Source: Methanosarcina thermophila TM-1 (GTDB taxonomy: Archaea > Halobacteriota > Methanosarcinia > Methanosarcinales > Methanosarcinaceae). Taken from it: a stretch of 64,000 bases of DNA. The first letter of the stretch is position 1, and each line of letters begins with the position of its first letter. The DNA is taken from the NCBI RefSeq assembly GCF_000969885.1, contig NZ_CP009501.1, forward strand, positions 496,001 to 560,000. The letters are read 5' to 3'. The notes under the pieces are model-generated. The model saw only the letters and a program-made list of their open reading frames with translations, was not told where the DNA came from and did no database searches. Shown one piece after another: positions 1-64,000 of this stretch. Position numbers and translations under genes: made by a program.

Positions 1-25
1 GTACACCCGAACCCGGGTAATTCTA

Positions 26-1153
26 ATGAATGGGATTGAGAGTGCTTCAATCCTTATGTCTCATGCGATGGAGCGCATGATTGAAGAGCCGGAAATTAAA
101 CGCAAGATGGCAGCAATTAGGCGTGTTGACTCCATGCAGCAGCAGACGGTTGACTGGTTAAATCCGGCTAATCAGAGTGTTATAGAGACTACACTTGGCT
201 ATGAACAGGTAGCCGTTGATCTTACTGCAAACCTTGCTAAAAACGAGCCTGATCCATATGTAAAGCAAACTCTGGACTTCGCCCTGCTTGAAGACTTCGA
301 CCATCTTTACCGCTACAGCTGCCTTTATGATTATCTGGAAGGCGGCGACCCTGAGTTTATTGTTCAGGGCAAGACCGAGGTAAAACCTGGAAGACCGACA
401 GTTGGTCACCACCGCCATCCTGACGACAACATGCGCAAGCATTATGACAAAGACACAGCCGACATTAAAACCAAAATGAATTATCTCACCATAGTTGCAG
501 GCGAGCAGCAGACCGAGCTTTTCTATAAAACTCACGGGAACATGTATTCAGATGAACTCGCAAGGCAGCTTTACTCCGAGATTGCCGATGTTGAAGAAGA
601 GCATGTGACCCAGTACGGGCTGCTTGGAGACCCACGAGAAACAATGCTCGAGAAAGCTGCACTCATGCAGCTCTGTGAAGCCTATATTTATTTCTCCTGC
701 GCACAGACTGAAACCGATCCAAGGATAAAAGCTATCTGGGAAAATTTTGCAAAAATGGAAATTGCACACTTTGAAGGCTGCGCTCACCTCATTGAAAAGT
801 ACGAGGGCAGAGATATCAGGGATGTTGTAAAGGCTGATGTTATCGAACCTCTGGTCGTTTTCGAGCCGAATAAAGAATACGTAAACAAGGTAATTGATGA
901 ACAGCTTGACATCATGCCAGATGGCATGGAATACAAGCGGCTCAGCGAAATGGCTGATACCTGGTCCAGCTTTAAGTTCCAGTGGAAGGTGAACAGCGCT
1001 GGCGTACCGAGCGAAGAAGTAGTCGGCAAAGCAAGCAGCGAACTGGCTCAGCGGGATCAGGCAAAAAATATCCAGCAGTTTAAGAATCAGCTATCTGAGC
1101 GCACAGAGAGCATAATGTCTTCACAAAGAGGAAGGGCGATGCCACCTCTCTGA
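26..1153 (+). CDS. Ferritin-like diiron-domain protein (possibly 5'-truncated)
   Basis: Predicted all-helical, ferritin-like protein of 375 residues counted from the ATG at 26. Two ExxH motifs typical of four-helix-bundle diiron carboxylate proteins are visible, near E190/H193 and E245/H248, together with acidic residues around E89 and E160 that could complete a diiron site. The frame stays open upstream to the window edge, so the true start may lie outside the window. The C-terminus is Gln/Ser-rich and low in complexity. The stop is followed by a hairpin at 1226-1243. The substrate is unknown; iron or oxygen handling is an inference from the fold. The family assignment is moderately sure, the function is not. 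Confidence 0.7.
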   Translation: MNGIESASILMSHAMERMIEEPEIKRKMAAIRRVDSMQQQTVDWLNPANQSVIETTLGYEQVAVDLTANLAKNEPDPYVKQTLDFALLEDFDHLYRYSCLYDYLEGGDPEFIVQGKTEVKPGRPTVGHHRHPDDNMRKHYDKDTADIKTKMNYLTIVAGEQQTELFYKTHGNMYSDELARQLYSEIADVEEEHVTQYGLLGDPRETMLEKAALMQLCEAYIYFSCAQTETDPRIKAIWENFAKMEIAHFEGCAHLIEKYEGRDIRDVVKADVIEPLVVFEPNKEYVNKVIDEQLDIMPDGMEYKRLSEMADTWSSFKFQWKVNSAGVPSEEVVGKASSELAQRDQAKNIQQFKNQLSERTESIMSSQRGRAMPPL

Positions 1154-1225
1154 TATAATCTTTCAGGGTGTTTTGTAAGACGTTTTTAATTTCAGATACA
1201 GGAAAGCCGTTTTTTCTGGAATAAA

Positions 1226-1243
1226 GGGCGTTATTCTACGCCC
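1226..1243. terminator. Hairpin downstream of ferritin-like gene
   Basis: A six-base inverted repeat (GGGCGT / ACGCCC) with a 6-nt AT-rich loop lies about 75 nt past the stop of the ferritin-like gene and is followed by a T-rich stretch. The rest of the 1154-1472 gap is AT-rich, with no coding feature that I can see. Confidence 0.4.
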
Positions 1244-1472
1244 ATTCTTTAATTTAAATTAATTAAAGCATATATTTTTCAATTTAAGTGATTATTTAAC
1301 CTTTTATAACTTAGTTTACTTAATAAAATATTCTGAGACTATTTCTGCCTAATAACTTTCAAATTTATACATTCCTGTTTTAAAGCAAAATAATCTGCGT
1401 TATCTATTCTCGCAAAACAAAAAGAAAGTTTTTTAAATAGCGGTTTTTATAGAATTTTGTGGCGTTTGGCAG

Positions 1473-2957
1473 TTGGTCGACCAAGAGAAAATTCACAATC
1501 AATGTCTAAGCAAGGATCCAAAAGAGCGCATACATGCGTTAGAGCAGTTAGAGAATTTTTTCTCATTGATACCAGATAAGCAACAGGCATGGGATGATTT
1601 ACATAGACTGACTAGCGATGAAGACAGTGATGTGAGATTCAGTGCTGCTAAAGCTCTTGGTTCTGCTTTTTCTCAAGTGCCAGATAAGCAACAGGCATGG
1701 GAGGATTTACATAGACTGACTAGTGATGAAGACACTCTTGTAAGGCGTTGGGCTGCTGAAGCTCTTGGTTCTGCCTTTTCTCATGTGCCAGATAAGCAGC
1801 AGGCATGGGATGATTTACATAGATTGACTAGTGATGAAGACAGTGATGTGAGATCCTACTCAAATTATTCTCTTGCGAGAGTTTCAATATTTATGGCATC
1901 ACAGGCAGAAACAGATGAAGATTACAAGAAAGAATTAGAAAAGGCAATCGAATTTTTCGAAATTGCAGCAAAGGAAGCATATTACTTCTATAATCCTGCT
2001 CAATTTTGTCTTCCTTTTTATCGCTCATTTCATACAATAATTTTCAAAAAACAGGAAGCTAGAGAAGAAGTGAACAGATATCTGGAAGAAGCTAAATCTG
2101 CAATTAAAGGCTCAGAGAGCAAAAAACTACTCTTTGAAGCTGTTCAAAACCTTGCAGAAGCATTAAAAGAAGTTCACAATCTAGAAAACTTGGATTTAGA
2201 GGCAAAAAAAGGAGAGCTTAATTTTTATAGGAAATACTGTGATCGCGCTGCAGAACTAATGAGATACACTGACGATAAAGCGCCATTTGCGACAAAAGTT
2301 CTGAGAAAAGGGCTGCCCTTTTTGGACAGGAATCTAAAAAAGATCCTTGAAGGAATTCAAAAGAAAGCAAAGATTGCGTGCAAGGAATCGAAAGGTACTG
2401 CTACAGAAGAAATTGCATGCACTATTAATAGCGAAATCCAAAGATGGGAAATCAGCAGCCAAGAAGAACTGGCTTTTAATCTTGAAAACTTGATTTTCAC
2501 TTTAGAGGCTAATACTCCACGTAGTCCTCAAAGTAACTTAATTCTAGATAGAATTAAACAAATTCCTAAGCAAAAAGATGTGGCAAAACAATATGGGATG
2601 TTAAATTCTGTATTTACACTTATCATCAAGTTATCCAAAGAACAAAAATTACAAGAGATAGAAGAGAAAGTTGACAAGATAAGCAGCAAACTTGAGGAAA
2701 TGACAATTTCCCTTAAGCCTGGAATCAGTGAAGAACTTATTATACATTTTGGTCCTATTACTCAATGGGGGGGAATTGAATACACTATGAATATACCTTT
2801 ACAGGATATTTCTTATCCTGAGCTAAAGGAGGATCTTCAAAAGGCAGTTGGGAAAAAAATAGACAAATTATCCAAGCTTCCTGAAAAATTAGCTCGAAAA
2901 GTAAAAGGTTACTTATTACTGAAAGGCAGAGAAGACATTATTAAGCAGTTAACTTAA
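1473..2957 (+). CDS. HEAT-repeat protein with three near-identical repeats
   Basis: 494-residue protein. The N-terminal third carries three consecutive 36-residue HEAT/ARM-like helical repeats starting near residues 34, 70 and 106. Each begins PDKQQAW and contains LHRLTSDED. The repeats are almost identical at DNA level, which implies recent duplication. The middle is helical and charged, a likely coiled coil lies near residues 385-415, and the C-terminal 80 residues form a separate region rich in Lys/Leu. HEAT repeats act as protein-protein scaffolds; the partner is unknown. The only start that fits the frame is TTG at 1473, because a stop-free ATG is lacking. A TATA-like stretch lies about 30 nt upstream. 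It stands alone, with no operon partner. Confidence 0.75.
   Translation: MVDQEKIHNQCLSKDPKERIHALEQLENFFSLIPDKQQAWDDLHRLTSDEDSDVRFSAAKALGSAFSQVPDKQQAWEDLHRLTSDEDTLVRRWAAEALGSAFSHVPDKQQAWDDLHRLTSDEDSDVRSYSNYSLARVSIFMASQAETDEDYKKELEKAIEFFEIAAKEAYYFYNPAQFCLPFYRSFHTIIFKKQEAREEVNRYLEEAKSAIKGSESKKLLFEAVQNLAEALKEVHNLENLDLEAKKGELNFYRKYCDRAAELMRYTDDKAPFATKVLRKGLPFLDRNLKKILEGIQKKAKIACKESKGTATEEIACTINSEIQRWEISSQEELAFNLENLIFTLEANTPRSPQSNLILDRIKQIPKQKDVAKQYGMLNSVFTLIIKLSKEQKLQEIEEKVDKISSKLEEMTISLKPGISEELIIHFGPITQWGGIEYTMNIPLQDISYPELKEDLQKAVGKKIDKLSKLPEKLARKVKGYLLLKGREDIIKQLT
1572..1895 (+). repeat. Three 108-bp tandem direct repeats inside HEAT gene
   Basis: Units start at 1572, 1680 and 1788, exactly 108 bp apart. 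Each opens with ccagataagcaacaggc or a one-base variant. They encode the HEAT units and are a likely site for unit gain or loss. Confidence 0.85.
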
Positions 2958-3052
2958 AGTGGGTTATCTCTAGATCAGTTAATGATAATAAAATCTCTGT
3001 AGCTCGTACAATTAATAATCCAGATCAGAGCTGATATAACTACTATTTTCCT

Positions 3053-3415
3053 TCAACTGAGCCGCACCGGATTTGCTTGAGTTTCCTCCTTCTCAACCAC
3101 GACCGCTGTACCATATGCGAGCAGCTCGGTCATTGCCTGACCCATCTCTGAAGAATCAAACTGTACGTTTATTACTGCGTTTGCCCCAAGGGCTTTTGCA
3201 TGTTCCTTTAATCGTTCAAGTGCCTGTTCACGGGACTGGTTCAGGAGTTCCGTATACTCATGGATCTCTCCGCCGATAATTGACCTTAGTCCAGCAGTTA
3301 TGTTTCGCCCGAGCCCACGGCTCCTCACGATTAAACCCCACGTAAATCCAATGGTTTTTGTGATTTTATAACCTGGCAAGTACGGCGTACTTACAATAAT
3401 GATATCGCTGGTCAT
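3053..3415 (-). CDS. YbjQ/UPF0145 family protein
   Basis: About 120 residues if started at the ATG at 3415, which has GGGGAT just upstream; an in-frame ATG at 3454 would add 13 residues. The family (UPF0145, YbjQ, often called heavy-metal-binding domain) forms small pentameric cytoplasmic proteins of about 105 residues whose role is unproven. Family features seen are the hydrophobic strand with the GYKI segment, a central ARG-type helix region, the Gly-rich segment before GEIHEY, and the ALGANAVINV strand near the C-terminus. The C-terminal extension is acidic and short. Convergent with the HEAT gene. Assignment is confident, function unknown. Confidence 0.85.
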   Translation of the reverse strand: MTSDIIIVSTPYLPGYKITKTIGFTWGLIVRSRGLGRNITAGLRSIIGGEIHEYTELLNQSREQALERLKEHAKALGANAVINVQFDSSEMGQAMTELLAYGTAVVVEKEETQANPVRLS

Positions 3416-3759
3416 GGTATCCCCAGTATATTGGTTAATTTTGGATTTTTGCAAAGGACTTATTCAACTCTTCAATTAAGAAACTATCTGAAAAGTGTTA
3501 AGCTGGATAAAGATTCGGGCAGTTTCAGGTTTACGCCCCTCAACAGCCTCAAAATGAACAGAATAACCCAATAGAATTCTGAAAACCAGATAGATAATAT
3601 AGCTCTGAGATATATAGCTCTGAAATATCGTTCAAACTTATTCAAGCTTCATGACAGATTTCAATAAATTATAAAAATATGTGATGCAGTAAACTAAACT
3701 GATAACTGCTTCTAACTACCGCTGAAAGACAACCCGAAAATGAAATAAAATTGATCCCT

Positions 3760-5283
3760 ATGCACCCGAAAACTAAACAGATACTTGAAGTCTTTGAAGA
3801 AATCAATAAAATCCCGAGGTGTTCAAAGCACGAAGCACAGATTTCCCTCTGGCTGCAGGAATGGGGAAGGTCAAGAGGCTTTGAGGTAAAAGCCGATTCT
3901 TTAAACAATGTGCTTATAAAAGTCCCTGCAACGTCAGGATATGAGAATTCTCCCACAATCACTCTGCAGGGGCATATGGATATGGTCTGCGAAAAATTAA
4001 GGGATAGCAAGCACGACTTTTCAAAAGACCCTATCAAATGCGTTTACGATGGAGACTGGCTGCGAGGAGACGGGACTTCCATAGGCGCAGATAATGGGAT
4101 TGCACTTGCTATCGGGCTGGTGCTGGCAGAGGCAGGGAAGAAAGGAGAAATTGGACATCCGCCGCTTGAGCTGCTTTTTACGGTAGACGAGGAGACGGGG
4201 TTGACTGGCGCGAAAGGGCTTGAGGCTTCTTTCTTTGAAGGAAAGATACTTCTGAACCTTGACTCCGATGGTGAAGGCGTTTTCGTAATCGGGTGTGCAG
4301 GAGGACAGAATTCATTGATTACACTCCCTGTAGAGTGGGAGCTTCTTGACTTTAAAGAGGAAAGTTCATTCGAGCTTTTCAGGCTCTTGGTTGAAGGGCT
4401 GGAAGGCGGGCATTCTGGGGTTGCGATCGATAAGCAGCGTGCAAATGGTATACAATTACTCTCTCAGGCACTGGCAGAGCTCAGGAACAGGCTGGGAACA
4501 GAAAATTTAAAGCTTATTCTGATAAACGGCGGCAGTGTCCATAACGCAATCCCCAGCACTGCCGAAGCTTTTATCGCACTCCGCAGAGATAAGCTCGAAC
4601 AGGCAGAGGAAGTTGTTTCAGTTCTGAAAAAGGCATTCCAGGCTGAATATGCAAAGACCGATCCAAGACTTATCCTGAGCCTTGAAAAAATTGGCAGGGA
4701 AATAATTTTTGAAGTTGCATGGGGTAAGAGACCTGAAGAGGAAGCACCCCATATTTGGGTCCTGTCAGCAGGTACTGAAGAAAAGCTGATACAACTGCTC
4801 CTGGGATTGCCGCATGGGGTTTACAGGATGTCGGAGAATATCCCGGGGCTTGTCGAAACCTCAAACAACCTCGCAACGGTACGGACAGCTGGAAATAAAA
4901 TAACGATAGTATCAAGCCAGCGAAGTTCCAGCAATTTCAGGCTGGCTGAAATTACCGGAAAGGTGGAAGCTGTGGCAAAGCTCGCAGGCGCCAGGATTGA
5001 ACATGAGCCCGGATATCCCCCATGGGAGCCCGATTTTGAATCCGAACTGCTCATGAAATGCAAACAGGTTTATAGCAGAGTTTTTGGGAAAGAACCTGAA
5101 GTTAAAGTGATTCATGCAGGGCTTGAGTGTGGAATAATTGGTTCGATACATGAAGGGATAGAGATGGTTTCTTTCGGACCAACGATTAAAGACCCTCATT
5201 GCCCTTCAGAAAGAATCTTCATCCCTTCTATAGAAAATGTCTGGATTTTCCTGGAGAACCTTCTAAGCAGTTACCGTTGTTAA
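3760..5283 (+). CDS. pepD: Cytosolic beta-alanyl/aminoacyl-histidine dipeptidase (M20, PepD type)
   Basis: Zinc dipeptidase of the M20 family, Xaa-His dipeptidase/cytosol nonspecific dipeptidase branch, which cleaves dipeptides in the cytoplasm. The length of about 507 residues is right for the family. Metal-site motifs are visible: GHMDMV (H72, D74 from the ATG), the GDGTSIGADNG bridging Asp segment, and VDEETG with the Glu pair just after. A GGHSG segment belongs to the lid/dimerisation domain. Near the C-terminus HAGLECG is typical of this branch. I chose ATG 3760; a TTG at 3751 would add three residues. No Shine-Dalgarno is obvious, so a short or leaderless transcript is possible. Monocistronic. 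Confidence 0.9.
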   Translation: MHPKTKQILEVFEEINKIPRCSKHEAQISLWLQEWGRSRGFEVKADSLNNVLIKVPATSGYENSPTITLQGHMDMVCEKLRDSKHDFSKDPIKCVYDGDWLRGDGTSIGADNGIALAIGLVLAEAGKKGEIGHPPLELLFTVDEETGLTGAKGLEASFFEGKILLNLDSDGEGVFVIGCAGGQNSLITLPVEWELLDFKEESSFELFRLLVEGLEGGHSGVAIDKQRANGIQLLSQALAELRNRLGTENLKLILINGGSVHNAIPSTAEAFIALRRDKLEQAEEVVSVLKKAFQAEYAKTDPRLILSLEKIGREIIFEVAWGKRPEEEAPHIWVLSAGTEEKLIQLLLGLPHGVYRMSENIPGLVETSNNLATVRTAGNKITIVSSQRSSSNFRLAEITGKVEAVAKLAGARIEHEPGYPPWEPDFESELLMKCKQVYSRVFGKEPEVKVIHAGLECGIIGSIHEGIEMVSFGPTIKDPHCPSERIFIPSIENVWIFLENLLSSYRC

Positions 5284-5562
5284 ATCCTCATTCAGTTCTA
5301 AGCTGTTCTCTCACCCTCAACTCGGTTTCACGACCAACATTTGCTATTCTCTGATCATTTAAAAAAGCCATACTGAAAGCTATACTGAAAAAGAGAATCG
5401 AACTGTTTTTCTGCAAAAGAAGGCTTACACTCCTTTAATTAGAAAGGTTATTTGTAAGTAATTTATATGTAAGAAATTTATTAAAGTTTACTGAAAATTT
5501 ACCCGCCAGAGAAATAAGCAGCAAAAATAGAAGCAAATTATAGTTTTCAGGCATTCCTCTTC

Positions 5563-6069
5563 TTAGCTAGTCTGCTCAGCTGCGTCTGAACGCACTTTCA
5601 TGAAATAAGCCAGAGCTGCAATGAGCAGGGCATAGCCTAGCCCGTATACAGCAAGGTTACTATCATTTTTATCAAACATAACACTTAAGAAATTTACTGC
5701 GATCGCGGCAATGGTGAGCCCTACAAGGTTTAACTCCAGTTCTTCAATGTTATGCGTTTGCAGCCATGGAGATAAAGCAAGAGGCTGAATAAGTAATTCA
5801 TAAAACCCAAGTGATGTGATAAAAAGCACTGTACCTACCAGAAAGAGATGAACAATCTCCACAATTTCAACAATGATACTTCCCTCTATTTCTGTTCTCT
5901 CTATTCCGTAAATCAATTCGTTTATGAAATAGAAGAGTTCTATGCTGCCTTTAACAAACAGCACAACAGCCGCGATAGCCAGTCCGATTATCGGAACAAG
6001 TACGAAGAACCGCATCCCAGCAATAAATTTACCTATTTTTTCTGCAGCACGCTTAATTGGTTTGACCAT
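5563..6069 (-). CDS. YqhA/UPF0114 family membrane protein
   Basis: 168-residue integral membrane protein with four hydrophobic segments, near residues 22-44, 70-92, 112-132 and 142-162. It matches the UPF0114/YqhA family in length, in the basic N-terminus (KPIKRAAEKIGKF) and in the loop LSPWLQTHNIEELE between segments two and three. The molecular role of the family is unknown. The C-terminus is short, charged and cytoplasmic. No partner gene is close; the next minus-strand gene upstream ends 394 bp away. Family call is confident. Confidence 0.85.
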   Translation of the reverse strand: MVKPIKRAAEKIGKFIAGMRFFVLVPIIGLAIAAVVLFVKGSIELFYFINELIYGIERTEIEGSIIVEIVEIVHLFLVGTVLFITSLGFYELLIQPLALSPWLQTHNIEELELNLVGLTIAAIAVNFLSVMFDKNDSNLAVYGLGYALLIAALAYFMKVRSDAAEQTS

Positions 6070-6463
6070 AATCCCTCACTCCTTATTTTTACTTAATAAG
6101 TAAATCTATTGCTTACGGATCGCAGTCGGAAATGTGAATCCGATTGCTTTATTCAGTCCTTCGTTTCTATCTTTATATCAAGAATCATTGTTTTCCTGTT
6201 TGACTGACAGTTTTGTGACTGCCAGTTTATGACTACTTTATTATAATTATCTTGTTTATACAATTAACCATTTTATTATAATTATATTGTTTATATATTT
6301 TACTATTACAACGCCGTCTCACGGCGATTAACTTTGAAAAAATTAAGTTGTGCTCGGAGAGCGGACTCTCTGGTAAACCTGATTTTATCATTATCAGGAT
6401 CTACAGCTCTTTAAGGTCGCTTCCCATAATTTAAAAAGCGCTCCTGTCTGTTTTTTCCTGGTT
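6070..6463. other. Intergenic region with two hairpins
   Basis: 394 bp without a gene. It holds AT-rich near-repeats (tataattatctt/attg) at about 6240-6300, a perfect CGCCGT/ACGGCG hairpin near 6311-6325, and a second GGAGAG/CTCTCT hairpin near 6357-6373. The latter two lie on the 3' side of the AI-2E gene and may be its terminator. Confidence 0.4.
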
Positions 6464-7507
6464 TTATTCCTTACTTTCACCCGATTCCATCAGTTCTGCC
6501 ATCCAGAGTGTATTATCGTAACTTTCAAGGATCATTTTAACAACCATGGTAAGAGGTACGGCTATAAGTGCACCTGGAGGACCCAGCACAAAAGACCAGT
6601 ACAGTAAAGAGAGAAACACGATCGATGTAGATAAATTAAGGCTCTTTCCTGCAAATGATGGAAACACTACACTTTCTACGAGCTCGTTTATAAGCCAGAT
6701 TCCTGCGAGGATTATAAGCGCCCCAAGAAGCCCGTATTTGAATAGCGCAAGCAGTACAGGAGGAAAAGCCGCCAGAATAAAACCAAGAAATGGAATATAA
6801 CCAAACAGGAAGGTCAGAAAACCCCAGAGAACTGCAAAATCAATTCTTCCAATAAGGAGAAGTATGGTCGTTCCAATGCCTGCAATAAGATTGATTTCAG
6901 TTCTGATAAGAATATAATTTACTACTTCTTTGCCAAGTTTGATAACCCGTAAAATCAGGATTTGTTGAGTTACAGCTCTCCTCTGTATCCTTCTCAGAGC
7001 GCCTGCAGCATCCAGAAGTAAAAATGTTGTGGTAATGATAATGAGAGATGTTGTTGTGCCAGCATTCAGAGCACCCGTAAGAATTCCTGCACTCAGACCA
7101 AGCAAAAATACTGCTATATCACGCAGAATTTCTTCAAAGGATGACTGATCGGATACAGGCATATAGGGTTCAAAACCCTGAATGAAATTCAGAAATTGGG
7201 TTTGATAGTCTGGAAACTGCTCGCTGAGCTGAAGCAGGGACCCTGCAACAAGAAGAACTGTGCTTGTAGCAATAATAATAAAGAATGCAATCACCAGACC
7301 TATACTTATTGGGCCAGGCACATTCCTTCTCTCGAACCAGTTGACAAGAGGAGCAAAGATCAGAAAGGCAAAAATTGAGAAAAAAATAGGCACAAGTATA
7401 CCTGAAATCTCCCTCATCCCGATTGTCAGGATAACCACTGCTGTGCTATAAAGCAGAATTCTGGCAGGCAATGGGTAATTATCCATACTGGTTTTATCCG
7501 TATTCAT
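6464..7507 (-). CDS. AI-2E/PerM family permease, copy 1
   Basis: 347-residue polytopic membrane protein of the AI-2E transporter (PerM/YdiK/TqsA) family. About eight membrane segments are seen: two or three near residues 10-55, one near 65-90, and the rest after about residue 145. The central loop (about 90-135) is the family's extracytoplasmic segment, and the conserved late region with FGYIPFLGF-type glycines is present. In other organisms members export AI-2 or act as sodium/proton antiporters; the substrate here is not known. The ATG at 7507 has a GGGGGC element upstream. It is the first of three paralogues in 10 kb and follows a decayed BASS transporter and a LURP-one gene. Confidence 0.88.
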   Translation of the reverse strand: MNTDKTSMDNYPLPARILLYSTAVVILTIGMREISGILVPIFFSIFAFLIFAPLVNWFERRNVPGPISIGLVIAFFIIIATSTVLLVAGSLLQLSEQFPDYQTQFLNFIQGFEPYMPVSDQSSFEEILRDIAVFLLGLSAGILTGALNAGTTTSLIIITTTFLLLDAAGALRRIQRRAVTQQILILRVIKLGKEVVNYILIRTEINLIAGIGTTILLLIGRIDFAVLWGFLTFLFGYIPFLGFILAAFPPVLLALFKYGLLGALIILAGIWLINELVESVVFPSFAGKSLNLSTSIVFLSLLYWSFVLGPPGALIAVPLTMVVKMILESYDNTLWMAELMESGESKE

Positions 7508-7624
7508 TTACGCCCCCGAATATTTTCATATCCATTAATAGCATTCGGTTAATACTATAAAAAATATTCCAAAAGTTTGAATTTTCTTATTCCATCCAAG
7601 TTAGGTGATCGGTTTTTTAGCTTT

Positions 7625-8423
7625 CTACATCTCCTCCAGGATCATGACCATTACGTTCGGGTCTGTGAAATTGAGCGTGGCAATTGCCAGGGCTGCCGAA
7701 AGGTTGCGCTGGGCAGTCCCGAGGGCGAGCACTCTCCTTATAGGCTTTCTGGATCTTCCGAGGAAGTAGCCTATAACAAATGAAACAAGCACAAAAACTA
7801 CCGCCGCCATAATGCAGTGCTGCCGATAACACCTATAAGTTCAGAGAAGTAGACCACGAAAAAAGCCACGAAAAGGACAAGCAGGGAAAGGTTGGTAGCC
7901 TGGGTCATCAGGGGTAGAAGTCCGTTAGCCACCTCTTCATACCTTGTCCTGATGAACAGGGCAGTTGCAAGTGGGAGCAGCATCAGCAGGATAAGGGACT
8001 TTGCTATATCCCAGGGATTGATTGTAACCCCTGAGAGCAAAAGTGGCAGGACTATCGGAACGTAAATAATAGTCACTACCATCAGGAGTACCATCAGTCC
8101 AACTGCAAAAGAGGCGTCACCCTGTGCCACCTGTGCAAGTTTCGGAAGGAATGGGGCTCCAGCGGAAGTGCCAAGAAGGAAAAGTCCGATGGAAAGCCCT
8201 TCGGAAAGCGGGAAAATAAAGAGTACTCCAAGAGCGAGCAGCGGGACGAGTAAAAAATTGGCTGCCAGCGGGAAGATAACCAGCTTCCTGTTTTTCAATG
8301 GGACGAGTATCTGCTGAACTGTAAGGGAGAATCTCATGCCAAGCATGCTGGAGAGAACAAAGATCAGAGTCGCAAGGACACCAAGAGTTTGAAGGAAGTT
8401 AAAAAGGAAACGGTCTCAACCAT
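7625..8423 (-). pseudogene. Frameshifted BASS (bile acid:sodium symporter) family transporter
   Basis: Hydrophobic transporter split over three frames. From an ATG at 8423 the product starts MVETVSF and then breaks at a five-base A/T run (8401-8405); the frame recovers as a segment ending in SSMLGM and continues to about 7805. There a second 1-nt loss moves the frame onto AAVVFVLVSF and RNLSAALAIATLNF, the conserved BASS C-terminal region. The last frame ends early at a TAG. The pieces together match one about 270-residue BASS (SBF-like) protein with most of its membrane segments, but the normal C-terminal helix seems lost. Two single-base deletions and a truncated end argue for a pseudogene. 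Sequencing error is possible for the homopolymer break only. Confidence 0.75.
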
Positions 8424-8442
8424 TCTTCTCTCCCATCTCTTT

Positions 8443-8970
8443 TCAGTCATGCACCATCTGGTCAAGTGCCGCAGTAATTGCCAGGATCAGAGCAGCGTCC
8501 TGTCCAGGAGAAACCTCAACTCCATAAGTATCTCTTATCCGGAACCATTTTTTCGAAATCTCTGCAACTTTTTCCCTCCCTTCCTTGATCTCATACTCGT
8601 GATCTAGGATATTTCCCTGAATATCCAATTCAGGTCCATTTGAGACTTCAACTTTAAATCGGTCTCGGAGAGGCGAAATCAGGGCTTTTTTAATTGTTGC
8701 GACTGTTTTTCCATCCCTATCCTCTATCTCCATCGTATCCTTTATCCTGAGAAGCTTCTCCTTGAGTTTATACACTTCATTTCCCTGCACATCTTTGAGG
8801 ATCAGAGTGTCGCGAATCCTGAGAGCTTTACCATCAACATAAAATACCCGCTCTCCAGCTTCATTTTCTATCCAGTAGTCGTCTCCGATGGTAACAAGTT
8901 TTTCGTGCATTTTGTAGCGTTGTATGCTTTCTTCCCCACGGTCCCTGAGACCGCCCATGATTCTCCTCAT
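8443..8970 (-). CDS. LURP-one-related (tubby-like) protein
   Basis: About 175 residues; member of the LURP-one-related/DUF567 family, a tubby-like 12-stranded barrel with a central helix. Seen features are alternating short strands (GDDYWIENE, RVFYVDGKAL, DTLILKDVQG, DTMEIEDRDG), the repeated RIRDT segments and a hydrophobic C-terminal helix (AALILAITAALDQM). Family members in prokaryotes are poorly characterised and may bind phosphoinositides or scramble lipids; no function is assigned here. The ATG at 8970 has GGGAG nine bases upstream; a GTG at 8979 is the alternative. A deleted paralogue lies at 16836-16973, again next to an AI-2E gene. Confidence 0.85.
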   Translation of the reverse strand: MRRIMGGLRDRGEESIQRYKMHEKLVTIGDDYWIENEAGERVFYVDGKALRIRDTLILKDVQGNEVYKLKEKLLRIKDTMEIEDRDGKTVATIKKALISPLRDRFKVEVSNGPELDIQGNILDHEYEIKEGREKVAEISKKWFRIRDTYGVEVSPGQDAALILAITAALDQMVHD

Positions 8971-9120
8971 CAAAATCACTCCCTTTGTTTACTAAATTCA
9001 CTTACCTACCTTGCAGTTCTATTTATTTCGTTATAGACCAGAGAAGGACTGTAGTCCCTTTCATCCTGTTTCCTGTGATTTTCATGCCTTGCGCCTTCTT
9101 GAGCATTGAAATGAAATATC

Positions 9121-10038
9121 TCAGAACACAGTCTTCCAATCATCCTTCATGCTGACCACAACCCAGCCCCGTTCCTTTGCCATCTGTAGCGTCTTCTCGC
9201 TTCCCTCATCGTAGGCGTACTCTCGCTTTGCATCGTCATGGCGGAGCAGCAAAGATAGAGAGCGAAAACCGCTTTTCTGTGCCAGCCACAGCATGTGCAG
9301 ATCTCCATCCGAATTGCCGGCAGCCAGGATGGGCTTGCGACCAATATGCAGTTCGATATTGACCGGCTTTCCTGCTCCGTCGTCGATGGGATCAACCAGA
9401 CCTCTCCTGCGGAAAATCACTGGTCCCTCATCAGTCATTCGGGTCTCAAATGAGATGTTGCTGCCGATAACTCGCTCTCTTGGGATATTGTAGATCTCCT
9501 CCGAGATCACACGCATAAAGCTCATGCCGCCACCAGATGCTAGGTAAACTTTAAAGCCGCTATCGCCCAGGTAGTGCACAAGTTCAACCATAGGCTTGTA
9601 CGTCAGATCTTTGTACAGCATGCCAAAACGGGGATGTTTGGCAGTCTCCAGGAACTCTTTAGCCATAAGCATGAAATCGTCCTGAGACATGCCGGCGTGA
9701 GAATCAAAGACCATCTGCATCAGCAACTTAACATCGCCGCCAGCATGGGGATCAAGCCTGAAAAAGTAAGTCAAGTCGCCCGTTGCCGCTGCCTTAAAAT
9801 GTGGCTGATCCAGAAGCGCAGGGTCTGCCTCAGCCAGCTGTTTCAGCCGGTCTATGACAAAGAAAACCTGAACATAGACAGGCTTCTCCACCCACATGGT
9901 TCCATCGTTGTCCAGAATGGCAATTCTCTCGGTTTCTGGCACAAAATCAGTGCTCTCAGGATTTGTGGTGGCGTTTACATAACTGATGATTGCTTTCTTA
10001 GCTGGTGTTTCGTTCCATAATGAGAGAATTCCGGACAT
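9121..10038 (-). CDS. HAD-family hydrolase of the sulfatase cluster
   Basis: About 305 residues; haloacid-dehalogenase-superfamily hydrolase of the phosphoserine-phosphatase-like type. Motif I is DNDGT (D43 nucleophile, D45 acid/base), motif II the Ser in YLASGGG, and motif IV the GNSDGD acidic pair that would hold Mg2+. No signal peptide, so cytoplasmic. ATG 10038 has a GAGGA element eight bases upstream; the frame opens at a TTG 51 bp earlier, which lacks one. It is the last gene of a three-gene minus-strand operon after the sulfatase (stop 10092). Such HAD proteins accompany bacterial sulfatases, which suggests removal of a phosphate from the same substrate pathway; that role is inference. 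Confidence 0.85.
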   Translation of the reverse strand: MSGILSLWNETPAKKAIISYVNATTNPESTDFVPETERIAILDNDGTMWVEKPVYVQVFFVIDRLKQLAEADPALLDQPHFKAAATGDLTYFFRLDPHAGGDVKLLMQMVFDSHAGMSQDDFMLMAKEFLETAKHPRFGMLYKDLTYKPMVELVHYLGDSGFKVYLASGGGMSFMRVISEEIYNIPRERVIGSNISFETRMTDEGPVIFRRRGLVDPIDDGAGKPVNIELHIGRKPILAAGNSDGDLHMLWLAQKSGFRSLSLLLRHDDAKREYAYDEGSEKTLQMAKERGWVVVSMKDDWKTVF

Positions 10039-10091
10039 TATCAATTCCTCTTCTCGCTGGTAAAAGCTGAGGCTTAACCTGTCCTTCAACC

Positions 10092-11597
10092 TCAGGTGCT
10101 CCCGATTCCATGCAAGAGTTTTTCCATTACCCGATCAACGGTAAAGCTAGCTGCTTTCTGGCGCGGAGGGAATTCTTTAAACGTTGCCAGAAAATCACCA
10201 ACGACACTCTGGGCAGGCACCAGCAGGAAGGCATGATCGAGAAGCCAGTCATAATAGGTATTTGAAGTCTGATCCGCCCTTTCATAAGGATCGGTGCGCA
10301 GGTTGAATATTTTTGGTATGCGCAGCGGGACAAAAGGTTCAGCCCAGACCTGGAGCGTGCCGATGGCGCGCTGCTCCATAAAGACCATTTTCCAGTTATC
10401 GTACCTGAGAGCTACCAGGTCTCCATCGTCGGAGAAGTAAAAGAATTCAGTCCGTGGAGATTTTTCTTCCTTCCCAGTCAGGTAGGGAAGAAGATTATAA
10501 CCGTCAAGATGCACCTTGAAAGTTTTATCTCCTGCTTTGTAGCCTTTTTTGAGTTTTTCCTTAATATCCGGCTCTCCTGCTGCTGCAAGTAAAGTGGGCA
10601 GCCAATCAAGGTGGCTCACAATCTCGTTAGAAATTGTGCCTGCAGGGATCTTGCCATGCCAGCGCATTACCTCAGGAACACGGAAAGCTCCCTCCCAGCA
10701 GGAGTTTTTCTCGTTACGGAATGGGGTCATGGCTGCATCGGGCCATGAGTTCATATGTGGTCCGTTGTCCGTGCTGTAGATAACAATAGTATCATCCGCA
10801 ATGCCTATTTCGTCCAGCAGGTCGAGAAGCACGCCTACCTGCCGATCGTGCTCAATCATGGCGTCATGGTACGCGGATTGCCAGCGCCCCGACTGTCCCC
10901 GTATTCTTTCCGGGATGTGAGTCCTGAAATGCATTCTTGTGGTATTGAACCATAGAAAGAACGGCTTTTCCGCTTCATGCTGACGTTTGATAAAATCGAT
11001 GGCTGCATCCAGAAATTCTTGGTCTACTTCTTCCATTCTTTTTCTGGTCAATGGGCCAGTATCCTCGATGCGACCATCGGCATAGCTATGGATTACACCC
11101 CTTGGACCAAAATTCTTCCGGAAATTAGGAAAGTCTTTTTCAGGTGGATAATCGCGTAATTCAGGTTCCTCTTCAGCATTCAAATGGTAAAGGTTGCCGA
11201 AGAATTCGTCAAAACCGTGGTTGGTAGGCAAATATTCGTCCCGATCCCCGAGATGGTTCTTTCCAAACTGACCTGTGGCATAACCCAGGGGTTTCAGCAG
11301 TTCGGCGATTGTAGGGTCTTCAGGCTGAATTCCTACTTTGGCTCCTGGCATTCCCACCTTGCTCAACCCTGTACGGAAGACGCTCTGTCCTGTGATGAAA
11401 GCAGCTCTCCCGGCAGTACAGCTCTGCTCCCCGTAAGAGTCCGTAAACCTGATACCTTCGTTAGCTATCCGGTCAATATTCGGTGTTCCGTAGCCCATCA
11501 GACCGTCGCTGTAGCAACTGAGGTTGCTAATGCCAATATCATCTCCCCAGATGACCAGTATGTTTGGTTTCTTTTCTGTCATTTTCCTATTCCCCAT
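10092..11597 (-). CDS. Arylsulfatase-type sulfatase with CTAGR formylglycine motif
   Basis: 501-residue sulfatase of the alkaline-phosphatase superfamily, hydrolysing sulfate esters. Metal ligands of the fold are visible in the N-terminal GDDIG segment and in STDNGPH. The active-site motif is CTAGR with the cysteine near residue 60, to be oxidised to formylglycine; it fits the C/S-x-A/P-x-R rule for anaerobic maturases. GKNHLG supplies the usual Lys/His pair. There is no signal peptide, so the enzyme is predicted cytosolic, consistent with cytosolic maturation. It sits 12 bp after the maturase gene and before the HAD gene. An internal ATG five codons downstream is an alternative start. The natural substrate cannot be told from sequence. 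Confidence 0.92.
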   Translation of the reverse strand: MGNRKMTEKKPNILVIWGDDIGISNLSCYSDGLMGYGTPNIDRIANEGIRFTDSYGEQSCTAGRAAFITGQSVFRTGLSKVGMPGAKVGIQPEDPTIAELLKPLGYATGQFGKNHLGDRDEYLPTNHGFDEFFGNLYHLNAEEEPELRDYPPEKDFPNFRKNFGPRGVIHSYADGRIEDTGPLTRKRMEEVDQEFLDAAIDFIKRQHEAEKPFFLWFNTTRMHFRTHIPERIRGQSGRWQSAYHDAMIEHDRQVGVLLDLLDEIGIADDTIVIYSTDNGPHMNSWPDAAMTPFRNEKNSCWEGAFRVPEVMRWHGKIPAGTISNEIVSHLDWLPTLLAAAGEPDIKEKLKKGYKAGDKTFKVHLDGYNLLPYLTGKEEKSPRTEFFYFSDDGDLVALRYDNWKMVFMEQRAIGTLQVWAEPFVPLRIPKIFNLRTDPYERADQTSNTYYDWLLDHAFLLVPAQSVVGDFLATFKEFPPRQKAASFTVDRVMEKLLHGIGST

Positions 11598-11609
11598 TAA
11601 GTCTTATTT

Positions 11610-12902
11610 CTATCCACTTTTCCCCTGACCGTGACAGCGTTTGAACTTTTTCCCGCTTCCGCAGGGGCAGGGCTCATTGCGTCCGGTCTGCGCAAAGGCT
11701 TCTTCTAGGGCTATAACTCTCATAACTTCGGAAGCCGGATACCCCCTGCGTATCAGACCTGCCATGAGCTTCATAGGAAAATCGATATGATGGAAGAAAG
11801 CTTTCCAGCCCTTACAAAGGTAGTTCAGACCAGATTCCCCGGTAGAGGTGACAAGAAAGCGATTCTTTGGACATTCTCCCATACAGGCGAAAAGCACATC
11901 ACATTCACAGCATACCTTTGGTAGGGTGTTACGTTTATTCTTTCCAAACCTGTACTGCTTTTCCGAAGCAGCAAGTTCAGAGATCTCTTTCTCCATAATA
12001 TTGCCAAGCAGGTATTCAGGCTCTACAAAATGGTCGCATGAGTAAAGATCCCCATTGTGCTCCAGAACAAGCCCAGCTCCACATGTTTCTTCAAAAACAC
12101 ACATGCCTGAAGGCAGCCCTAGCCATCTTCGTACAGAAGCCTCAAAAGTCTGCACAAAGAGTTTTCCCACGTCATTTCTTACCCACTCGTCAAAAATGCG
12201 GCTAAGGAAGCTCCCAAACTGTTCTGGTTGCACCGAACGGTCTGAGACAGTATTCCCTTTCTGGTAAAGGGTGTATCCTTCCTCATTGATTCTCTCTACA
12301 ACTGGAATAAATTGAATCCAGTCTGCTCCTGCTTCATCTCGCAGGAAGCGGTAGACCTCAAGCGGATGATCGGCATTTATCCTGTTTACTGTTGTAAGGA
12401 CGTTGTATTCCACTCCGTGTTTTTGTAGGAGACGCAGCCCTCGCATGACCCGGTCAAAGCTCCCCTCCCCTTTTTTATCCACCCTGTAAATATTATGCAG
12501 TTCACGCGGACCATCTATGCTGATCCCTATGAGAAAATTGTTTTCCTTAAAAAACTGGCACCATTCATCGTCCAGCAGAGTGCCGTTGGTCTGCATTGTG
12601 TTTTCAAAATTCATGCCCGGTTTTCTGTACTTTTCCTGCAGTTCGATGGCACGCCGGTAAAAGTCTATTCCCATCAGAGTTGGCTCACCTCCCTGCCAAG
12701 CAACGGTTACCTGCGGGCTGCGGTGGGCTGTGATGAGCTGCCGGATGTAATTCTCCAGCACTTCGTCTGACATGCAGAACTTGCTACCTGGATAAAGAGC
12801 CTCTTTATCCAAAAAATAACAATAAGCACACGCCAGGTTGCAGATTGAACCGGTCGGTTTTGCCAGCACATGGATTCGAGGAGGTAGATAGTTTTGTGTC
12901 AT
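11610..12902 (-). CDS. Anaerobic sulfatase-maturating enzyme (radical SAM/SPASM) with SEC-C tail
   Basis: About 430 residues. The radical SAM cluster is C21xxxC25xxC28, followed by the GGEPT SAM-binding motif and the SIDGP segment typical of anSMEs. The SPASM region contains the auxiliary cysteines (GMCVFEETCG, YSCDH, CCECDVLFACMGECP, LCKGW). The C-terminus adds a zinc-binding SEC-C motif (EPCPCGSGKK). The enzyme oxidises the active-site Cys or Ser of sulfatases to formylglycine in the absence of oxygen. ATG 12902 has GGGAGTGG directly upstream; the frame opens 33 bp earlier but without a better start. First gene of the operon with its presumed client, the sulfatase at 10092-11597. Confidence 0.93.
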   Translation of the reverse strand: MTQNYLPPRIHVLAKPTGSICNLACAYCYFLDKEALYPGSKFCMSDEVLENYIRQLITAHRSPQVTVAWQGGEPTLMGIDFYRRAIELQEKYRKPGMNFENTMQTNGTLLDDEWCQFFKENNFLIGISIDGPRELHNIYRVDKKGEGSFDRVMRGLRLLQKHGVEYNVLTTVNRINADHPLEVYRFLRDEAGADWIQFIPVVERINEEGYTLYQKGNTVSDRSVQPEQFGSFLSRIFDEWVRNDVGKLFVQTFEASVRRWLGLPSGMCVFEETCGAGLVLEHNGDLYSCDHFVEPEYLLGNIMEKEISELAASEKQYRFGKNKRNTLPKVCCECDVLFACMGECPKNRFLVTSTGESGLNYLCKGWKAFFHHIDFPMKLMAGLIRRGYPASEVMRVIALEEAFAQTGRNEPCPCGSGKKFKRCHGQGKSG

Positions 12903-12935
12903 TCCCACTCCCTTATAGGATTGTCCGCAAGCCAT

Positions 12936-13546
12936 GTGACTATGGTTGCATCATGCAGATTAATCAAATTCTGCTTGCTCAGCTCTTGAATCATGCTCAC
13001 TGCCCTTTTTAAAATCCTGAAAAACCCGGGTTATCGTGCTCTATTCTTCAACAGACTGCGCTATTCAGAGGTATGTAAATTAATCAAGCTTGTTTTTCTG
13101 GGTACTATCAGTCTCAACCTGTGTGCCGGGATTTATTAAGTGTCTTATCACAGAACCGCTTACCAGGCATCTACCGTTATATTTCTCTGTCAACCCCCAG
13201 CTGTCCTCGAGATTTCCCAGGCTTGGCATTCAATAATCCCCCTTTATATAATTATTCTTTTATATATCACCCTATTCATATTGATTAATTTTGTCGGGTC
13301 TGTTGAGGAGGATTATTCTTTTGGATTATCCATTAAAAAATCAAGAATACTTTCCTTCTCCAGTCAACCCTATTTTTCTTTCAAGACTTAACCATAAGAA
13401 AACTGCCAGTCATTGCCCTGATCAGAAAATGTAATGCGAAATCAGGAGAAGGCATTGCTTTATTTGAATTCCTCAATTATAACTGGGGATAGATCCGGCT
13501 GTAAATGCTGCTAACGGTATTTTTGGCATCGGAGGGCTTTAAAAAT
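12936..13546. other. Intergenic gap upstream of sulfatase operon
   Basis: About 610 bp. It should hold the promoter of the maturase operon. An open frame at 13140-13391 is hydrophobic and low in complexity, without a ribosome site, and I do not accept it as a gene. No other structure seen. Confidence 0.4.
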
Positions 13547-14602
13547 TCAGGGCGAACCTTCAATCCTCTCCTCATCCTGTCTCCTGTCCTCGCTTGATTC
13601 CATCAGTTTAGCCATCGGGCGTGTGCCTTCAGAACTTTCAAGAACTATCTTTACAACTATTGTAAGAGGTACAGCAATCAGAGCACCTGCTGTCCCGAGT
13701 ACGTAAGACCAGTAAAATAAAGAAAGAAACACAAGCGTCGGAGATAATTTAAGGCTTTTTCCTGCAATAGACGGGAAAACGACATCTTCTACAAGCGCAT
13801 TGATAATGGTGACGCCGACAAGGACACCCAGTGCTCCTATAAATCCATACTCGAACAGGGCAAGGAGCATAGGTGGAATAGTTGCCAGATAAAAGCCCAG
13901 GAAAGGGATATAACCGAACAGGAAGAACAGGAGACCCCATAGAACAGCAAAATCTATGCCTCCAAGAAGGAAAAGTATGGCAACTCCAATGCCCCCGACC
14001 AGATTGGTCTCAGTCCTCAGGAGCATATAGTTCACGACGGTCTTGCTCAGTTCGGTAAATCGCAAAATATGTGCTGGCTGATCTTCATTTTCTCCATGCA
14101 CTCTTTTTGGAGCACCTGCAGCATCCAGAAGTAAAAATGTTGTTGTGATAAAGATGAGCATAAGTGTTGATCCGGCGCTTAGAGCTCCTGAAATAATGTC
14201 CGTAGAAACGCTGAAAGCAAATGCTGCAATATCCTGGAGGGCTGATTCTACCGTCACTCCCGCTTCAGGCAAGTATCTTGAGACCCTGTCCAGAATACTC
14301 TGCAGCTGACTCTCATAGCTTGGAATCCTGCTGCTTAGCTGGAGTAAAGAGTTTGCAAAGAGGATTGCAGTTCCAAAAAAAACAAAAATGAAAAGCAGGA
14401 TCACAAGAAAAACACTGATCTTTCCCGGGACTCCTCTCCTCATAAGCCAGTGGACAAGGGGAGAAAAGATTAGAAAGGCAAAAAGAGAGAAAAAAACCGG
14501 CACCAATATATCTGAGATTGCCTTCATACCCAGTGTAAGGATAACTGCAGCAGTGCTGTAAATCAGAATTTTAGCCGGCGTTGAAATAGTATTTGTATTC
14601 AT
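13547..14602 (-). CDS. AI-2E/PerM family permease, copy 2
   Basis: About 350 residues, clearly paralogous to the permease at 6464-7507 along its whole length (shared AKILIYSTAAVILT-type start, GPLVHW-type loop, FGYIPFLGF region and a C-terminal MAKLMES-like tail). Membrane topology is the same eight-segment pattern. I place the start at ATG 14602, which has GGGGAT eight bases upstream and gives an N-terminus matching copy 1; the open frame reaches 14659. The C-terminal tail is charged. Preceded by the broken DUF6325-like gene in the same direction, about 105 bp away, so co-transcription is possible. Substrate unknown. Confidence 0.87.
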   Translation of the reverse strand: MNTNTISTPAKILIYSTAAVILTLGMKAISDILVPVFFSLFAFLIFSPLVHWLMRRGVPGKISVFLVILLFIFVFFGTAILFANSLLQLSSRIPSYESQLQSILDRVSRYLPEAGVTVESALQDIAAFAFSVSTDIISGALSAGSTLMLIFITTTFLLLDAAGAPKRVHGENEDQPAHILRFTELSKTVVNYMLLRTETNLVGGIGVAILFLLGGIDFAVLWGLLFFLFGYIPFLGFYLATIPPMLLALFEYGFIGALGVLVGVTIINALVEDVVFPSIAGKSLKLSPTLVFLSLFYWSYVLGTAGALIAVPLTIVVKIVLESSEGTRPMAKLMESSEDRRQDEERIEGSP

Positions 14603-14706
14603 GTTTACATCCCCAGATCTTTCCCTGGTGCTATTTTCTTCCATAATAATTCTGAGCAAAGGTTCCTGTATCAGGTTTTTATACAGGGTTTAGAGTGGAC
14701 AACTAT

Positions 14707-15242
14707 TCAGGTTGTAGCTTTTGCTCTGGATCCCGGTCTTCTTTTCTCTTCAAACTTCACTACTTCCGCCAGTTCTTCTCCAGCTGCAGCAAGCAATTCA
14801 GGTGTGAGCATACCCTGTGCTACAAGCACTCCACCTGCATCCCTGAGCTCCTGCTTCAGGCTCTTTGCCCAGAGGTGTTCGATAATAAGAATACAGGCAG
14901 CAGTACCTTCAGGGACAGCTTTGATCATGTCCAGAATTTCTTTCCTAGTGATTCCGTAATTTTCCTGGGCTACAGCCAGGATTCCTTCTTCGGTGCCTGT
15001 TCTGGCTCCCTCTCCGCCTTCGATCGCAAACCCGATAAGCCCCCATATGACAGCTCCAAAGCGCATTCTTTCCTCTTCATCGAGCTGAGTGGCTTTAATA
15101 GATTCATGTTCCCTTCTTCGTCTTTCCATATGAACAGCAGGTCAATTAGCCTGATCAGCCCTTTATCCATTACTGATTCAAGCTCACGCCGGATCTGACC
15201 GTGAAAGTCAGGGTTCTCGAATGCGATGACAAGTAGCTGCAT
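14707..15242 (-). pseudogene. DUF6325/DUF1269-like protein with frameshift
   Basis: Two overlapping frames make one protein of about 178 residues. The first runs from ATG 15242 (MQLLVIAFENPDF, then IRLIDLLFIWKDEEGN). The second continues HESIKATQLDEEE, a Gly-rich hydrophobic stretch (FGAVIWGLIGF) and IEHLWAKSLKQELRDAGG. The order and motifs match DUF6325-type proteins, a DUF1269-like group that carries a glycine-rich membrane-associated segment. The break is at the three-base C/G run at 15111-15113; one additional G on the coding strand would restore the frame. Either a recent mutation or a sequencing miscall. TATA-like sequence on this strand lies near 15435-15445. Function unknown. Confidence 0.7.
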
Positions 15243-15632
15243 CGGTCCATAAGTTACATCATTCAGTTAATCTCCCCCACTAACAATTCTGCCTGCTATC
15301 CGGTTCTCATTATGCTGTCCCAGGGCGGCAGGTGTCATACAAACAATCTGCACTTTCTCAAATATCCCTGAGTTCTTCCCCTCCTAGCGAGAACCCTGCA
15401 GTTAAAGAAAACAATCTAGCATTATGCTGTAAATGATATATAAAATTAAAACACATATAAATTAACATGTGTAATATTATAATTAAGATTTTTTAAAGGA
15501 ATAAAATGCATTTAACTGGCTTATTATTTGGGGGATATATCAAAGACAGGATTTATAGCTTTAAAGTTGGAAGGCAAGATTCTAAATGACTTCAAAGTGT
15601 TTCTTTTTCCTCCAACTTCCATTTTCTTATCC
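15243..15632. other. Intergenic gap between DUF6325-like gene and permease copy 3
   Basis: About 390 bp of AT-rich DNA. A TATA-like stretch on the minus strand near 15435-15445 could serve the DUF6325-like gene. No ORF or repeat of note. Confidence 0.4.
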
Positions 15633-16685
15633 TCATCTGATGCTGTTTATTTCCCTATTGCCCATATATTCCACGGGTCCCATTAGTCTGGCCAGCCATT
15701 TTGTTTCCTCGAAACTCTCAAGTAAAATCTTCAAAACTAATGTAAGAGGTATAGAAAGCAGCACACCTCCGAGTCCGAATACGAAATTCCAGTAAAGAAG
15801 AGCAATGAATAAAAAAGCAGGAGATAACTGCATGCTTTTTCCCATCATTGAAGGAAAAAGGATGTTCTCCGCAAGCGCATCGACAACAAAGATGATGACA
15901 ATAACCACAAGAGCTCCTAAAGGCCCATACTTGAAAAGTGCAAGCATTATAGGTGGAATAGAAGCTATGACCAGACCGATGTAAGGAATATAACTCAGCA
16001 GGAATATGAGAACTCCCCAGAGCACAGCATAATCAATGCCTACTATAAAGAGAAGGAGAGAAATTGTGAAGGCTATGACAATATTTACTTCTGCTCTTAT
16101 GACAATAAATTTTACCAGTTTCTTATTAAAATTGCTGAGTCTCAACTGGAGTTCGGATTGTTTTCCAATCTCCGGATCCGTTTTTTCAGGAGCATTAGTG
16201 GCATCTATTATAAGAAACGCTGCTGTAACTGTAATGATTCCGACTGTTGTTCCGGCGTTCACAATCCCATTAATGACGCTTGTCATTAGAGAAACTGCAA
16301 TTGACACTATACTGCGAGCAACTGATCGTACAGAAAAACCTTCATATGAGGGAATATAATTTGCAAGACTATTCACAAATGCAGTTAACTGGGCCTGATA
16401 GTTCGGGATCTGGGTTCCAAAGTCCTGTGCCGCTTTGATAGCTATAATCCCAAAAAACAGGATAACTACAATTAATAACAAAATTACCAGAATAACACTC
16501 AGTTCACCTGGAACTCCTTTTCTTTTTAGCCAGCGAGCAAGCGGGGTAAAAAGTACAGCGATGAATATAGAATAAATAATGGTTGTAAGTATAGGAGCTA
16601 TTTCCTTCATTCCTATTGTCAGGACAACGGCAAAAGTGCTGTAGATTAAAACTTTAGCTGGAAACGAACGGTTTCTCACGTTCAC
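15633..16685 (-). CDS. AI-2E/PerM family permease, copy 3
   Basis: About 350 residues, the most divergent of the three local AI-2E paralogues but with the same eight-segment plan, the LSYIPYIGL glycine region and a C-terminal membrane pair before the LESFEETKW tail. I choose GTG 16685 (protein starting NVRNRSFPAK) because AAGGAG lies eight bases upstream and the N-terminus then matches the other copies; a GTG at 16715 extends it by ten residues. The transmembrane core is Ile/Val-rich. It sits beside a LURP-one remnant, as copy 1 sits near an intact LURP-one gene. Substrate unknown. Confidence 0.87.
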   Translation of the reverse strand: MNVRNRSFPAKVLIYSTFAVVLTIGMKEIAPILTTIIYSIFIAVLFTPLARWLKRKGVPGELSVILVILLLIVVILFFGIIAIKAAQDFGTQIPNYQAQLTAFVNSLANYIPSYEGFSVRSVARSIVSIAVSLMTSVINGIVNAGTTVGIITVTAAFLIIDATNAPEKTDPEIGKQSELQLRLSNFNKKLVKFIVIRAEVNIVIAFTISLLLFIVGIDYAVLWGVLIFLLSYIPYIGLVIASIPPIMLALFKYGPLGALVVIVIIFVVDALAENILFPSMMGKSMQLSPAFLFIALLYWNFVFGLGGVLLSIPLTLVLKILLESFEETKWLARLMGPVEYMGNREINSIR

Positions 16686-16835
16686 GATTTTAACTCCTTT
16701 GGTTGTCATTTGCACACTGTGCAGTGAGGGGAGTTACTGTGAACTGAAGGGAGAAATAATATGCAAATATGAAATTACATTCTATCCTCCTCATAATAAG
16801 AAAATCAGTCTTAACCGCCTCTCCTCACTTTTCTA

Positions 16836-16973
16836 TCAATCATGTGCCATCTGGTCAAGTGCAGCCGCAATCGCCAGGATGAGTGCATTATCCTGTCCGG
16901 GCTCAATTATCTTATATAAGTCATTACCTCGCAGATCTTTAAGAATCAGGATGCTTTCCGTTAAAACGGTTGT
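16836..16973 (-). pseudogene. Remnant of a second LURP-one gene with internal deletion
   Basis: A 45-codon open stretch without a start reads ESILILKDLRGNDLYKI and then directly EPGQDNALILAIAAALDQ. The first part matches the middle of the LURP-one protein at 8443-8970 (DTLILKDVQGNEVYKL) and the second its extreme C-terminus (PGQDAALILAITAALDQM). The segment between, about 85 residues in the intact copy, is missing. The 5' half of the gene is gone too. Confidence 0.7.
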
Positions 16974-17226
16974 TTAGGAATTCTATTTTAGAATACAGGA
17001 AGATGGTAACATTTTGACTTCCAGCATGAGAAAGTGTAGCATTCCAGGCACTGTAATTTGTTCTCTATCACGCCAGACTGATAACTCCCCTTATCGATTC
17101 GCGCACATCCCCCTTGCAAGTATCCCTTTGCAAGAGCATCGATGCTTGATAGTATTTAATTATAATTATTCTTTTATGTATTTATCATTATAAAAGAAAT
17201 GGTGCAGTAAACTGTCTGGCTGTAAC

Positions 17227-17331
17227 TCATCTGATTTTTATCCTTTTTTCACAGCATTTCCTGTACTTCAACCCACTTCCACGGGGACAGAGCTTATTCC
17301 TGTTCCCTGATTTTTCTATTCCCCGATTTTC
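17227..17331 (-). pseudogene. SEC-C motif remnant
   Basis: A 35-codon stop-to-stop stretch reads NRNKLCPRGSGLKYRKCCEK, a clear SEC-C zinc motif in which one of the four metal cysteines has become Arg. It resembles the SEC-C tail of the maturase at 11610-12902 (GRNEPCPCGSGKKFKRC), but with a CC ending. No start codon. Likely the end of a lost gene. The rest of 16974-17553 shows only AT-rich DNA and a possible promoter for the debranching enzyme. Confidence 0.5.
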
Positions 17332-17553
17332 CTATGCTCCCATAAGTCCTTTTCTCGGCTATACTGACCTATCGGTAACACTGTTTCCTTCTTGAAATTC
17401 GGTTTCGTTATTTCTCTCTAATATAAGAATAAATTGAATAAGCTTTGCATACAGCACCATGCATAGATGAAAATAGGTGAATAACTTAAGTAGTGATCGC
17501 TTTTTTTCTAAACGTACAGGTATTTAATAAATCAACACTAATCAAATATATAT

Positions 17554-19533
17554 ATGAATGGAGGCAGGTTTGGAATAGATTTTCTCTCAACATACGAAGA
17601 GGGAACAAAAAGAGAATGGATCATAGGAAATGGGCTTGGAGGATACGCTTCCTCCACAATCATCGGAGCAGGGACAAGAACTTACCACGGGTTGCTTGTA
17701 GCAGCTCCAGAGAATTCTCCTGGGAGACTTTTAATACTTTCTTCCCTTGATGAGGAAATTTCCATTGATGGAGAACTCTATCATCTCGCGGTCCATCAGT
17801 ATCCCGATAAAATTTTCCCTGAAGGTTTCAAACACCTGGTTGAGTTTAATCGTAACCCATTTCCTCTCTGGATTTACCAGGCCGGAGATTTTACTGTAAA
17901 GAAAAAAGTTTTCATGGTCCATAATAGTAATACCACTTTTGTTGTCTATGATATTACATCTCAAAGAGAAGAAGCTTTACTCAGAATTTTTCCTCTCGTA
18001 AGCTCAAGAGATTTTAACCTTACTGCCCGTTCAGGATACCTTTCTTTCTTCCAGAGACCCGGATCTACAGGGGTATATCTTGCAAGCTCTACTGGTTTCA
18101 CTTTCACGATTTCGTCCAATCTCCAGTATCATCCCGAGCCAGTATGGTACTATAACCTGGAGTATGACACTGAGAAAAGACGCGGACTTAATTTCCAGGA
18201 GGATATTTTCAATCCTGGTTATTTTGAGAGCAAGCTCGAAAAGGGAACTTCCCGTTTTTTTGTAGCAGCTTCGACAGAAGATATCTCTTCTCTAACACTT
18301 GAACAGGTTGATAAACTCTACTTAAGGGAAGCAAATCGGCAGAACCTTCTGTTACTCGACTCGAAGCTTAAAGATCCCTTCGCTCTCAAGCTTCTCAAGG
18401 CAACCGACTCTTTTGTGGTAAAAAACCGTGTTACAGGTGAGAATACCGTGATTGCAGGGTATCACTGGTATTCGGACTGGGGCAGAGATGCTATGATTTC
18501 CCTGCCAGGCTTGCTTTTAATTCCTTATCGTTTCGAGGAGGCAAGGTCTACTCTTATCAATTTTGCCAAATACTGTAGGAGAGGCTTGATCCCCAATACC
18601 TTCCCGGCTTTCGGAGGGGATCCGGTTTATAATACAGTGGATGCTTCTCTCTGGTTTATTCATGCCCTTGACCGGTATTTTGCTTATACGCAGGATTTCC
18701 TTTTCCTCTCGGATGTCTGGGATACCGTAGAGGAAATTATAACCTGTTACTCTAGTGGCACAGATTTTGAAATAGGTATGGATTCTGATTACCTTATTAA
18801 GCAGGGACCTCAACTGACCTGGATGGATGCAAAAATCGGGGAATGGGCAGTGACCCCAAGAGCAGGTAAAGCCTGTGAAATCAATGCTCTCTGGTACAAT
18901 GCCCTGAAGACTGCCTCCAATCTGGGCACCTTCCTCGGTGAGGATGTCTCCGAATACGAGAATCTCGCAGCCGGGGTAGCCTCAAACTATGAGAATGCTT
19001 TCTGGAACCCTGAGACTAACTGCCTCTTTGACCTTATATACTGGGACGAAGCAGGAAATGAGGTTAAAGACCCTGCAATCCGACCGAATCAAATTTTTGC
19101 TGTGTCACTTCCCTATACCATGCTTCCCCCTGAAAAAGAAAGAGCCATAGTGGACAGGGTTGAGAAGGATCTACTTACACCCTTCGGGCTAAGAACCCTT
19201 TCACGCGACCACCCCTTATATAAAGGTCAATACCGCGGGGATGCCCTTAACAGGGATACGGCTTATCATAATGGGACGGTCTGGCCCTGGCTCCTTGGAG
19301 CCTATGTGAAAGCCTATCTGAAGGTTCACGGCTATTCGAAAGACCATATCAAATCCATGAAGACCCTCCTTGAGGGTTTTGACGAGCACCTTGAAACCGC
19401 AGGCATTGGCACCATCTCTGAGGTGTTTGATGGAGATTACCCGCACTCTCCCGGAGGTACAATTTCTCAGGCATGGAGCGTTGCAGAGATTCTAAGGGCG
19501 TATGTAGAAGATGTACTTGGAATTAAGCCCTGA
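17554..19533 (+). CDS. Archaeal glycogen debranching enzyme (amylo-alpha-1,6-glucosidase, GH133 type)
   Basis: 659-residue debranching enzyme. The N-terminal domain carries WIIGNGLGGYASST and RTYHGLLVA, hallmarks of the archaeal/bacterial GDE N-terminal domain. The C-terminal (alpha/alpha)6 catalytic domain shows WYSDWGRDAMISLPG, LTWMDAKIG and NRDTAYHNGTVWPWLLGAY, which hold the acidic catalytic residues and sugar contacts. Length fits the archaeal type. It would remove alpha-1,6 branches from stored glycogen in the cytoplasm. The ATG at 17554 follows a TATA-like AT stretch very closely, so the transcript may be nearly leaderless. The GH130 gene follows 37 bp downstream on the same strand, probably in one transcript. 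Confidence 0.92.
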   Translation: MNGGRFGIDFLSTYEEGTKREWIIGNGLGGYASSTIIGAGTRTYHGLLVAAPENSPGRLLILSSLDEEISIDGELYHLAVHQYPDKIFPEGFKHLVEFNRNPFPLWIYQAGDFTVKKKVFMVHNSNTTFVVYDITSQREEALLRIFPLVSSRDFNLTARSGYLSFFQRPGSTGVYLASSTGFTFTISSNLQYHPEPVWYYNLEYDTEKRRGLNFQEDIFNPGYFESKLEKGTSRFFVAASTEDISSLTLEQVDKLYLREANRQNLLLLDSKLKDPFALKLLKATDSFVVKNRVTGENTVIAGYHWYSDWGRDAMISLPGLLLIPYRFEEARSTLINFAKYCRRGLIPNTFPAFGGDPVYNTVDASLWFIHALDRYFAYTQDFLFLSDVWDTVEEIITCYSSGTDFEIGMDSDYLIKQGPQLTWMDAKIGEWAVTPRAGKACEINALWYNALKTASNLGTFLGEDVSEYENLAAGVASNYENAFWNPETNCLFDLIYWDEAGNEVKDPAIRPNQIFAVSLPYTMLPPEKERAIVDRVEKDLLTPFGLRTLSRDHPLYKGQYRGDALNRDTAYHNGTVWPWLLGAYVKAYLKVHGYSKDHIKSMKTLLEGFDEHLETAGIGTISEVFDGDYPHSPGGTISQAWSVAEILRAYVEDVLGIKP

Positions 19534-19570
19534 AAAAAAATTATGATCGGAATAACGGTCAGTAAGCGGA

Positions 19571-20545
19571 ATGAGGAATAATATGACCTGGAAAGATCAT
19601 GGGGAACTATTTATACGGCACAGGAGGAATCCTATACTTACAGTTGCAGATTGGCCTTATCGAGCCAATTCGGTATTTAATCCTGCAGCCGCGATAGTTG
19701 ATGGTAAAGTCCTGCTGCTGGTCAGGGTTGAGGATCACAGAGGATTTTCTCACTTTACAGTCGCCACGAGTGAGAACGGGATTGATGGATGGGAAATCGA
19801 TAGTAAGCCAACCTTCTTTCCGGATCCTGTAAATTATCCTGAGGAAATATACGGTGTTGAGGATCCGCGCATAACTTACATAGATGAACTGAAAAAGTGG
19901 GCAATAGTATATGTGGCTTTTTCAGATTCTGGTCCTTTACCCGCGATTGCATTTACCGAAGATTTCCATAATTTTGAACGAATAGGACCTGTAATGCCGC
20001 CTGATAATAAGGACGCTGCTCTTTTTCCTGTAAGATTTAATGGCAAATGGGCGATGCTGCACAGACCTGCGCCTACCATTCACACTATGAAAGCAAATAT
20101 CTGGATTTCCTTTTCCCCGGATATGAAATCATGGGAAAGGCATGATGTGCTTCTTTATGCCAGAGAAGGCGGATGGTGGGATGCTTATAAGATCGGTTTG
20201 TCGCCTCCGCCCCTCTATACGCCTGAGGGCTGGTTAATCATGTACCATGGGGTACGCCAGACGACCCCGAAATTAAGCTACCGGCTCGGACTGGCTCTCC
20301 TCGATCTTGAGGATCCCACCAAAGTGCTTCGCAGGTCGGAAGGCTGGGTTTTTGGACCCAAGGAGCCGTATGAACGCAGTGGAGATGTCAACGATGTTGT
20401 TTTCCCCTGCGGATGGGTTGTGGTAGGCGACGAGCTCCGTATTTATTACGGAGCTGCCGATACTTCGGTATCAGTGGCTAGTGCAAAATTGAAAGATATA
20501 ATGGAGTATATCCTCGGATGTCCTGAGGAACAGTGTCCTGATTAA
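19571..20545 (+). CDS. GH130-type glycoside phosphorylase/glycosidase
   Basis: 324-residue five-bladed beta-propeller protein of the GH130 family (mannosyl-glycoside phosphorylases and related mannosidases). Seen: NPAAAIVDGKVLLLVRVED (N-terminal blade with the catalytic-site Arg), GVEDPRIT, the RPAP and WWDAYKIG segments, and YHGV with the family's C-terminal GAADTSVS strand. The conserved Asp in VEDPR is the general-acid position in this family. It would act on a beta-mannoside or similar oligosaccharide by phosphorolysis or hydrolysis, in the cytosol. It is coupled to the debranching enzyme upstream, which suggests a common role in reserve or compatible-sugar breakdown; that link is inference. 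ATG 19571; MTWK four codons later is an alternative. Confidence 0.85.
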   Translation: MRNNMTWKDHGELFIRHRRNPILTVADWPYRANSVFNPAAAIVDGKVLLLVRVEDHRGFSHFTVATSENGIDGWEIDSKPTFFPDPVNYPEEIYGVEDPRITYIDELKKWAIVYVAFSDSGPLPAIAFTEDFHNFERIGPVMPPDNKDAALFPVRFNGKWAMLHRPAPTIHTMKANIWISFSPDMKSWERHDVLLYAREGGWWDAYKIGLSPPPLYTPEGWLIMYHGVRQTTPKLSYRLGLALLDLEDPTKVLRRSEGWVFGPKEPYERSGDVNDVVFPCGWVVVGDELRIYYGAADTSVSVASAKLKDIMEYILGCPEEQCPD

Positions 20546-20805
20546 TATTGCAAAATGGTTTGAAGTAAATAGTGGGAAGTCTAAGGGCATGAGAAAGAAA
20601 AGCGAGTAATCAGACGAGGTGTGTAATCAGACACTCAAATAATTTTTGAAGATCTTGAAAAAGTTACTTACAGGATCTTTGACCGGGAAGTTAGTTTACT
20701 TATCGGATATGTTACTCTGAAAATAAGCTTGCAAACGCCTGATAACAGCAAGATAAGTAATTTTCTAAGAGGAGTAAATCTATCACCAGGGGAAGTAATG
20801 ATACA

Positions 20806-21294
20806 ATGGATGGGAGGAGAGCAGGAAGAGGACCTCTTCAATTGGACATTGGCATAGTTGTATCAGGTCTTGGGGGGAACTCCAGTCAGGAAAGGGATCA
20901 ATTCAATGGCCTTGTTTCCGTTTTTGGTGTTGATCTAGGACTCTATATTGGACCATCGTATAATCCTTTTCAGACTATTGGGCCAAGTATAGGCATTGGC
21001 GTAGTCATAGGATCTAATGGTTTCCTGGCTGCAAAATTAGGCATACATTTCAGAAGAACATTAGGCTTGGGCATGCTATTTCCTATAGTGCCTCTTTATG
21101 GGGCTACCGGAGCGAGTCTTATAGCCGCGCTTCCTGTTCCGGAAGGGGTTAAAACTGTGGCAGCTGTGCCGTTACTCTTGATGCCGGCAGCTTTCGTATA
21201 CCAGGAAAATCTCAAAGCACTATATAGGCGTGGAGCAGAAACTTTAGTGAAATTGAGATCATGCCTGCAAAGGAAAAAGAAAAATTCATATTAA
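20806..21294 (+). CDS. Hypothetical Gly/Ile-rich protein
   Basis: 162 residues of unknown family. It is rich in Gly, Ile, Val and Leu, with alternating hydrophobic segments (IGIVVSGLGG, GPSIGIGVVIGSNGF, hydrophobic LLMPAAFV) and a basic C-terminus ending in Arg/Lys. It could be a membrane-associated or beta-rich protein; no signal peptide is clear. ATG 20806 is the only ATG in frame near the start. Another ATG at 20798, better placed behind AGGGGAA, opens a different frame that runs only 18 codons, so a frameshift near the start is possible. No operon partner. Confidence 0.5.
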   Translation: MDGRRAGRGPLQLDIGIVVSGLGGNSSQERDQFNGLVSVFGVDLGLYIGPSYNPFQTIGPSIGIGVVIGSNGFLAAKLGIHFRRTLGLGMLFPIVPLYGATGASLIAALPVPEGVKTVAAVPLLLMPAAFVYQENLKALYRRGAETLVKLRSCLQRKKKNSY

Positions 21295-21391
21295 CTTAAA
21301 TGTTAGCCTGTGCTGAAATATTTTCTGTGAACATGGTTCAGTGATGGGCGAGGCAAAATCAGATTAAAAATAGGAAAGGATTTTTCCCTTA

Positions 21392-22084
21392 TTATTTAAC
21401 AACTACTTTATTACAGACAAGTTTGTAATTGTTATTATTAGCGTATACAGTCAAGCAAACTGTATAAGTTCCTGCTTTTTTATATGTATGAGTCGGGTTC
21501 TGTGCATTTGATCGGTAGCCGTCACCGAAGTTCCAGTCCCATCTTACAGGTTTAACACCTGATGTCGTATCTTTAAAGGTTACTTTCTTTCCAGAGACTA
21601 CGGATTTGAAACCTGGAACGAATTTTGCAGGGTCATTTGAAGGTGCTTTTGCAGGGTCATTTGCAGGTGCGTTTGCAGACCCTACCGTTATGGCTGCTTT
21701 TTTAACCATACTCACACAACAGTTCCCAGAACCGTATGCAGTTATCTTTACATCAAAGGTTCCAGCCTGTTTTATTATACACGAGCAGGAGCAGATCCCT
21801 TTAGTCGTGCATTTCGAACAGTAGGCGCTTGTTGAACCGACGACCTTTCCAGTTTTCGGATCGATTACCGTATACTGGACAAGTCTAACAGGACCTGATA
21901 CATAGCCTGTGAACCCAATCTTAGCTGGTACGGTTTTGCTTACTGCAGAGCTTATTGTGACCTTGGTAATCTTCAGATTGCTACATGTCCCTCCTTTACA
22001 TGATACACTTGGAGCGCTTGCCATTGCAGAAAATGGCATCAATACCAGTAAAGCTAGTACTAAGAAAATGGCTATTCGTCTCAT
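21392..22084 (-). CDS. Secreted Cys-rich PKD-domain protein
   Basis: 230 residues. An N-terminal signal peptide (basic MRRI, hydrophobic core to about residue 20, AMA-SA cleavage zone) predicts export. Residues about 25-135 form a Cys-rich domain with eight or more cysteines (SCKGGTC, YCSKC, CSCSC, NCC), unusual for this genus and likely disulfide-bonded or metal-binding. A short linker with two near-identical ANDPAKAPSNDPAK repeats follows, then a PKD domain near 165-230 with the WDWNFGDG signature and THTYKKAGTYTVCLTV. A cell-surface adhesive or structural role is inferred. Divergent from the micro-ORF run that starts at 22249. PKD remnants occur again at 26184-26360. Confidence 0.8.
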   Translation of the reverse strand: MRRIAIFLVLALLVLMPFSAMASAPSVSCKGGTCSNLKITKVTISSAVSKTVPAKIGFTGYVSGPVRLVQYTVIDPKTGKVVGSTSAYCSKCTTKGICSCSCIIKQAGTFDVKITAYGSGNCCVSMVKKAAITVGSANAPANDPAKAPSNDPAKFVPGFKSVVSGKKVTFKDTTSGVKPVRWDWNFGDGYRSNAQNPTHTYKKAGTYTVCLTVYANNNNYKLVCNKVVVK

Positions 22085-22212
22085 CAGTTTCTATATTTAG
22101 ACAAACTTGATTATATATCTTAGTAATTGGACCAAATAAGTTTAGTATGTGTATAAATATATTTAGAATCTTAGCCTGATAATATAACATTAACTTTGCG
22201 AATTAACCTGAA

Positions 22213-22237
22213 AAGCGGAGTATTCCGCTGCTTTTTG
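22213..22237. terminator. Hairpin with T tract in divergent intergenic region
   Basis: GCGGA/TCCGC hairpin with a short loop, followed by GCTTTTTG. It lies between divergent genes, where no transcript should end, so it may mark a small RNA or a regulatory structure rather than a terminator. Confidence 0.35.
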
Positions 22238-22248
22238 ATTTCCTGCTT

Positions 22249-22404
22249 ATGGAATATTTATTAAAAAGGAGAAACTTATCAGGCATGCAAGCCCTACTTT
22301 TAAGTTCTCTCAGGTTTGAGGAAAGGGTTGCTCTGATAGGAGAACCGCATTCAGACATATCAGAGAATAATAGATATGGAAAGGTTTTAATCGGAGAAAT
22401 ATGA
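22249..22404 (+). CDS. Possible 51-residue micro-ORF
   Basis: A 51-codon ORF (starting MEYLLKRRNLS, containing RFEERVALIGEPHS) upstream of the zinc-ribbon gene. Its TGA overlaps an ATG at 22401 (ATGA) that opens a 19-codon ORF ending at GAGGTGA, the ribosome site of the zinc-ribbon gene. This chained arrangement suggests translational coupling, but codon evidence is too short to prove it. Confidence 0.3.
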   Translation: MEYLLKRRNLSGMQALLLSSLRFEERVALIGEPHSDISENNRYGKVLIGEI

Positions 22405-22465
22405 GTACTAATATGTGGGTTATATATTTACAGGAAGCCCTTGATGAGATCATGAGGTGACAATC

Positions 22466-22618
22466 ATGTGTAGTATTGGAGACTCATTTGATATCGATAT
22501 GGAAGGAAAGCTGCCGGTTAAAAGTTATGAATGCAAGAGCTGTGGGAATAAGTTCAAAGGTATTGGCAAGAATGTGAAGTGTCCTTCCTGCCAGTCCAGT
22601 GATGTAGCAGAATCCTGA
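22466..22618 (+). CDS. Small zinc-ribbon protein (50 aa)
   Basis: 50 residues, with two CxxC knuckles (CKSC and CPSC) 17-18 residues apart, a rubredoxin-like zinc ribbon. ATG 22466 has GAGGTGA at the right distance. The N-terminus has an additional Cys at position 2. Small zinc ribbons of this kind are common in Methanosarcina and are regulatory or assembly proteins of mostly unknown role. The next gene starts 35 bp downstream, so the two are likely co-transcribed. Confidence 0.75.
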   Translation: MCSIGDSFDIDMEGKLPVKSYECKSCGNKFKGIGKNVKCPSCQSSDVAES

Positions 22619-22653
22619 TCATCAGTCTCATTTTTTAACTGCTAATTTTTAAC

Positions 22654-23139
22654 ATGGAAGAATCGGCATCTTCTAAAGACATTTCACTCAAGGAAAGTGA
22701 GATGCTTCTCCTGCGCGGCACGGCAGGAATAGTGGCTATTGTGAAAGCAGGTCCGAACGGACAGTTCTTTCTGGAAACCGAGAATGAAGAGATTGTACTT
22801 GGACTGGAGCCCCATGACCTGATTGTTGCCTCTGCGCTGTCTGTGGGCGAGAAGACCGAGAAAGGGCTTAAATGCGTGCTCTTCATGGTCCGGGAAATCC
22901 GGTCCCCATTAATAGTCCTTCCAAAAAACCACCCTGCATCCCCGAGGCTTCCAATCGTGGTATCAGCCGGTGGAAAGACTGTTTTGAGCTGCAATATCAC
23001 ACCAGGTACGCATCCCAATCAGGATGTGTTATGCGGTTCAAATGAATTTGACGGGCTTGAGATAACAGGAACACCTGAGGGAGTGCATGTTGAAAATTTA
23101 CCTCAGTGTGAGGTATTGAAGGTTAACTTTGACATCTAA
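22654..23139 (+). CDS. Hypothetical protein, 161 aa
   Basis: 161 residues without a family I recognise. It is soluble and beta-rich by pattern (AGIVAIVKAG, GQFFLETENEEIVLGLEP, PIVVSAGGKTVLSC), with three cysteines and an acidic N-terminus. No signal peptide or membrane helix. ATG 22654 has no clear Shine-Dalgarno. It lies 35 bp behind the zinc-ribbon gene and its end overlaps the open frame of the tocopherol-cyclase-like gene, so the three form a likely transcript. I cannot name a function. Confidence 0.65.
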   Translation: MEESASSKDISLKESEMLLLRGTAGIVAIVKAGPNGQFFLETENEEIVLGLEPHDLIVASALSVGEKTEKGLKCVLFMVREIRSPLIVLPKNHPASPRLPIVVSAGGKTVLSCNITPGTHPNQDVLCGSNEFDGLEITGTPEGVHVENLPQCEVLKVNFDI

Positions 23140-23191
23140 TCGGTTTCGCCCTCAGTATGGCTTTTCACGTGGACGAAACAGGATTATACAT

Positions 23192-24214
23192 ATGATTTTA
23201 AGCGAGACCATCCTCCCATATAGGATGCTCAATACCTGGAAGCCGGAAATATTTCATGGACGAAGGAAAAAGAAGAATTTTTTTGAAGGATGGTATTTTA
23301 AGATAGTAGATCGCAGCGAGAAGCATGCTTATGCTGTCATTCCAGGCGTCTCCCTCCCCGAAAACCCTTCGAATTCCCATGCTTTTGTTATGTTCTTGGA
23401 TGCCAGAGCTCAACGAATGCGTTATTTCAGATACCCACTTAATGAGTTTAGTGCGAGCGATAAAAAGTTCGAGCTTACTATTGGTGGATCTTTTTTCAGC
23501 CTTGACGAGATGAGGCTTAACCTCATGCATGGTGGAGACCCTGTCACTGCTCGCATGAATTTCAAAGACATATATCCCTGGCCCGTAAAATTGCTCTCCC
23601 CTGGGGTAATGGGCTGGTATGCGTTCGTGCCGAGAATGGAATGCTATCACGGCATACTGAGTATGGATCACAGCATTGAAGGGTTTATCGAGGCTGATGG
23701 GATAAGGACAGATCTCAAGGGCGGCAGGGGCTATATTGAGAAGGATTGGGGTACTTCAATGCCATCTTCCTGGATATGGATGCAAACCAACCACTTCGAT
23801 CAGGAGGGAATTTCACTCTCTGGTTCGATCGCGAAGATCCCGTGGCTCGGCAGTTATTTTACAGGTTACATCTTCGGCTTCTTATATGAGAAAAAATTGT
23901 ACAGATTTACGACTTATTCAGGGGCAAAGGTCACCGAGCTTGATGTGACCCGCGATAATATCCATATCCGGCTGGAAAGTAAGGCATACATACTCGACAT
24001 TGATGCGGACAGGTCGGAAGGTGTCGAACTCCCTGCACCAAGATTGGGAGAAATGACTGCTAAGGTCAAGGAGTCATTACACTCCAGCATCAATGTAACT
24101 CTATTAAGGAAAAAAGGTTCTTGCATGGAGCATATTTATTCCGGGACTGGGAGAAACTCAGGCTTGGAATTTGTGGGTGAAATTGCAGAATTGATAAAAG
24201 GCTTGAAAAAATAA
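23192..24214 (+). CDS. Tocopherol-cyclase-like protein
   Basis: About 340 residues; matches the tocopherol cyclase-like family (Pfam Tocopherol_cycl). Seen are KNFFEGWYFKI near the N-terminus, the duplicated beta-sandwich pattern with WGTSMPSSWIWMQTN in the middle, and GSIAKIPWLGSYFTGYIFGF. In plants and cyanobacteria the family closes the chromanol ring of vitamin E; archaeal members have no proven substrate and methanophenazine or other prenyl lipids are only guesses. ATG 23192 with AGGATT upstream fits best; the frame opens at a TTG at 23129 that overlaps the previous gene. Last of the 22.2-24.2 kb run. Confidence 0.8.
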   Translation: MILSETILPYRMLNTWKPEIFHGRRKKKNFFEGWYFKIVDRSEKHAYAVIPGVSLPENPSNSHAFVMFLDARAQRMRYFRYPLNEFSASDKKFELTIGGSFFSLDEMRLNLMHGGDPVTARMNFKDIYPWPVKLLSPGVMGWYAFVPRMECYHGILSMDHSIEGFIEADGIRTDLKGGRGYIEKDWGTSMPSSWIWMQTNHFDQEGISLSGSIAKIPWLGSYFTGYIFGFLYEKKLYRFTTYSGAKVTELDVTRDNIHIRLESKAYILDIDADRSEGVELPAPRLGEMTAKVKESLHSSINVTLLRKKGSCMEHIYSGTGRNSGLEFVGEIAELIKGLKK

Positions 24215-24647
24215 GGCATTAGCCGATGCAGGTGAGCAATAATTTTTTCGCCAGCTCTTAACAGGACTGGTCTTAAGCTTTCTGGCGCAGATTTCCGTGA
24301 AATCCCCGGCTCTTTAAGAGATAATTTGAATATTAAAACAACGTTATAAAAAATCAATAAATTTATATTTGATGCCCATTAATTATCATATACTCGGATA
24401 AGATCCAGTAAAAAAGTGTTATAATACAAGGATCTACTCTTTTATATTATAAATTCGGGAACAAAGTTCTCCTAAGCAGAAATTCAAGTGTTAACTGCAA
24501 TATTGCAGTTATAATCGTTTGTTGATACAGATGCAGCCAAGTATCTAGCATTTAAGCTGAGAAAATAGAACTACCTGTGTTTTGCTCTTTTTTTCAGGAG
24601 GTTCTATTAAGGTAATATGCTGAATGGGACTTAAAGGGTTGATAGAC
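24215..24647. other. Intergenic gap
   Basis: About 430 bp. It holds a small hairpin (GGATTTCAC-like near 24290) and AT-rich DNA with a TATA-like stretch near 24440, which could serve the small zinc protein at 24648. No coding feature seen. Confidence 0.35.
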
Positions 24648-24851
24648 ATGAACATAGAAAAAAAGAAATTTCTTAAATCATTAGGTTTTGGGCGAGAAGT
24701 TTCAATAGTTGCAGATTGTAAATGTCCCCTATGTGCGGATAGGGTAAATACAGAAGAATTCAAAAATGAGATCTTTATTAAAGAATTCGAGCGTTCCGGG
24801 CTGTGCCAGGGATGCCAGGAAACTGTTTTTGGATATAGGGTAGCGTGGTAA
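24648..24851 (+). CDS. Small CxxC/CxxC protein
   Basis: 67 residues from ATG 24648 (alternative ATG 24624 gives 75). The four cysteines form two knuckles, CKCPLC and CQGC, about 30 residues apart, and would bind one zinc ion. Mixed-charge, soluble, ending in GYRVAW. A weak AAAGGG lies upstream. No partner gene. Function unknown; a nucleic-acid or protein-binding zinc microprotein is likely from the pattern only. Confidence 0.6.
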   Translation: MNIEKKKFLKSLGFGREVSIVADCKCPLCADRVNTEEFKNEIFIKEFERSGLCQGCQETVFGYRVAW

Positions 24852-25639
24852 CAGATCAATCCATGTTTTATGAGTTAACAAGCATGGGTTCTGGTTTACC
24901 CCTACCTTTTATTCTTCACAGGAAACTTCCAAAAACTCTTCATTAATTCCCGTTTCAATCCCTCTTTTTGTACTTTCTGACACATTGTTCTTGGTCTGCC
25001 GAAGATATAACAGATTTAATCATTCTGAATCAAGAATTAAGCAATTTTAAACGTCCAGTATTGGAAATTCTAGCTCAGAATTATCTTACTTTCCTGAATC
25101 CGGATGTTTCTAAATCGGGTTGTTCACTAACAGCTATATTCTTACTGTGAAATCTAACAGCTAATTCTTATTGTGAAATCCTGACCAATTCCCGAGCCCG
25201 ATATCACGCCTGTTATGAGAGTGACTGCCGGTCTTGGTTGGAACCGTGATAGCAGTAGCTATCCTTAACCTGATGCAACTGGGGGACCCGGCAGCCGGCG
25301 AGAGAAAAATTTACTATCTGGTTTTCTTCACGTTCTTAAGATTCCCGTTGAGAGAAATCTCCGCTGCCCTGCCTGCATGTATGCCCGGTGAAGGATGAAG
25401 GCTCACTGTTATTTATTTCGTTCTTTTCTATCCATGTTCGTTTACTGTCAATAAAATCAGAATCAGAATAAAGGCATAAAATTCAGCCCGGATGCTGGCG
25501 AAATTGCAAATGTTAAACCGCCTCCAGAGTAGATTTGCAGGTTATACTTCCAGCCTCCTATCAACGTATACCAACGATTCTACCTGTTTGCGTATCTTCA
25601 TAAACTATAAAGTACAATAATAGACCGGGGTAGATAATT
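24852..25639. other. Intergenic gap with one orphan reading frame
   Basis: About 790 bp. Around 25217-25398 a stop-to-stop stretch reads LVGTVIAVAILNLMQ, then GERKIYYLVFFTFLRF, like one membrane segment and loop of a transporter, without a start codon or ribosome site; probably a fossil. An open frame at 24968-25150 is not supported by start or ribosome site. Confidence 0.3.
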
Positions 25640-25858
25640 GTGAGTAAATTAATGAAATATGTTGGTTATGGTGTTGCAGCATTAGGAACCGCTTATGTTG
25701 TAAAACAGATCAGACGTCGCAAAGAAAGTTCGCGTGGGTGGCATAAAATAAAGGTGGGAGAGGAAAAACCAGCTAGTGCAACTGCGCCTCATGAAACACA
25801 GGTAAAAGAGGAAAGACGAACGGGCACAAGGTATGGTTCCAACCCGCTCCGTTACTAA
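25640..25858 (+). CDS. Small single-span membrane protein
   Basis: 72 residues with one membrane segment (YVGYGVAALGTAYVV near residues 8-22), then a basic stretch (KQIRRRKES) and a charged, Thr/Glu-rich cytoplasmic tail. GTG 25640 has GGGGT nine bases upstream; ATG 25652 is the alternative. By the positive-inside rule the tail is inside. No family recognised and no operon partner. Confidence 0.5.
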   Translation: MSKLMKYVGYGVAALGTAYVVKQIRRRKESSRGWHKIKVGEEKPASATAPHETQVKEERRTGTRYGSNPLRY

Positions 25859-26183
25859 CCCTATAATTGAGATCTGATCTGAAAAAAGGTGCTGATAAAA
25901 ATATAAAAGTTATTTGGTGAAGGTCTTGCCCTCGTACTCATCAACGAGTACGAATCAGTTAATTTTTTTAAGGCCTCTTTCTTTATTTTTATGCCCTTTA
26001 TCATATCCAAAATTTGAATATTTTGATCACTATTTGTAGGATCCTGCAGATGAGTTATTGACAACCCTATACAGTATAATCTTCTTTATTCTACTCAGTA
26101 CAAAACAGATACTCGTGTTTTCGAGATCTATTTTTCCCAGATTGATCAAAAACTCATGCACAGGGCTCATTTAGAAAGTTGAT

Positions 26184-26360
26184 TTATCTAACTTTAATAT
26201 AATTACGTATCTTTTTAGTATCGCTACTGTAAGCGTTTTCAACAGTTAAACTAACAGTATATTTTCCAGCTTTATTGTATTTGTGTGTCGGATTCTGAGC
26301 TGTTGAAGTACATTTATCGCCAAAATTCCAGTGCCATGAAGTGTGTGATCCTGATCAAAC
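26184..26360 (-). pseudogene. PKD-domain remnant
   Basis: Start-less stretch reading HWNFGDKC, then [22 protein letters not shown] and a KIRNYIKV end, a clear C-terminal half of a PKD domain and close to the intact PKD domain at 21392-22084. The upstream part runs into unrelated sequence near 26360. A leftover of a duplicated surface-protein gene. Confidence 0.65.
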
Positions 26361-26423
26361 TATGCAGTGGTTATGTTTGATAAAAATATAGAAATTATAT
26401 TCTTAGAATTAACTTATTGAATT

Positions 26424-26744
26424 TTATATCATATTCTTTTCTTTATTTAATGTATCAATTTTCGCGCGTTTTTCATCCATCTCCTGTTTGTATTTATCTT
26501 TAATTGCTTTGATCTCTCTGTAAACAACCATGCTTTCTTCACCAACCCCCTTCATAGAATCAAAGTGCATTACAACTTCTTCGGGATCCATACCATTATC
26601 CAGTAATGGCTCTACCTTACGCCATTCTGCATACTTGACATTCAGTTCTTCACCAAGCTTATCTTCAAGTTCAAAGATCTCATCCCAGAGATCCATAATC
26701 TGGCTGTCTATCTCTTCTTTTGTAGGCACTGTTTTCTCCCCCAT
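26424..26744 (-). CDS. Hypothetical coiled-coil protein
   Basis: 106 residues, strongly helical and charged, with heptad-like patterns near residues 15-45 (IMDLWDEIFELEDKLGEEL) and 75-100, likely an antiparallel coiled coil. No cysteine or catalytic motif. A TATATAAAG stretch lies about 20 nt ahead of the ATG at 26744 and there is no Shine-Dalgarno, so the transcript may be leaderless. No family is recognised; conserved small helical proteins of this kind are common in Methanosarcina. Standing alone between intergenic gaps. Confidence 0.6.
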   Translation of the reverse strand: MGEKTVPTKEEIDSQIMDLWDEIFELEDKLGEELNVKYAEWRKVEPLLDNGMDPEEVVMHFDSMKGVGEESMVVYREIKAIKDKYKQEMDEKRAKIDTLNKEKNMI

Positions 26745-27189
26745 TCGTTAAATCGCTTTATATATTAACCTCTTCTAAGTAGTTTTTCCTCAATATTCAA
26801 GCAAGATTTTTCAATCAGTTATATGGTGGAATTGATGGTATTTTTATTTGTATTAAATAATAAATTTGTCGATATGCACAAAAGTGGATAGAAGAAATTT
26901 CGTAGTACCAATGAAATCAAGCAAATAATTTTCAATAGTTTTGTTCTGATTAGAAAAGTTGGATTTCAAAGGAACTTTACATTATATGAAACAAAAAGTC
27001 AAAACCATTCCGATACTCTGCAAATCACATAAGCATCTACTACTGAGTGTAAACCAATTTCCTTACCTTTATATAGCATGGATGGTTTAATGACTCGCAT
27101 TAACCAGTAAACAGCATTATTTGCTAGTTTTATCACGGAGCAGTTCCTAGCCAGATAAACAAAACGTACCTGAAAATTGGGGAAAACAG
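26745..27189. other. Intergenic gap with repeat and promoter
   Basis: About 445 bp. Contains one copy of a 50-bp dispersed motif with cattatatgaaacaaaa (26955-27004; second copy near 31615) and a TTTATATA promoter box at 27068-27075. No gene seen. Confidence 0.45.
27068..27075 (+). promoter_or_regulatory. TATA box for small membrane protein
   Basis: TTTATATA, a consensus archaeal TATA box, 115 bp before the ATG at 27190. It predicts a start site near 27100 and a leader of about 90 nt. Confidence 0.5.
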
Positions 27190-27372
27190 ATGCAATCTAA
27201 ACCTGCAAAACGTGAGAATGAGGAATATTTCGCTGCCTGGGATAAAAAGATCGAAAAAACATGGATGCACATGCTGGCAGACATGGCAATGCCGGTTATT
27301 ATTTTTATAGCACTGAATATCTTTACGATCGCCATTCTGGTCAAGTTGAACATATATAACTTAAATTTCTAA
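27190..27372 (+). CDS. Small membrane protein, 60 aa
   Basis: 60 residues: a charged N-terminal half (KRENEEYFAAWDKKIEKTW) followed by one hydrophobic segment near residues 33-53 (MPVIIFIALNIFTIAILV) and a short polar end. The ATG at 27190 has GGGGA at suitable distance and a consensus TATA box upstream, so it is probably a real gene. No family recognised. Next gene is the universal stress protein, 155 bp downstream. Confidence 0.6.
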   Translation: MQSKPAKRENEEYFAAWDKKIEKTWMHMLADMAMPVIIFIALNIFTIAILVKLNIYNLNF

Positions 27373-27488
27373 CTTTCTGCTGATTTCTGACATATTACAA
27401 TTTTTCAATAACCTGGCACGCTGCTGCTTATCTCATACTGTCGAAGATCAAAAATTCCATTGTTTTTTCACTTTACGAGATCCGTCAC

Positions 27489-27498
27489 TTTTATATTT
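27489..27498 (+). promoter_or_regulatory. TATA box of universal stress protein gene
   Basis: TTTTATATTT about 35 nt ahead of the ATG at 27528, giving a short leader that contains the GAGG ribosome site. Confidence 0.45.
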
Positions 27499-27527
27499 CT
27501 TCCGGGAAGTAATGTAGTTGAGGTTCT

Positions 27528-28004
27528 ATGGAAATCGTTAACTTTAAGAAAATAATGGTCGCAACCGATGGCTCGGACTGTTCTAGGCTGGCTGTTGACC
27601 GAGGAATAGAGCTTGCCAGACTAAGTGGTGGGACGGTTTATGCAGTCTATGTCGTGCCAACAGACAACTTGATTTCTATCTATGGAAATTCCTTATCCCT
27701 GGGCATGGACCCTTACTGGCGGTCGGTATATGAAGGATGGAAGACACAGGGGCAGCAAGCTGTAAGTTACGTAAAAGGCTTGGGAGAGATGAAAAAAGTC
27801 AATGTAGAAACTGTCCTTCTTGAAGGTAATCCTTCATACGAGCTAATCCGGTATGCTGAAAAGGAAAAGATGGACATTGTTATTATGGGCACTCTCGGAA
27901 AGACAGGACTGAGCAAACTGCTTCTGGGCAGCGTTGCAGAAAATCTGGTCCGTCATTCAAAGGTGCCTGTTATGGTTGTAAGGGAGAGGTGTGAGGTCAA
28001 GTAA
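27528..28004 (+). CDS. Universal stress protein (UspA family)
   Basis: 158-residue single-domain USP. The N-terminal strand IMVATDGSDCS carries the Asp that contacts the adenine, and the C-terminal loop GTLGKTGLSKLLLGSV fits the ATP-binding G-2x-G-9x-G(S/T) motif, so ATP binding is likely. A middle insertion (NSLSLGMDPYWRSV) is typical of archaeal members. Cytoplasmic; role in stress or growth arrest known only in general terms. GAGG sits four bases before the ATG. Monocistronic, with a MITE-like element right behind the stop. Confidence 0.9.
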   Translation: MEIVNFKKIMVATDGSDCSRLAVDRGIELARLSGGTVYAVYVVPTDNLISIYGNSLSLGMDPYWRSVYEGWKTQGQQAVSYVKGLGEMKKVNVETVLLEGNPSYELIRYAEKEKMDIVIMGTLGKTGLSKLLLGSVAENLVRHSKVPVMVVRERCEVK

Positions 28005-28024
28005 GCTATTTATTCACTGATTTC

Positions 28025-28145
28025 GGCTCTGTAGAAAACCTACTTAATCGTCATCAATAGACTTAAAGTTATTCAGCAAAATTGAATCAGGCAATTCAGT
28101 TTTAATTTGCTAAGATTGGTTATTTCAGAGGATTTCTACAGAGCC
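28025..28145. mobile_element. MITE-like element, copy 1 (121 bp)
   Basis: 121 bp bounded by a perfect 13-bp terminal inverted repeat, GGCTCTGTAGAAA and TTTCTACAGAGCC. AT-rich and non-coding inside. A 4-bp ATTT may be the target duplication if the outer C/G pair is counted. Differs from copy 2 at six positions (95% identity), same length and orientation. Confidence 0.8.
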
Positions 28146-28234
28146 GATTTTTTGTTGATTTATAAGAGGTGCCCCACAGAACTTTATAATTCTATCCTAT
28201 CTATCTGATAATCCTATTCCGCGAGGCGAAAATA

Positions 28235-28278
28235 CCCCTCCTCAAAATTCTTAAAAAACTTAGAGTTTTTAAGAGGGG
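28235..28278. terminator. Long hairpin at 3' end of alcohol dehydrogenase
   Basis: CTTAAAAAACT/AGTTTTTAAG with a three-base loop inside an outer CCCCTC/GAGGGG pair, 13 bp beyond the dehydrogenase stop on the minus strand. A typical position for transcription stop. Confidence 0.5.
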
Positions 28279-28290
28279 CAGTTGACTAGC

Positions 28291-29352
28291 TTATTCCTCC
28301 ATAATAACGACAGGTTTGATTAAATCTCTCGGCTTTTCTTTCATGAGCATGAGAGCTTTTTCTATTTTATCGAATCCTTTGAATACGTGGGTTGCCATTT
28401 TTTCTGGTTTTATCCTTCCGTAGGTACACAGAGCTGCCATTCTCTCCATTCTCAAACGACCTCCGGTTGTCAGACCGCCACGTATGTCTTTGTGAGCCAT
28501 GCCCGACCCCCATTCAATGCGCGGAATTGGAAGTGTGTTTCCGGTTCCGAAGTAATTGACGTTTGATACCGTGCCTCCAGGCTTTACAATTTTGACTGCA
28601 TCTGAAATTGTATTCTCATCTCCCCCTGCTATGATTACAGATTCTACCCCTTTTCCATTCGTCATTTCAAGAATTTGTTCAACAATTCCACCTTTCCTGT
28701 AATCGACAATATCTGATGCCCCGTATTCCAGAGCAAGATCTATACTAACTTTCCGGCTTCCTACTGCAATGAGCCTGCCTGCACCAAGAATAGATGCACC
28801 TGCCACTGCCATTAGACCAACAGGGCCAATTCCTATGACTACAACCGTAGAACCCGTTTTAATATTTGCCATTTCTGCACCCTGGATTCCAGTAGTTGCC
28901 ATATCTGATAGCATGACAGCCTGTTCGAGGGGCATTCCTTCAGGAAGTAGAGCTAAATTCATGTCTGCATCATTTACATGGAAATATTCTGCAAAGACTC
29001 CATTTTTAAAGTTTGAAAACTTCCATCCTGAAAGCATTCCATTTGAGTGCATAGGTACTCCATCCTGTGCCTCCATGGATCGCCAGTCAGGTGTAATTGC
29101 AGGAACAATTACTTTATCGCCTGGTTTGAAGTCTTTGACCTCTGACCCGACTTCTTCTATAATACCTACAGCTTCGTGCCCTAAAATCATGTTTTTGCGG
29201 TCTCCAAGCGCACCTTCCCAGACAGTATGAATATCTGATGTACACGGCGCAACCGCAAGAGGTCTCACAATTGCATCATACGGTCCTGCTGAAGGTTTTT
29301 CGGCATCAATCCAGCCCACTTTTCCAATTTCAAGCATTGCAAATCCTTTCAT
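28291..29352 (-). CDS. NADP-type secondary alcohol dehydrogenase
   Basis: 353-residue zinc medium-chain dehydrogenase of the Clostridium beijerinckii/Thermoanaerobacter secondary-ADH branch, with very high similarity along the whole chain by recall (MKGFAML and LAVAPCTSDIHTV starts). Catalytic zinc ligands C37, H59 and D150 are all in place, as is E60. NADP-specific residues G198, S199, R200 and Y218 are also present at the same numbers. It would interconvert secondary alcohols such as 2-propanol with ketones, which some methanogens use as hydrogen donors with F420 enzymes; an NADP enzyme is unusual here. Flanked on both sides by 121-bp MITE-like elements, suggesting acquisition or mobility. 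Monocistronic. Confidence 0.93.
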   Translation of the reverse strand: MKGFAMLEIGKVGWIDAEKPSAGPYDAIVRPLAVAPCTSDIHTVWEGALGDRKNMILGHEAVGIIEEVGSEVKDFKPGDKVIVPAITPDWRSMEAQDGVPMHSNGMLSGWKFSNFKNGVFAEYFHVNDADMNLALLPEGMPLEQAVMLSDMATTGIQGAEMANIKTGSTVVVIGIGPVGLMAVAGASILGAGRLIAVGSRKVSIDLALEYGASDIVDYRKGGIVEQILEMTNGKGVESVIIAGGDENTISDAVKIVKPGGTVSNVNYFGTGNTLPIPRIEWGSGMAHKDIRGGLTTGGRLRMERMAALCTYGRIKPEKMATHVFKGFDKIEKALMLMKEKPRDLIKPVVIMEE

Positions 29353-29767
29353 GTTATCACACCAACCTTTTAAAATAATTATTTTCCAATGTTTTAATTG
29401 TACTCAATAAATATTAAAATTAATTCCCCATGTAGTTGAACATAATTTTTGAATGTTATACAAAAGGTGTCCTGGACCCCACAATTTCTAATAAATTAAA
29501 ATGTTTTTCCTGCATGCGGTCTGCTGGAGTTTTTTCCAAATATGGTTGTAAGAAAAGAGAATTAAAAACCCCCTGATTTTTGGCTTTGTAGACAACATAC
29601 TTAATCGTCATTAATAGACTTAAAGTTATTCAGCAAAATTGAATCAGGCAATTCAGCTTTAATTTGCTAAGATTGGTTATTTCAGAGGGTTTCTACAGAG
29701 CCGAATCTTCCAGCACTTTTCTGTCCGGAAGTAAGGGGGAGTGCAGATCAGGTAAACTATAACCTGT
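29353..29767. other. Intergenic gap with second MITE-like element
   Basis: About 415 bp upstream of the dehydrogenase, containing its promoter and the MITE copy at 29582-29702. A short end-like peptide (NMVVRKEN then stop) near 29545 resembles a universal stress protein end, but too weakly to call. Confidence 0.4.
29582..29702. mobile_element. MITE-like element, copy 2 (121 bp)
   Basis: 121 bp, 95% identical to 28025-28145 and in the same orientation. The right terminus TTTCTACAGAGCC is intact; the left one has two changes (GGCTTTGTAGACA). The pair brackets the alcohol dehydrogenase gene. Confidence 0.8.
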
Positions 29768-30811
29768 TTATTCACTGATCTTCCTTTCCGCATTGAACTC
29801 ATTAACGGCTTTTGCTGTATTCTCAAGCAGCTTGAAAGCAAGCTCCTGATCCGGCCAGAACGCCAGTCCACAGTCTGGATTCGCATACTTTATTCGGTCC
29901 CCCAGAATGGAATAAGCCGTTTCAAGCCTCTTTTTTATGACGTCTGGAGTCTCAAGTTCAGTTACGACTTTTTGCAAATACTCTTTTTCCTTCCAGGCAT
30001 TGACCCCATACTTTTCATTGATAAGGTTTACAAGACTGAAAATATCGGTTCTCGAAACTCCGACTCCTACGTAAGTATTTGAATCCTCAAGCACTTGCTT
30101 ATCCAGAAGATCGATATAGGAAGGAGTCCCCGCATATTCAAATCCAATGACATTGATAGGGGTCTCGCATATAAGCTTATATTTCAAAGGAGAATACAGA
30201 TGGATCTCCATATCTGCTCCCTGCTGCCGGGTGTAGGTAGAGGCAAGTGTAAGAGCTGATATTATCTCTGAGTCAGAAAACCGAATCTTATCAGTTAACC
30301 CCAGGCTGATTTCATCCAGAGCTATAACTTTAATTTTGAAATTTTTTGCCGTTTCAAACGCTTGTTTAATGAATTTTTCAATATCCTGCGCAAGGATATT
30401 ATAAGCGTCCACAAAAGCGGTTGCTCCGAAAGCCTGAAGATACATATCCGTAGGACCTGCGATACAGACCCTGACTTCTAGCGTTTCTCCGGTTTCTTCC
30501 CTGTACTGTTTTGCAACCTCGTCAATTATTTCCAGTTCAAGGATTTTTGCATTTTCTTCTTTCAGGACATAAGGCTCATGACAGTTCTTCTCGTCTTTTA
30601 TAATGTCCAGGAACTGCCCTATCATATCCCTGAACTGAGGATAAGTGGGAACGTGCACTCCCACATCGATTTTCCGACGGAAAGCCTCCCTAACTATAGA
30701 AAAAAGTTGTTCATCCTCATCCCGATTTTCAGCCGCTGCCTTTACCCACTCCCTTGTGATACCTTCAGGTGTGGGAAGGCTGCCTTCATCGATAAAAATA
30801 ATCTCCTGCAT
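29768..30811 (-). CDS. MetE-like methionine synthase (catalytic-domain family)
   Basis: 347 residues, corresponding to the C-terminal catalytic (UROD/MetE-like) half of cobalamin-independent methionine synthase, as in archaeal core-MetE proteins that take the methyl group from a methyl-corrinoid or other donor instead of folate. Conserved: NPDCGL with C314, E225 in IGFEYAG and H204 in EIHLYS. In E. coli MetE the zinc site is H-x-C, E and C; here the second ligand of H-x-C is Tyr206. The N-terminus runs straight into the barrel without a first domain. The start at 30811 is ATG. Alone, between the MITE region and OsmC. Confidence 0.8.
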   Translation of the reverse strand: MQEIIFIDEGSLPTPEGITREWVKAAAENRDEDEQLFSIVREAFRRKIDVGVHVPTYPQFRDMIGQFLDIIKDEKNCHEPYVLKEENAKILELEIIDEVAKQYREETGETLEVRVCIAGPTDMYLQAFGATAFVDAYNILAQDIEKFIKQAFETAKNFKIKVIALDEISLGLTDKIRFSDSEIISALTLASTYTRQQGADMEIHLYSPLKYKLICETPINVIGFEYAGTPSYIDLLDKQVLEDSNTYVGVGVSRTDIFSLVNLINEKYGVNAWKEKEYLQKVVTELETPDVIKKRLETAYSILGDRIKYANPDCGLAFWPDQELAFKLLENTAKAVNEFNAERKISE

Positions 30812-30978
30812 GCTTGATATTAAGAGAGCTGAAGTTTTATAGATATTGGAATATTTGCTCGATGTTTAGGCTGATCCACTTAGAATATTTGTCTCCATTG
30901 CAGCTTTTAACTTTGTTTATCATCTTATTAACTTTGTTTACTACCTTAATAATTATTTTAGCTGACTTGCTTTTGAAC

Positions 30979-31404
30979 TCATTCTATAATATTGTGTTCC
31001 CAGGTAATTTCCATTGTTTCTCTAAACATCGCCGCAATGGGACAAGTATGCATTACAGCATTCTCAATTGTTTCAGCGACGGTGAGATCATCCACATCGC
31101 CGGACAGGGTAACTATGAGATGTAGCTTATCAAAAAGCCGGGATGGTGATTTGCTCTTAGTGCCATTGATCTTCATTGAAAAAGAGTCCAGTTTAAAACC
31201 TTTCCCGGAGATATCCATTATCGTCTTAAAACCAATACATCCGCCCAGAGCCGTAACCAGATAATCTATCGGATTTGGAGCTTTACCGCTTCCACCCATA
31301 AAAGCAGGCGGCTCTAGAGAAATGTTGCAGCCAGTACTGTTCTCTGCAACAAACTGCATCTCGCCTTTATATGACATATTTATAAGAGTATCATTTTCAG
31401 ACAT
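30979..31404 (-). CDS. OsmC/Ohr-family peroxiredoxin-like protein
   Basis: 141 residues; OsmC family thiol peroxidase. Both conserved cysteines are seen, C56 in GGCIGF and C121 in HTCPIA, the pair that reduces organic hydroperoxides in the dimer interface. Cytoplasmic. AAGGTG lies seven bases before the ATG at 31404. A TATA box and a perfect 16-bp palindrome lie upstream, so it is probably under a redox-sensing repressor; see those entries. The MetE-like gene follows 167 bp further along the same strand but is unlikely to share a transcript. Confidence 0.9.
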   Translation of the reverse strand: MSENDTLINMSYKGEMQFVAENSTGCNISLEPPAFMGGSGKAPNPIDYLVTALGGCIGFKTIMDISGKGFKLDSFSMKINGTKSKSPSRLFDKLHLIVTLSGDVDDLTVAETIENAVMHTCPIAAMFRETMEITWEHNIIE

Positions 31405-31461
31405 GCAAACACCTTACTCCATTCTTAAATCCCAATACTTGCTGAGATTTCCTTGCTTTAT

Positions 31462-31477
31462 TGTCTCAATTGAGACA
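31462..31477. promoter_or_regulatory. Perfect palindrome, likely operator of osmC-like gene
   Basis: TGTCTCAATTGAGACA, a perfect 16-bp palindrome placed between the TATA box and the expected transcription start of the OsmC gene. That position would let a bound dimer block initiation. Confidence 0.6.
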
Positions 31478-31483
31478 TTTCAC

Positions 31484-31491
31484 CTTATAAA
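31484..31491 (-). promoter_or_regulatory. TATA box of osmC-like gene
   Basis: TTTATAAG on the minus strand, about 80 bp before the start codon. Predicts initiation near 31460, just past the palindrome. Confidence 0.5.
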
Positions 31492-31504
31492 TGACCGTTT
31501 TTAG

Positions 31505-32588
31505 AATAAGTCCTGCAATTCTTGCTACAGATCAATTATATTTATGTAACATTATCAAATATTATCTTTTCTACTTTCTATAAATAAAGAGATTTGTCTC
31601 CTGTTTACTGGAAAAATTGGGGTTTTCTAAGGCAGTTTGCATTATATGAAGCAAAACGCCAAAAGTGATAAGTCTTTCACTCTCAACAGTCATGTTTTGG
31701 AGAGGGTTACAGATTTGGAAGTCACGTCTTAAAGTTTGAGTTGAGTTTTAAGGTTAAGGGAATTAAAGAAAAAAACATTTATATTCACAAATATTTTCTA
31801 AGTTTTTTAAAAACATCTTTAACTTATTTTCAGCATTTTGGCTATTTTTAAAATAGTTTTTTCACATAAACGTCTTTTTCAAAAATCTTTTTTAGAATCT
31901 AAACAATGTTGCTCATGATTTTCTAAGACTAAAAAGTAATACTTCTATAGATGATGAGCCAATCCCAAAACCAATTTTTTTCTTTATCCTAAGCAGCAGA
32001 TATCCCTTGAGCTATTTTACATGCTATGTAAAATATTTTTTAAATCAAGTGAAATATACTGTAATTATCGAAGCAAAGCCTTTCAGGAATCTATTGGATA
32101 AAGGTCTATCTTATTTTATTTGAAATCGCTGGTTAGCACTTATAATAAAATTGGTATAGTCGCTGGCAGGTATCAAACCCTACCAGCTATTTCACTGTTC
32201 GTATGCACAATTACTGTCAATATCCTCAGAGAATAAAATGCTTTAGGAAGCGAAGTGAAAGTATTGTCGATATTATTGTTGCCACTCGGCGGTCACTTTA
32301 TTAATTCTTTTGTTTTTAATAACACATACATAGTCTCTATACTTGAATGAAAATCATTTCCCTGCATTCTAATCCTGGACGAACAGATGAGCCCTTAAGC
32401 GAGCTCGTGTCTGTTATGTGAGAAACCAGCTCACATCCAGAAATTTGCAACTAAACAATATAAAGTTAATAAAATTTTCTCTATTTTATTATATTCGACA
32501 TCTTTTTTATCAGAAAATCACTTTACTTATAATTTCATCATCAAAACTAACAATAAATATATATCCGGGTTATTCAAAATAGACATTT
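31505..32588. other. Large AT-rich intergenic gap
   Basis: About 1.1 kb without a protein gene. It holds the second copy of a 50-bp motif (31615-31665), a hairpin GCTGG/CCAGC near 32162-32190 and two successive hairpins near 32390-32440 (AACAGA/TCTGTT with GAGC/GCTC, then TGTGAG/CTCACA) that could be a small RNA. No tRNA-like fold. Confidence 0.4.
32390..32440. ncRNA. Candidate structured RNA (two hairpins)
   Basis: Two adjacent hairpins: AACAGA-GAGC paired with GCTC-TCTGTT, then TGTGAG paired with CTCACA. They stand alone in a long gap with no gene close enough to need a terminator. No strand or family can be assigned. Confidence 0.25.
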
Positions 32589-32606
32589 GTGACATCTGGA
32601 GAGACT

Positions 32607-32864
32607 GTGAGGGCAGAAATCCTTGTATCTGGAAGGGTGCAGGGTGTGGGTTTCCGAAGATTTGCAAGAAATGCTGGCGAGCGTCTGGGCGTGAAATCCA
32701 ATCCCATAAATTTAAGGGACGGCAGGGTTTTTGTCATTGCAGAAGGCAAACCCGAAGCCTTGGAACTCTTCATAAAAGAACTCAGGAAGGGACCCATGTT
32801 TGCTCATGTAGAAAATGTTGATGTCACTTACAGGGAAGCTTTGGGGAACGTATACGACATGTAA
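32607..32864 (+). CDS. acyP: Acylphosphatase
   Basis: About 85 residues from GTG 32607, which has GGAGAG just upstream; GTG 32589 would add six residues. The acylphosphatase fold is clear: GRVQGVGFRRF holds the phosphate-binding loop and catalytic Arg, and NLRDGRV holds the catalytic Asn. It hydrolyses acyl phosphates such as carbamoyl or acetyl phosphate in the cytoplasm. Length normal for the family. Followed by three closely packed hairpins, then a convergent phosphatase gene. Confidence 0.92.
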   Translation: MRAEILVSGRVQGVGFRRFARNAGERLGVKSNPINLRDGRVFVIAEGKPEALELFIKELRKGPMFAHVENVDVTYREALGNVYDM

Positions 32865-32891
32865 TCAAGCTTTAAAAAACTGCTTGAGCGT

Positions 32892-32940
32892 AAACTTTTT
32901 CTGAAAAAGTTTGATCACAAGCCTTTTGAGAAAAGGCTTG
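32892..32940. terminator. Two tandem perfect hairpins between convergent genes
   Basis: AAACTTTTT/AAAAAGTTT (9 bp, 3-nt loop) then CAAGCCTTTT/AAAAGGCTTG (10 bp, 3-nt loop), with a third CCGG-bounded structure directly behind. Placed between convergent genes, so a two-way terminator; the repeated CTTGAGCG motif between them suggests a dispersed repeat family. Confidence 0.55.
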
Positions 32941-33020
32941 AGCGAAAACCGGCATAGCGGCGCGATCGACCGGCTCAATGGTCGCAGCTCTAGAACATTG
33001 GTCTATTAAATCCACTGATC

Positions 33021-34577
33021 TTATTTTTCCTCCTCTTCGGTATTCTGGGGTTTTTTCAGGATTTTTGCAATAAACACAAGTCCCACAAGATTAACCAATC
33101 CTATAACAAAATACCCTATCAGATGCTTTAAGCCCGAATCTGACGCCCCTGATGTTCCTTTAGCAAAACTTGCCGAAGAGGTGGAGTCTTTTATGCTATT
33201 TGCATCAGATTCTCTATCTTGCCCACCTTTTTCGCTACTTTTCAAGCCTTTTTCAGTGAATTCAATTACCTCATTTGTCTCAAGAGTGAGCTTTTTCTCC
33301 TGTTCTTCAAGGCTTTTTCCTGAGTCAAGTGCAGCCCTGACCGTGCAGGTGCTCCCCGGCTCAAGTCCAAAGAAAACAAACTCGTTGTCGTTTTTCAGGG
33401 CGGCTATAACATTTCCGTCTTTCCAGAGTTCAGCAGAGCCTTTCTCCGGAAGTTCCACTCTCAGGTTTACATGGTCTGTGAGCAAGATCTGATTTCCTTC
33501 CGCAAACCTCGGCTTGTCGGGAATATCAAGAATTCCAAGCAGCGTCGGGGCAAAGTCCTCCTGCCCATATTCCTCCGTGAGAATTCCAGTTTCAACATCC
33601 TGAGCATGTATTATCAGGGGAACGAGCTGCGCTTCATCAGTCACTGAGTATTTTTCGGACTGGTGCCCTCCTTTTGAATCATCTTTGGAAAAACCCATTC
33701 CGTGGTCTGATGTCAGAACAAAAGCAAGGTTATTCTTTTTGCAGAGTTCGTAAAGTCTGAGAAGTTCGGAATCAAGGCACTCGATACAATCTATATATCC
33801 ATAATTATCCCTGTAGTGTCCACTTGAATCTACAGCTCCCACATTGACAGTAAGCAGATATTTTTGTCCTGGCTTATTTATGGACATGTATTCAATAATT
33901 TCGCATGCAGTATCGATTCCCCACCTGTTATATCCACTGTATTTATCCCTTGTCTCTTTTGACGCAATATAGCTGGGGGCTCTGTCAGCTGCCTCTTCCA
34001 TAACCCTTAAGAGCCCTTTAGGCAGATCAGGAGCACTATTGGAACGCTCGGGCTGCTCAAGAACAATTTTCATGTTCTTTATCGAGTTATTTTCATCCCT
34101 GAGAACGATATCCTGCTCGTCACAGATCGACCATGAATCCCCTTTTTCCATAACCCCAATACAGAGATAACCTTCCCTGTGAAGGATATCGAAAATGGTT
34201 GCATCTTTGAAGCTTACAAGTTCACTGTCCGCACCCGGATTTCCTGTGACAAGGACTGAGTGCCCTCCTTCGGTAAAGGTCTGAGGAGCACGGAACTTAA
34301 GAAGCCTGGCACTCTCTTTACTTATTTCCGGTAGATTTTCAAGTTCGGCTTTTTCAAGCGGTGTGCCGTCAAGTGCATATGGCGTAAGCTCGGGATAGAT
34401 GAAAGGCGCACTCAGACCATCCACAATTAATACGACTGCGCCCTGAGGTGTATTAACGGTATTCACTTCCACTTCGGTAAGTGCAGAAGCAACATCTGGA
34501 GAAGCAAAAAAAACAGAAAGCATTGCAAGGAAAAACAAAATTGGAAAAGCACTAGAAACATGGGTTGTCGACTTCAT
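33021..34577 (-). CDS. Membrane-anchored alkaline-phosphatase-superfamily protein
   Basis: 518 residues. An N-terminal signal peptide (hydrophobic to about residue 30, ending ASA) and a C-terminal membrane helix near 483-505 (YFVIGLVNLVGLVFIA) before a Lys-rich tail predict an extracytoplasmic enzyme held in the membrane. The catalytic domain shows the alkaline phosphatase/iPGM-type metal motifs: VDG at the start, TEGGHS with the probable nucleophile region, VDSSGHYRD, and TSDHGMG. Residues about 380-450 form a beta-rich extra domain and about 450-480 a Ser-rich linker. Substrate unknown; a phosphodiester or phospho-sugar hydrolase at the cell surface is likely. ATG start; no operon partner. 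Confidence 0.8.
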   Translation of the reverse strand: MKSTTHVSSAFPILFFLAMLSVFFASPDVASALTEVEVNTVNTPQGAVVLIVDGLSAPFIYPELTPYALDGTPLEKAELENLPEISKESARLLKFRAPQTFTEGGHSVLVTGNPGADSELVSFKDATIFDILHREGYLCIGVMEKGDSWSICDEQDIVLRDENNSIKNMKIVLEQPERSNSAPDLPKGLLRVMEEAADRAPSYIASKETRDKYSGYNRWGIDTACEIIEYMSINKPGQKYLLTVNVGAVDSSGHYRDNYGYIDCIECLDSELLRLYELCKKNNLAFVLTSDHGMGFSKDDSKGGHQSEKYSVTDEAQLVPLIIHAQDVETGILTEEYGQEDFAPTLLGILDIPDKPRFAEGNQILLTDHVNLRVELPEKGSAELWKDGNVIAALKNDNEFVFFGLEPGSTCTVRAALDSGKSLEEQEKKLTLETNEVIEFTEKGLKSSEKGGQDRESDANSIKDSTSSASFAKGTSGASDSGLKHLIGYFVIGLVNLVGLVFIAKILKKPQNTEEEEK

Positions 34578-34961
34578 TGTAAATTATTTTATTTTTAAGC
34601 TATAAAGAACTTATCTTGAAGATCTGATTTGGGGACATTTCTGAGGATAACTCTCTAATAGGTATGCTTCACTCTCTAATAAGCATGCTTCAGTCCTGAC
34701 TCTAGCTATTCAGCTTTGTCCTTGCTATTTCAGTCCCGATTCTTGCTATTTCAATCCTGCTCTTGCTATTTCAGCTCGGACTCTTGCTATTTTAATCCTG
34801 TTCTTGTAATTTCAGTCCTGCTTTTGCTATTTCAGGCTATAATAGTTAACCTTTTAAACATTTATTCTATCAAGAAGAGTAAACTTTTATTATATTTGCC
34901 GCAAAATTAATAACATTCTGGCAAAAACTATCCCCCGGATCAAAAAACAGGAAATGTACCT
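34578..34961. other. Intergenic region with 21-bp imperfect repeats
   Basis: 384 bp. Contains two copies of ctctctaata(g/a)g(t/c)atgcttca and then a run of about seven 21-bp imperfect repeats (34696-34855). It separates divergent genes and must hold both promoters. Confidence 0.5.
34696..34855. repeat. Seven imperfect 21-bp tandem repeats
   Basis: Units of the type cttgctatttcagtcctg(a/c)t, about 20-22 bp each, run from 34696 to 34855 with scattered changes. Too regular for chance. The frame across them that starts at 34716 is an artefact of the repeat. Confidence 0.7.
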
Positions 34962-35843
34962 ATGAAAATTAACCCTCGCTGTACTTATTGCTTGCTTTCA
35001 AGAGTCCACTTCCAGTCCAGGCTTTCTACAGATGATGAAGACCTTATAAACAGGACAATTCAGGAATGTCTTAAGGTTTTGACCAAGCATTACGACCCTG
35101 AGGCTGTATCTGCCTCTATAGCTACCAAAGTTCACAGGAAATGCTATGAGGTACTGGAAGACAGGGATCCTTATGCGGTAACTAAGAAGCTTATCAACCA
35201 GGCTGCACTGAAAGTCCTGCCTGTAGCGAAAAAGAAAATTTATGAGAATAATCCTGATGATGGGGAACTTTTCAGGCGGGCAGTGCTGGCATCAGTGGTT
35301 GCAAATTATTTCGATTTCGGAATTATGGGTTTTGATGCCAGTGAAGATAAGTTTGAAGCAGCTTTTCAAAAATATTTCGAGCATGGGCTTGATGTGGATG
35401 ACACCCCTAAAATGCTTGGGCTCCTGCAAGACGTCGTTTACATTGCTGACAATTGCGGAGAAATTTTCTTTGATACGCTTGTTTTTGATGTTATCAAAAA
35501 ACTCGGTGGAAGGATTACACTCGTAGTCAGGGGTGGTCCTATCCTCACAGATGTAACCCTCGAGGAAGTAAAAGAGTTCGAGATTGATAAAAAAGTTGAC
35601 CGAATCCTGACTACCGGCTCGAATGCCGTGGGTGTCCTGATCGAGGAGGCTCCGCCCGAACTGCTTGAAGCTATGAAGAATTCAACTCTTATTATCAGCA
35701 AGGGCATGGCAAATTATGAGACTCTTTCCGAGCATAACTTCGGGCCTATTGCTTATATGCTTCTTACGAAATGCGAATGTGTGGCAGATGACCTCGGGCT
35801 TGAGCAGGATCTTTGCGTTGCAAAACTGATGAACTATCCCTGA
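34962..35843 (+). CDS. DUF89/ARMT1-like damage-control phosphatase
   Basis: 293 residues of the DUF89 family, archaeal branch. An N-terminal CTYC pair, the DNCGE active-site loop with the metal Asp/Asn, and KGMANYE near the C-terminus are the family hallmarks. DUF89 proteins are metal-dependent phosphatases that remove damaged or surplus phosphometabolites. Cytoplasmic. ATG 34962; single gene on this strand, divergent from the phosphatase gene. Substrate cannot be read from sequence. Confidence 0.85.
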   Translation: MKINPRCTYCLLSRVHFQSRLSTDDEDLINRTIQECLKVLTKHYDPEAVSASIATKVHRKCYEVLEDRDPYAVTKKLINQAALKVLPVAKKKIYENNPDDGELFRRAVLASVVANYFDFGIMGFDASEDKFEAAFQKYFEHGLDVDDTPKMLGLLQDVVYIADNCGEIFFDTLVFDVIKKLGGRITLVVRGGPILTDVTLEEVKEFEIDKKVDRILTTGSNAVGVLIEEAPPELLEAMKNSTLIISKGMANYETLSEHNFGPIAYMLLTKCECVADDLGLEQDLCVAKLMNYP

Positions 35844-36025
35844 GGCTTTTCCTGAGAGATTTTCGGAAGCTTCTTATCTCTAAGGCTCACTAATGTTTAT
35901 TGCTGTAGATAGTGCAAAATAATTTGTCTTATAGCAAAGCGCTTATCCGCGTATAGCATATACCTTATACTGGATAAGATCAGTAAAATTGAATAAAAGA
36001 AATAGATTTGTAGGGAGAAACAAAA

Positions 36026-36214
36026 ATGTGTGAACTCAATGTCTTTTTACTTCGTGGAGATGAGCGTGAGAGAATCATGGATTCTGTAGCAAAGATCACA
36101 GTCGAGGGTGACTCAATCGAGCTTACCGGGATCCTTGGCGATAGAATGACCGTTGGTGGCTCAATCAAAGAAATCAACTTCTCGCGCGGAGAAGCACTTA
36201 TTATTGCAAATTGA
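36026..36214 (+). CDS. CooT-like small nickel-binding protein
   Basis: 62 residues, starting MCELNVF. Cys2 with the free N-terminus is the nickel site of CooT, a small dimeric protein first found with nickel-dependent carbon monoxide dehydrogenase. The two-stranded VTVGGSIKEINF pattern fits the family. GGGAG lies seven bases before the ATG. A CTTATCC/GGATAAG inverted repeat with a 21-nt spacer (35940-35974) covers its TATA region and is a possible operator. Confidence 0.85.
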   Translation: MCELNVFLLRGDERERIMDSVAKITVEGDSIELTGILGDRMTVGGSIKEINFSRGEALIIAN

Positions 36215-36840
36215 ATTTTTATTTTTTTACTTTTCCTTCTGGATATAAAACTCATCTATCCTTTGCTATCCGGAATAACGGCTTAAGGCTACTTTTTTTC
36301 TGTTCAGGTAGTAAATACTACCTGGAAAATGACTATATATACTTGAAACTTCTATATTAATTTACATAAAAGACGCGTTGATCTTCTACTAAAAGTTTAT
36401 GTTTGTTCTCAAGACACAGTGACCAGAATCGATTGTAAAACTCCATTGCTACTGAATCTTCTGGCATAACTATAGAAAAAGAAGCTTTAAGCTCTTGAAG
36501 TTTAAAACATCTCTTCTAATTTCTTTAATCAATAAAATCTTCCCGGGAAAAGCATTTATCTGTGCTTACCTATAACCTCAATGTAATCTAAGATACCAGG
36601 TTCAGGTTTAAGTCTGGACATTTAAAAAAGTTTAGCTAAAATGTATCCTGAACCATATGTCGAAGAGTTTATAACAAACAAGCTAAAAATGAAGAAAAAG
36701 TTATTACCTTGAGTACACTTTAAATTTACACTACACTCTGAACTCCGTTATCCGAACTGGATCCGGAAATAATTTAATTTTCAATGACTTAGGCTATATC
36801 TCGAGTTGGGTAGAAGAGGACTAAACAGGATAGGATATAA
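36215..36840. other. Intergenic gap upstream of GAPDH
   Basis: About 625 bp. It has a 9-bp inverted repeat CAGGTAGTA/TACTACCTG at 36305-36324, just behind the CooT gene. On the minus strand at 36357-36467 a 36-codon reading frame from an ATG (MPEDSVAMEFYNRF...) looks protein-like but has no ribosome site; it may be the tail of a lost gene. GAPDH promoter expected near 36740-36790. Confidence 0.35.
36305..36324. promoter_or_regulatory. Nine-base inverted repeat downstream of CooT gene
   Basis: CAGGTAGTA separated by two bases from TACTACCTG. A TATATATA stretch follows within 15 bp. Can be a terminator of the CooT transcript or an operator. Confidence 0.4.
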
Positions 36841-37848
36841 ATGGCTAAAGCAAAAATCGCAGTAAATGGTTATGGAACTATAGGTAAAAGAGTTGCAGAT
36901 GCCGTGAAGGCTCAGGACGATATGGAAATTATTGGAGTTTCCAAAACAAGGCCGAACTATGAAGCTATAGTGGCGCAGCAGCTTGGATATGATATCTACG
37001 CTCCGGCTGCAAATCTTGAGGCTTTTGAGAAAGCAGGTGTGCCTACCGCCGGGACAATTGAAGAAATGGTAGAAAAGGCTGATCTTGTTGTGGACTGTAC
37101 GCCAGGGGGAGTCGGGGAACAAAATAAGCCAATGTATGAAAAGGCCGGAGTAAAGGCAATCTGGCAGGGTGGAGAGAGTCACCCTATTGCAGGTTTCTCA
37201 TTTAATGCGGTTTGCAACTATGAGCAAGCCATAGGTCGTGACCTGGTAAGGGTTGTTTCATGCAACACCACAGCTCTTTGCAGGGTTATCTTCCCCATAG
37301 ACAAAGAACTGGGGGTAAAAAAGGTCAGGGCAATTCTTGCAAGGAGAGCAGCAGACCCTAACGATGTTAAGAAAGGACCAATTAACGCAATAGTACCCGA
37401 TCCCGCCAAGCTTCCGTCCCACCATGGTCCTGATGTAAGGAGTGTACTTCCAAACATCAACATTACAAGTGCAGCCTTGAAGATTCCGACAACTCTTATG
37501 CATGTACACACAGTAAATATGGAGCTCAATACCAATTGTACGGCGGAAGATGTTAAGAATATCCTGGGTTCCCAGTCGAGAATTCATTTCGTAGGGCAGG
37601 GCATATCCTCAACAGCGGAAATAATAGAGTTTGCACGTGACATAGGACGCCCTAGAAATGATATGTGGGAAAATTGCATCTGGCCTGAATCTGTAACAGT
37701 AACCGAAAATGAGCTTTACTTCTTCCAGGCTGTCCATCAGGAATCCATTGTAGTTCCGGAAAATGTAGACGCTATACGGGCTATGATGGAACTTGAAAGC
37801 GATGGTGCAAAGTCAATTGAGAAAACAAATAAAGCCTTAGGGCTATAA
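36841..37848 (+). CDS. gap: Archaeal type II glyceraldehyde-3-phosphate dehydrogenase
   Basis: 335-residue archaeal GAPDH. N-terminal NGYGTIGKRV binds NAD(P)+, catalytic cysteine C141 lies in SCNTTAL, and SHHGPDV and the long C-terminal helices are typical of the archaeal class. It interconverts glyceraldehyde-3-phosphate and 1,3-bisphosphoglycerate, chiefly for gluconeogenesis in methanogens. Cytoplasmic, tetrameric in characterised members. ATG 36841 with AGGAT upstream. A strong intrinsic hairpin follows the stop. Next gene on the strand, FBPase/IMPase, starts about 180 bp downstream and acts in the same pathway, but the hairpin lies between them. Confidence 0.95.
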   Translation: MAKAKIAVNGYGTIGKRVADAVKAQDDMEIIGVSKTRPNYEAIVAQQLGYDIYAPAANLEAFEKAGVPTAGTIEEMVEKADLVVDCTPGGVGEQNKPMYEKAGVKAIWQGGESHPIAGFSFNAVCNYEQAIGRDLVRVVSCNTTALCRVIFPIDKELGVKKVRAILARRAADPNDVKKGPINAIVPDPAKLPSHHGPDVRSVLPNINITSAALKIPTTLMHVHTVNMELNTNCTAEDVKNILGSQSRIHFVGQGISSTAEIIEFARDIGRPRNDMWENCIWPESVTVTENELYFFQAVHQESIVVPENVDAIRAMMELESDGAKSIEKTNKALGL

Positions 37849-37874
37849 AGCTCTGTACAAGTCTGAAGCCTTCA

Positions 37875-37917
37875 GGACTCCGGAGTTTAATTTGAATGAC
37901 CGGAGTCCGGCTTTTTA
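37875..37917 (+). terminator. Terminator of gap
   Basis: Perfect 9-bp stem GGACTCCGG/CCGGAGTCC with a 16-nt loop, then GGCTTTTT. 27 bp after the stop. Confidence 0.75.
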
Positions 37918-38026
37918 AGCCGAATATTTTATCCAGGAATTCTAAAACACAAAAGATCAGATGTGTGAATTCTGATAATTCTGTTTGGTAGCAGAATCTG
38001 GTTTAATTAAAAAAAACGATCCATAT

Positions 38027-38833
38027 ATGAACTCAGCAGACTCAGGATTTTTAAAACTATGTAGGGAAGCTTTTAAAGCCACATCCGACTCCATTGCAGA
38101 TCTCATAGGGACGGATGAAGCGGGTAGCTTTGTTGGTATGGGAGCCGATGGAACCCCTACTTCCAGAATAGACCGTGTAGCAGAGGATGCTATTATTGAA
38201 GTTCTTAAAAACGACGGCAGATCCATGAGAATCATCAGTGAGGAACTTGGCGAACTCATTCTCGGGGATTCTCCGGAATTTTCTATTGTTCTTGACCCAC
38301 TTGATGGCACCTACAATTCTTATGTGGGAATTCCTTTTTACAGTCTCTCCCTGGCAGTCTCTTCCTACGACCTGTCGGATTTGAGATTCGGTTATGTGAG
38401 CAGCCTTGCTATGCCTGAGGAATACTACGCAGGTGCCGGGAAAGGAGCCTACCTTAATGGAAAAAAGATCAGGACGTCTGTTAACACGGAACTGAGGGAG
38501 CTGTGCGTAAGCGTGTACGGCTACCGGCAAAATGTGGCTAGAACCCGTAAGATCTACAGCAGTGTCCGGAGGGTCAGGTTACTTGGAAGTGTAGCGCTTG
38601 AACTGTGCTATGTAGCTTCAGGCCGGCTTGATGCTTTTGTGGATGTCAGGAGAGCTTTGCGGGTAACTGACGTGGCAGCAGGGCAACTGATTCTGAAAGA
38701 GGCAGGTGGGCGTATTACAGATGGATATGGAAAAACGCTGAGGCTTCCTGATAATGTCACCGCCAGATTGGAAATGGTTGCATCCAATGGGCGTGTACAC
38801 GGTAAAATATTAAAGCTGCTCTCGGGGGAATAA
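38027..38833 (+). CDS. Fructose-1,6-bisphosphatase/inositol monophosphatase (MJ0109 type)
   Basis: 268 residues from ATG 38027; a TTG at 37985 would add 14. Lithium-sensitive phosphatase superfamily. Metal motifs: the E-E pair in ISEELGE (residues 72-73), D90-P-L-D93-G-T, and D215 in VTDVAAG, where the usual Trp is replaced by Thr. Archaeal members act on both fructose-1,6-bisphosphate and inositol-1-phosphate, so it could feed gluconeogenesis and archaeal lipid or solute synthesis. It is followed two bases later by NAD kinase. In Methanocaldococcus the two are fused in one protein, so coupled expression is expected. Confidence 0.9.
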   Translation: MNSADSGFLKLCREAFKATSDSIADLIGTDEAGSFVGMGADGTPTSRIDRVAEDAIIEVLKNDGRSMRIISEELGELILGDSPEFSIVLDPLDGTYNSYVGIPFYSLSLAVSSYDLSDLRFGYVSSLAMPEEYYAGAGKGAYLNGKKIRTSVNTELRELCVSVYGYRQNVARTRKIYSSVRRVRLLGSVALELCYVASGRLDAFVDVRRALRVTDVAAGQLILKEAGGRITDGYGKTLRLPDNVTARLEMVASNGRVHGKILKLLSGE

Positions 38834-38834
38834 A

Positions 38835-39662
38835 TTGGCAATAAAGAAGATAGGAATCGCTTCACGCTGCGATAGACCTGAAGTAATTCGAATGGTCCGG
38901 GAAATCCTTGCACGATTCAGCTCCAGGGTTAAAATTTATGTTGCCACTCCCACGGCTGAGGTGCTCGGGATAGAAGGGACTCCGGTTGAAAAAATGAGGG
39001 AAGAGGGGGTAGAACTCATTATCAGCGTAGGAGGTGACGGCACAGTCCTCCGGAACATTGCCAAGATGAAAGATCCTCTCCCTATACTTGGAATTAATAT
39101 GGGTACCCTCGGTTTTCTTGTAGACGTCGAGCCAGAAGATGCCCTTGAAACCATAGAGGAAGTGCTTTACGGTTTTTCATATATTGAAAGGATGAGGGTT
39201 GATGTATTCCTTAATGGGGAATTGCTTGATACTGCAACTAATGAGATTGCGATAATGTCTGCAAAGCCCGCAAAGATCATCCAGTTCGAGGTTTATGTAG
39301 GGGACTGCCTCCTTGACTCGATGCGCGCGGATGGTGTTGTCTTTGCAACCCCGACTGGCTCCACCGCTTATGCAATGAGCGCAGGCGGACCCATTATAAG
39401 CCCCAGGGTAAATGCGATAGTAGTTGTTCCTGTTGCCCCTTTTAAGCTCTCCTCAAGACCCTGGGTTATTCCGTCAGACAGCGAGATCACAATAAAGTTA
39501 TCGGCTCCGAAAAAAGAGGCTGTCATTGCAATTGACGGGCAGAAATCCTATAGGATAAAGCCTGATGACATTGTCAAACTTAAAAAGTCCAAGTTTCCAG
39601 CCCGCTTTGTGAAGATTTCTGATACCTGCTTTTATGAACGGGTTCAGAGGAAGCTTGCATGA
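38835..39662 (+). CDS. nadK: NAD kinase
   Basis: 275-residue NAD kinase. GGDGT at residues 66-70 is the catalytic/nucleotide motif, NEIAIM contacts the substrate, and DGVVFATPTGSTAYAMSAGGP is the signature second half. It makes NADP+ from NAD+ and ATP or polyphosphate in the cytoplasm. The start is TTG 38835, one base after the TAA of the IMPase gene, and the sequence before it has no ATG in frame, so translation is coupled. Assignment is firm. Confidence 0.95.
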   Translation: MAIKKIGIASRCDRPEVIRMVREILARFSSRVKIYVATPTAEVLGIEGTPVEKMREEGVELIISVGGDGTVLRNIAKMKDPLPILGINMGTLGFLVDVEPEDALETIEEVLYGFSYIERMRVDVFLNGELLDTATNEIAIMSAKPAKIIQFEVYVGDCLLDSMRADGVVFATPTGSTAYAMSAGGPIISPRVNAIVVVPVAPFKLSSRPWVIPSDSEITIKLSAPKKEAVIAIDGQKSYRIKPDDIVKLKKSKFPARFVKISDTCFYERVQRKLA

Positions 39663-39715
39663 GAAAGCCTTTGCCTCTACATGAAAAAACCTTTACTCAC
39701 TACCATTGAAGGATT

Positions 39716-39946
39716 CTAATTTGTTAATGGAGATGCTTTGTTTACCTCTGGAAAGTGCCTTTTATTTAAAGCTTGAGCTTTCTCATTACTCTGGATTTTT
39801 TCACTGGTATAAGCACTTTTGAATTTTTTTATAACATACATCGACTTAAACCTCCCAATCAGGGGTAGATTGTCGATTTTTAGCTTATTTTGATCTGCCC
39901 TTTCGAGAAACTGCTGCCGGAAATTCTTTTCCTCCGAGGAAAACAT
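39716..39946 (-). CDS. Small hypothetical protein, 76 aa
   Basis: 76 residues, highly charged and basic (KNFRQQFLERADQNKLKIDNLPLIGRFK), no membrane helix or motif. The ATG at 39946 is preceded by AT-rich sequence without ribosome site. The frame is convergent with NAD kinase. It could be a small gene or a chance frame; pattern of charges favours a real helical peptide, weakly. Confidence 0.35.
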   Translation of the reverse strand: MFSSEEKNFRQQFLERADQNKLKIDNLPLIGRFKSMYVIKKFKSAYTSEKIQSNEKAQALNKRHFPEVNKASPLTN

Positions 39947-40133
39947 TTATACATATGAAGGTAAAGCTATGCTTAATTTTGACGCGATACAGATTTTCTG
40001 ACTTTTAGTGGCGTTTGGACCCTGGTACCTCTTTATTCAAGCCTTTGAGTCAGTTTCCGGCTATACTATCTGTATATCATTAAAAATAATCAAAAATCCT
40101 CGCTATAATTAGAAACTAAAGGAAGCAGTAACC

Positions 40134-41351
40134 ATGTTAGAGAGTGAGCAGTATTCCAGAAATTACCTTATGGACTTTATTCAATATCGTCCCCTGGATA
40201 TCGAGATCTGTGACGTGACTCTCCGTGATGGGGAACAGACCCCAGGCGTTGCATTTACAAAGGAACAGAAGCTGGCAATTGCCAGTGAACTTGATTCCAT
40301 GGGCATTGAGGTTATAGAAGCTGGATTTCCTGTGGTTTCGGAAAACGAAAAAGAAATTGTAAAGGAAATCGCAAATCAGGGTTTTAAGTCGAGAATCTGC
40401 TGCCTCTCACGTGCGGTAAAAGGGGACGTGGATGCTGCCCTTGAATGTGATGTAGATATTGTGAGCATTTTTATTGCTATGTCCGATCTGCACCTCAAAT
40501 ATAAATATCACAGAAGCTTTGAGGAGATGCTCCACTGCGCCAAAGAAACCATTGAGTACGCAACCGACCACGGACTGAAAGTGCGTTTTGCAGCTGAAGA
40601 TTCAAGCCGGACCCCAATTGAGCGTCTCAAACAGGCTTTTAAAGAAGTTGAAACTGAATATAAGGTGCAATACGTAAGCCTTGCAGACACGGTTGGCATC
40701 CTGAACCCTACAACTACCCATTACCTTGTTAGCGAAATTTTCAAAGAGATCAATACCCCGATCTGTATTCACTGCCACGATGACCTAGGAATGGCTACTG
40801 CTAATACTCTTGCTGCTGCCGAAGCTGGGGCAAAACAGCTCCATACCACGGTTAATGCAATCGGAGAACGTGCAGGCAACGCTGCCCTTGAGGAGATACT
40901 GGTTGCTCTCAGGGTGCAGTACGGAATAGATCGCTATGATACTACAAGGCTGACTGCCCTTTCCAGAATGGTCTCGGAATACTCAGGCGTTATACCTGCA
41001 GTTAACAAAGCTGTTGTCGGACAAAATGCCTTTACCCATGAGTCTGGAATTCACGTGGCTGCAATCCTGGAAGAGCCGCGCACCTATGAACTCTTCCTCC
41101 CGGAAATGGTTGGCGGGAAACGCAACCTCATTATCGGAAAACACACCGGCAAAAAAGCTTTAAAAGGCATTATTAACAGTATAGGTTTCTGCCTTGAACG
41201 TGAAGAACTCTGCGCCCTGATTGAGAAGGTCAAGGTCTGCACCGAAGAAAAGCGTAAAAGCATCTCCAGGGACCAGCTTGAAAGGATGATAACCCAGGTC
41301 AAGCAGGAAATGAAAACAAAAGAAAAGGGAGAAGAGAAGCTTTCGATTTAA
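40134..41351 (+). CDS. aksA: Homocitrate synthase AksA-type (isopropylmalate synthase family)
   Basis: 405-residue acyltransferase of the isopropylmalate/homocitrate synthase family. The catalytic TIM barrel shows the [12 protein letters not shown] start (R31, D32), metal His pair in CIHCHDD, and [11 protein letters not shown]. It lacks the 120-residue LeuA regulatory C-terminal domain, and the length fits AksA (about 400) that makes trans-homoaconitate precursors for the 7-mercaptoheptanoyl part of coenzyme B. Citramalate synthase or NifV are the alternatives. ATG at 40134 with AGGAAG just upstream. Monocistronic. Cytosolic. Confidence 0.8.
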
Positions 41352-41510
41352 AAGCTTCCTTACCTAATTGAAAACTCTCTTAAGCACTTTTATTTATTTT
41401 TTGATTCTCTTATTTTAGTTAATTTTCGTTATTTGTAGTATTTCTTTGTAATATTTTTAATACTATCTTCTATGTTTCCCGCACTTTTTAATTCCATATT
41501 ACCCAAAATA

Positions 41511-43895
41511 TTATGAAATGTATGTGGAAGTCCACTCGGGCCTTTCGGGTGGATTCACCTCAAGCATTTCCCTCCATTTTTCATCGGTCAGGCGCTCGGA
41601 TACTGGCTGCTTGAACTCGTAATGGCTCATAACGGGTCCGGCTCCCAGAAGAATTCTGCCGTCCGGGAGCTTATATGCTACCACCAGCATGTCAACATAC
41701 CCAACGCCTTCTTCAAGAACGGTCTCTGTATTTGAGTCGGTATGGACATCAGCCACGACTGTAGTTTTTCTGGCTTTCTCGTCAACTTTCCCTATTGTAC
41801 CTTCAAGCTGATCCCCGAAATTTTTGATAAACTCATAATCTTCGGCTGTCAGTTCTTCATTTTTGAGTTCTTTTTCAGAGATAGCCTGAAGCCTTGACAG
41901 GATATTTTCAAGATTTGTAAGCCTTGCCTTTGAAACCGGATCAAGCACGCCCATTTCATCCAGACCCTGGTTTGTCATTTTTGTTAAGGCAAGCAGGCGG
42001 GCGTAGAAATCGGGTACAGGCTCAACATAACCCACTACAGGTTTTTCTTCAGGAAGCATTGGCGCTGAGGTTGCAACTGCAGTGTAACTCTGCTTGGCAT
42101 AGAGGATTGTATCATGCCTTAGTTCGGTCCAGGAAGCAAGAGCCGTATTCAGTTCTTTGTCCTGCCAGGCATCGGTCTGCATAAAGGTCGGATAGCCTTC
42201 ACCGTAATCTTTCAGGAGGGACTGAAGGGAATAGAGCCAGGACCAGTAGAGGTTCCTGTTCCACTCGGCTGCGCTGAAGTTTGAGAATTCCGATTCCAGC
42301 TTTCCATACTGGGTGCTGTAATTCTTGTAACTTGAATCATTTAGTTCATCGAGCCAGTAAACAGCCCTTTCCGAGCCCAGGAGAGCCATGGTATCAAGTC
42401 CGCGAGGGAAGCCGCGAACAGGCACTCCGGCTCTTGAGATTACAAGAGTAAACGGGGTCTCGTTTTCAGTATATTGTCCCTTATATTCCCCTGTATAAGC
42501 TCCTACCAGATTTGAGAATATATAGGAGTCCGGAATAAAGCGCTGTCCCATAAAACGGAAGCCTGCAGTGTTTTCGAGGCATTCATCCGCCTGCCCGGGG
42601 GTAAAGGGCGGCTCAATAACACAATTTCCGGTGCCGCCATAAATTTTCGGGCTCTGGTATTCAGCAAGTGTGGTTTTCAGTTCTTCAACCTTTGTTTCGT
42701 CGAATTTCCTTTCCTCATTGCCAAATACCGAATTCATAGCTTCCATATACTCGTATGGGCCAAAGTCATCTGAAAAGCCCACATAAAAGGCTGTAACCTC
42801 ATAGATCCGATCCCAGTTCTCTAAGAGGTCAGGCTTATCTTCGAGCTCTGAAGCGATGAGGCTTGCCTGAATAGTCTGGATGCGGGCGTCTTTTGCAGGG
42901 TCTTTGGATTCAATCAATTTATCTTTCAGGAGCATACTCATCCTGCCGTGCCACATAAATGCCCTGAAATAGTTTTGCAGCTTCTCGGATCTGGTATAGT
43001 GACCTCGAGGAATATACTGGGAATAATCCTCCTTATAATTGAATATGGGAGAAAGCTCAAAACCTCTATGTGCCTCAATAAGGGCAAGTTCGGTTTCAAC
43101 TTCTTTTTTTACGAAATCTGGAATCTCAAACTTATATTGCTCTTCTGCACCTGCAGGGAAAAGGGACTCTTTAACGAAACCATAAGGACCTGCTGTTTTC
43201 TGTACCTGTGCGGGTTTCGGTTGAAGCAGGCTCAGAGCTACTGCAAAGTAGGCTGCGTTTCTTCTTGCTGCTTCTTTTTCTTCCCCTGAGGCGGTATTAT
43301 ACCTCTCGATAGAAGCATTTAACAGGTCAAAATCAGTCTGCCAGAGCATATTGTAAAACTCCTTTTCTTCGATCTGGCGAAGAGTCTCATCAAACTGAAT
43401 ATGGTAGAGGTGCAGCAGGGAGTCTGTGGTAATGAAGATAGGAACCTCTTTTTCCTTTAGGGTCGAATACATCGAGGTTATATCCTCTTCACCTGGATTG
43501 TAAGGGTTTTCGATTACAACGAAACCGTTACTTTCCAGCATTTTAAGGGCTGAATCGTTCAGAGGGATCTTGCCTGAGAATTTTTTGTAGTTTGAGATCT
43601 CGTCCCTGTGCAGGGGCAGCTCATAAGAAGGCGCTTTTAACTTAATATTGAGGGCTTCAAGCCTGTAATTTCCTGCAATAGGGGAGTTTTCTGTCCCGGA
43701 ACCGGAGAGATTTACTTCTTCGGTTATCAGGCGGCTTACAGAAGAAAATTCGCTTGGACTATTTCTTTCTTTTATTTCGGACTTGTTTTCAAAGCTCAAC
43801 CCGGAACTCTGCTCCAGGCACCCCCCTGTAAGGAGGGAAGCTAAAAGGATTAAGAGAATTAAACGGGTTACAACTGGCTTTGTTCGGTATATCAT
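41511..43895 (-). CDS. DUF3160 surface lipoprotein
   Basis: 794-residue secreted protein. The signal ends in the lipobox LLTGGC, with Cys27, so it is predicted to be a lipid-anchored or exported protein. The rest fits the DUF3160 family: FITTDSLLHLYHIQFDETL, a long helical solenoid, and SHYEFKQP at the end. Function of the family unknown; some bacterial homologues are near chitin or polysaccharide systems. ATG start at 43895. Lone gene. Its upstream region carries the repeats at 44024-44140. Confidence 0.85.
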   Translation of the reverse strand: MIYRTKPVVTRLILLILLASLLTGGCLEQSSGLSFENKSEIKERNSPSEFSSVSRLITEEVNLSGSGTENSPIAGNYRLEALNIKLKAPSYELPLHRDEISNYKKFSGKIPLNDSALKMLESNGFVVIENPYNPGEEDITSMYSTLKEKEVPIFITTDSLLHLYHIQFDETLRQIEEKEFYNMLWQTDFDLLNASIERYNTASGEEKEAARRNAAYFAVALSLLQPKPAQVQKTAGPYGFVKESLFPAGAEEQYKFEIPDFVKKEVETELALIEAHRGFELSPIFNYKEDYSQYIPRGHYTRSEKLQNYFRAFMWHGRMSMLLKDKLIESKDPAKDARIQTIQASLIASELEDKPDLLENWDRIYEVTAFYVGFSDDFGPYEYMEAMNSVFGNEERKFDETKVEELKTTLAEYQSPKIYGGTGNCVIEPPFTPGQADECLENTAGFRFMGQRFIPDSYIFSNLVGAYTGEYKGQYTENETPFTLVISRAGVPVRGFPRGLDTMALLGSERAVYWLDELNDSSYKNYSTQYGKLESEFSNFSAAEWNRNLYWSWLYSLQSLLKDYGEGYPTFMQTDAWQDKELNTALASWTELRHDTILYAKQSYTAVATSAPMLPEEKPVVGYVEPVPDFYARLLALTKMTNQGLDEMGVLDPVSKARLTNLENILSRLQAISEKELKNEELTAEDYEFIKNFGDQLEGTIGKVDEKARKTTVVADVHTDSNTETVLEEGVGYVDMLVVAYKLPDGRILLGAGPVMSHYEFKQPVSERLTDEKWREMLEVNPPERPEWTSTYIS

Positions 43896-44219
43896 TGTCT
43901 CATCCCGGTCGCTTTTGCATCTGAAGCCCTGTATATGGCATCAGGTTATTTAGAAAATAAATTTTATTAGACAGTTATTCGACAACATATTTTAACTTAT
44001 TCAGAATTCTTTAATCAATTTGTAGTAAGAGTTAAGAAAAGCAGGCTAATGTGGTAAGGGTTAAGAAAACAGACCAAACGAGTTTGAGACAACAGACTAA
44101 ATGTAGTAAGATTAAGAAAACAGACTAAATGAGTTTGAAGTAAATCATTAAGAGTAAAAGAGTAAGTTCTGAAAGAAGAAAAGATGTCCTCTTTCTTCTT
44201 CCCTTTTCTTTTATATTTG
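43896..44219. other. Intergenic gap with imperfect direct repeats
   Basis: 324 bp upstream of the DUF3160 gene. Imperfect repeats of gttaagaaaacagactaaat-type units lie at 44024-44140. They must overlap the region that drives the gene. Confidence 0.5.
44024..44140. repeat. Imperfect repeats upstream of DUF3160 gene
   Basis: Three to four degenerate units of about 30-45 bp sharing gtaag, ttaagaaaacaga and taaatgagtttga. Not a CRISPR: units vary and no spacers exist. Confidence 0.45.
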
Positions 44220-44384
44220 TTAGTCGTTTGGACTTAGAGGATCTATCCTGAAAAGCAAAAACATAAATAGTGCAGTTACAGTTCCTGTGCCCAATAAAAG
44301 CGGATCTCTTGTAAAGTTAAGGAGCACACCCATTACCAGCAGTAAAGCTCCAATAATCAGTAATATCTGAGATCTTCTCTCCAA
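44220..44384 (-). CDS. Small two-span membrane protein, 54 aa
   Basis: 54 residues from a TTG start at 44384 with GGGGGA at seven bases. Two hydrophobic segments (ILLIIGALLLVMGVLL and TVTALFMFLLF) joined by NFTRDPLLLGTG. Too short for ordinary ORF calling. It lies upstream of the DUF3160 gene. Function unknown; the ribosome site and hydrophobic pattern favour a real gene. Confidence 0.55.
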   Translation of the reverse strand: MERRSQILLIIGALLLVMGVLLNFTRDPLLLGTGTVTALFMFLLFRIDPLSPND

Positions 44385-45348
44385 ATCTTTTCCCCCTTAT
44401 TCCCTTTTTGAGCAATTAACTCTCAAATATTGGTTAAGGTGTAAAAAACACCATAAGTTTTTCCCCAAACATAATTGATTTTTCTTCATTATCTATTTTT
44501 TGACGTGAAATCTTTTCCTTATCAACTTCATTAAACATAAGAAATATATTTTGAAACATATTCAACAGTAAAACTGACAGTGAGCGCCGACTTGTCATCC
44601 ACCAGACCCTGATTAAGGAAAGAAGTTCCAGAAGTACGGATATTACTATACGCGGCTTTACTATTGATGGAAAGCGAAGGAAATGCCAGCGGTCAAAAGC
44701 AAGTCGCTGGGATGGGAGTAATTGTGTGAATATGGGAGTAATTGTGTGAATGAGAATATAAGTTCCTCATGCATCGATGCTGGATGTTCTTTGTCTGATT
44801 ATTCTCTAAAGAACCTCAACCCAATGGGTTGCAGCAGGATATACTCAAAAGTATTTACAAAGCGGCATGGTGGAACCTGAATTTTTTAAAATTTTAAATC
44901 AGGTATAATCAAAAAAATAAAAATGTTATTCTGGTGTGATACTGCCTTAATCTTGTTTTTGAAAATCTTATTTACTTTCTTTAATTCTGCCGTATCTCAC
45001 CAGATTCTCTACAGCCCTTTTTCTCCCCAGGGTTTACTCTTCTCCCATTTCTTTCCTGAATTCTATGTAATCTCTCTCGACTTCTTCGAGCTCGTATTCC
45101 ATTTTATCCCCCCATCTTTGATTATGATAACAGTAATTTATTCTTTCTTTTATTTATTAACAAAAGTTAACTCTTTGAATTTATCTAAATCCCCATTTTG
45201 GAGATAGCTCTTCACTTATATAAAGTTTTCCGTTAACCTATATCCTTTCATACTAATCGTCAAAAGTTGACATTTATTAATATTATTTTTTATAAAGAAT
45301 AGAAGTGATGAGATATTTTTAAATGAGAGCTGGTTATTTTCTGTCCTC
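44385..45348. other. Intergenic gap with small broken gene
   Basis: About 960 bp. It has a direct repeat of ATGGGAGTAATTGTGTGA at 44716-44752, a short PKD-like tail (TYSTVKLTVSADL) around 44560 and the minus-strand broken ORF at 44968-45102. An open frame at 44923-45207 overlaps it but has no support. Confidence 0.35.
44968..45102 (-). pseudogene. Small protein gene interrupted by TAA
   Basis: From ATG 45102, with GGGGGGAT directly upstream, the frame encodes MEYELEEVERDYIEFRKEM and stops at TAA (45034-45036). Ignoring that stop, the same frame continues TLGRKRAVENLVRYGRIKESK and ends at 44968, giving a protein-like 44-residue product. One base change (CAA to TAA) would explain the break. 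The charged helix pattern continues smoothly across it. Confidence 0.4.
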
Positions 45349-46548
45349 ATGCTTAAAAGTTCAATGCCTGAACTCGTTGTGGGAGTCAGGAATCTATCAG
45401 GGCTTGAAGCCTGTTCACGATATGCCGATGCAGTTTACTTTTCAACCGATAAACTCAGTCTCAGGGCTAAAGCAAGGGAGATTACTCTGGAAACTCTTGA
45501 CGATTTTGTTTGTGAGGTAAAAAGCAGGGGGCTCAAGGCTTATCTGGCTGTAAACTCGATAGTAAATGAGGGAAGGCTTGCGGATGCATCGAATGTGATA
45601 ACTGCAGCTTCAAATGCAGGAGTTGACGCAATTATTGCCTGGGATCCGGCTGTAATTCTCAGGGCGCGGAAAGCTGGGCTTCAAATCCATATCTCCACGC
45701 AGACAAACATTTCCAACCATGAAACTGCAAATTTTTATCGCAGCCTCGGAGCAGAACGGGTTGTACTTTCGAGGGAGCTTTCCCTTGAAGAGATAAGGAA
45801 TATAAGCCAGCGGACTGATGTGGAAATTGAAACTTTTGTCCACGGGGCAATGTGCATGGCAATCTCAGGCCGATGTCACCTCTCCGCTTACGCTCTCGGG
45901 AAATCTGGAAACTGCGGGGAATGCACACAGCCCTGCCGCTGGGAGTGGGAGCTTCATGGGGAAAATGGGCTTGTTGCAGCAAGTTTTGGAAAGTACCTTC
46001 TCAGTGCAAAAGATCTCTGTATGATAGGGCATATACCCGAACTTCTTGAAGCTGGCATAACTGCCTTCAAGGTGGAAGGGCGGCTGCGGAATCCAGGCTA
46101 CCTTGAAACGGTTTCCCGCTGCTACAGGGAGGCAATTAATGCCTGTAGAGAAGGAAGCTATACTCCCGAGAAAATAGAAATCTGGAAAAAAGAACTTGCT
46201 TCAGTCTATAACAGGGGCTTTTCTACTGGTTTCTATTTTGGGGTTCCAGGTCTTGAGGGCTTTTCTCCTGAGAAAGATATGAATGCCTCGAAAAAGCAGC
46301 GCAGGGCTGTTGGAGTAATTGAGAACTATTACCCGAAACAGAAGGCTGCTGCCGTCAGACTTGTTGAGGCAGGGCTTGCGGTTGGGGATGAGATTGTAAT
46401 TGAAGGAAACACCACATATTTAAGACAGAGAATCCGTTCCTTGATGAAAAAAGGCGAGGCTCTTGAAAGAGTTGAAAAAGGAGATCTCATTGGCCTTGCG
46501 GTTGACGAGCCAGTTCGGAAGAATGACCGGATTTTCATAATAGGTTGA
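45349..46548 (+). CDS. Peptidase U32 family protein
   Basis: 399 residues. The U32 signature ETFVHGAMCMAISGRC is seen near residues 155-175, then Cys-rich GNCGECTQPCRWEW; the four cysteines there suit an iron-sulfur or zinc site. In bacteria U32 relatives (TrhP, RlhA) hydroxylate tRNA or rRNA rather than cut proteins, so a nucleic-acid modification role is more likely than proteolysis. ATG 45349; SD weak. Cytosolic. Alone. Family is certain, activity is not. Confidence 0.88.
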   Translation: MLKSSMPELVVGVRNLSGLEACSRYADAVYFSTDKLSLRAKAREITLETLDDFVCEVKSRGLKAYLAVNSIVNEGRLADASNVITAASNAGVDAIIAWDPAVILRARKAGLQIHISTQTNISNHETANFYRSLGAERVVLSRELSLEEIRNISQRTDVEIETFVHGAMCMAISGRCHLSAYALGKSGNCGECTQPCRWEWELHGENGLVAASFGKYLLSAKDLCMIGHIPELLEAGITAFKVEGRLRNPGYLETVSRCYREAINACREGSYTPEKIEIWKKELASVYNRGFSTGFYFGVPGLEGFSPEKDMNASKKQRRAVGVIENYYPKQKAAAVRLVEAGLAVGDEIVIEGNTTYLRQRIRSLMKKGEALERVEKGDLIGLAVDEPVRKNDRIFIIG

Positions 46549-47014
46549 AATAATAAAATTAGGTTGAAATAATAAAATACTCGAATTAAAATAATAAAAC
46601 AGTATCTATATATTGGATTCTTCCTATACGATAACAACCACAGGCAAGAGAAATTTGAGGAAAGAACTAACCTGTAAATGGCATTATATTATCGATAATG
46701 TACCCAATTTGCTGGATATCCTTTTATTGGATAAATAACCTTGTCTGTTAACTCTGATAGGTGAATTGAAATTTCATTCTGATAAACAGAGCCGATTAAT
46801 ACCAATCAAAGGAACGATAAAACACTTGCTTGTATAAAACACCTGATTGGTATAAAATACCTGATTGGTATTATCCTTCACAAGCAATGTTCTTTATAGG
46901 CAATTCTCTGACCGGTAAACAGTCTTCCTGCTTGCTAAGAGCAGGTGAAAATTTACTCCAGGGTGAGATAATAGATAATACTGTTTATCCGGAGCCAGTA
47001 GTAAAGGTGATACA
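46549..47014. other. Intergenic gap upstream of mch
   Basis: About 465 bp. Two direct repeats of cctgattggtataaaatac (46835-46875) lie ahead of the mch promoter; they sit in a run of related gattggtat motifs. No gene. Confidence 0.5.
46839..46877. repeat. Direct repeat upstream of mch
   Basis: The motif acctgattggtata occurs twice 20 bp apart (about 46841 and 46861), with related copies close by. Position suggests a transcription-factor site array, but no factor can be named. Confidence 0.45.
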
Positions 47015-47980
47015 TTGATAAGCGTCAACGAAATGGGATCATATGTCATCGAAGAGATGCTCGACTGGGGCGAAGATCTGAAAACTGAAGTGCTCAAGCT
47101 CGAAAACGGGGCTACGGTTATAGATTGTGGAGTTAAAGCTGAGGGTGGATACGAAGCTGGAATGTACCTGGCAAGACTCTGCCTGGCTGATCTTGCTGAT
47201 CTCAAATATACTACTTTTGACTTGAAAGGTCTCAAATGGCCTGCCATCCAGGTAGCAACCGACAATCCCGTAATTGCCTGTATGGCTTCCCAGTATGCAG
47301 GCTGGAGAATTTCCGTGGGCGATTATTTTGGAATGGGTTCAGGCCCTGCGCGTGCTCTTAGCTTAAAACCGAAGGAACTCTATGAAGAAATCGGGTATGA
47401 GGATGACTACGAAGCTGCTGTCCTGGTTATGGAATCCGATAAGCTTCCTGATGAAAAGGTTGTGGAATACATTGCAAAACACTGCAGCGTGGATCCCGAA
47501 AATGTAATGATTGCCGTTGCTCCTACAGCCTCTATTGCCGGTTCTGTCCAGATCTCAGCTCGCGTTGTAGAAACCGGAATCCATAAGCTTGAATCCATTG
47601 GTTTTGATATCAACTGCATTAAAAGTGGATACGGGATCGCACCGATTGCCCCGATTGTTGGAAACGATGTGCAGTGCATGGGGTCAACCAATGATTGTGT
47701 AATCTATTGTGGCGAAACAAATTACACTGTTTATTTTGATGGGGAACTGGCTGAGCTTGAGGAATTCGTAAAGAAGGTGCCTTCCAAAACCTCCAGAGAC
47801 TTCGGAAAGCCTTTCTACCAGACCTTCAAAGAAGCAAACTTTGATTTCTTTAAAGTTGACGCAGGAATGTTCGCCCCTGCAAGGCTTACAGTGAACGACC
47901 TTAAGAGCACGAAAACAATTTCTAGCGGTGGACTCTATCCGGAAATCCTGCTTCAGTCCTTTGGAATAAGGCAGGTTTAA
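47015..47980 (+). CDS. mch: Methenyl-tetrahydromethanopterin cyclohydrolase
   Basis: 321-residue Mch, which converts methenyl-tetrahydrosarcinapterin to the formyl form (and back) in the C1 branch of methanogenesis. The whole chain follows the family, with [23 protein letters not shown]-like and [10 protein letters not shown] segments and a SSGGLYPEI end. TTG 47015 is the start, with AAGGTGAT just before it. A perfect hairpin directly after the stop will end transcription. Cytosolic. Marks the organism as a methanogen or relative. Confidence 0.97.
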
Positions 47981-47998
47981 AGGGCAACTGCCCTTTTC
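47979..47998 (+). terminator. Terminator of mch
   Basis: AAAGGGCA/TGCCCTTT perfect 8-bp stem whose 5' arm starts within the TAA of mch, then TTCAATT and a T-rich region. Confidence 0.7.
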
Positions 47999-48185
47999 AA
48001 TTCATTTATTTTTAATTTTCATGGTTTTATTCTTGTTTTTCTCTCTTTTAGTTCTTTTCAATTCTTTTTTAATAAACGGTGTTAACATTATTTATTTAAG
48101 TGAGCGTCTCCAATCTTACAATAAATGCACAATGATTTAAAAATGCTAAAAACAGATTTTATTTAAAACTTGAGGAGAGAATTTC

Positions 48186-48653
48186 ATGCCGATAATAAAC
48201 ACTTCACAGGGAGTTGGAGGCATCCTTAACAGTTTCAAGAGCCTTGTCGAAGGTGCAGAGAGGATTACTTTTGTGGGAACTCCAGGGTTCTGTACTCCAT
48301 TTGCCGAACTTCTCGGTTTCGTGGTGCGGGATCGGGAGCTTGCTTTTATCTCCAGCCAGGATTTTGAGAAAGCCAGATCTATCTTTATGGATTATGAAGG
48401 TATGCAGCTTGGGAAGCTCACGGATCCTCATGCCGATGTTGTTGTCCTTCTCGGTGGGCTTGCAATGCCAAAGATCGGAATAACTCCAGAAAAAGCAAAA
48501 GAAGTCGCCAGGAAAATTCTTGAGGGCTCGGAAAAAGGTAAAATCATTGGGGTCTGTTTCCAGTCTGCATTCATGAAGCAGAAATGGGATGAGGTTATCA
48601 ACTTTGATTATATCATCAATTCTGACCTAGCGGTTGAGGTGCTGGAAGTCTGA
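48186..48653 (+). CDS. DUF2124 protein
   Basis: 155 residues, DUF2124, a family found in methanogens. Strand-helix pattern with ITFVGTPGFCTPFAELLGFVVRD near the start, VVVLLGGLAMPK near 90-105 and GVCFQSAFMK; the fold looks Rossmann-like. The role is unknown. GAGGAGA lies nine bases before the ATG at 48186. Poly-T rich DNA follows the stop. It is 205 bp behind mch but past its terminator, so separately transcribed. Confidence 0.85.
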   Translation: MPIINTSQGVGGILNSFKSLVEGAERITFVGTPGFCTPFAELLGFVVRDRELAFISSQDFEKARSIFMDYEGMQLGKLTDPHADVVVLLGGLAMPKIGITPEKAKEVARKILEGSEKGKIIGVCFQSAFMKQKWDEVINFDYIINSDLAVEVLEV

Positions 48654-48812
48654 ATTTCTCCGAAGCAAATTTTCAGGAATTTCTGATGCCTTCAGACGAG
48701 AGAGATTCCTTTTTTGACTTTTTTTATTTTTAATTTTCCCAGTTCTGAAATTTTTTAATTAAACTATGAGATACTATTATATCCAATCCTGACTTATAAC
48801 ATATGATAAATT

Positions 48813-49172
48813 ATGGAGAAGGCAATTAAAGAAATAAAGGAAATAAAAGGGTTTTTGCCCAGATCTATTGTGTATGCAGGAAAGATAAACGAAGACTTTG
48901 CCGAAGGAATAGCAGGCTTTTATAAAGCAGTCTGGGAGGAAAGAGAAGGCGGAATTTCTACAAAGCAGAAGCATCTCATTGTCTTTGCTATAGCCTGCTC
49001 CAACAATAATATCCAGAGTGCAGTTAAAATCCTGGAAAGGCTTCATAAGTTCGGAGCTACAAAAACCGAGATATACGATGCCATGATGCTCGCAGCCTGG
49101 ACAGGCGGAATCCAGAGTTTCACAGATTTCAGTTCAGTCATACTTAAGGAAATGGAAAGATTGGGTTACTGA
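48813..49172 (+). CDS. AhpD/carboxymuconolactone decarboxylase-like protein
   Basis: 119 residues, all-helical, of the CMD/AhpD family. The usual redox CxxC is missing: the region reads AIACSNNNIQSA with a single cysteine, so a thiol-peroxidase cycle with two Cys is not possible. The helices and the GATKTEIYDAMMLAAWTGG end are otherwise right. Related archaeal proteins are of unknown function. ATG 48813 lacks a clear Shine-Dalgarno. Monocistronic. Confidence 0.8.
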   Translation: MEKAIKEIKEIKGFLPRSIVYAGKINEDFAEGIAGFYKAVWEEREGGISTKQKHLIVFAIACSNNNIQSAVKILERLHKFGATKTEIYDAMMLAAWTGGIQSFTDFSSVILKEMERLGY

Positions 49173-49425
49173 GTTATTGAAAAATAATTTCCTTAAATTA
49201 TTTTTCTTAAATTTATTTTTTGAGTTTCAGGATATTTCTAGTTTACCTTAGTTTTAAAATCATTCTCAAATTTTTGCATAAAGTTCCTGGATTTCTTATA
49301 TTATTTTGTAGCTTTTATTAAAATATGAATATTTTCAAAATTTTAAAATAAATGTTATATAAAATTACCATTTTTTCGGAAAGTTTATCTACCCGGCTTT
49401 TATAGAAAAAGTTAGGAAGGTTTTC

Positions 49426-49920
49426 ATGGAACAGCGGGAAACATATTTGATTTACCGAGAGGTTCAGGATCTGCGCAATAATTTTTTCCTGGTTACTGTC
49501 CTTTATCCTGCACTCCTGCTTTGGTATATCCATATCCATATCCTTGTCTTCGGGAAACCTGTTGGGATCCAGAATGTTCCCAGTACATACCTGTTTATGC
49601 TCTGGGTTATCTTCGGGTTATTTTTTCCTCTTATATATTACCGTACAAAGCACATAACCGAGGTCAGAAGTGATGGAATATACATTCGCCTGGTGCCCCT
49701 GAGCCTTTCCTTCAAGAAGATTCCCTTCTATATACTGGAAGAATGCAAAATTAAGGTTTGTGACCCTCTTACAGGAGAAGAATCTGATGTTTCCCAATCT
49801 TCCAAAAAAGTTAGCCCGGTTGTAATCCTGAAACTTATCTCAGGAGAAAGAATGATTATCAGTTCAAGTAAACCCGAAGAACTCTGCAGTGCAATTAGAC
49901 AAGCTGCAGCACAATATTGA
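49426..49920 (+). CDS. DUF6141 membrane protein
   Basis: 164 residues. Two membrane segments near residues 20-38 and 54-72, then a beta-rich PH-like cytoplasmic domain (HITEVRSDGIYIRLVPL, VVILKLISGERMII). Matches the DUF6141 layout. Some such proteins are called PH-domain membrane proteins; no function is known. AGGAAGG precedes the ATG at 49426. Convergent with the Taw2 gene. Confidence 0.75.
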   Translation: MEQRETYLIYREVQDLRNNFFLVTVLYPALLLWYIHIHILVFGKPVGIQNVPSTYLFMLWVIFGLFFPLIYYRTKHITEVRSDGIYIRLVPLSLSFKKIPFYILEECKIKVCDPLTGEESDVSQSSKKVSPVVILKLISGERMIISSSKPEELCSAIRQAAAQY

Positions 49921-50012
49921 GAATTTTTGAGAGGAACCCGCCAGAAAACATGTTATCGAACTTGAACTCAATAGCCTGATGAAGTTATTCCATTCCTTTG
50001 ATCCTGCTCCGT

Positions 50013-51044
50013 TCATTCAAATATCCGGGCATCCACAACGACGTGCAGGACGCCTGGAGAGTATTTTTTAATCCTGCGTGTCTCCAGAATCTCCACTTTC
50101 CTTCCAAGTGCGTATGCAGCTCTCCTTATCCTTTCCTGTGGTCGAGTTCTGGCAAGGTGCTCCGGGACTGTCTCGTGATAATGAAGAATCCCACCGCTTT
50201 TTTTCAGGGCTTTTATAGCTGGCTCTAAATAGTGGTGTGTTGTTCCCACATATCCCATGAGCACACGGTCAGCTATTCCTTCCGGGGCAGCCTTTGAGCA
50301 ATCCCCGCAGATAGGGATATAGATTTTCTCTACCTTATTCAGCCTGATGTTTTCTTTCAGGTAGGCAAAGGACTCAGGATTAATTTCAATCCCAATTATT
50401 TTTTTTGGCCTGGAATACACAGCCATGGGAATTGAAAAATACCCTATCCCTGCAAACATGTCCACTACAACTTCCTCTCCCCCCAATCTGCTCATCCGTT
50501 TTCTTTCTTCAAGGTTGCCTTTGGAGTACATCACTTTTGTAACATCCTGCTTAAAGAAGCAGCCGTGCTCTTTATGGATGGTCTCGGTTCCACTGCCAAG
50601 CAGAAGTTCTCTTTTTGGCTGGCGGAACTGTCCTTCAATTCCAAAGTCCCTTACAACTGTCCTGCACCTGGGATACATCGAGAGCAGAGCTTCAGCTATC
50701 TTTACTTTTTTATTTTCCAGAGTTTCAGGTATGCTGACTATTATCACATCTCCCAGAATCTGCCAGCCTGCAGGGACGCATGCAAGTTCGGCTTCGGAAA
50801 GAGAATCTTTAAGGTATTTTTTGATGGAGCAGGGCTTTCTAGAGAATTCTGGATTTTCCTGTTCAATAACCGGAAAACCTTCAATATTTTCGCCTGCAGC
50901 CTCTGTGACAGGGATCTCAAGAAAAACTCCTTCTTTGGTCTGGAGTTTTCGGATTTTTCTTGAAGTATCCAGAATTTTTTTCTCAACTGTCTTTCTCCTG
51001 AATTCTTCCCCTTTTTCCGAGGGAACCCTGATTACTCCGTACAT
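50013..51044 (-). CDS. taw2: Taw2-type tRNA-Phe wyosine aminocarboxypropyltransferase
   Basis: 343 residues of the Trm5/TYW2 family with an N-terminal substrate domain and a Rossmann SAM-binding domain (DMFAGIGYFSIPMA, then EINPES). Where Trm5 m1G37 methylases have NLP, this protein has MGYVGTTHHYLEPA, followed by GGILHYHETVPEH, typical of archaeal Taw2. So it likely transfers the aminocarboxypropyl group of SAM to 4-demethylwyosine at position 37 of tRNA-Phe. Trm5b is the alternative. ATG 51044. Alone; SAM-dependent, cytosolic. Confidence 0.8.
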   Translation of the reverse strand: MYGVIRVPSEKGEEFRRKTVEKKILDTSRKIRKLQTKEGVFLEIPVTEAAGENIEGFPVIEQENPEFSRKPCSIKKYLKDSLSEAELACVPAGWQILGDVIIVSIPETLENKKVKIAEALLSMYPRCRTVVRDFGIEGQFRQPKRELLLGSGTETIHKEHGCFFKQDVTKVMYSKGNLEERKRMSRLGGEEVVVDMFAGIGYFSIPMAVYSRPKKIIGIEINPESFAYLKENIRLNKVEKIYIPICGDCSKAAPEGIADRVLMGYVGTTHHYLEPAIKALKKSGGILHYHETVPEHLARTRPQERIRRAAYALGRKVEILETRRIKKYSPGVLHVVVDARIFE

Positions 51045-51400
51045 TGAAATCTAAGGATACATGCATAGGATTAATGTTTTTTGTCTGAGCCTCTTCGTAA
51101 ATCAATTGTTTAATCAACATCAGGTGACTTGTGGCATACTTTACACACGGAAAAATTACATAAGTAAAAAATATAAATATTTCAAGAAAGGGATTTGTAG
51201 AAAACCAATCTAAATCAGCCTGTAAGATATTGAAAATAAAATAAAAATATATCAGGCAATGCAGTTCAAACTGATGGAGAGCCTGAACATATCGAGGAAG
51301 GGAATTCCTGCCTTTTGAGGTTGAAATTGCCAGGAATTAAATTTATAAGTAGTCAAATAATAGATAGATATTAAACAAAAAAATTAATAGAGCCATAGGA
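51045..51400. other. Intergenic gap with degenerate MITE-like half
   Basis: About 355 bp. From 51190 the sequence matches the left half of the 121-bp element (ggatttgtagaaaacc, then atcaggcaat at the same spacing of about 61 bp), without a right end. Below it a promoter region for the small membrane gene. Confidence 0.3.
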
Positions 51401-51760
51401 ATGAGAAATAATTTAAAAGAAACTCTACTAAGCTGGCAATTATTTCTCTTTGCGTTCGTTTCTCTGATTCCACATCTTCTTTATACTGCAGGTGCTGCCT
51501 TTGCAGGCATGCTCTCAGTATACATGCTTTTTCCTGCAGGAATGGGGTTCTTTACCTTTTTCCAGCTATATCTTGTTTTTTATCTCTTTGGCTGGACTTC
51601 TCCTGTTGTCTATCTCTCAGCTATCTTTTTTTCTTTTCTATGGGTCTGGATTTTACAGAGGATTTATAGGGAAGACCCATCGGCAGCTTATATTTTCTAT
51701 GCAATTACTTTCCTTGTGGTATTTTGGGCTACTATTACAGGAATCATGCCACCGGACTGA
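51401..51760 (+). CDS. Small polytopic membrane protein
   Basis: 119 residues, three or four hydrophobic segments (near 12-36, 40-62, 66-86 and 94-114). A short basic link RIYRED lies between the last two. No family recognised, no cysteine. ATG 51401; the stop is convergent with the Cache-cupin gene three bases away. A conserved small Methanosarcina membrane protein seems likely, but I cannot support a function. Confidence 0.6.
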   Translation: MRNNLKETLLSWQLFLFAFVSLIPHLLYTAGAAFAGMLSVYMLFPAGMGFFTFFQLYLVFYLFGWTSPVVYLSAIFFSFLWVWILQRIYREDPSAAYIFYAITFLVVFWATITGIMPPD

Positions 51761-51762
51761 AA

Positions 51763-52773
51763 TTAAAGCAGTTCTACGCTCTGTTCTGACCGGGCAGGCT
51801 GATTTATTATCAGGAATTTTAGAGCTATATTTCCGGTATTGTATGTGGTCTGAACCGAACCCGCAGGGATATATATGAACTGATCCGGGTGTATCTCTAC
51901 CGGAATTCCGTCAATACAAAGCAAGCCTTCGCCTTCAAGGATATAATGGATTTCAGGAGTTTTCACCACATGGGATGTGGTGTTTTTCCCGGGTTCTATA
52001 ACAGAATGTGCGAGGCTGCAGTCAAGCTCAAGGTTCCTATCGAGACTTACAGGGTTCAGGAGTTCGGCAATTTGAGGGTTTCCCGGCTCATCTGTGTATT
52101 CGCACGCTTCAAGGTTCCTGCAAACGATGTAATTTTCCAGATAGAGGTCAGCCCCTACAATGTAGGTTTTTCCCTCTGAGGAAGCCTTTTTGACGAAAGT
52201 ACACTTGTGGTAAGGCTCGGAATTATTCTTATCCTTCCAGTTGTACTCAATCCAGCCCTCGCCTTTTTCGCTCAGGGCTGTTTCCATAAGGAGTTCTCCT
52301 ATTGGCTTGCCGTCTGCATCTCTAAGCTCTTTGATATTTTTGCCCTCACGGCTCGGGTCAGGAGGACAGACTACCAGGGTCCCATCCTCATTCCAGACAA
52401 AAATACAGAAGCTATCCTGGTACCAGGGAGAACCCTTTTCCCGGAATGAGGGAAACAGTTTTTCGCCCTGGGCTTCAAGCAGTCTGACTGTAGCTTTTAC
52501 CTTGCTTTCGATATTCCTTCTTTCGGCTGCAAGCTTACTTTCCCCCTTTTCCAGAATAAGGGGATCTTGTGCAGGTCTTGAAACAGCAGGCACATGCATT
52601 TCACCTTTTTCCTCAGCCTGCACTGTACCGGCTACCCCGGCGACATCTGAGCTTATGGTTTCACTTTCAATCTCGGGCGAGACTGGTGGCACTTCATCCT
52701 TATCCCCGCTGGTAAGGATTCCCAGAAAGAGTGCAACTGCAAGCATAACACAGGCAATTTTTATCAAATCCAT
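51763..52773 (-). CDS. Surface protein with Cache-like and cupin domains
   Basis: 336 residues. An N-terminal membrane/signal segment near residues 5-20 puts the rest outside. After a Pro/Ser/Glu-rich linker (30-75) follows an sCache-type domain (about 80-205, with FVWNEDGTLVVCPPDPSREGKN, GEGWIEY, YIVGADLYLEN) and then a cupin (about 215-325, with EPGKNTTSHVV and HYILEGEGLLCIDG). The cupin metal pattern is partial: H and E of the first motif are visible. Small-molecule sensing joined to a cupin barrel is unusual. No kinase part, so output must be by another protein. ATG 52773. Confidence 0.7.
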   Translation of the reverse strand: MDLIKIACVMLAVALFLGILTSGDKDEVPPVSPEIESETISSDVAGVAGTVQAEEKGEMHVPAVSRPAQDPLILEKGESKLAAERRNIESKVKATVRLLEAQGEKLFPSFREKGSPWYQDSFCIFVWNEDGTLVVCPPDPSREGKNIKELRDADGKPIGELLMETALSEKGEGWIEYNWKDKNNSEPYHKCTFVKKASSEGKTYIVGADLYLENYIVCRNLEACEYTDEPGNPQIAELLNPVSLDRNLELDCSLAHSVIEPGKNTTSHVVKTPEIHYILEGEGLLCIDGIPVEIHPDQFIYIPAGSVQTTYNTGNIALKFLIINQPARSEQSVELL

Positions 52774-53079
52774 AAATTTCCCTGCTGTCCTGACTTAAAC
52801 CTTATAAATACGAAGGTCGGCACATATACAGCATTTTTCTGAGTAATTATCTGATGTATATTTTTATTTTTTCATTTTATTCGCGTTCGGGCCGCTTAGG
52901 AGTATTTGCTGGCAAAATGAAGAGCATTTATTTATTAAGAATTTGAATTATTTTCAACTTAATTTAATCCAATTTAGATCGATTTAATTTTAATTTCAGT
53001 TTACTTAAATCTGGTTTAACTTTTAGCTGCTCTAATCTCATTAGAAAAATCAAATTTGAAACGTTACCGGAGATAAAAA
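52774..53079. other. Divergent intergenic gap
   Basis: About 306 bp with an AT-rich run of tttaatttaa repeats near 52960-53010. Promoters for the Cache-cupin gene and for exonuclease III must both be here. No gene. Confidence 0.4.
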
Positions 53080-53856
53080 ATGTCTTGCCGCTACAATCTC
53101 ATTTCCTGGAACGTAAATGGCCTTCGGGCTGCAATAAAGAAAGGTTTTCTTGAGCTTCTGCTGGGACAGAAATTTGATATTGTCTGTATTCAAGAAACTA
53201 AAGTTTCTCCTGATAAACTCCCCAGAGAAGCCAAAAATATCCCAGGTTATTATAATTACTTTGTTTCAGCAGAAAAAAACGGCTACAGTGGGGTCGGAAT
53301 CTTCTCGAAGAAAAAGCCCTTGAATATCGAAACCGGCATGGGGATAAGAAAATTTGATAGGGAAGGACGCTTCCTTAGAGCTGATTACGAAGACTTCATC
53401 TTAATGAATATCTATTTTCCTAACGGCAAAGCCTCCCAGGAGCGCCTGGAATACAAAATGGATTTTTATGAAGCCTTTTTAGATTACGCAAACACCCTCA
53501 AAGCCGAGGGGAAAAAGCTTGTGATCTGCGGGGACGTAAACACCGCCCATAAGGAGATTGACCTTGCCCGTCCCAAACAAAATGAAATGATATCCGGTTT
53601 TCTTCCTGAAGAGCGAGCTTGGATGGATAAATTCATTGCAGCTGGCTATATTGACACCTTCCGCATGTTCAATTCTGAAGGCGGAAATTATACCTGGTGG
53701 TCAATGAGAACGGATTCACGAAAAAGAAACGTCGGCTGGCGTCTGGATTATTTCTTTGTCAGTGAAAACCTGCAAGACAACGTTAAATCTTCTTCGATTT
53801 ACTCTGATATTATGGGCTCGGATCACTGCCCTATCGGACTCGAACTTGAATTTTAA
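53080..53856 (+). CDS. xth: Exodeoxyribonuclease III
   Basis: 258-residue AP endonuclease/exonuclease III. Metal and catalytic motifs: SWNVNGLRAA, IQETK, GDVNTAHKEID, WRLDYFFVSE and the terminal GSDHCPI with the catalytic Asp-His. Acts on abasic sites in base excision repair, in the cytosol. GGAG lies eight bases ahead of the ATG. Single gene. The three broken histidine kinases begin 50 bp downstream on the opposite strand. Confidence 0.95.
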   Translation: MSCRYNLISWNVNGLRAAIKKGFLELLLGQKFDIVCIQETKVSPDKLPREAKNIPGYYNYFVSAEKNGYSGVGIFSKKKPLNIETGMGIRKFDREGRFLRADYEDFILMNIYFPNGKASQERLEYKMDFYEAFLDYANTLKAEGKKLVICGDVNTAHKEIDLARPKQNEMISGFLPEERAWMDKFIAAGYIDTFRMFNSEGGNYTWWSMRTDSRKRNVGWRLDYFFVSENLQDNVKSSSIYSDIMGSDHCPIGLELEF

Positions 53857-53907
53857 TTAGTTTCTGCCTTTGCGCCGGTCGATCACGCTCAGATTAATTC
53901 GGGAGAA

Positions 53908-54426
53908 TCAGGTCTGCTTCACATTGACCTTTATCCTGAACTCAGTACCTTTATCCCTTTTCATTTTGATTTCGCCGCCCAGTTGATCAACGAGGATAGC
54001 TACAAGCTGTAAACCAAGCGTGTCCGGATTTTCGAAATCAATATTTTTGGGAATGCCCACTCCATTATCTGAAACTATGAGAGTATATACATTGCTTTTT
54101 TCGGCAAGCTGCCCTTTATTACTCTGTTCATCTACGGATTTTTCACTGGAAAGCTTAATTTGAATTATACCCTTCTCATCCCTGCCTGGAAACGCATGTT
54201 TGAAGGAATTGGATACAAGCTCATTAACTATCATTCCTAATGGGACCGCGGTATCAACATCAAAGAAAAGGTTTTCTTCCAGATCTATCTTCAAGCTAAT
54301 CCCAGCATTTCCAATCTTGTAAGTCTGGAAAAGATTTTCAATGAGTTTCTTAAGGTATATTGAGAAGTTGAGTTCGTTATCTCCTTCACCTTCATGCAGT
54401 TCCTCATGAATGAGTGCGATGGACAT
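53908..54426 (-). pseudogene. Histidine kinase A, C-terminal ATPase part
   Basis: 172 codons, the HATPase_c half of kinase A. N box VNELVSNSFKHAF, G1 box DNGVGIP, and G2-like DTLGLQL are all present. It follows the middle part after a 1-base insertion in a four-base C run (54444-54447, GGGG on the coding strand); removing one base restores the frame so that AAFR joins ESQDRVMSIALIHEE exactly as in the paralogue at 60356. The internal ATG at 54426 might allow separate synthesis, but an ATPase domain alone is not useful. Confidence 0.8.
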
Positions 54427-54751
54427 TACTCTGTCCTGGCTTTCCCCTGAAAGCGGCGAGAACTTCGGAATCCTTAATACATTTCCGATTATTGAATTTT
54501 TCAGCCTGAAGATCCAGCAGGGAAGAAATTACCTGAAGGTTATTCTTTATCCTGTGATGAATTTCCTTTTTACGGGCAATCTCAATTTTAGCAAGCATCT
54601 CTTCTGCTTTTTTGTGCTCAGTTATATCCCGAGCGACAGTTACTGATCCAATAATATTTCCACCTTTATCGTGCACCGGGGCAGCGCTTACCTGGCGGTA
54701 GCGTAACTTTCCATGGACAGGCATGCAAATTATCTCCTCTTCGTTCTTCAC
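54404..54751 (-). pseudogene. Histidine kinase A, HisKA_2 dimerisation part
   Basis: 115 codons carrying the last PAS end and the HisKA_2 segment (KEIHHRIKNNLQVISSLLDL) with the phospho-accepting His in HHRIKN. Frame is lost at both sides: an internal deletion toward the N-terminal part and a 1-nt insertion toward the ATPase part. PAS-tail sequence RYRQVSAAPVHD precedes it. Confidence 0.75.
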
Positions 54752-57200
54752 GACTTCGCCCTGCAGGGCACGTAGGATAGACTTTCACATTCTCTAGAAA
54801 CTTTTCCACCTCTATTTCTTTCCCGGGAGGGATGTAGAACTCACTGTATGCAGGAGGATTAATCAGGGTAAAGTTTTTCCGTGTATCTGCAAACCAGACT
54901 TCATCAGTAATACTGTTAATCAGTGCAGCCAGTCGGTCTTTCTCCTGCTGGATAGCACTGAGCAACCGTTCCCGCTCCTCTTCTGCCTGTTTACGCTCTG
55001 TAACGTCCTCAAATACTGCAACCAGTTCACCAGAGGGCAGCTTGTATACATAGTTAGTCACCCACAGGGCGATATTCTCATCTTTATAATATGTCGTAGG
55101 AAATGATTCCGGCTTTCCGGTCAGCCATACACGTCTAAATACTGCATCAAGTCCCATCTCACTTACATAAGGAAAAATTTCATAGAGGCTTTTTCCAACA
55201 ATGTTTTCCCGCCGGACGTGATTAATTTGCTCGCCAGCAGGATTCATATCCCTAAAGATGAAATCACGCCCGTCATCGATAACATCATAGATGACTACCC
55301 CACTTGATATGACCTCAAACAAGTTTCGGAAACGGGATTCGCTCACCTGCAGCTCTTTTTCAATCCGTTTGCGCTCGGTAATATCCTGCACTATCCCTCT
55401 CATTCGTACAGGGGTATTTTTCTCATCAAAAATAACCTCGGATTGCATATTGACTATACGTTCTTCTCCATTAGCCCGTATAATCCTGTAATCAGTACTG
55501 TAGAATTTGCCGCTTAATGCATCCTTAAGGGCATTATTTACATAGCCTCGATCTTCAGGATGCACATATTTTAAAAATTCATCATATTGTGGAGCTGGTT
55601 CTCGAAGATCACGCCCAAAAATAAGATACATCTCATGTGACCAGTATATCTTACCAGTTTCAATGTTCAAATCCCAATTTCCAAGGTGTGCTAACCTCTG
55701 AGCTTCAGCAAGACTTTCTTTACTTTCTTTCAATAAATTATAAGCCTTCTCAAGTTCAGCTGTACGTTCTTTAACCAGGTTCTCCAAATTATCCAGCGTT
55801 TCTCTCAATTTAGCTTCTGCTTCTTTCCGTGCAGTAATATCTGTGAGCATGCTCATAGAGCCTGTAAATTTGCCAGCGCTATCAAAAAGAGGTTTGGAGC
55901 TCACTATTGTCCATAAAGGTGAACCATTTTTGCGTATGAATTTAAACTCATAGCTCTCACTGATGCCCTGTCGTCTCCTTTCAATATACTTCTTAATAAT
56001 TGGTTTTTCTTCCTCGCTGACAAAGTCCCATGCGAATTTCCCGATTATCTCATCCTGAGTATATCCCAGTATCTCAGTCATTCTTTTATTGATGTATATC
56101 GTCCTCGCTTCAGAATCAACAATCCATATGCCTTCACTAGCTGTTTCCACAATAGTGCGGTATTTTTTCTCGCTCTCCCGGAGTGCTTCCTCAGCTTTCT
56201 TTCTCCCTGTTATATCTCTAAAAGTAGCTGCAACTTTCTCTTTATCAGGACTGAATACGTAAGTATCAAAGTACTTGTTCGTTACCCGACTGAAGATCTC
56301 AAAATGCTCGGGTTTGCCTGAGAGCACTGTTTCGCCGAATTTTTCAATCAATACAGGATTCACATTGGGAAGTATTTCCAGAATAGACTTACCCAGTATC
56401 TGCTCCCTTTTTAAGCCTGTACTGCGTTCATAAACAGGGTTTACCTCAAGGTAGCGATAGTCATACGGTTTACCACTCTTATCATAGATTACTTCTGCAA
56501 GTAAGAAACCCTCGGTCATGTTTGTGAAAAGCGTCCTGTAGCGCTTCTCGCTCTCTTGCAGTATCTCTTCTGTTTTTTTGTTCTCAATGATATCTGCAGT
56601 CTGCCGGGCAAGAATGTCAATCAACATTAGTTCGCGCTCAGACGGCGTATGAACGTGGTTGAAGTGGGTGGATATAATGCCCATAAATTGACCCGACCAG
56701 CTCACCATAGGTGTGGATTGAACGGCTCTTATTCCTTCATCCAGCAATATATTAAGTGCATTGCTTCCAAGGAAAACGGGACTTTGAGTAATGTCCTCAA
56801 CTACCACACGTTTCATCTGCTTCATTGCAGCTCCACATGTTGCTGCGTCCTCAGTGTCAACAAGTTCGAAAAACTTTAAAAACTGAGAGCTAAATCCTTT
56901 CTGGGCTACAATCTTTAATTTCCCAGTTGGTGGGTCGAGAATCTGTATGTTTCCTTTGTACGCCCTGGTAATTGCAATTGCAGCCTCAATTGTTTCCTGG
57001 AGAATCGAAAACAAATCTTTGCCTTCGATATATCGCATGCTCAATTTGTGGAGAATATTCGTGTCTCGAACCTCAGCTTCAAGTTTATCCCTGAGTTCAA
57101 TCAGCTCGTTCTTCAAGCGTCTGCATTCGAGAATCTCAGCGCGCAGTTTTTGATTGCTTTTGTCAGGCTCGTCAGCACCCAGGCGGTCAGACTTAGTCAT
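54666..57200 (-). CDS. Histidine kinase A, GAF/PAS sensor part (truncated)
   Basis: 844 codons. A GAF domain (about residues 45-210), then four PAS domains near 215-330, 340-460, 505-630 and 635-750, and a fifth cut off near 830. Coiled linkers with VKERTAELEKAY stand between. No signal or membrane segment, so a cytosolic sensor. At 54775-54785 the frame leaves at KVY and joins a ...ILRALQGE segment in a different frame, consistent with deletion of about 10 residues plus change of frame. The output domains therefore follow in other frames. Ligands unknown; related Methanosarcina kinases bind heme in GAF/PAS. Confidence 0.82.
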   Translation of the reverse strand: MTKSDRLGADEPDKSNQKLRAEILECRRLKNELIELRDKLEAEVRDTNILHKLSMRYIEGKDLFSILQETIEAAIAITRAYKGNIQILDPPTGKLKIVAQKGFSSQFLKFFELVDTEDAATCGAAMKQMKRVVVEDITQSPVFLGSNALNILLDEGIRAVQSTPMVSWSGQFMGIISTHFNHVHTPSERELMLIDILARQTADIIENKKTEEILQESEKRYRTLFTNMTEGFLLAEVIYDKSGKPYDYRYLEVNPVYERSTGLKREQILGKSILEILPNVNPVLIEKFGETVLSGKPEHFEIFSRVTNKYFDTYVFSPDKEKVAATFRDITGRKKAEEALRESEKKYRTIVETASEGIWIVDSEARTIYINKRMTEILGYTQDEIIGKFAWDFVSEEEKPIIKKYIERRRQGISESYEFKFIRKNGSPLWTIVSSKPLFDSAGKFTGSMSMLTDITARKEAEAKLRETLDNLENLVKERTAELEKAYNLLKESKESLAEAQRLAHLGNWDLNIETGKIYWSHEMYLIFGRDLREPAPQYDEFLKYVHPEDRGYVNNALKDALSGKFYSTDYRIIRANGEERIVNMQSEVIFDEKNTPVRMRGIVQDITERKRIEKELQVSESRFRNLFEVISSGVVIYDVIDDGRDFIFRDMNPAGEQINHVRRENIVGKSLYEIFPYVSEMGLDAVFRRVWLTGKPESFPTTYYKDENIALWVTNYVYKLPSGELVAVFEDVTERKQAEEERERLLSAIQQEKDRLAALINSITDEVWFADTRKNFTLINPPAYSEFYIPPGKEIEVEKFLENVKVYPTCPAGRSREERRGDNLHACPWKVTLPPGKRCPGAR

Positions 57201-57834
57201 AATTTTCCAGTCCTGATTTAAAATAAGAGACTAATAATATGATTTATCACATATTCTTTTGTCGAGCAAAGCTGGTAATAATTTGTTCCCACGAGATATT
57301 TTCTCCAGTAGCACGGGTACCATAAATTTAATGTTATTTTGCATATTTTATTACTACATTATAAAATATCTGATAAAAAATCCATGTCAAGTTGCTACTT
57401 TCTTTAAAGTGCAGCTTGTACACAAATTTATTTTCTAGCGTTTCAGATACATTTTCTCGGTGGATTTAATTTTATCTCTGATGCTTATAAATAATCAAAT
57501 AATTATCATATAGATATTAGTGATGAAACTGCATTAGTATTTATGCACAACTACGTGTCACTGCCGGAAAACTCTTGAGATAAAACTGAAGATTCTTGAG
57601 ATAAAATAAAACAGATTTGTTCGAATAAAACCCTGAGTTAAGATATGGTTAGTCAAATTTCTAAACTGTTCTGTTAATCTTGATTAAAAGCGTCAAAGTT
57701 TAAAAAGTGGTAAAAGTTTAAAAGTGGTAAAAGTTTAATCTGATAAGTCAACCATATGCAAACTCAGATTGAATGAAATATTAAGGAGGCGCGTAAATCC
57801 AGCTAATAAAGTGATGTTAAAAATAGCCAAAAAG

Positions 57835-57930
57835 CCACTGAACCCTTTTACTGTATCCCCCAGACAGTCTCTTCCAAGCTTATGCTCCCCCAAGCATACG
57901 GGCTTGAAGAAGGTTCAGTGACTTCCAGGC
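57835..57930. ncRNA. Twin-hairpin structured element, copy 1
   Basis: Perfect 9-bp closing stem CACTGAACC (57836-57844) with GGTTCAGTG (57912-57920). Inside: hairpin ACTGT/ACAGT with loop ATCCCCCAG, and a longer one CAAGC...GCTTG enclosing TATGC/GCATA with loop TCCCCCAA. The two C-rich loops are alike. It recurs at 62267-62370 with changed but still paired stems. Read on the minus strand the loops are TGGGGGA. Confidence 0.6.
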
Positions 57931-57980
57931 AATTTTTGTGTGGTAGATGATTCTACTTACCCCCTCACCCCCAACTTCTC

Positions 57981-58039
57981 AACTCCAGAATATACTAATA
58001 ACCTAAATTATTTTAAATTATTTATATCAAAAATTGTTT
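57981..58039. promoter_or_regulatory. 59-bp identical AT-rich segment, copy 1
   Basis: Identical over 59 bp to 62425-62483, both the same distance from the structured element. On the minus strand it has GATATAAAT as a TATA-like box; initiation about 25 nt on would run toward the structured element. Confidence 0.5.
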
Positions 58040-58108
58040 CCAAACAAATAATATTTTAAGGTAAAAAATTTCAAAACAAATATAGAATTTTCAGTTTAAC
58101 GAGATTGT

Positions 58109-59125
58109 TTATCTCGAGATATCGTTAAACTTGATAAAAAATTCTGTTCCCCGGTTTCTTCTAAGCTCTAGACAGCCTTCTATTTGTTCAACAAGAATAT
58201 TTACAAGCTGCAAGCCAAGAGAATCAGTGTTCCTAAAGTTTATTTCCTCAGGAATACCCTTTCCATTGTCTGCTACTGTGAGTGTGTACTGGAAATCTTT
58301 TTTCTGGCTACATGCGCTGTCTGCCCTGGAGACCTCTTTATTTACACCAAGGTCTTTTATTTTCTTTAAACTTATACTGATTTCCCATTTGTTCCCATTA
58401 GGGAAAGCATGTTTTAGAGAGTTTGTCACCAGTTCATTTACTATGATACCTAAAGGAATTGCAGTATCAAGACCAAGATAAATCTGCTCAAGATCCAGAT
58501 TAAGGCTGATATTCTTATGAATATTATAAGAGCTGAAAAGATCTGCAGTCAATTTCCTCAGGTAATCTCCAAACTCAAGGGTATCGATTTTATCCCCTTT
58601 ATATAATTCTTCGTGAATTAGAGCCATTGAAGCTATACGGTTCTGGCTTTCTTTGAAGGATTCGAGGATTATTGAATCAGTAAATTTCTCAGCTTCGAGG
58701 CTGAGCAAAGATGAGATAACCTGCAGATTATTTTTAATCCTGTGATGAATTTCTTTTACGCGCGTCTCCTCAATTTTTGCCAGGGCTTCTTCGGTTCGTT
58801 TGTGCTCTGTAATATCCTGAACTGTTCCAAACATTCGAGCAGGAAGATTTTTCTCGTCAAAAATAGTTTTGCCCTGTTCATGGACAATACGTTCCTCTCC
58901 ATTGTTAAGGATGAGCCGGTAATTAATATCGTAGGGTTTTCCTTCTAAAGCTTCCTTGATGGCATTATCTACATAATCTCTGTCATCAGGATGTACACAG
59001 CTTAAAAACATATCGTAAGTTACTTCAATTTCTTGAGGCTTAAATCCAAAAATACTATACAATTCATCAGACCAGTATCTTTCATTAGTAGCAATATCCC
59101 ATTCCCAGTTTCCAATGTGAGCCAT
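58109..59125 (-). pseudogene. Histidine kinase B, PAS/HisKA_2/ATPase part
   Basis: 338 codons: a PAS_3-type domain (HIGNWEWDIATNERYW), HisKA_2 (KEIHHRIKNNLQVISSLL) and HATPase_c (VNELVTNSLKHAF, DNGKGIP, DSLGLQL). It continues the upstream part (59020-60033) after a single-base loss near 59140: one more base there would join SREGL to AEAQRMAHIGNW, as in kinase A. The ATG at the start of this frame is internal to a PAS domain. Encodes the catalytic half of the sensor kinase. Confidence 0.8.
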
Positions 59126-60033
59126 TCTTTGAGCTTCAGCAAGCCTTCTCTACTTTCTTTCAAAGAATAATAAGCCTTTTCAAGTTCTTCTGTACGCTGT
59201 TTAACTTTTTCTTCTAAATCGTTACGCGCTTTTTTAAGGATTTTTTCTGCTTTTTTACGCTTGGTAATGTCAATGTCCATCTCGAGAATCATGGAGGAAC
59301 CATCAATATCGGTAAATGGGATATCATAAACATCAAGCACGCTTCCGTCTGGGGTGGTGACCTCCCAGTTGTGGGGCTGACCGGTTTCAAGTACTTTATA
59401 TGCCTCACAGAACTCACACGGTCCGGGGTTCCCAAAACAATACTCATAACAGTGCCTGCCTCTGGGCTCGCCGAACCTCTCACGAAGGTTGCGGTTGATT
59501 AAGGCAATGCGATGGTCAGGTGTTAACAGGGCTATCATTGCTGGCAGCTTATCCAGCACGTCTAAAAGCCTCTTTCTTTCAGCCTCCCTGGCTTCGGCAA
59601 CCTTGCGGCTTGATTCGCTCTCACAGAGTGCCATTTCAGCCTGTTTACGCTCAGTGACATCTCGCATAATAGCAACTACCCGTGGCTCTCCATTGGTATC
59701 GAAGAAGATGGAAGTGCTTACTTCTCCGGGAAAAGTAGTTCCGTCCTTGCGCCTGTAGGTAATCTCGGCTTTTGCTGCCCCGAAGCGTGCACGTTCATCT
59801 AACAGGCTAGACAATGATGGGTCTTCAGGGTCAAATAATATATCCTTCCACCCTTTTCCAATCAATTCTTCTTCTGTCCATCCAAGCATATGGCAAGCAG
59901 CTGGGTTAGCTGACAGGATTCTTCCACCCTTTTTTGGGTCAGTCAGCATAATACCATCCATGCTATGGTCGAATAGCATGCGGTACAGTTTCTCGCTTTC
60001 CTGCGATTTTTTATCTATGCTGTCACTTTTCAT
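59020..60033 (-). CDS. Histidine kinase B, sensor part with Cys-rich PAS (frameshifted)
   Basis: 337 codons from ATG 60033. A PAS domain (about 15-130) followed by a second PAS (about 165-280) that has an unusual Cys cluster, HCYEYCFGNPGPCEFC, four Cys in 13 residues, fit for metal or heme/redox sensing. Then a VKQRTEELEKAYY coiled linker. The frame shifts near 59140 just before the third PAS, so the last 20 residues of this frame are nonsense. Soluble. Broken partner follows. Confidence 0.82.
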   Translation of the reverse strand: MKSDSIDKKSQESEKLYRMLFDHSMDGIMLTDPKKGGRILSANPAACHMLGWTEEELIGKGWKDILFDPEDPSLSSLLDERARFGAAKAEITYRRKDGTTFPGEVSTSIFFDTNGEPRVVAIMRDVTERKQAEMALCESESSRKVAEAREAERKRLLDVLDKLPAMIALLTPDHRIALINRNLRERFGEPRGRHCYEYCFGNPGPCEFCEAYKVLETGQPHNWEVTTPDGSVLDVYDIPFTDIDGSSMILEMDIDITKRKKAEKILKKARNDLEEKVKQRTEELEKAYYSLKESREGLLKLKEWLTLETGNGILLLMKDTGLMNCIVFLDLSLKKLK

Positions 60034-60355
60034 ATTCCTGTCCTTCCAGAGATAAAAAAGCTAAAATTTTCTCTCAGGTTTTGTTTTATTCTACTATGTA
60101 CTTACCACATTTTAAAGTAATCTACAAAGATTTATTTTATATTTTAACATTTATATTATATAATTTATATAAACCGTTTCCGAATAAATATTTTTTATAT
60201 TCAGCAGAAAAAGCCTTTTTATAACTTTGTATACCTAACAATATTTTTATAATCCAATTAAAATGATAGATTCACTCCAGAGGACAGCAAATTCATTTTT
60301 TTCATTCACAGAGGTTTAATGTTGCTGGTTTGCTGTTCAGGCACATAAATCGTGA
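60034..60355. other. Intergenic gap between kinases B and C
   Basis: About 320 bp of AT-rich DNA, with a TATA-like run near 60150-60180 that may serve kinase B. No copy of the structured element is seen here, unlike upstream of kinases A and C. Confidence 0.45.
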
Positions 60356-61877
60356 TTAACGTGGTTCTACACTGAACCCTATTTTAAATGTAGTGCCTCT
60401 ATTCTTTATTAGCTCGATTTCACCATCTAACTGATCTACCAGGACATTTACAAGTTGCAAGCCAAGTGTATCTGGATTCTCAAAATTAATTTCCTGGGGA
60501 ATACCAACTCCACTATCTGAAATTGCGAGAGTATATCGGGTACTGGTTCCGGGAACGTTCTCTCTATTGTCGTTCAGTTTATGTCCTGTTCTTTTACTGG
60601 AGAGTTTAATTTGAATTATTCCTTTATCCCTATCTGGGAATGCATATTTTAAGGAGTTTGAGACAAGTTCGTTAACAATCATTCCCAGGGGAACTGCCGT
60701 GTCCATATCAAAGAAAATATTTTTTTCCACATCCATAATCAAGTTGACATCAACATTTTCAATCCTGTATATCCGGAAGAGGTTCTCAACGAGCCTTTCA
60801 AGGTAAGGCGAAAAATTAAGCGTGTTCCTTTCTTCACTTTTGTGCAGTTCTTCATGGATGAGTGCAATGGACATTACCCTGTACTGGCTTTCCTTAAAAG
60901 CGGCGAGAACTTCGGAATCCTTAATACATTCCCGATTATTGAATTTTTCAGCCTGAAGATCCAGAAGAGAAGAGATTACCTGAAGGTTATTCTTTATCCT
61001 GTGATGAATTTCTTTATTACGGATAGCCTCTATTTTTTTAAGGGTGTCCTCTGCAATTCTTCTCTCAGTGATATCATAAATAGTTCCACGGTATTTATCA
61101 TCTCCCCCGTCTTTTTCCTGGAATTTATGGTAACGAAGATGCACCCATCTTTTTCTGCCATTTTTATCTAATATACGAAAGTCTAACTTTCTGGATAAAT
61201 TATATGGAGAAGTTTGAATACGTTCGATATCGACAATAACAAGCGGCTTGTCATCAGGATGGATAAGGTCTAACCACAAAACCTGCCCGGAGAGGAATTC
61301 TTTTTCGCTATATCCGGTAATTTCCTCGACTCTCCCATGCATGAATTCCGGGAAAAGGTTCTCATCTAATTGGAAAGCGATCCCATCAAATTTCTGTATA
61401 AATGAGCGGTATTTTTCCTCACTGACCTTCAGTTTCTCTTCAGTAAGTTTTCTTTCAGTGATATCTTTAATAATTCCAAAAACTCTATTTACATTACCAT
61501 TTTCATCTTTCAGACAGACTACGTCTTCTTCTACCCAAATATAATTTTTATTTGCTTCCATAATTCTGTATTCCAGCTGGAAATTTTCTCCTTTTTCCAG
61601 ATACTTCCCAAAATCCTCCCAGATTTTATTACATTCTTCTGGATGAATCTGATTTAGCCAAACCTGAGTATCTACACTTTCTAAATCTTCTAATTCACAC
61701 CCCATAAGTTCTCTGGTGGCTCCTAACCAGAAAATCTTTCCATTTTCAATGTCCTATTCATATACAAGCTGTTTCGTTTGCTTCATGACAATGCGGTATA
61801 TTTCTTCTTTTTTTCGAAGCTTCTCACAGAAAGGACTTCTCGAAGTAACATTTTTTACTATTAGAATCCACTCCATC
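60356..61877 (-). pseudogene. Histidine kinase C, with amber codon and 5' frameshift
   Basis: PAS (about residues 50-140 of the continuous frame), a second PAS with FLSGQVLWLDLIHPDD, then HisKA_2 (KEIHHRIKNNLQVISSLLDL) and HATPase_c (VNELVSNSLKYAF, DSGVGIP, DTLGLQL). The clean frame is 60356-61705, but the homology (RKKEEIYRIVMKQTKQLVYE, then DIENGKIFW) continues upstream to about 61840 with only an in-frame TAG at 61754-61756, where related kinases carry Tyr. The ATG at 61877, behind GAGGTCAG, is in another frame, so a 1-base shift near 61860 is also needed. Either doubly broken, or translated from an internal start. Confidence 0.75.
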
Positions 61878-62186
61878 CTGACCTCTTTTCGTTTTTATGA
61901 AAAATAATGAATTCAGAGAACTTTATTACTCCGATTAAATTTAAAAATCTGAAATGTTATAAAACTATTGAGCTTATGTAAGAAAATTATATATGAGCGT
62001 TTAAATTATTTCCTGATTTTCCAATTTATGTTTAAAACATAAAATATGTGAAAAAAGTTGAACATATATAGTAATAGTTAAAGAGTGAAACGTGAAAGCA
62101 GAATAGAATGCATGACTCACGAATTGAAATAACGTCAGAGTAAACCAATACTATTATAATTTTGTTTTTGCTTTCTTCTCTGCTGT

Positions 62187-62264
62187 AAAGATATGGTAAA
62201 AAGACAGTAAAAGTAGTATAAGAAGAAAGATATGGTAAAAAGACAGTAAAAGTAGTATAAGAAG
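62187..62264. repeat. 39-bp tandem duplication
   Basis: Unit starting aaagatatggtaaaaagac, two copies exactly adjacent (62187-62225, 62226-62264), essentially identical, directly bordering the structured element. Confidence 0.85.
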
Positions 62265-62266
62265 AA

Positions 62267-62370
62267 GCCTGGAGGCACTGGATCCCTTTACTGTATCCCC
62301 CAATACAGTTCTTTGAAACTTATGCTCCCCCAAATATGCCGATTCAAAGAAGAATCAGCGACCTCCAGGC
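62267..62370. ncRNA. Twin-hairpin structured element, copy 2
   Basis: Closing stem GCCTGGAGG (62267-62275) with CCTCCAGGC (62362-62370), perfect. Inside: ACTGTAT/ATACAGT with loop CCCCCA, and CTTTGAA/TTCAAAG enclosing a second GCTCCCCCAA loop. Relative to copy 1 the second stem has changed from CAAGC/GCTTG to TGAA/TTCA, so both sides changed together. Confidence 0.6.
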
Positions 62371-62424
62371 GATTCTTTAGTGTGGTAGAATATCCCCACA
62401 CCCCATTCCCCTATTAGACTTCCC

Positions 62425-62483
62425 AACTCCAGAATATACTAATAACCTAAATTATTTTAAATTATTTATATCAAAAATTGTTT
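62425..62483. promoter_or_regulatory. 59-bp identical AT-rich segment, copy 2
   Basis: Same 59 bp as 57981-58039. Here it is upstream of the structured element with respect to kinase C on the minus strand. Confidence 0.5.
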
Positions 62484-62727
62484 TCAGGCAAAAAATTGTT
62501 TGATATAAAACTTTAATGTATGATACGATAGATGCATGTATTCTATTTATATGGTTTATTATTTTTAATAACACTAAAATTTTTAATATTATATACTTTT
62601 TCGATTATATCAAAAATCTAAATCCGAAAGAATGTTTTGTATAGATTATGATATATATAACTGGCTCATTATAAATGTATAGATTAAGAGTTATAGGGTT
62701 TCATCTTAATCTTTGGGTTGGATCGCA

Positions 62728-62762
62728 GGTAGGGACCTGAGAATAGGGACTCAGACCCTACC
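62728..62762. terminator. Strong isolated hairpin
   Basis: GGTAGGG/CCCTACC (7 bp) enclosing CTGAG/CTCAG, with loop AATAGGGA. No gene ends nearby, so it may belong to an unannotated small RNA. Confidence 0.35.
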
Positions 62763-63037
62763 ATCTACTTCTAGATTGATTTTCCAGACTATTTATTTCA
62801 AATTTTCCAGACTGTTTGTTTCAAAAGCAGAAGTGTGTTGTTATTTAATAATTTCTTCCTTAAATTGGGTATTATTTACCAATTCTCTTCTTTTTCACTT
62901 TTGCTCACAAAGCCGCTCCCCTCTACATCGAGCGTGACAAAAACGGCATTTGATAGCTAATATGGTTTTACGGGGCAAGTTAGAGACAGGTAGTATATCG
63001 ATTAATTTACTGAAACTGAACAAAATAGCAGGAAAAA

Positions 63038-63664
63038 TCAGATTAGGTTTAACAATTCCAGACCCATTTTAATAAAAACCAATCCGAATACTATCTGTGC
63101 AATTCCCAGAATCTGGATGATCGAAAAATAATATTTGCCGTTGATAAATGATTTTGATTTCTCTACAATTAATGTTATAGCTATCTTCGATCCTACTAGA
63201 AAGCTATAGAATCCCAATATAAATAGAATTGTAACTAAAGCGTGAGTATTCAGGCTCTTAAAAATTAACGGTCCCCCTATTGAAATCCAGAAGATGTACG
63301 GATGTGGGTTTCCAAAGTTAACAATAATTCCTTTTTTTAAGGCATCTTTTTTCTCTATATTTAATTCAACGTTATTCGGTTTAATTTTCAGGGATTCCAC
63401 TCCTGAATATATAAGGTATGAAGCCCCAAAAAGTGCAATAATCCCTATGAAAAAACCATAATTTGTTAAATGTGATAGAACAAACATTGTGGATAGAATT
63501 ATTGGTAGATCCGTAATTAGAGGAGAAACTGCAACCTTTATCCCTTCCCATTTGCCGTGCTGCAGAGTTTCGGAGATGGTTACAGCCAGCAGGGGACCTG
63601 GAGATGTACCTGCTGCAAGACCGAGAAAAGTTCCCAAAAATAGGAATTCGATAAGATCCAGCAT
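63038..63664 (-). CDS. LysE-family exporter
   Basis: 208 residues, six membrane segments, with the LysE/RhtB family start (FLFLGTFLGLAAGTSPGP near residues 7-25, the conserved Pro-Gly-Pro region) and NPHPYIFWISIGGP in the fourth segment. The family exports amino acids or other small molecules; the substrate here is not known. ATG 63664 has GAGG nine bases upstream; TTG 63670 is the frame's first start. Membrane-bound. Confidence 0.9.
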   Translation of the reverse strand: MLDLIEFLFLGTFLGLAAGTSPGPLLAVTISETLQHGKWEGIKVAVSPLITDLPIILSTMFVLSHLTNYGFFIGIIALFGASYLIYSGVESLKIKPNNVELNIEKKDALKKGIIVNFGNPHPYIFWISIGGPLIFKSLNTHALVTILFILGFYSFLVGSKIAITLIVEKSKSFINGKYYFSIIQILGIAQIVFGLVFIKMGLELLNLI

Positions 63665-63923
63665 CTGCAATGCCTCATTTTATATTAAATTCACAGTTTC
63701 ATTTTTGTATCTTAATTAAATTTTGTATCTTAAGTCAAACTCGATACGGCTAATATTTTAGATAGATACGGCTGATATTTTAGATACTATTAATTAACCA
63801 CCTAACTTAAATGTATATAATAATACTACAATGGTTTAAAATAAACGTTAATGCTATATATAATGCCTTAATTTATCCGAAATTTTGGATCTCAAAATAG
63901 TGTTTCCGGAAGGAGGGAGTCAT

Positions 63924-64000
63924 TTATGCCTCTGTCTTAGAGAAGAATACTGTACCGACTGCGCAAATAATAATTGAGAGTAAACCTATTACTGCCAGGT
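63924..64000 (-). CDS. 3' end of a gene running in from the right edge
   Basis: 25 codons read LAVIGLLSIIICAVGTVFF and SKTEA before TAA at 63924-63926. The open frame reaches the window edge. The hydrophobic stretch followed by a short charged end looks like a C-terminal membrane anchor of a longer surface protein. Confidence 0.55.
   Translation of the reverse strand, partial: LAVIGLLSIIICAVGTVFFSKTEA

Follow-up and report, generated by a model that had tools for sequence, protein, structure and literature searches.

Two structured elements in the window

The window considered here, a 64,000-nucleotide stretch of the Methanosarcina thermophila TM-1 genome (positions 496001–560000 of a single contig of 3,127,379 bases), contains two structured elements that lie beside genes encoding PAS/HisKA_2 kinases and LysE, the identity of both being confirmed by Pfam. 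All three of these kinase genes, which are on the minus strand (53908–57200, 58109–60033 and 60356–61870), look broken: kinase domains are split over overlapping ORFs in differing frames (54666–57200, 54404–54751 and 53908–54426; 59020–60033 and 58109–59125), and elsewhere a late start follows an upstream stop.

Both elements are found where an initial annotation of the window had placed them. In the first (copy 1), a 9-bp closing stem (CACTGAACC/GGTTCAGTG) can be seen around two hairpins whose plus-strand loops carry CCCCC, just as that annotation had described. The minimum free energy of copy 1 is −32.0 kcal/mol compared with −19.4 ± 2.9 for shuffled sequences (z = −4.4, with none of 200 shuffles equalling it), and for the second element (copy 2, 62267–62370) z is −5.8 for the plus-strand fold and −4.8 for its minus-strand counterpart. 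The window has exactly two instances of the twin motif TCCCCCA...TGCTCCCCCA, and 100 shuffles give none. Pairwise alignment of the two copies reveals a likeness that runs beyond the hairpins into an identical block of 57 bp. The extent originally given for copy 1 (57835–57930) has the site right but the size wrong, the core occupying 57826–57933 and the associated promoter block reaching to about 58040.

The copy 1 core (57826–57933, minus strand; 553826–553933 in the genome) comprises a long closing helix (P1), a three-way junction and two hairpins (P2 and P3), each with the loop UGGGGG, and is defined by its fold together with a match of 86.1 bits (E = 5e-18) to the covariance model described below (R1). 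Upstream of it on the same strand lies a conserved promoter block, AAACAATTTTTGATATAAATAATTTAAAATAATTTAGGTTATT (57997–58040), that shows zero mismatches to that of copy 2 and includes a TATA-like box, TTTAAAATA, at about 58009–58017. The predicted copy 1 transcript would be ~170 nt in length (57815–57986, minus strand), as judged from sequence, promoter spacing and folding (z = −3.8), its start being placed at ~57986, 27 nt from the centre of the TATA-like box, and its end in a T-tract past P1. Copy 2 has the same architecture, although its apical P2 stem is weak when folded; its core lies at 62267–62373 on the minus strand (R1 match of 104.3 bits, E = 1e-22) and its promoter block, supported also by the genome-wide promoter sites, at 62441–62484. 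By the same 27-nt spacing to the TTTAAAATA box, the copy 2 transcript would start at ~62430 and extend for ~180 nt (62250–62430, minus strand), both ends being predicted. Just downstream of copy 2, in the predicted direction of transcription, a direct repeat, aagatatggtaaaaagacagtaaaagtagtataagaag, is present twice in tandem (62185–62270).

A multicopy family in Methanosarcina

When the DNA of the window copies was used as query, many more sites came to light, both in M. thermophila itself and across 29 of the 31 Methanosarcina genomes. The covariance model R1 was built from 24 copies using a MAFFT alignment (A3) and one hand-written structure (P1, P2 with an internal loop, and P3). The initial annotation would have been undermined by a covariance search that recovered the two window sites only; the outcome was the opposite, with R1 matching in all 31 Methanosarcina genomes at 1–22 copies per genome, about 245 when the table is summed. 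The M. thermophila genome has about 12 of these, and all four genomes of a sister genus have matches (20 copies). R1 gave zero matches in the rest of the family (112 genomes) and among 200 genomes sampled from the class, these larger sets being searched with stricter Infernal filters that distant, weak relatives could escape. The exact twin-loop pattern, sought in 84,980 species genomes, was found on 28 contigs, nearly all of them from Methanosarcina, together with one from Methanosarcinaceae and one Euryarchaeota bin. Viral contigs, plasmids and phages yielded zero family matches.

The initial annotation had proposed an Rfam scan; neither copy is matched in Rfam 15: the window lacks a gathering-level match, and a lax search of 57700–62600 returned only a 14.5-bit chance match to tmRNA, outside both copies. 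Literature searches turned up no account of this family, although single members may well sit in published M. mazei RNA-seq lists.

The suggestion that differences between the stems of the two copies are paired holds across the family, one apical stem in copy 2 being weak. In A3, which is unfitted to any structure model, both sides have changed in 23 of 39 base pairs; none of 500 shuffles matches the observed covariation score, and sliding the partners by 1–3 columns reduces it to about one third or less. In a second alignment (A4) of 120 distinct copies fitted to R1, both-side changes are seen in 35 of the 39 pairs, standard pairs fill 92.5% of cells and covariation scores 0.362; shuffling lowers this to 0.234 and sliding to 0.095 or less. 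The unfitted alignment matters because the R1-fitted A4 leans towards the structure. An additional outer helix (AAGAA/UUCUU), plausible by eye, was rejected, 397 of 500 partner shuffles being as good. Neither linker nor core keeps to one reading frame, their lengths falling in all three, and the longest ORFs have a median of only 33 amino acids; a coding RNA was rejected on these grounds, the RNA being very unlikely to serve as a message.

Family-wide covariation therefore bears out the original idea of a small structured RNA whose changes are compensated. Comparison shows the window pair to be sibling genes of a non-coding RNA family whose members would stand alone, and we consider it highly probable, on comparative grounds, that this is a family of independently transcribed structured RNAs. 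Its members are probably decoy or regulatory RNAs.

Genomic context and age

For 111 of the 120 copies, the nearest relative sits in another genome, a count that describes a tendency rather than a census since the set was picked by BLAST hits. The same flanking genes recur between species: porB together with a UPF0210-like gene at 9–10 loci, exonuclease III at seven, LysE at six, prenyl-diphosphate synthase at six and kinase-like ORFs at 19, where the names, LysE and the kinases excepted, come from reading the sequences. In 11 Methanosarcina and three sister-genus genomes, tandem arrays adjoin tRNA-Gln(UUG) and are transcribed away from the tRNA. These loci include L177 (in the sister genus), L094, L043, L055 and L107, positions 11447–12513 of which form the M. 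thermophila array (genome 2155446–2156512); one sister-genus array has six copies within 3 kb, with a promoter on each. The tRNA-Gln(UUG) array is probably the ancestral locus, to judge from this distribution. Two diverged cores in tandem, with one recognisable promoter, are seen at L009/L107 3029–3250 (genome 2147028–2147249).

The proximity to PAS kinases, on which the initial annotation had remarked, is incidental. Only a minority of the loci have kinase-type ORFs as neighbours; other orthologous loci adjoin porB/UPF0210, exonuclease III, LysE, prenyl-diphosphate synthase or tRNA-Gln.

Strand, promoter and T-rich flank

RNA tolerates G:U pairs, and the same change read on the opposite strand appears as A:C. 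When the family structure is read on the minus strand, A3 has 118 cells of G:U and 24 of A:C, and A4 has 571 and 126, respectively, counts to which drawing the structure on the minus strand lends a mild bias. At one locus, the minus-strand model scores 57.8 bits on its own strand against 15.7 on the other.

A promoter consensus, CAATTTTTGATATAATTAATTTAAAATAATTTA, is present in 116 of 118 minus-strand upstream flanks and in 5–6 downstream flanks, compared with 19 of 118 chance matches in shuffled upstream sequence of preserved A+T richness. The promoter block lies 57–89 nt ahead of the core in nearly all copies. Allowing up to three mismatches, the pattern occurs at 11 sites in the 3.1-Mb M. 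thermophila genome, against zero for a reversed control, and ten of these precede an R1 match. At the eleventh (2298123), what follows is a degenerate remnant (L184) that has kept the promoter and closing stem but lost hairpin P3 and its G-loop. One more M. thermophila copy (L011) has a more diverged promoter. The 3' flank of the core is 50% T; archaeal termination relies on U-tracts (PMC8716108).

Taken together, the G:U bias, the upstream promoter and the T-rich 3' flank point to the minus strand as the RNA, so that the G-loop strand most likely forms its own transcription unit and exposes loops of UGGGGG, not CCCCC. The C-rich plus-strand loops proposed initially thus find no support, and the masking of G-rich ribosome sites that had been suggested for them fails, since the functional loops are G-rich.

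Loops and possible targets

The UGGGGG loop is found in P2 in 81 of 120 copies and in P3 in 80 of 120. Most of the remaining loops are G-rich variants and some P2 loops are altered (UGAUGGG, UGGGGA), the motif not being absolute. Mean identity among the M. thermophila copies is 54%, and against this background the loops are conspicuous as the part of the RNA that stays constant. The 5' tail, which is unpaired, varies between copies.

To look at potential targets, we used 474 genes with computed start sites from a 684-kb sample (about one fifth of the M. thermophila genome). In this sample the loop complement TCCCCCA is present in none of the 474 leaders, where permutations predict about one; nor does any leader contain the conserved-tail complement, CCCAACTCC. 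That these leaders lack TCCCCCA makes it less likely that the loops share a C-rich target in leaders, and leaves a common partner able to recognise G-rich loops, for which a protein or the ribosome would be the simplest candidate. Shine-Dalgarno windows of the same genes contain GGGGG in 16 cases and GGAGG in 44. Besides the window copies, the 684-kb sample has only one hairpin with a TGGGGG loop and so yielded no mRNA hairpins that might compete for a loop-binding protein.

Comparison with known RNAs

The bacterial CsrB/CsrC and RsmX/Y/Z RNAs are stand-alone, sometimes multicopy decoys that titrate an RNA-binding protein through G-rich, Shine-Dalgarno-like motifs in hairpin loops. The family carries a repeated loop motif (roughly two thirds of the 120 copies have UGGGGG in both loops, with G-rich variants in most others), which a protein may recognise. 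Unlike the bacterial decoys, it is archaeal and unrelated in sequence, its motif is UGGGGG rather than A(N)GGA, and it has only two motif hairpins, set on a closed three-way junction. We know of no CsrA in archaea.

Closer to home, the M. mazei sRNA162 measures 191 nt and has three separate stem loops, with 39 nt of linker joining SL2 to SL3; it is reported as one gene in both M. acetivorans and M. barkeri and as two copies in M. mazei, where the second is sRNA171, with homologues only in these species (PMC3510493). The family resembles this pair in several ways: its RNAs are intergenic in Methanosarcina and comparable in length, contain stem loops and an extended single-stranded linker, have a promoter of their own and include paralogues with compensatory changes. 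By published description, however, it differs from sRNA162 in that its linker lies 5' of one closed three-way junction with two hairpins, and in having 1–22 copies in each of 31 genomes. M. mazei sRNA154 is described as a nitrogen-controlled RNA of 130 nt, encoded by a single gene with the NrpR operator GGTA-N6-TACC and using one loop as an anti-RBS (PMC5867862, PMC3177094). Judged against this description, the family shares with sRNA154 conservation across the genus and two functional loops, but neither its size nor its copy number nor its promoter operator, GGTA-N6-TACC being found upstream of none of the 120 copies and nowhere in the window. Another M. mazei RNA, sRNA41, is reported to mask ribosome sites (summarised in PMC5867862), whereas the G-loops of the family are not anti-Shine-Dalgarno sequences. 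In those published features that could be compared, the family matches neither sRNA162 nor sRNA154. The C/D box guide RNA boxes RUGAUGA and CUGA are together found in none of the 120 cores.

Possible functions

The best explanation, which we advance tentatively, is that the RNAs act as decoys for a protein that binds G-rich RNA, or for the translation machinery. Each gene, with its own conserved archaeal promoter, would be transcribed from the minus strand to give an RNA of ~170–180 nt, predicted to consist of a purine-rich and mostly unpaired 5' tail, the closed three-way junction and a T-rich terminator region. Both hairpins would present UGGGGG, in imitation of GGGGG and GGAGG Shine-Dalgarno sites, to one common partner, most likely a protein that binds RNA of this G-rich, Shine-Dalgarno-like type (or else the translation machinery). 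A common loop partner is likely because stems and tails have drifted while loops and promoter have stayed fixed in ancient paralogues scattered across the genome. Under one shared regulator, the sibling RNAs would then titrate this partner in the manner of bacterial CsrB/RsmZ-type decoys.

It is also possible, if somewhat doubtful, that the siblings are base-pairing sRNAs acting in trans, each copy using its purine-rich 5' tail and/or G-loops on pyrimidine-rich mRNA stretches in private targets. The M. mazei sRNA162, which pairs via its single-stranded linker and 5' end, offers a precedent (PMC3510493), the 5' tail of the family is unpaired and variable between copies, and many diverged copies would fit many targets. 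The constancy of the loops in ancient paralogues, however, fits a common partner better than private ones, and both TCCCCCA and CCCAACTCC are missing from the 474 leaders (a search that covered leaders, not coding regions). A cis-acting leader or riboswitch is improbable: some loci do face a same-strand gene, such as porB at 173–319 nt, but the downstream genes vary by locus and are often on the opposite strand (exonuclease III, seven loci), copies in tandem arrays each have their own promoter and a T-rich, terminator-like stretch follows the structure.

The plus-strand RNA originally envisaged, with CCCCC loops masking G-rich ribosome sites, is disfavoured and highly improbable. The plus-strand fold is stable too and GGGGG-type Shine-Dalgarno sites do occur (16 of 474), but G:U outnumbers A:C by about five to one in favour of the minus strand, the sole conserved promoter reads that strand, with no such element on the other side, and the bit scores of the two strands at one locus tell the same way. 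A repeat acting as DNA, such as a mobile element, a MITE or a site of recombination or cruciform formation, would account for many copies per genome, inverted repeats and some tandem arrays, yet it too is disfavoured, to the point of being scarcely credible: the copies are old and syntenic, with conserved flanks and relatives mostly in other genomes, mobile DNA (viral, plasmid or phage) gave no match, and the G:U bias and fixed promoter-to-core spacing point to RNA.

Perspective

Because the family is missing from Rfam 15, routine annotation of Methanosarcina genomes overlooks its copies. The Methanosarcina sRNAs described so far are antisense regulators present in one or two copies, and few archaeal sRNAs have known functions. 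A family of ~245 copies in 31 Methanosarcina genomes, with its own promoter and strongly conserved loops, presents a clear target for study in the tractable M. mazei and M. acetivorans, and could reveal a new RNA-binding regulator together with a dedicated transcription factor. Taken further, the decoy reading would describe a genus-wide, protein-titrating system in which around a dozen sibling decoys per cell, each with two identical Shine-Dalgarno-like G-loops, share one dedicated promoter element. We regard this wider proposal as rather unlikely but, if true, it would be the first case known to us of an archaeal system equivalent to the Csr/Rsm decoys of bacteria.
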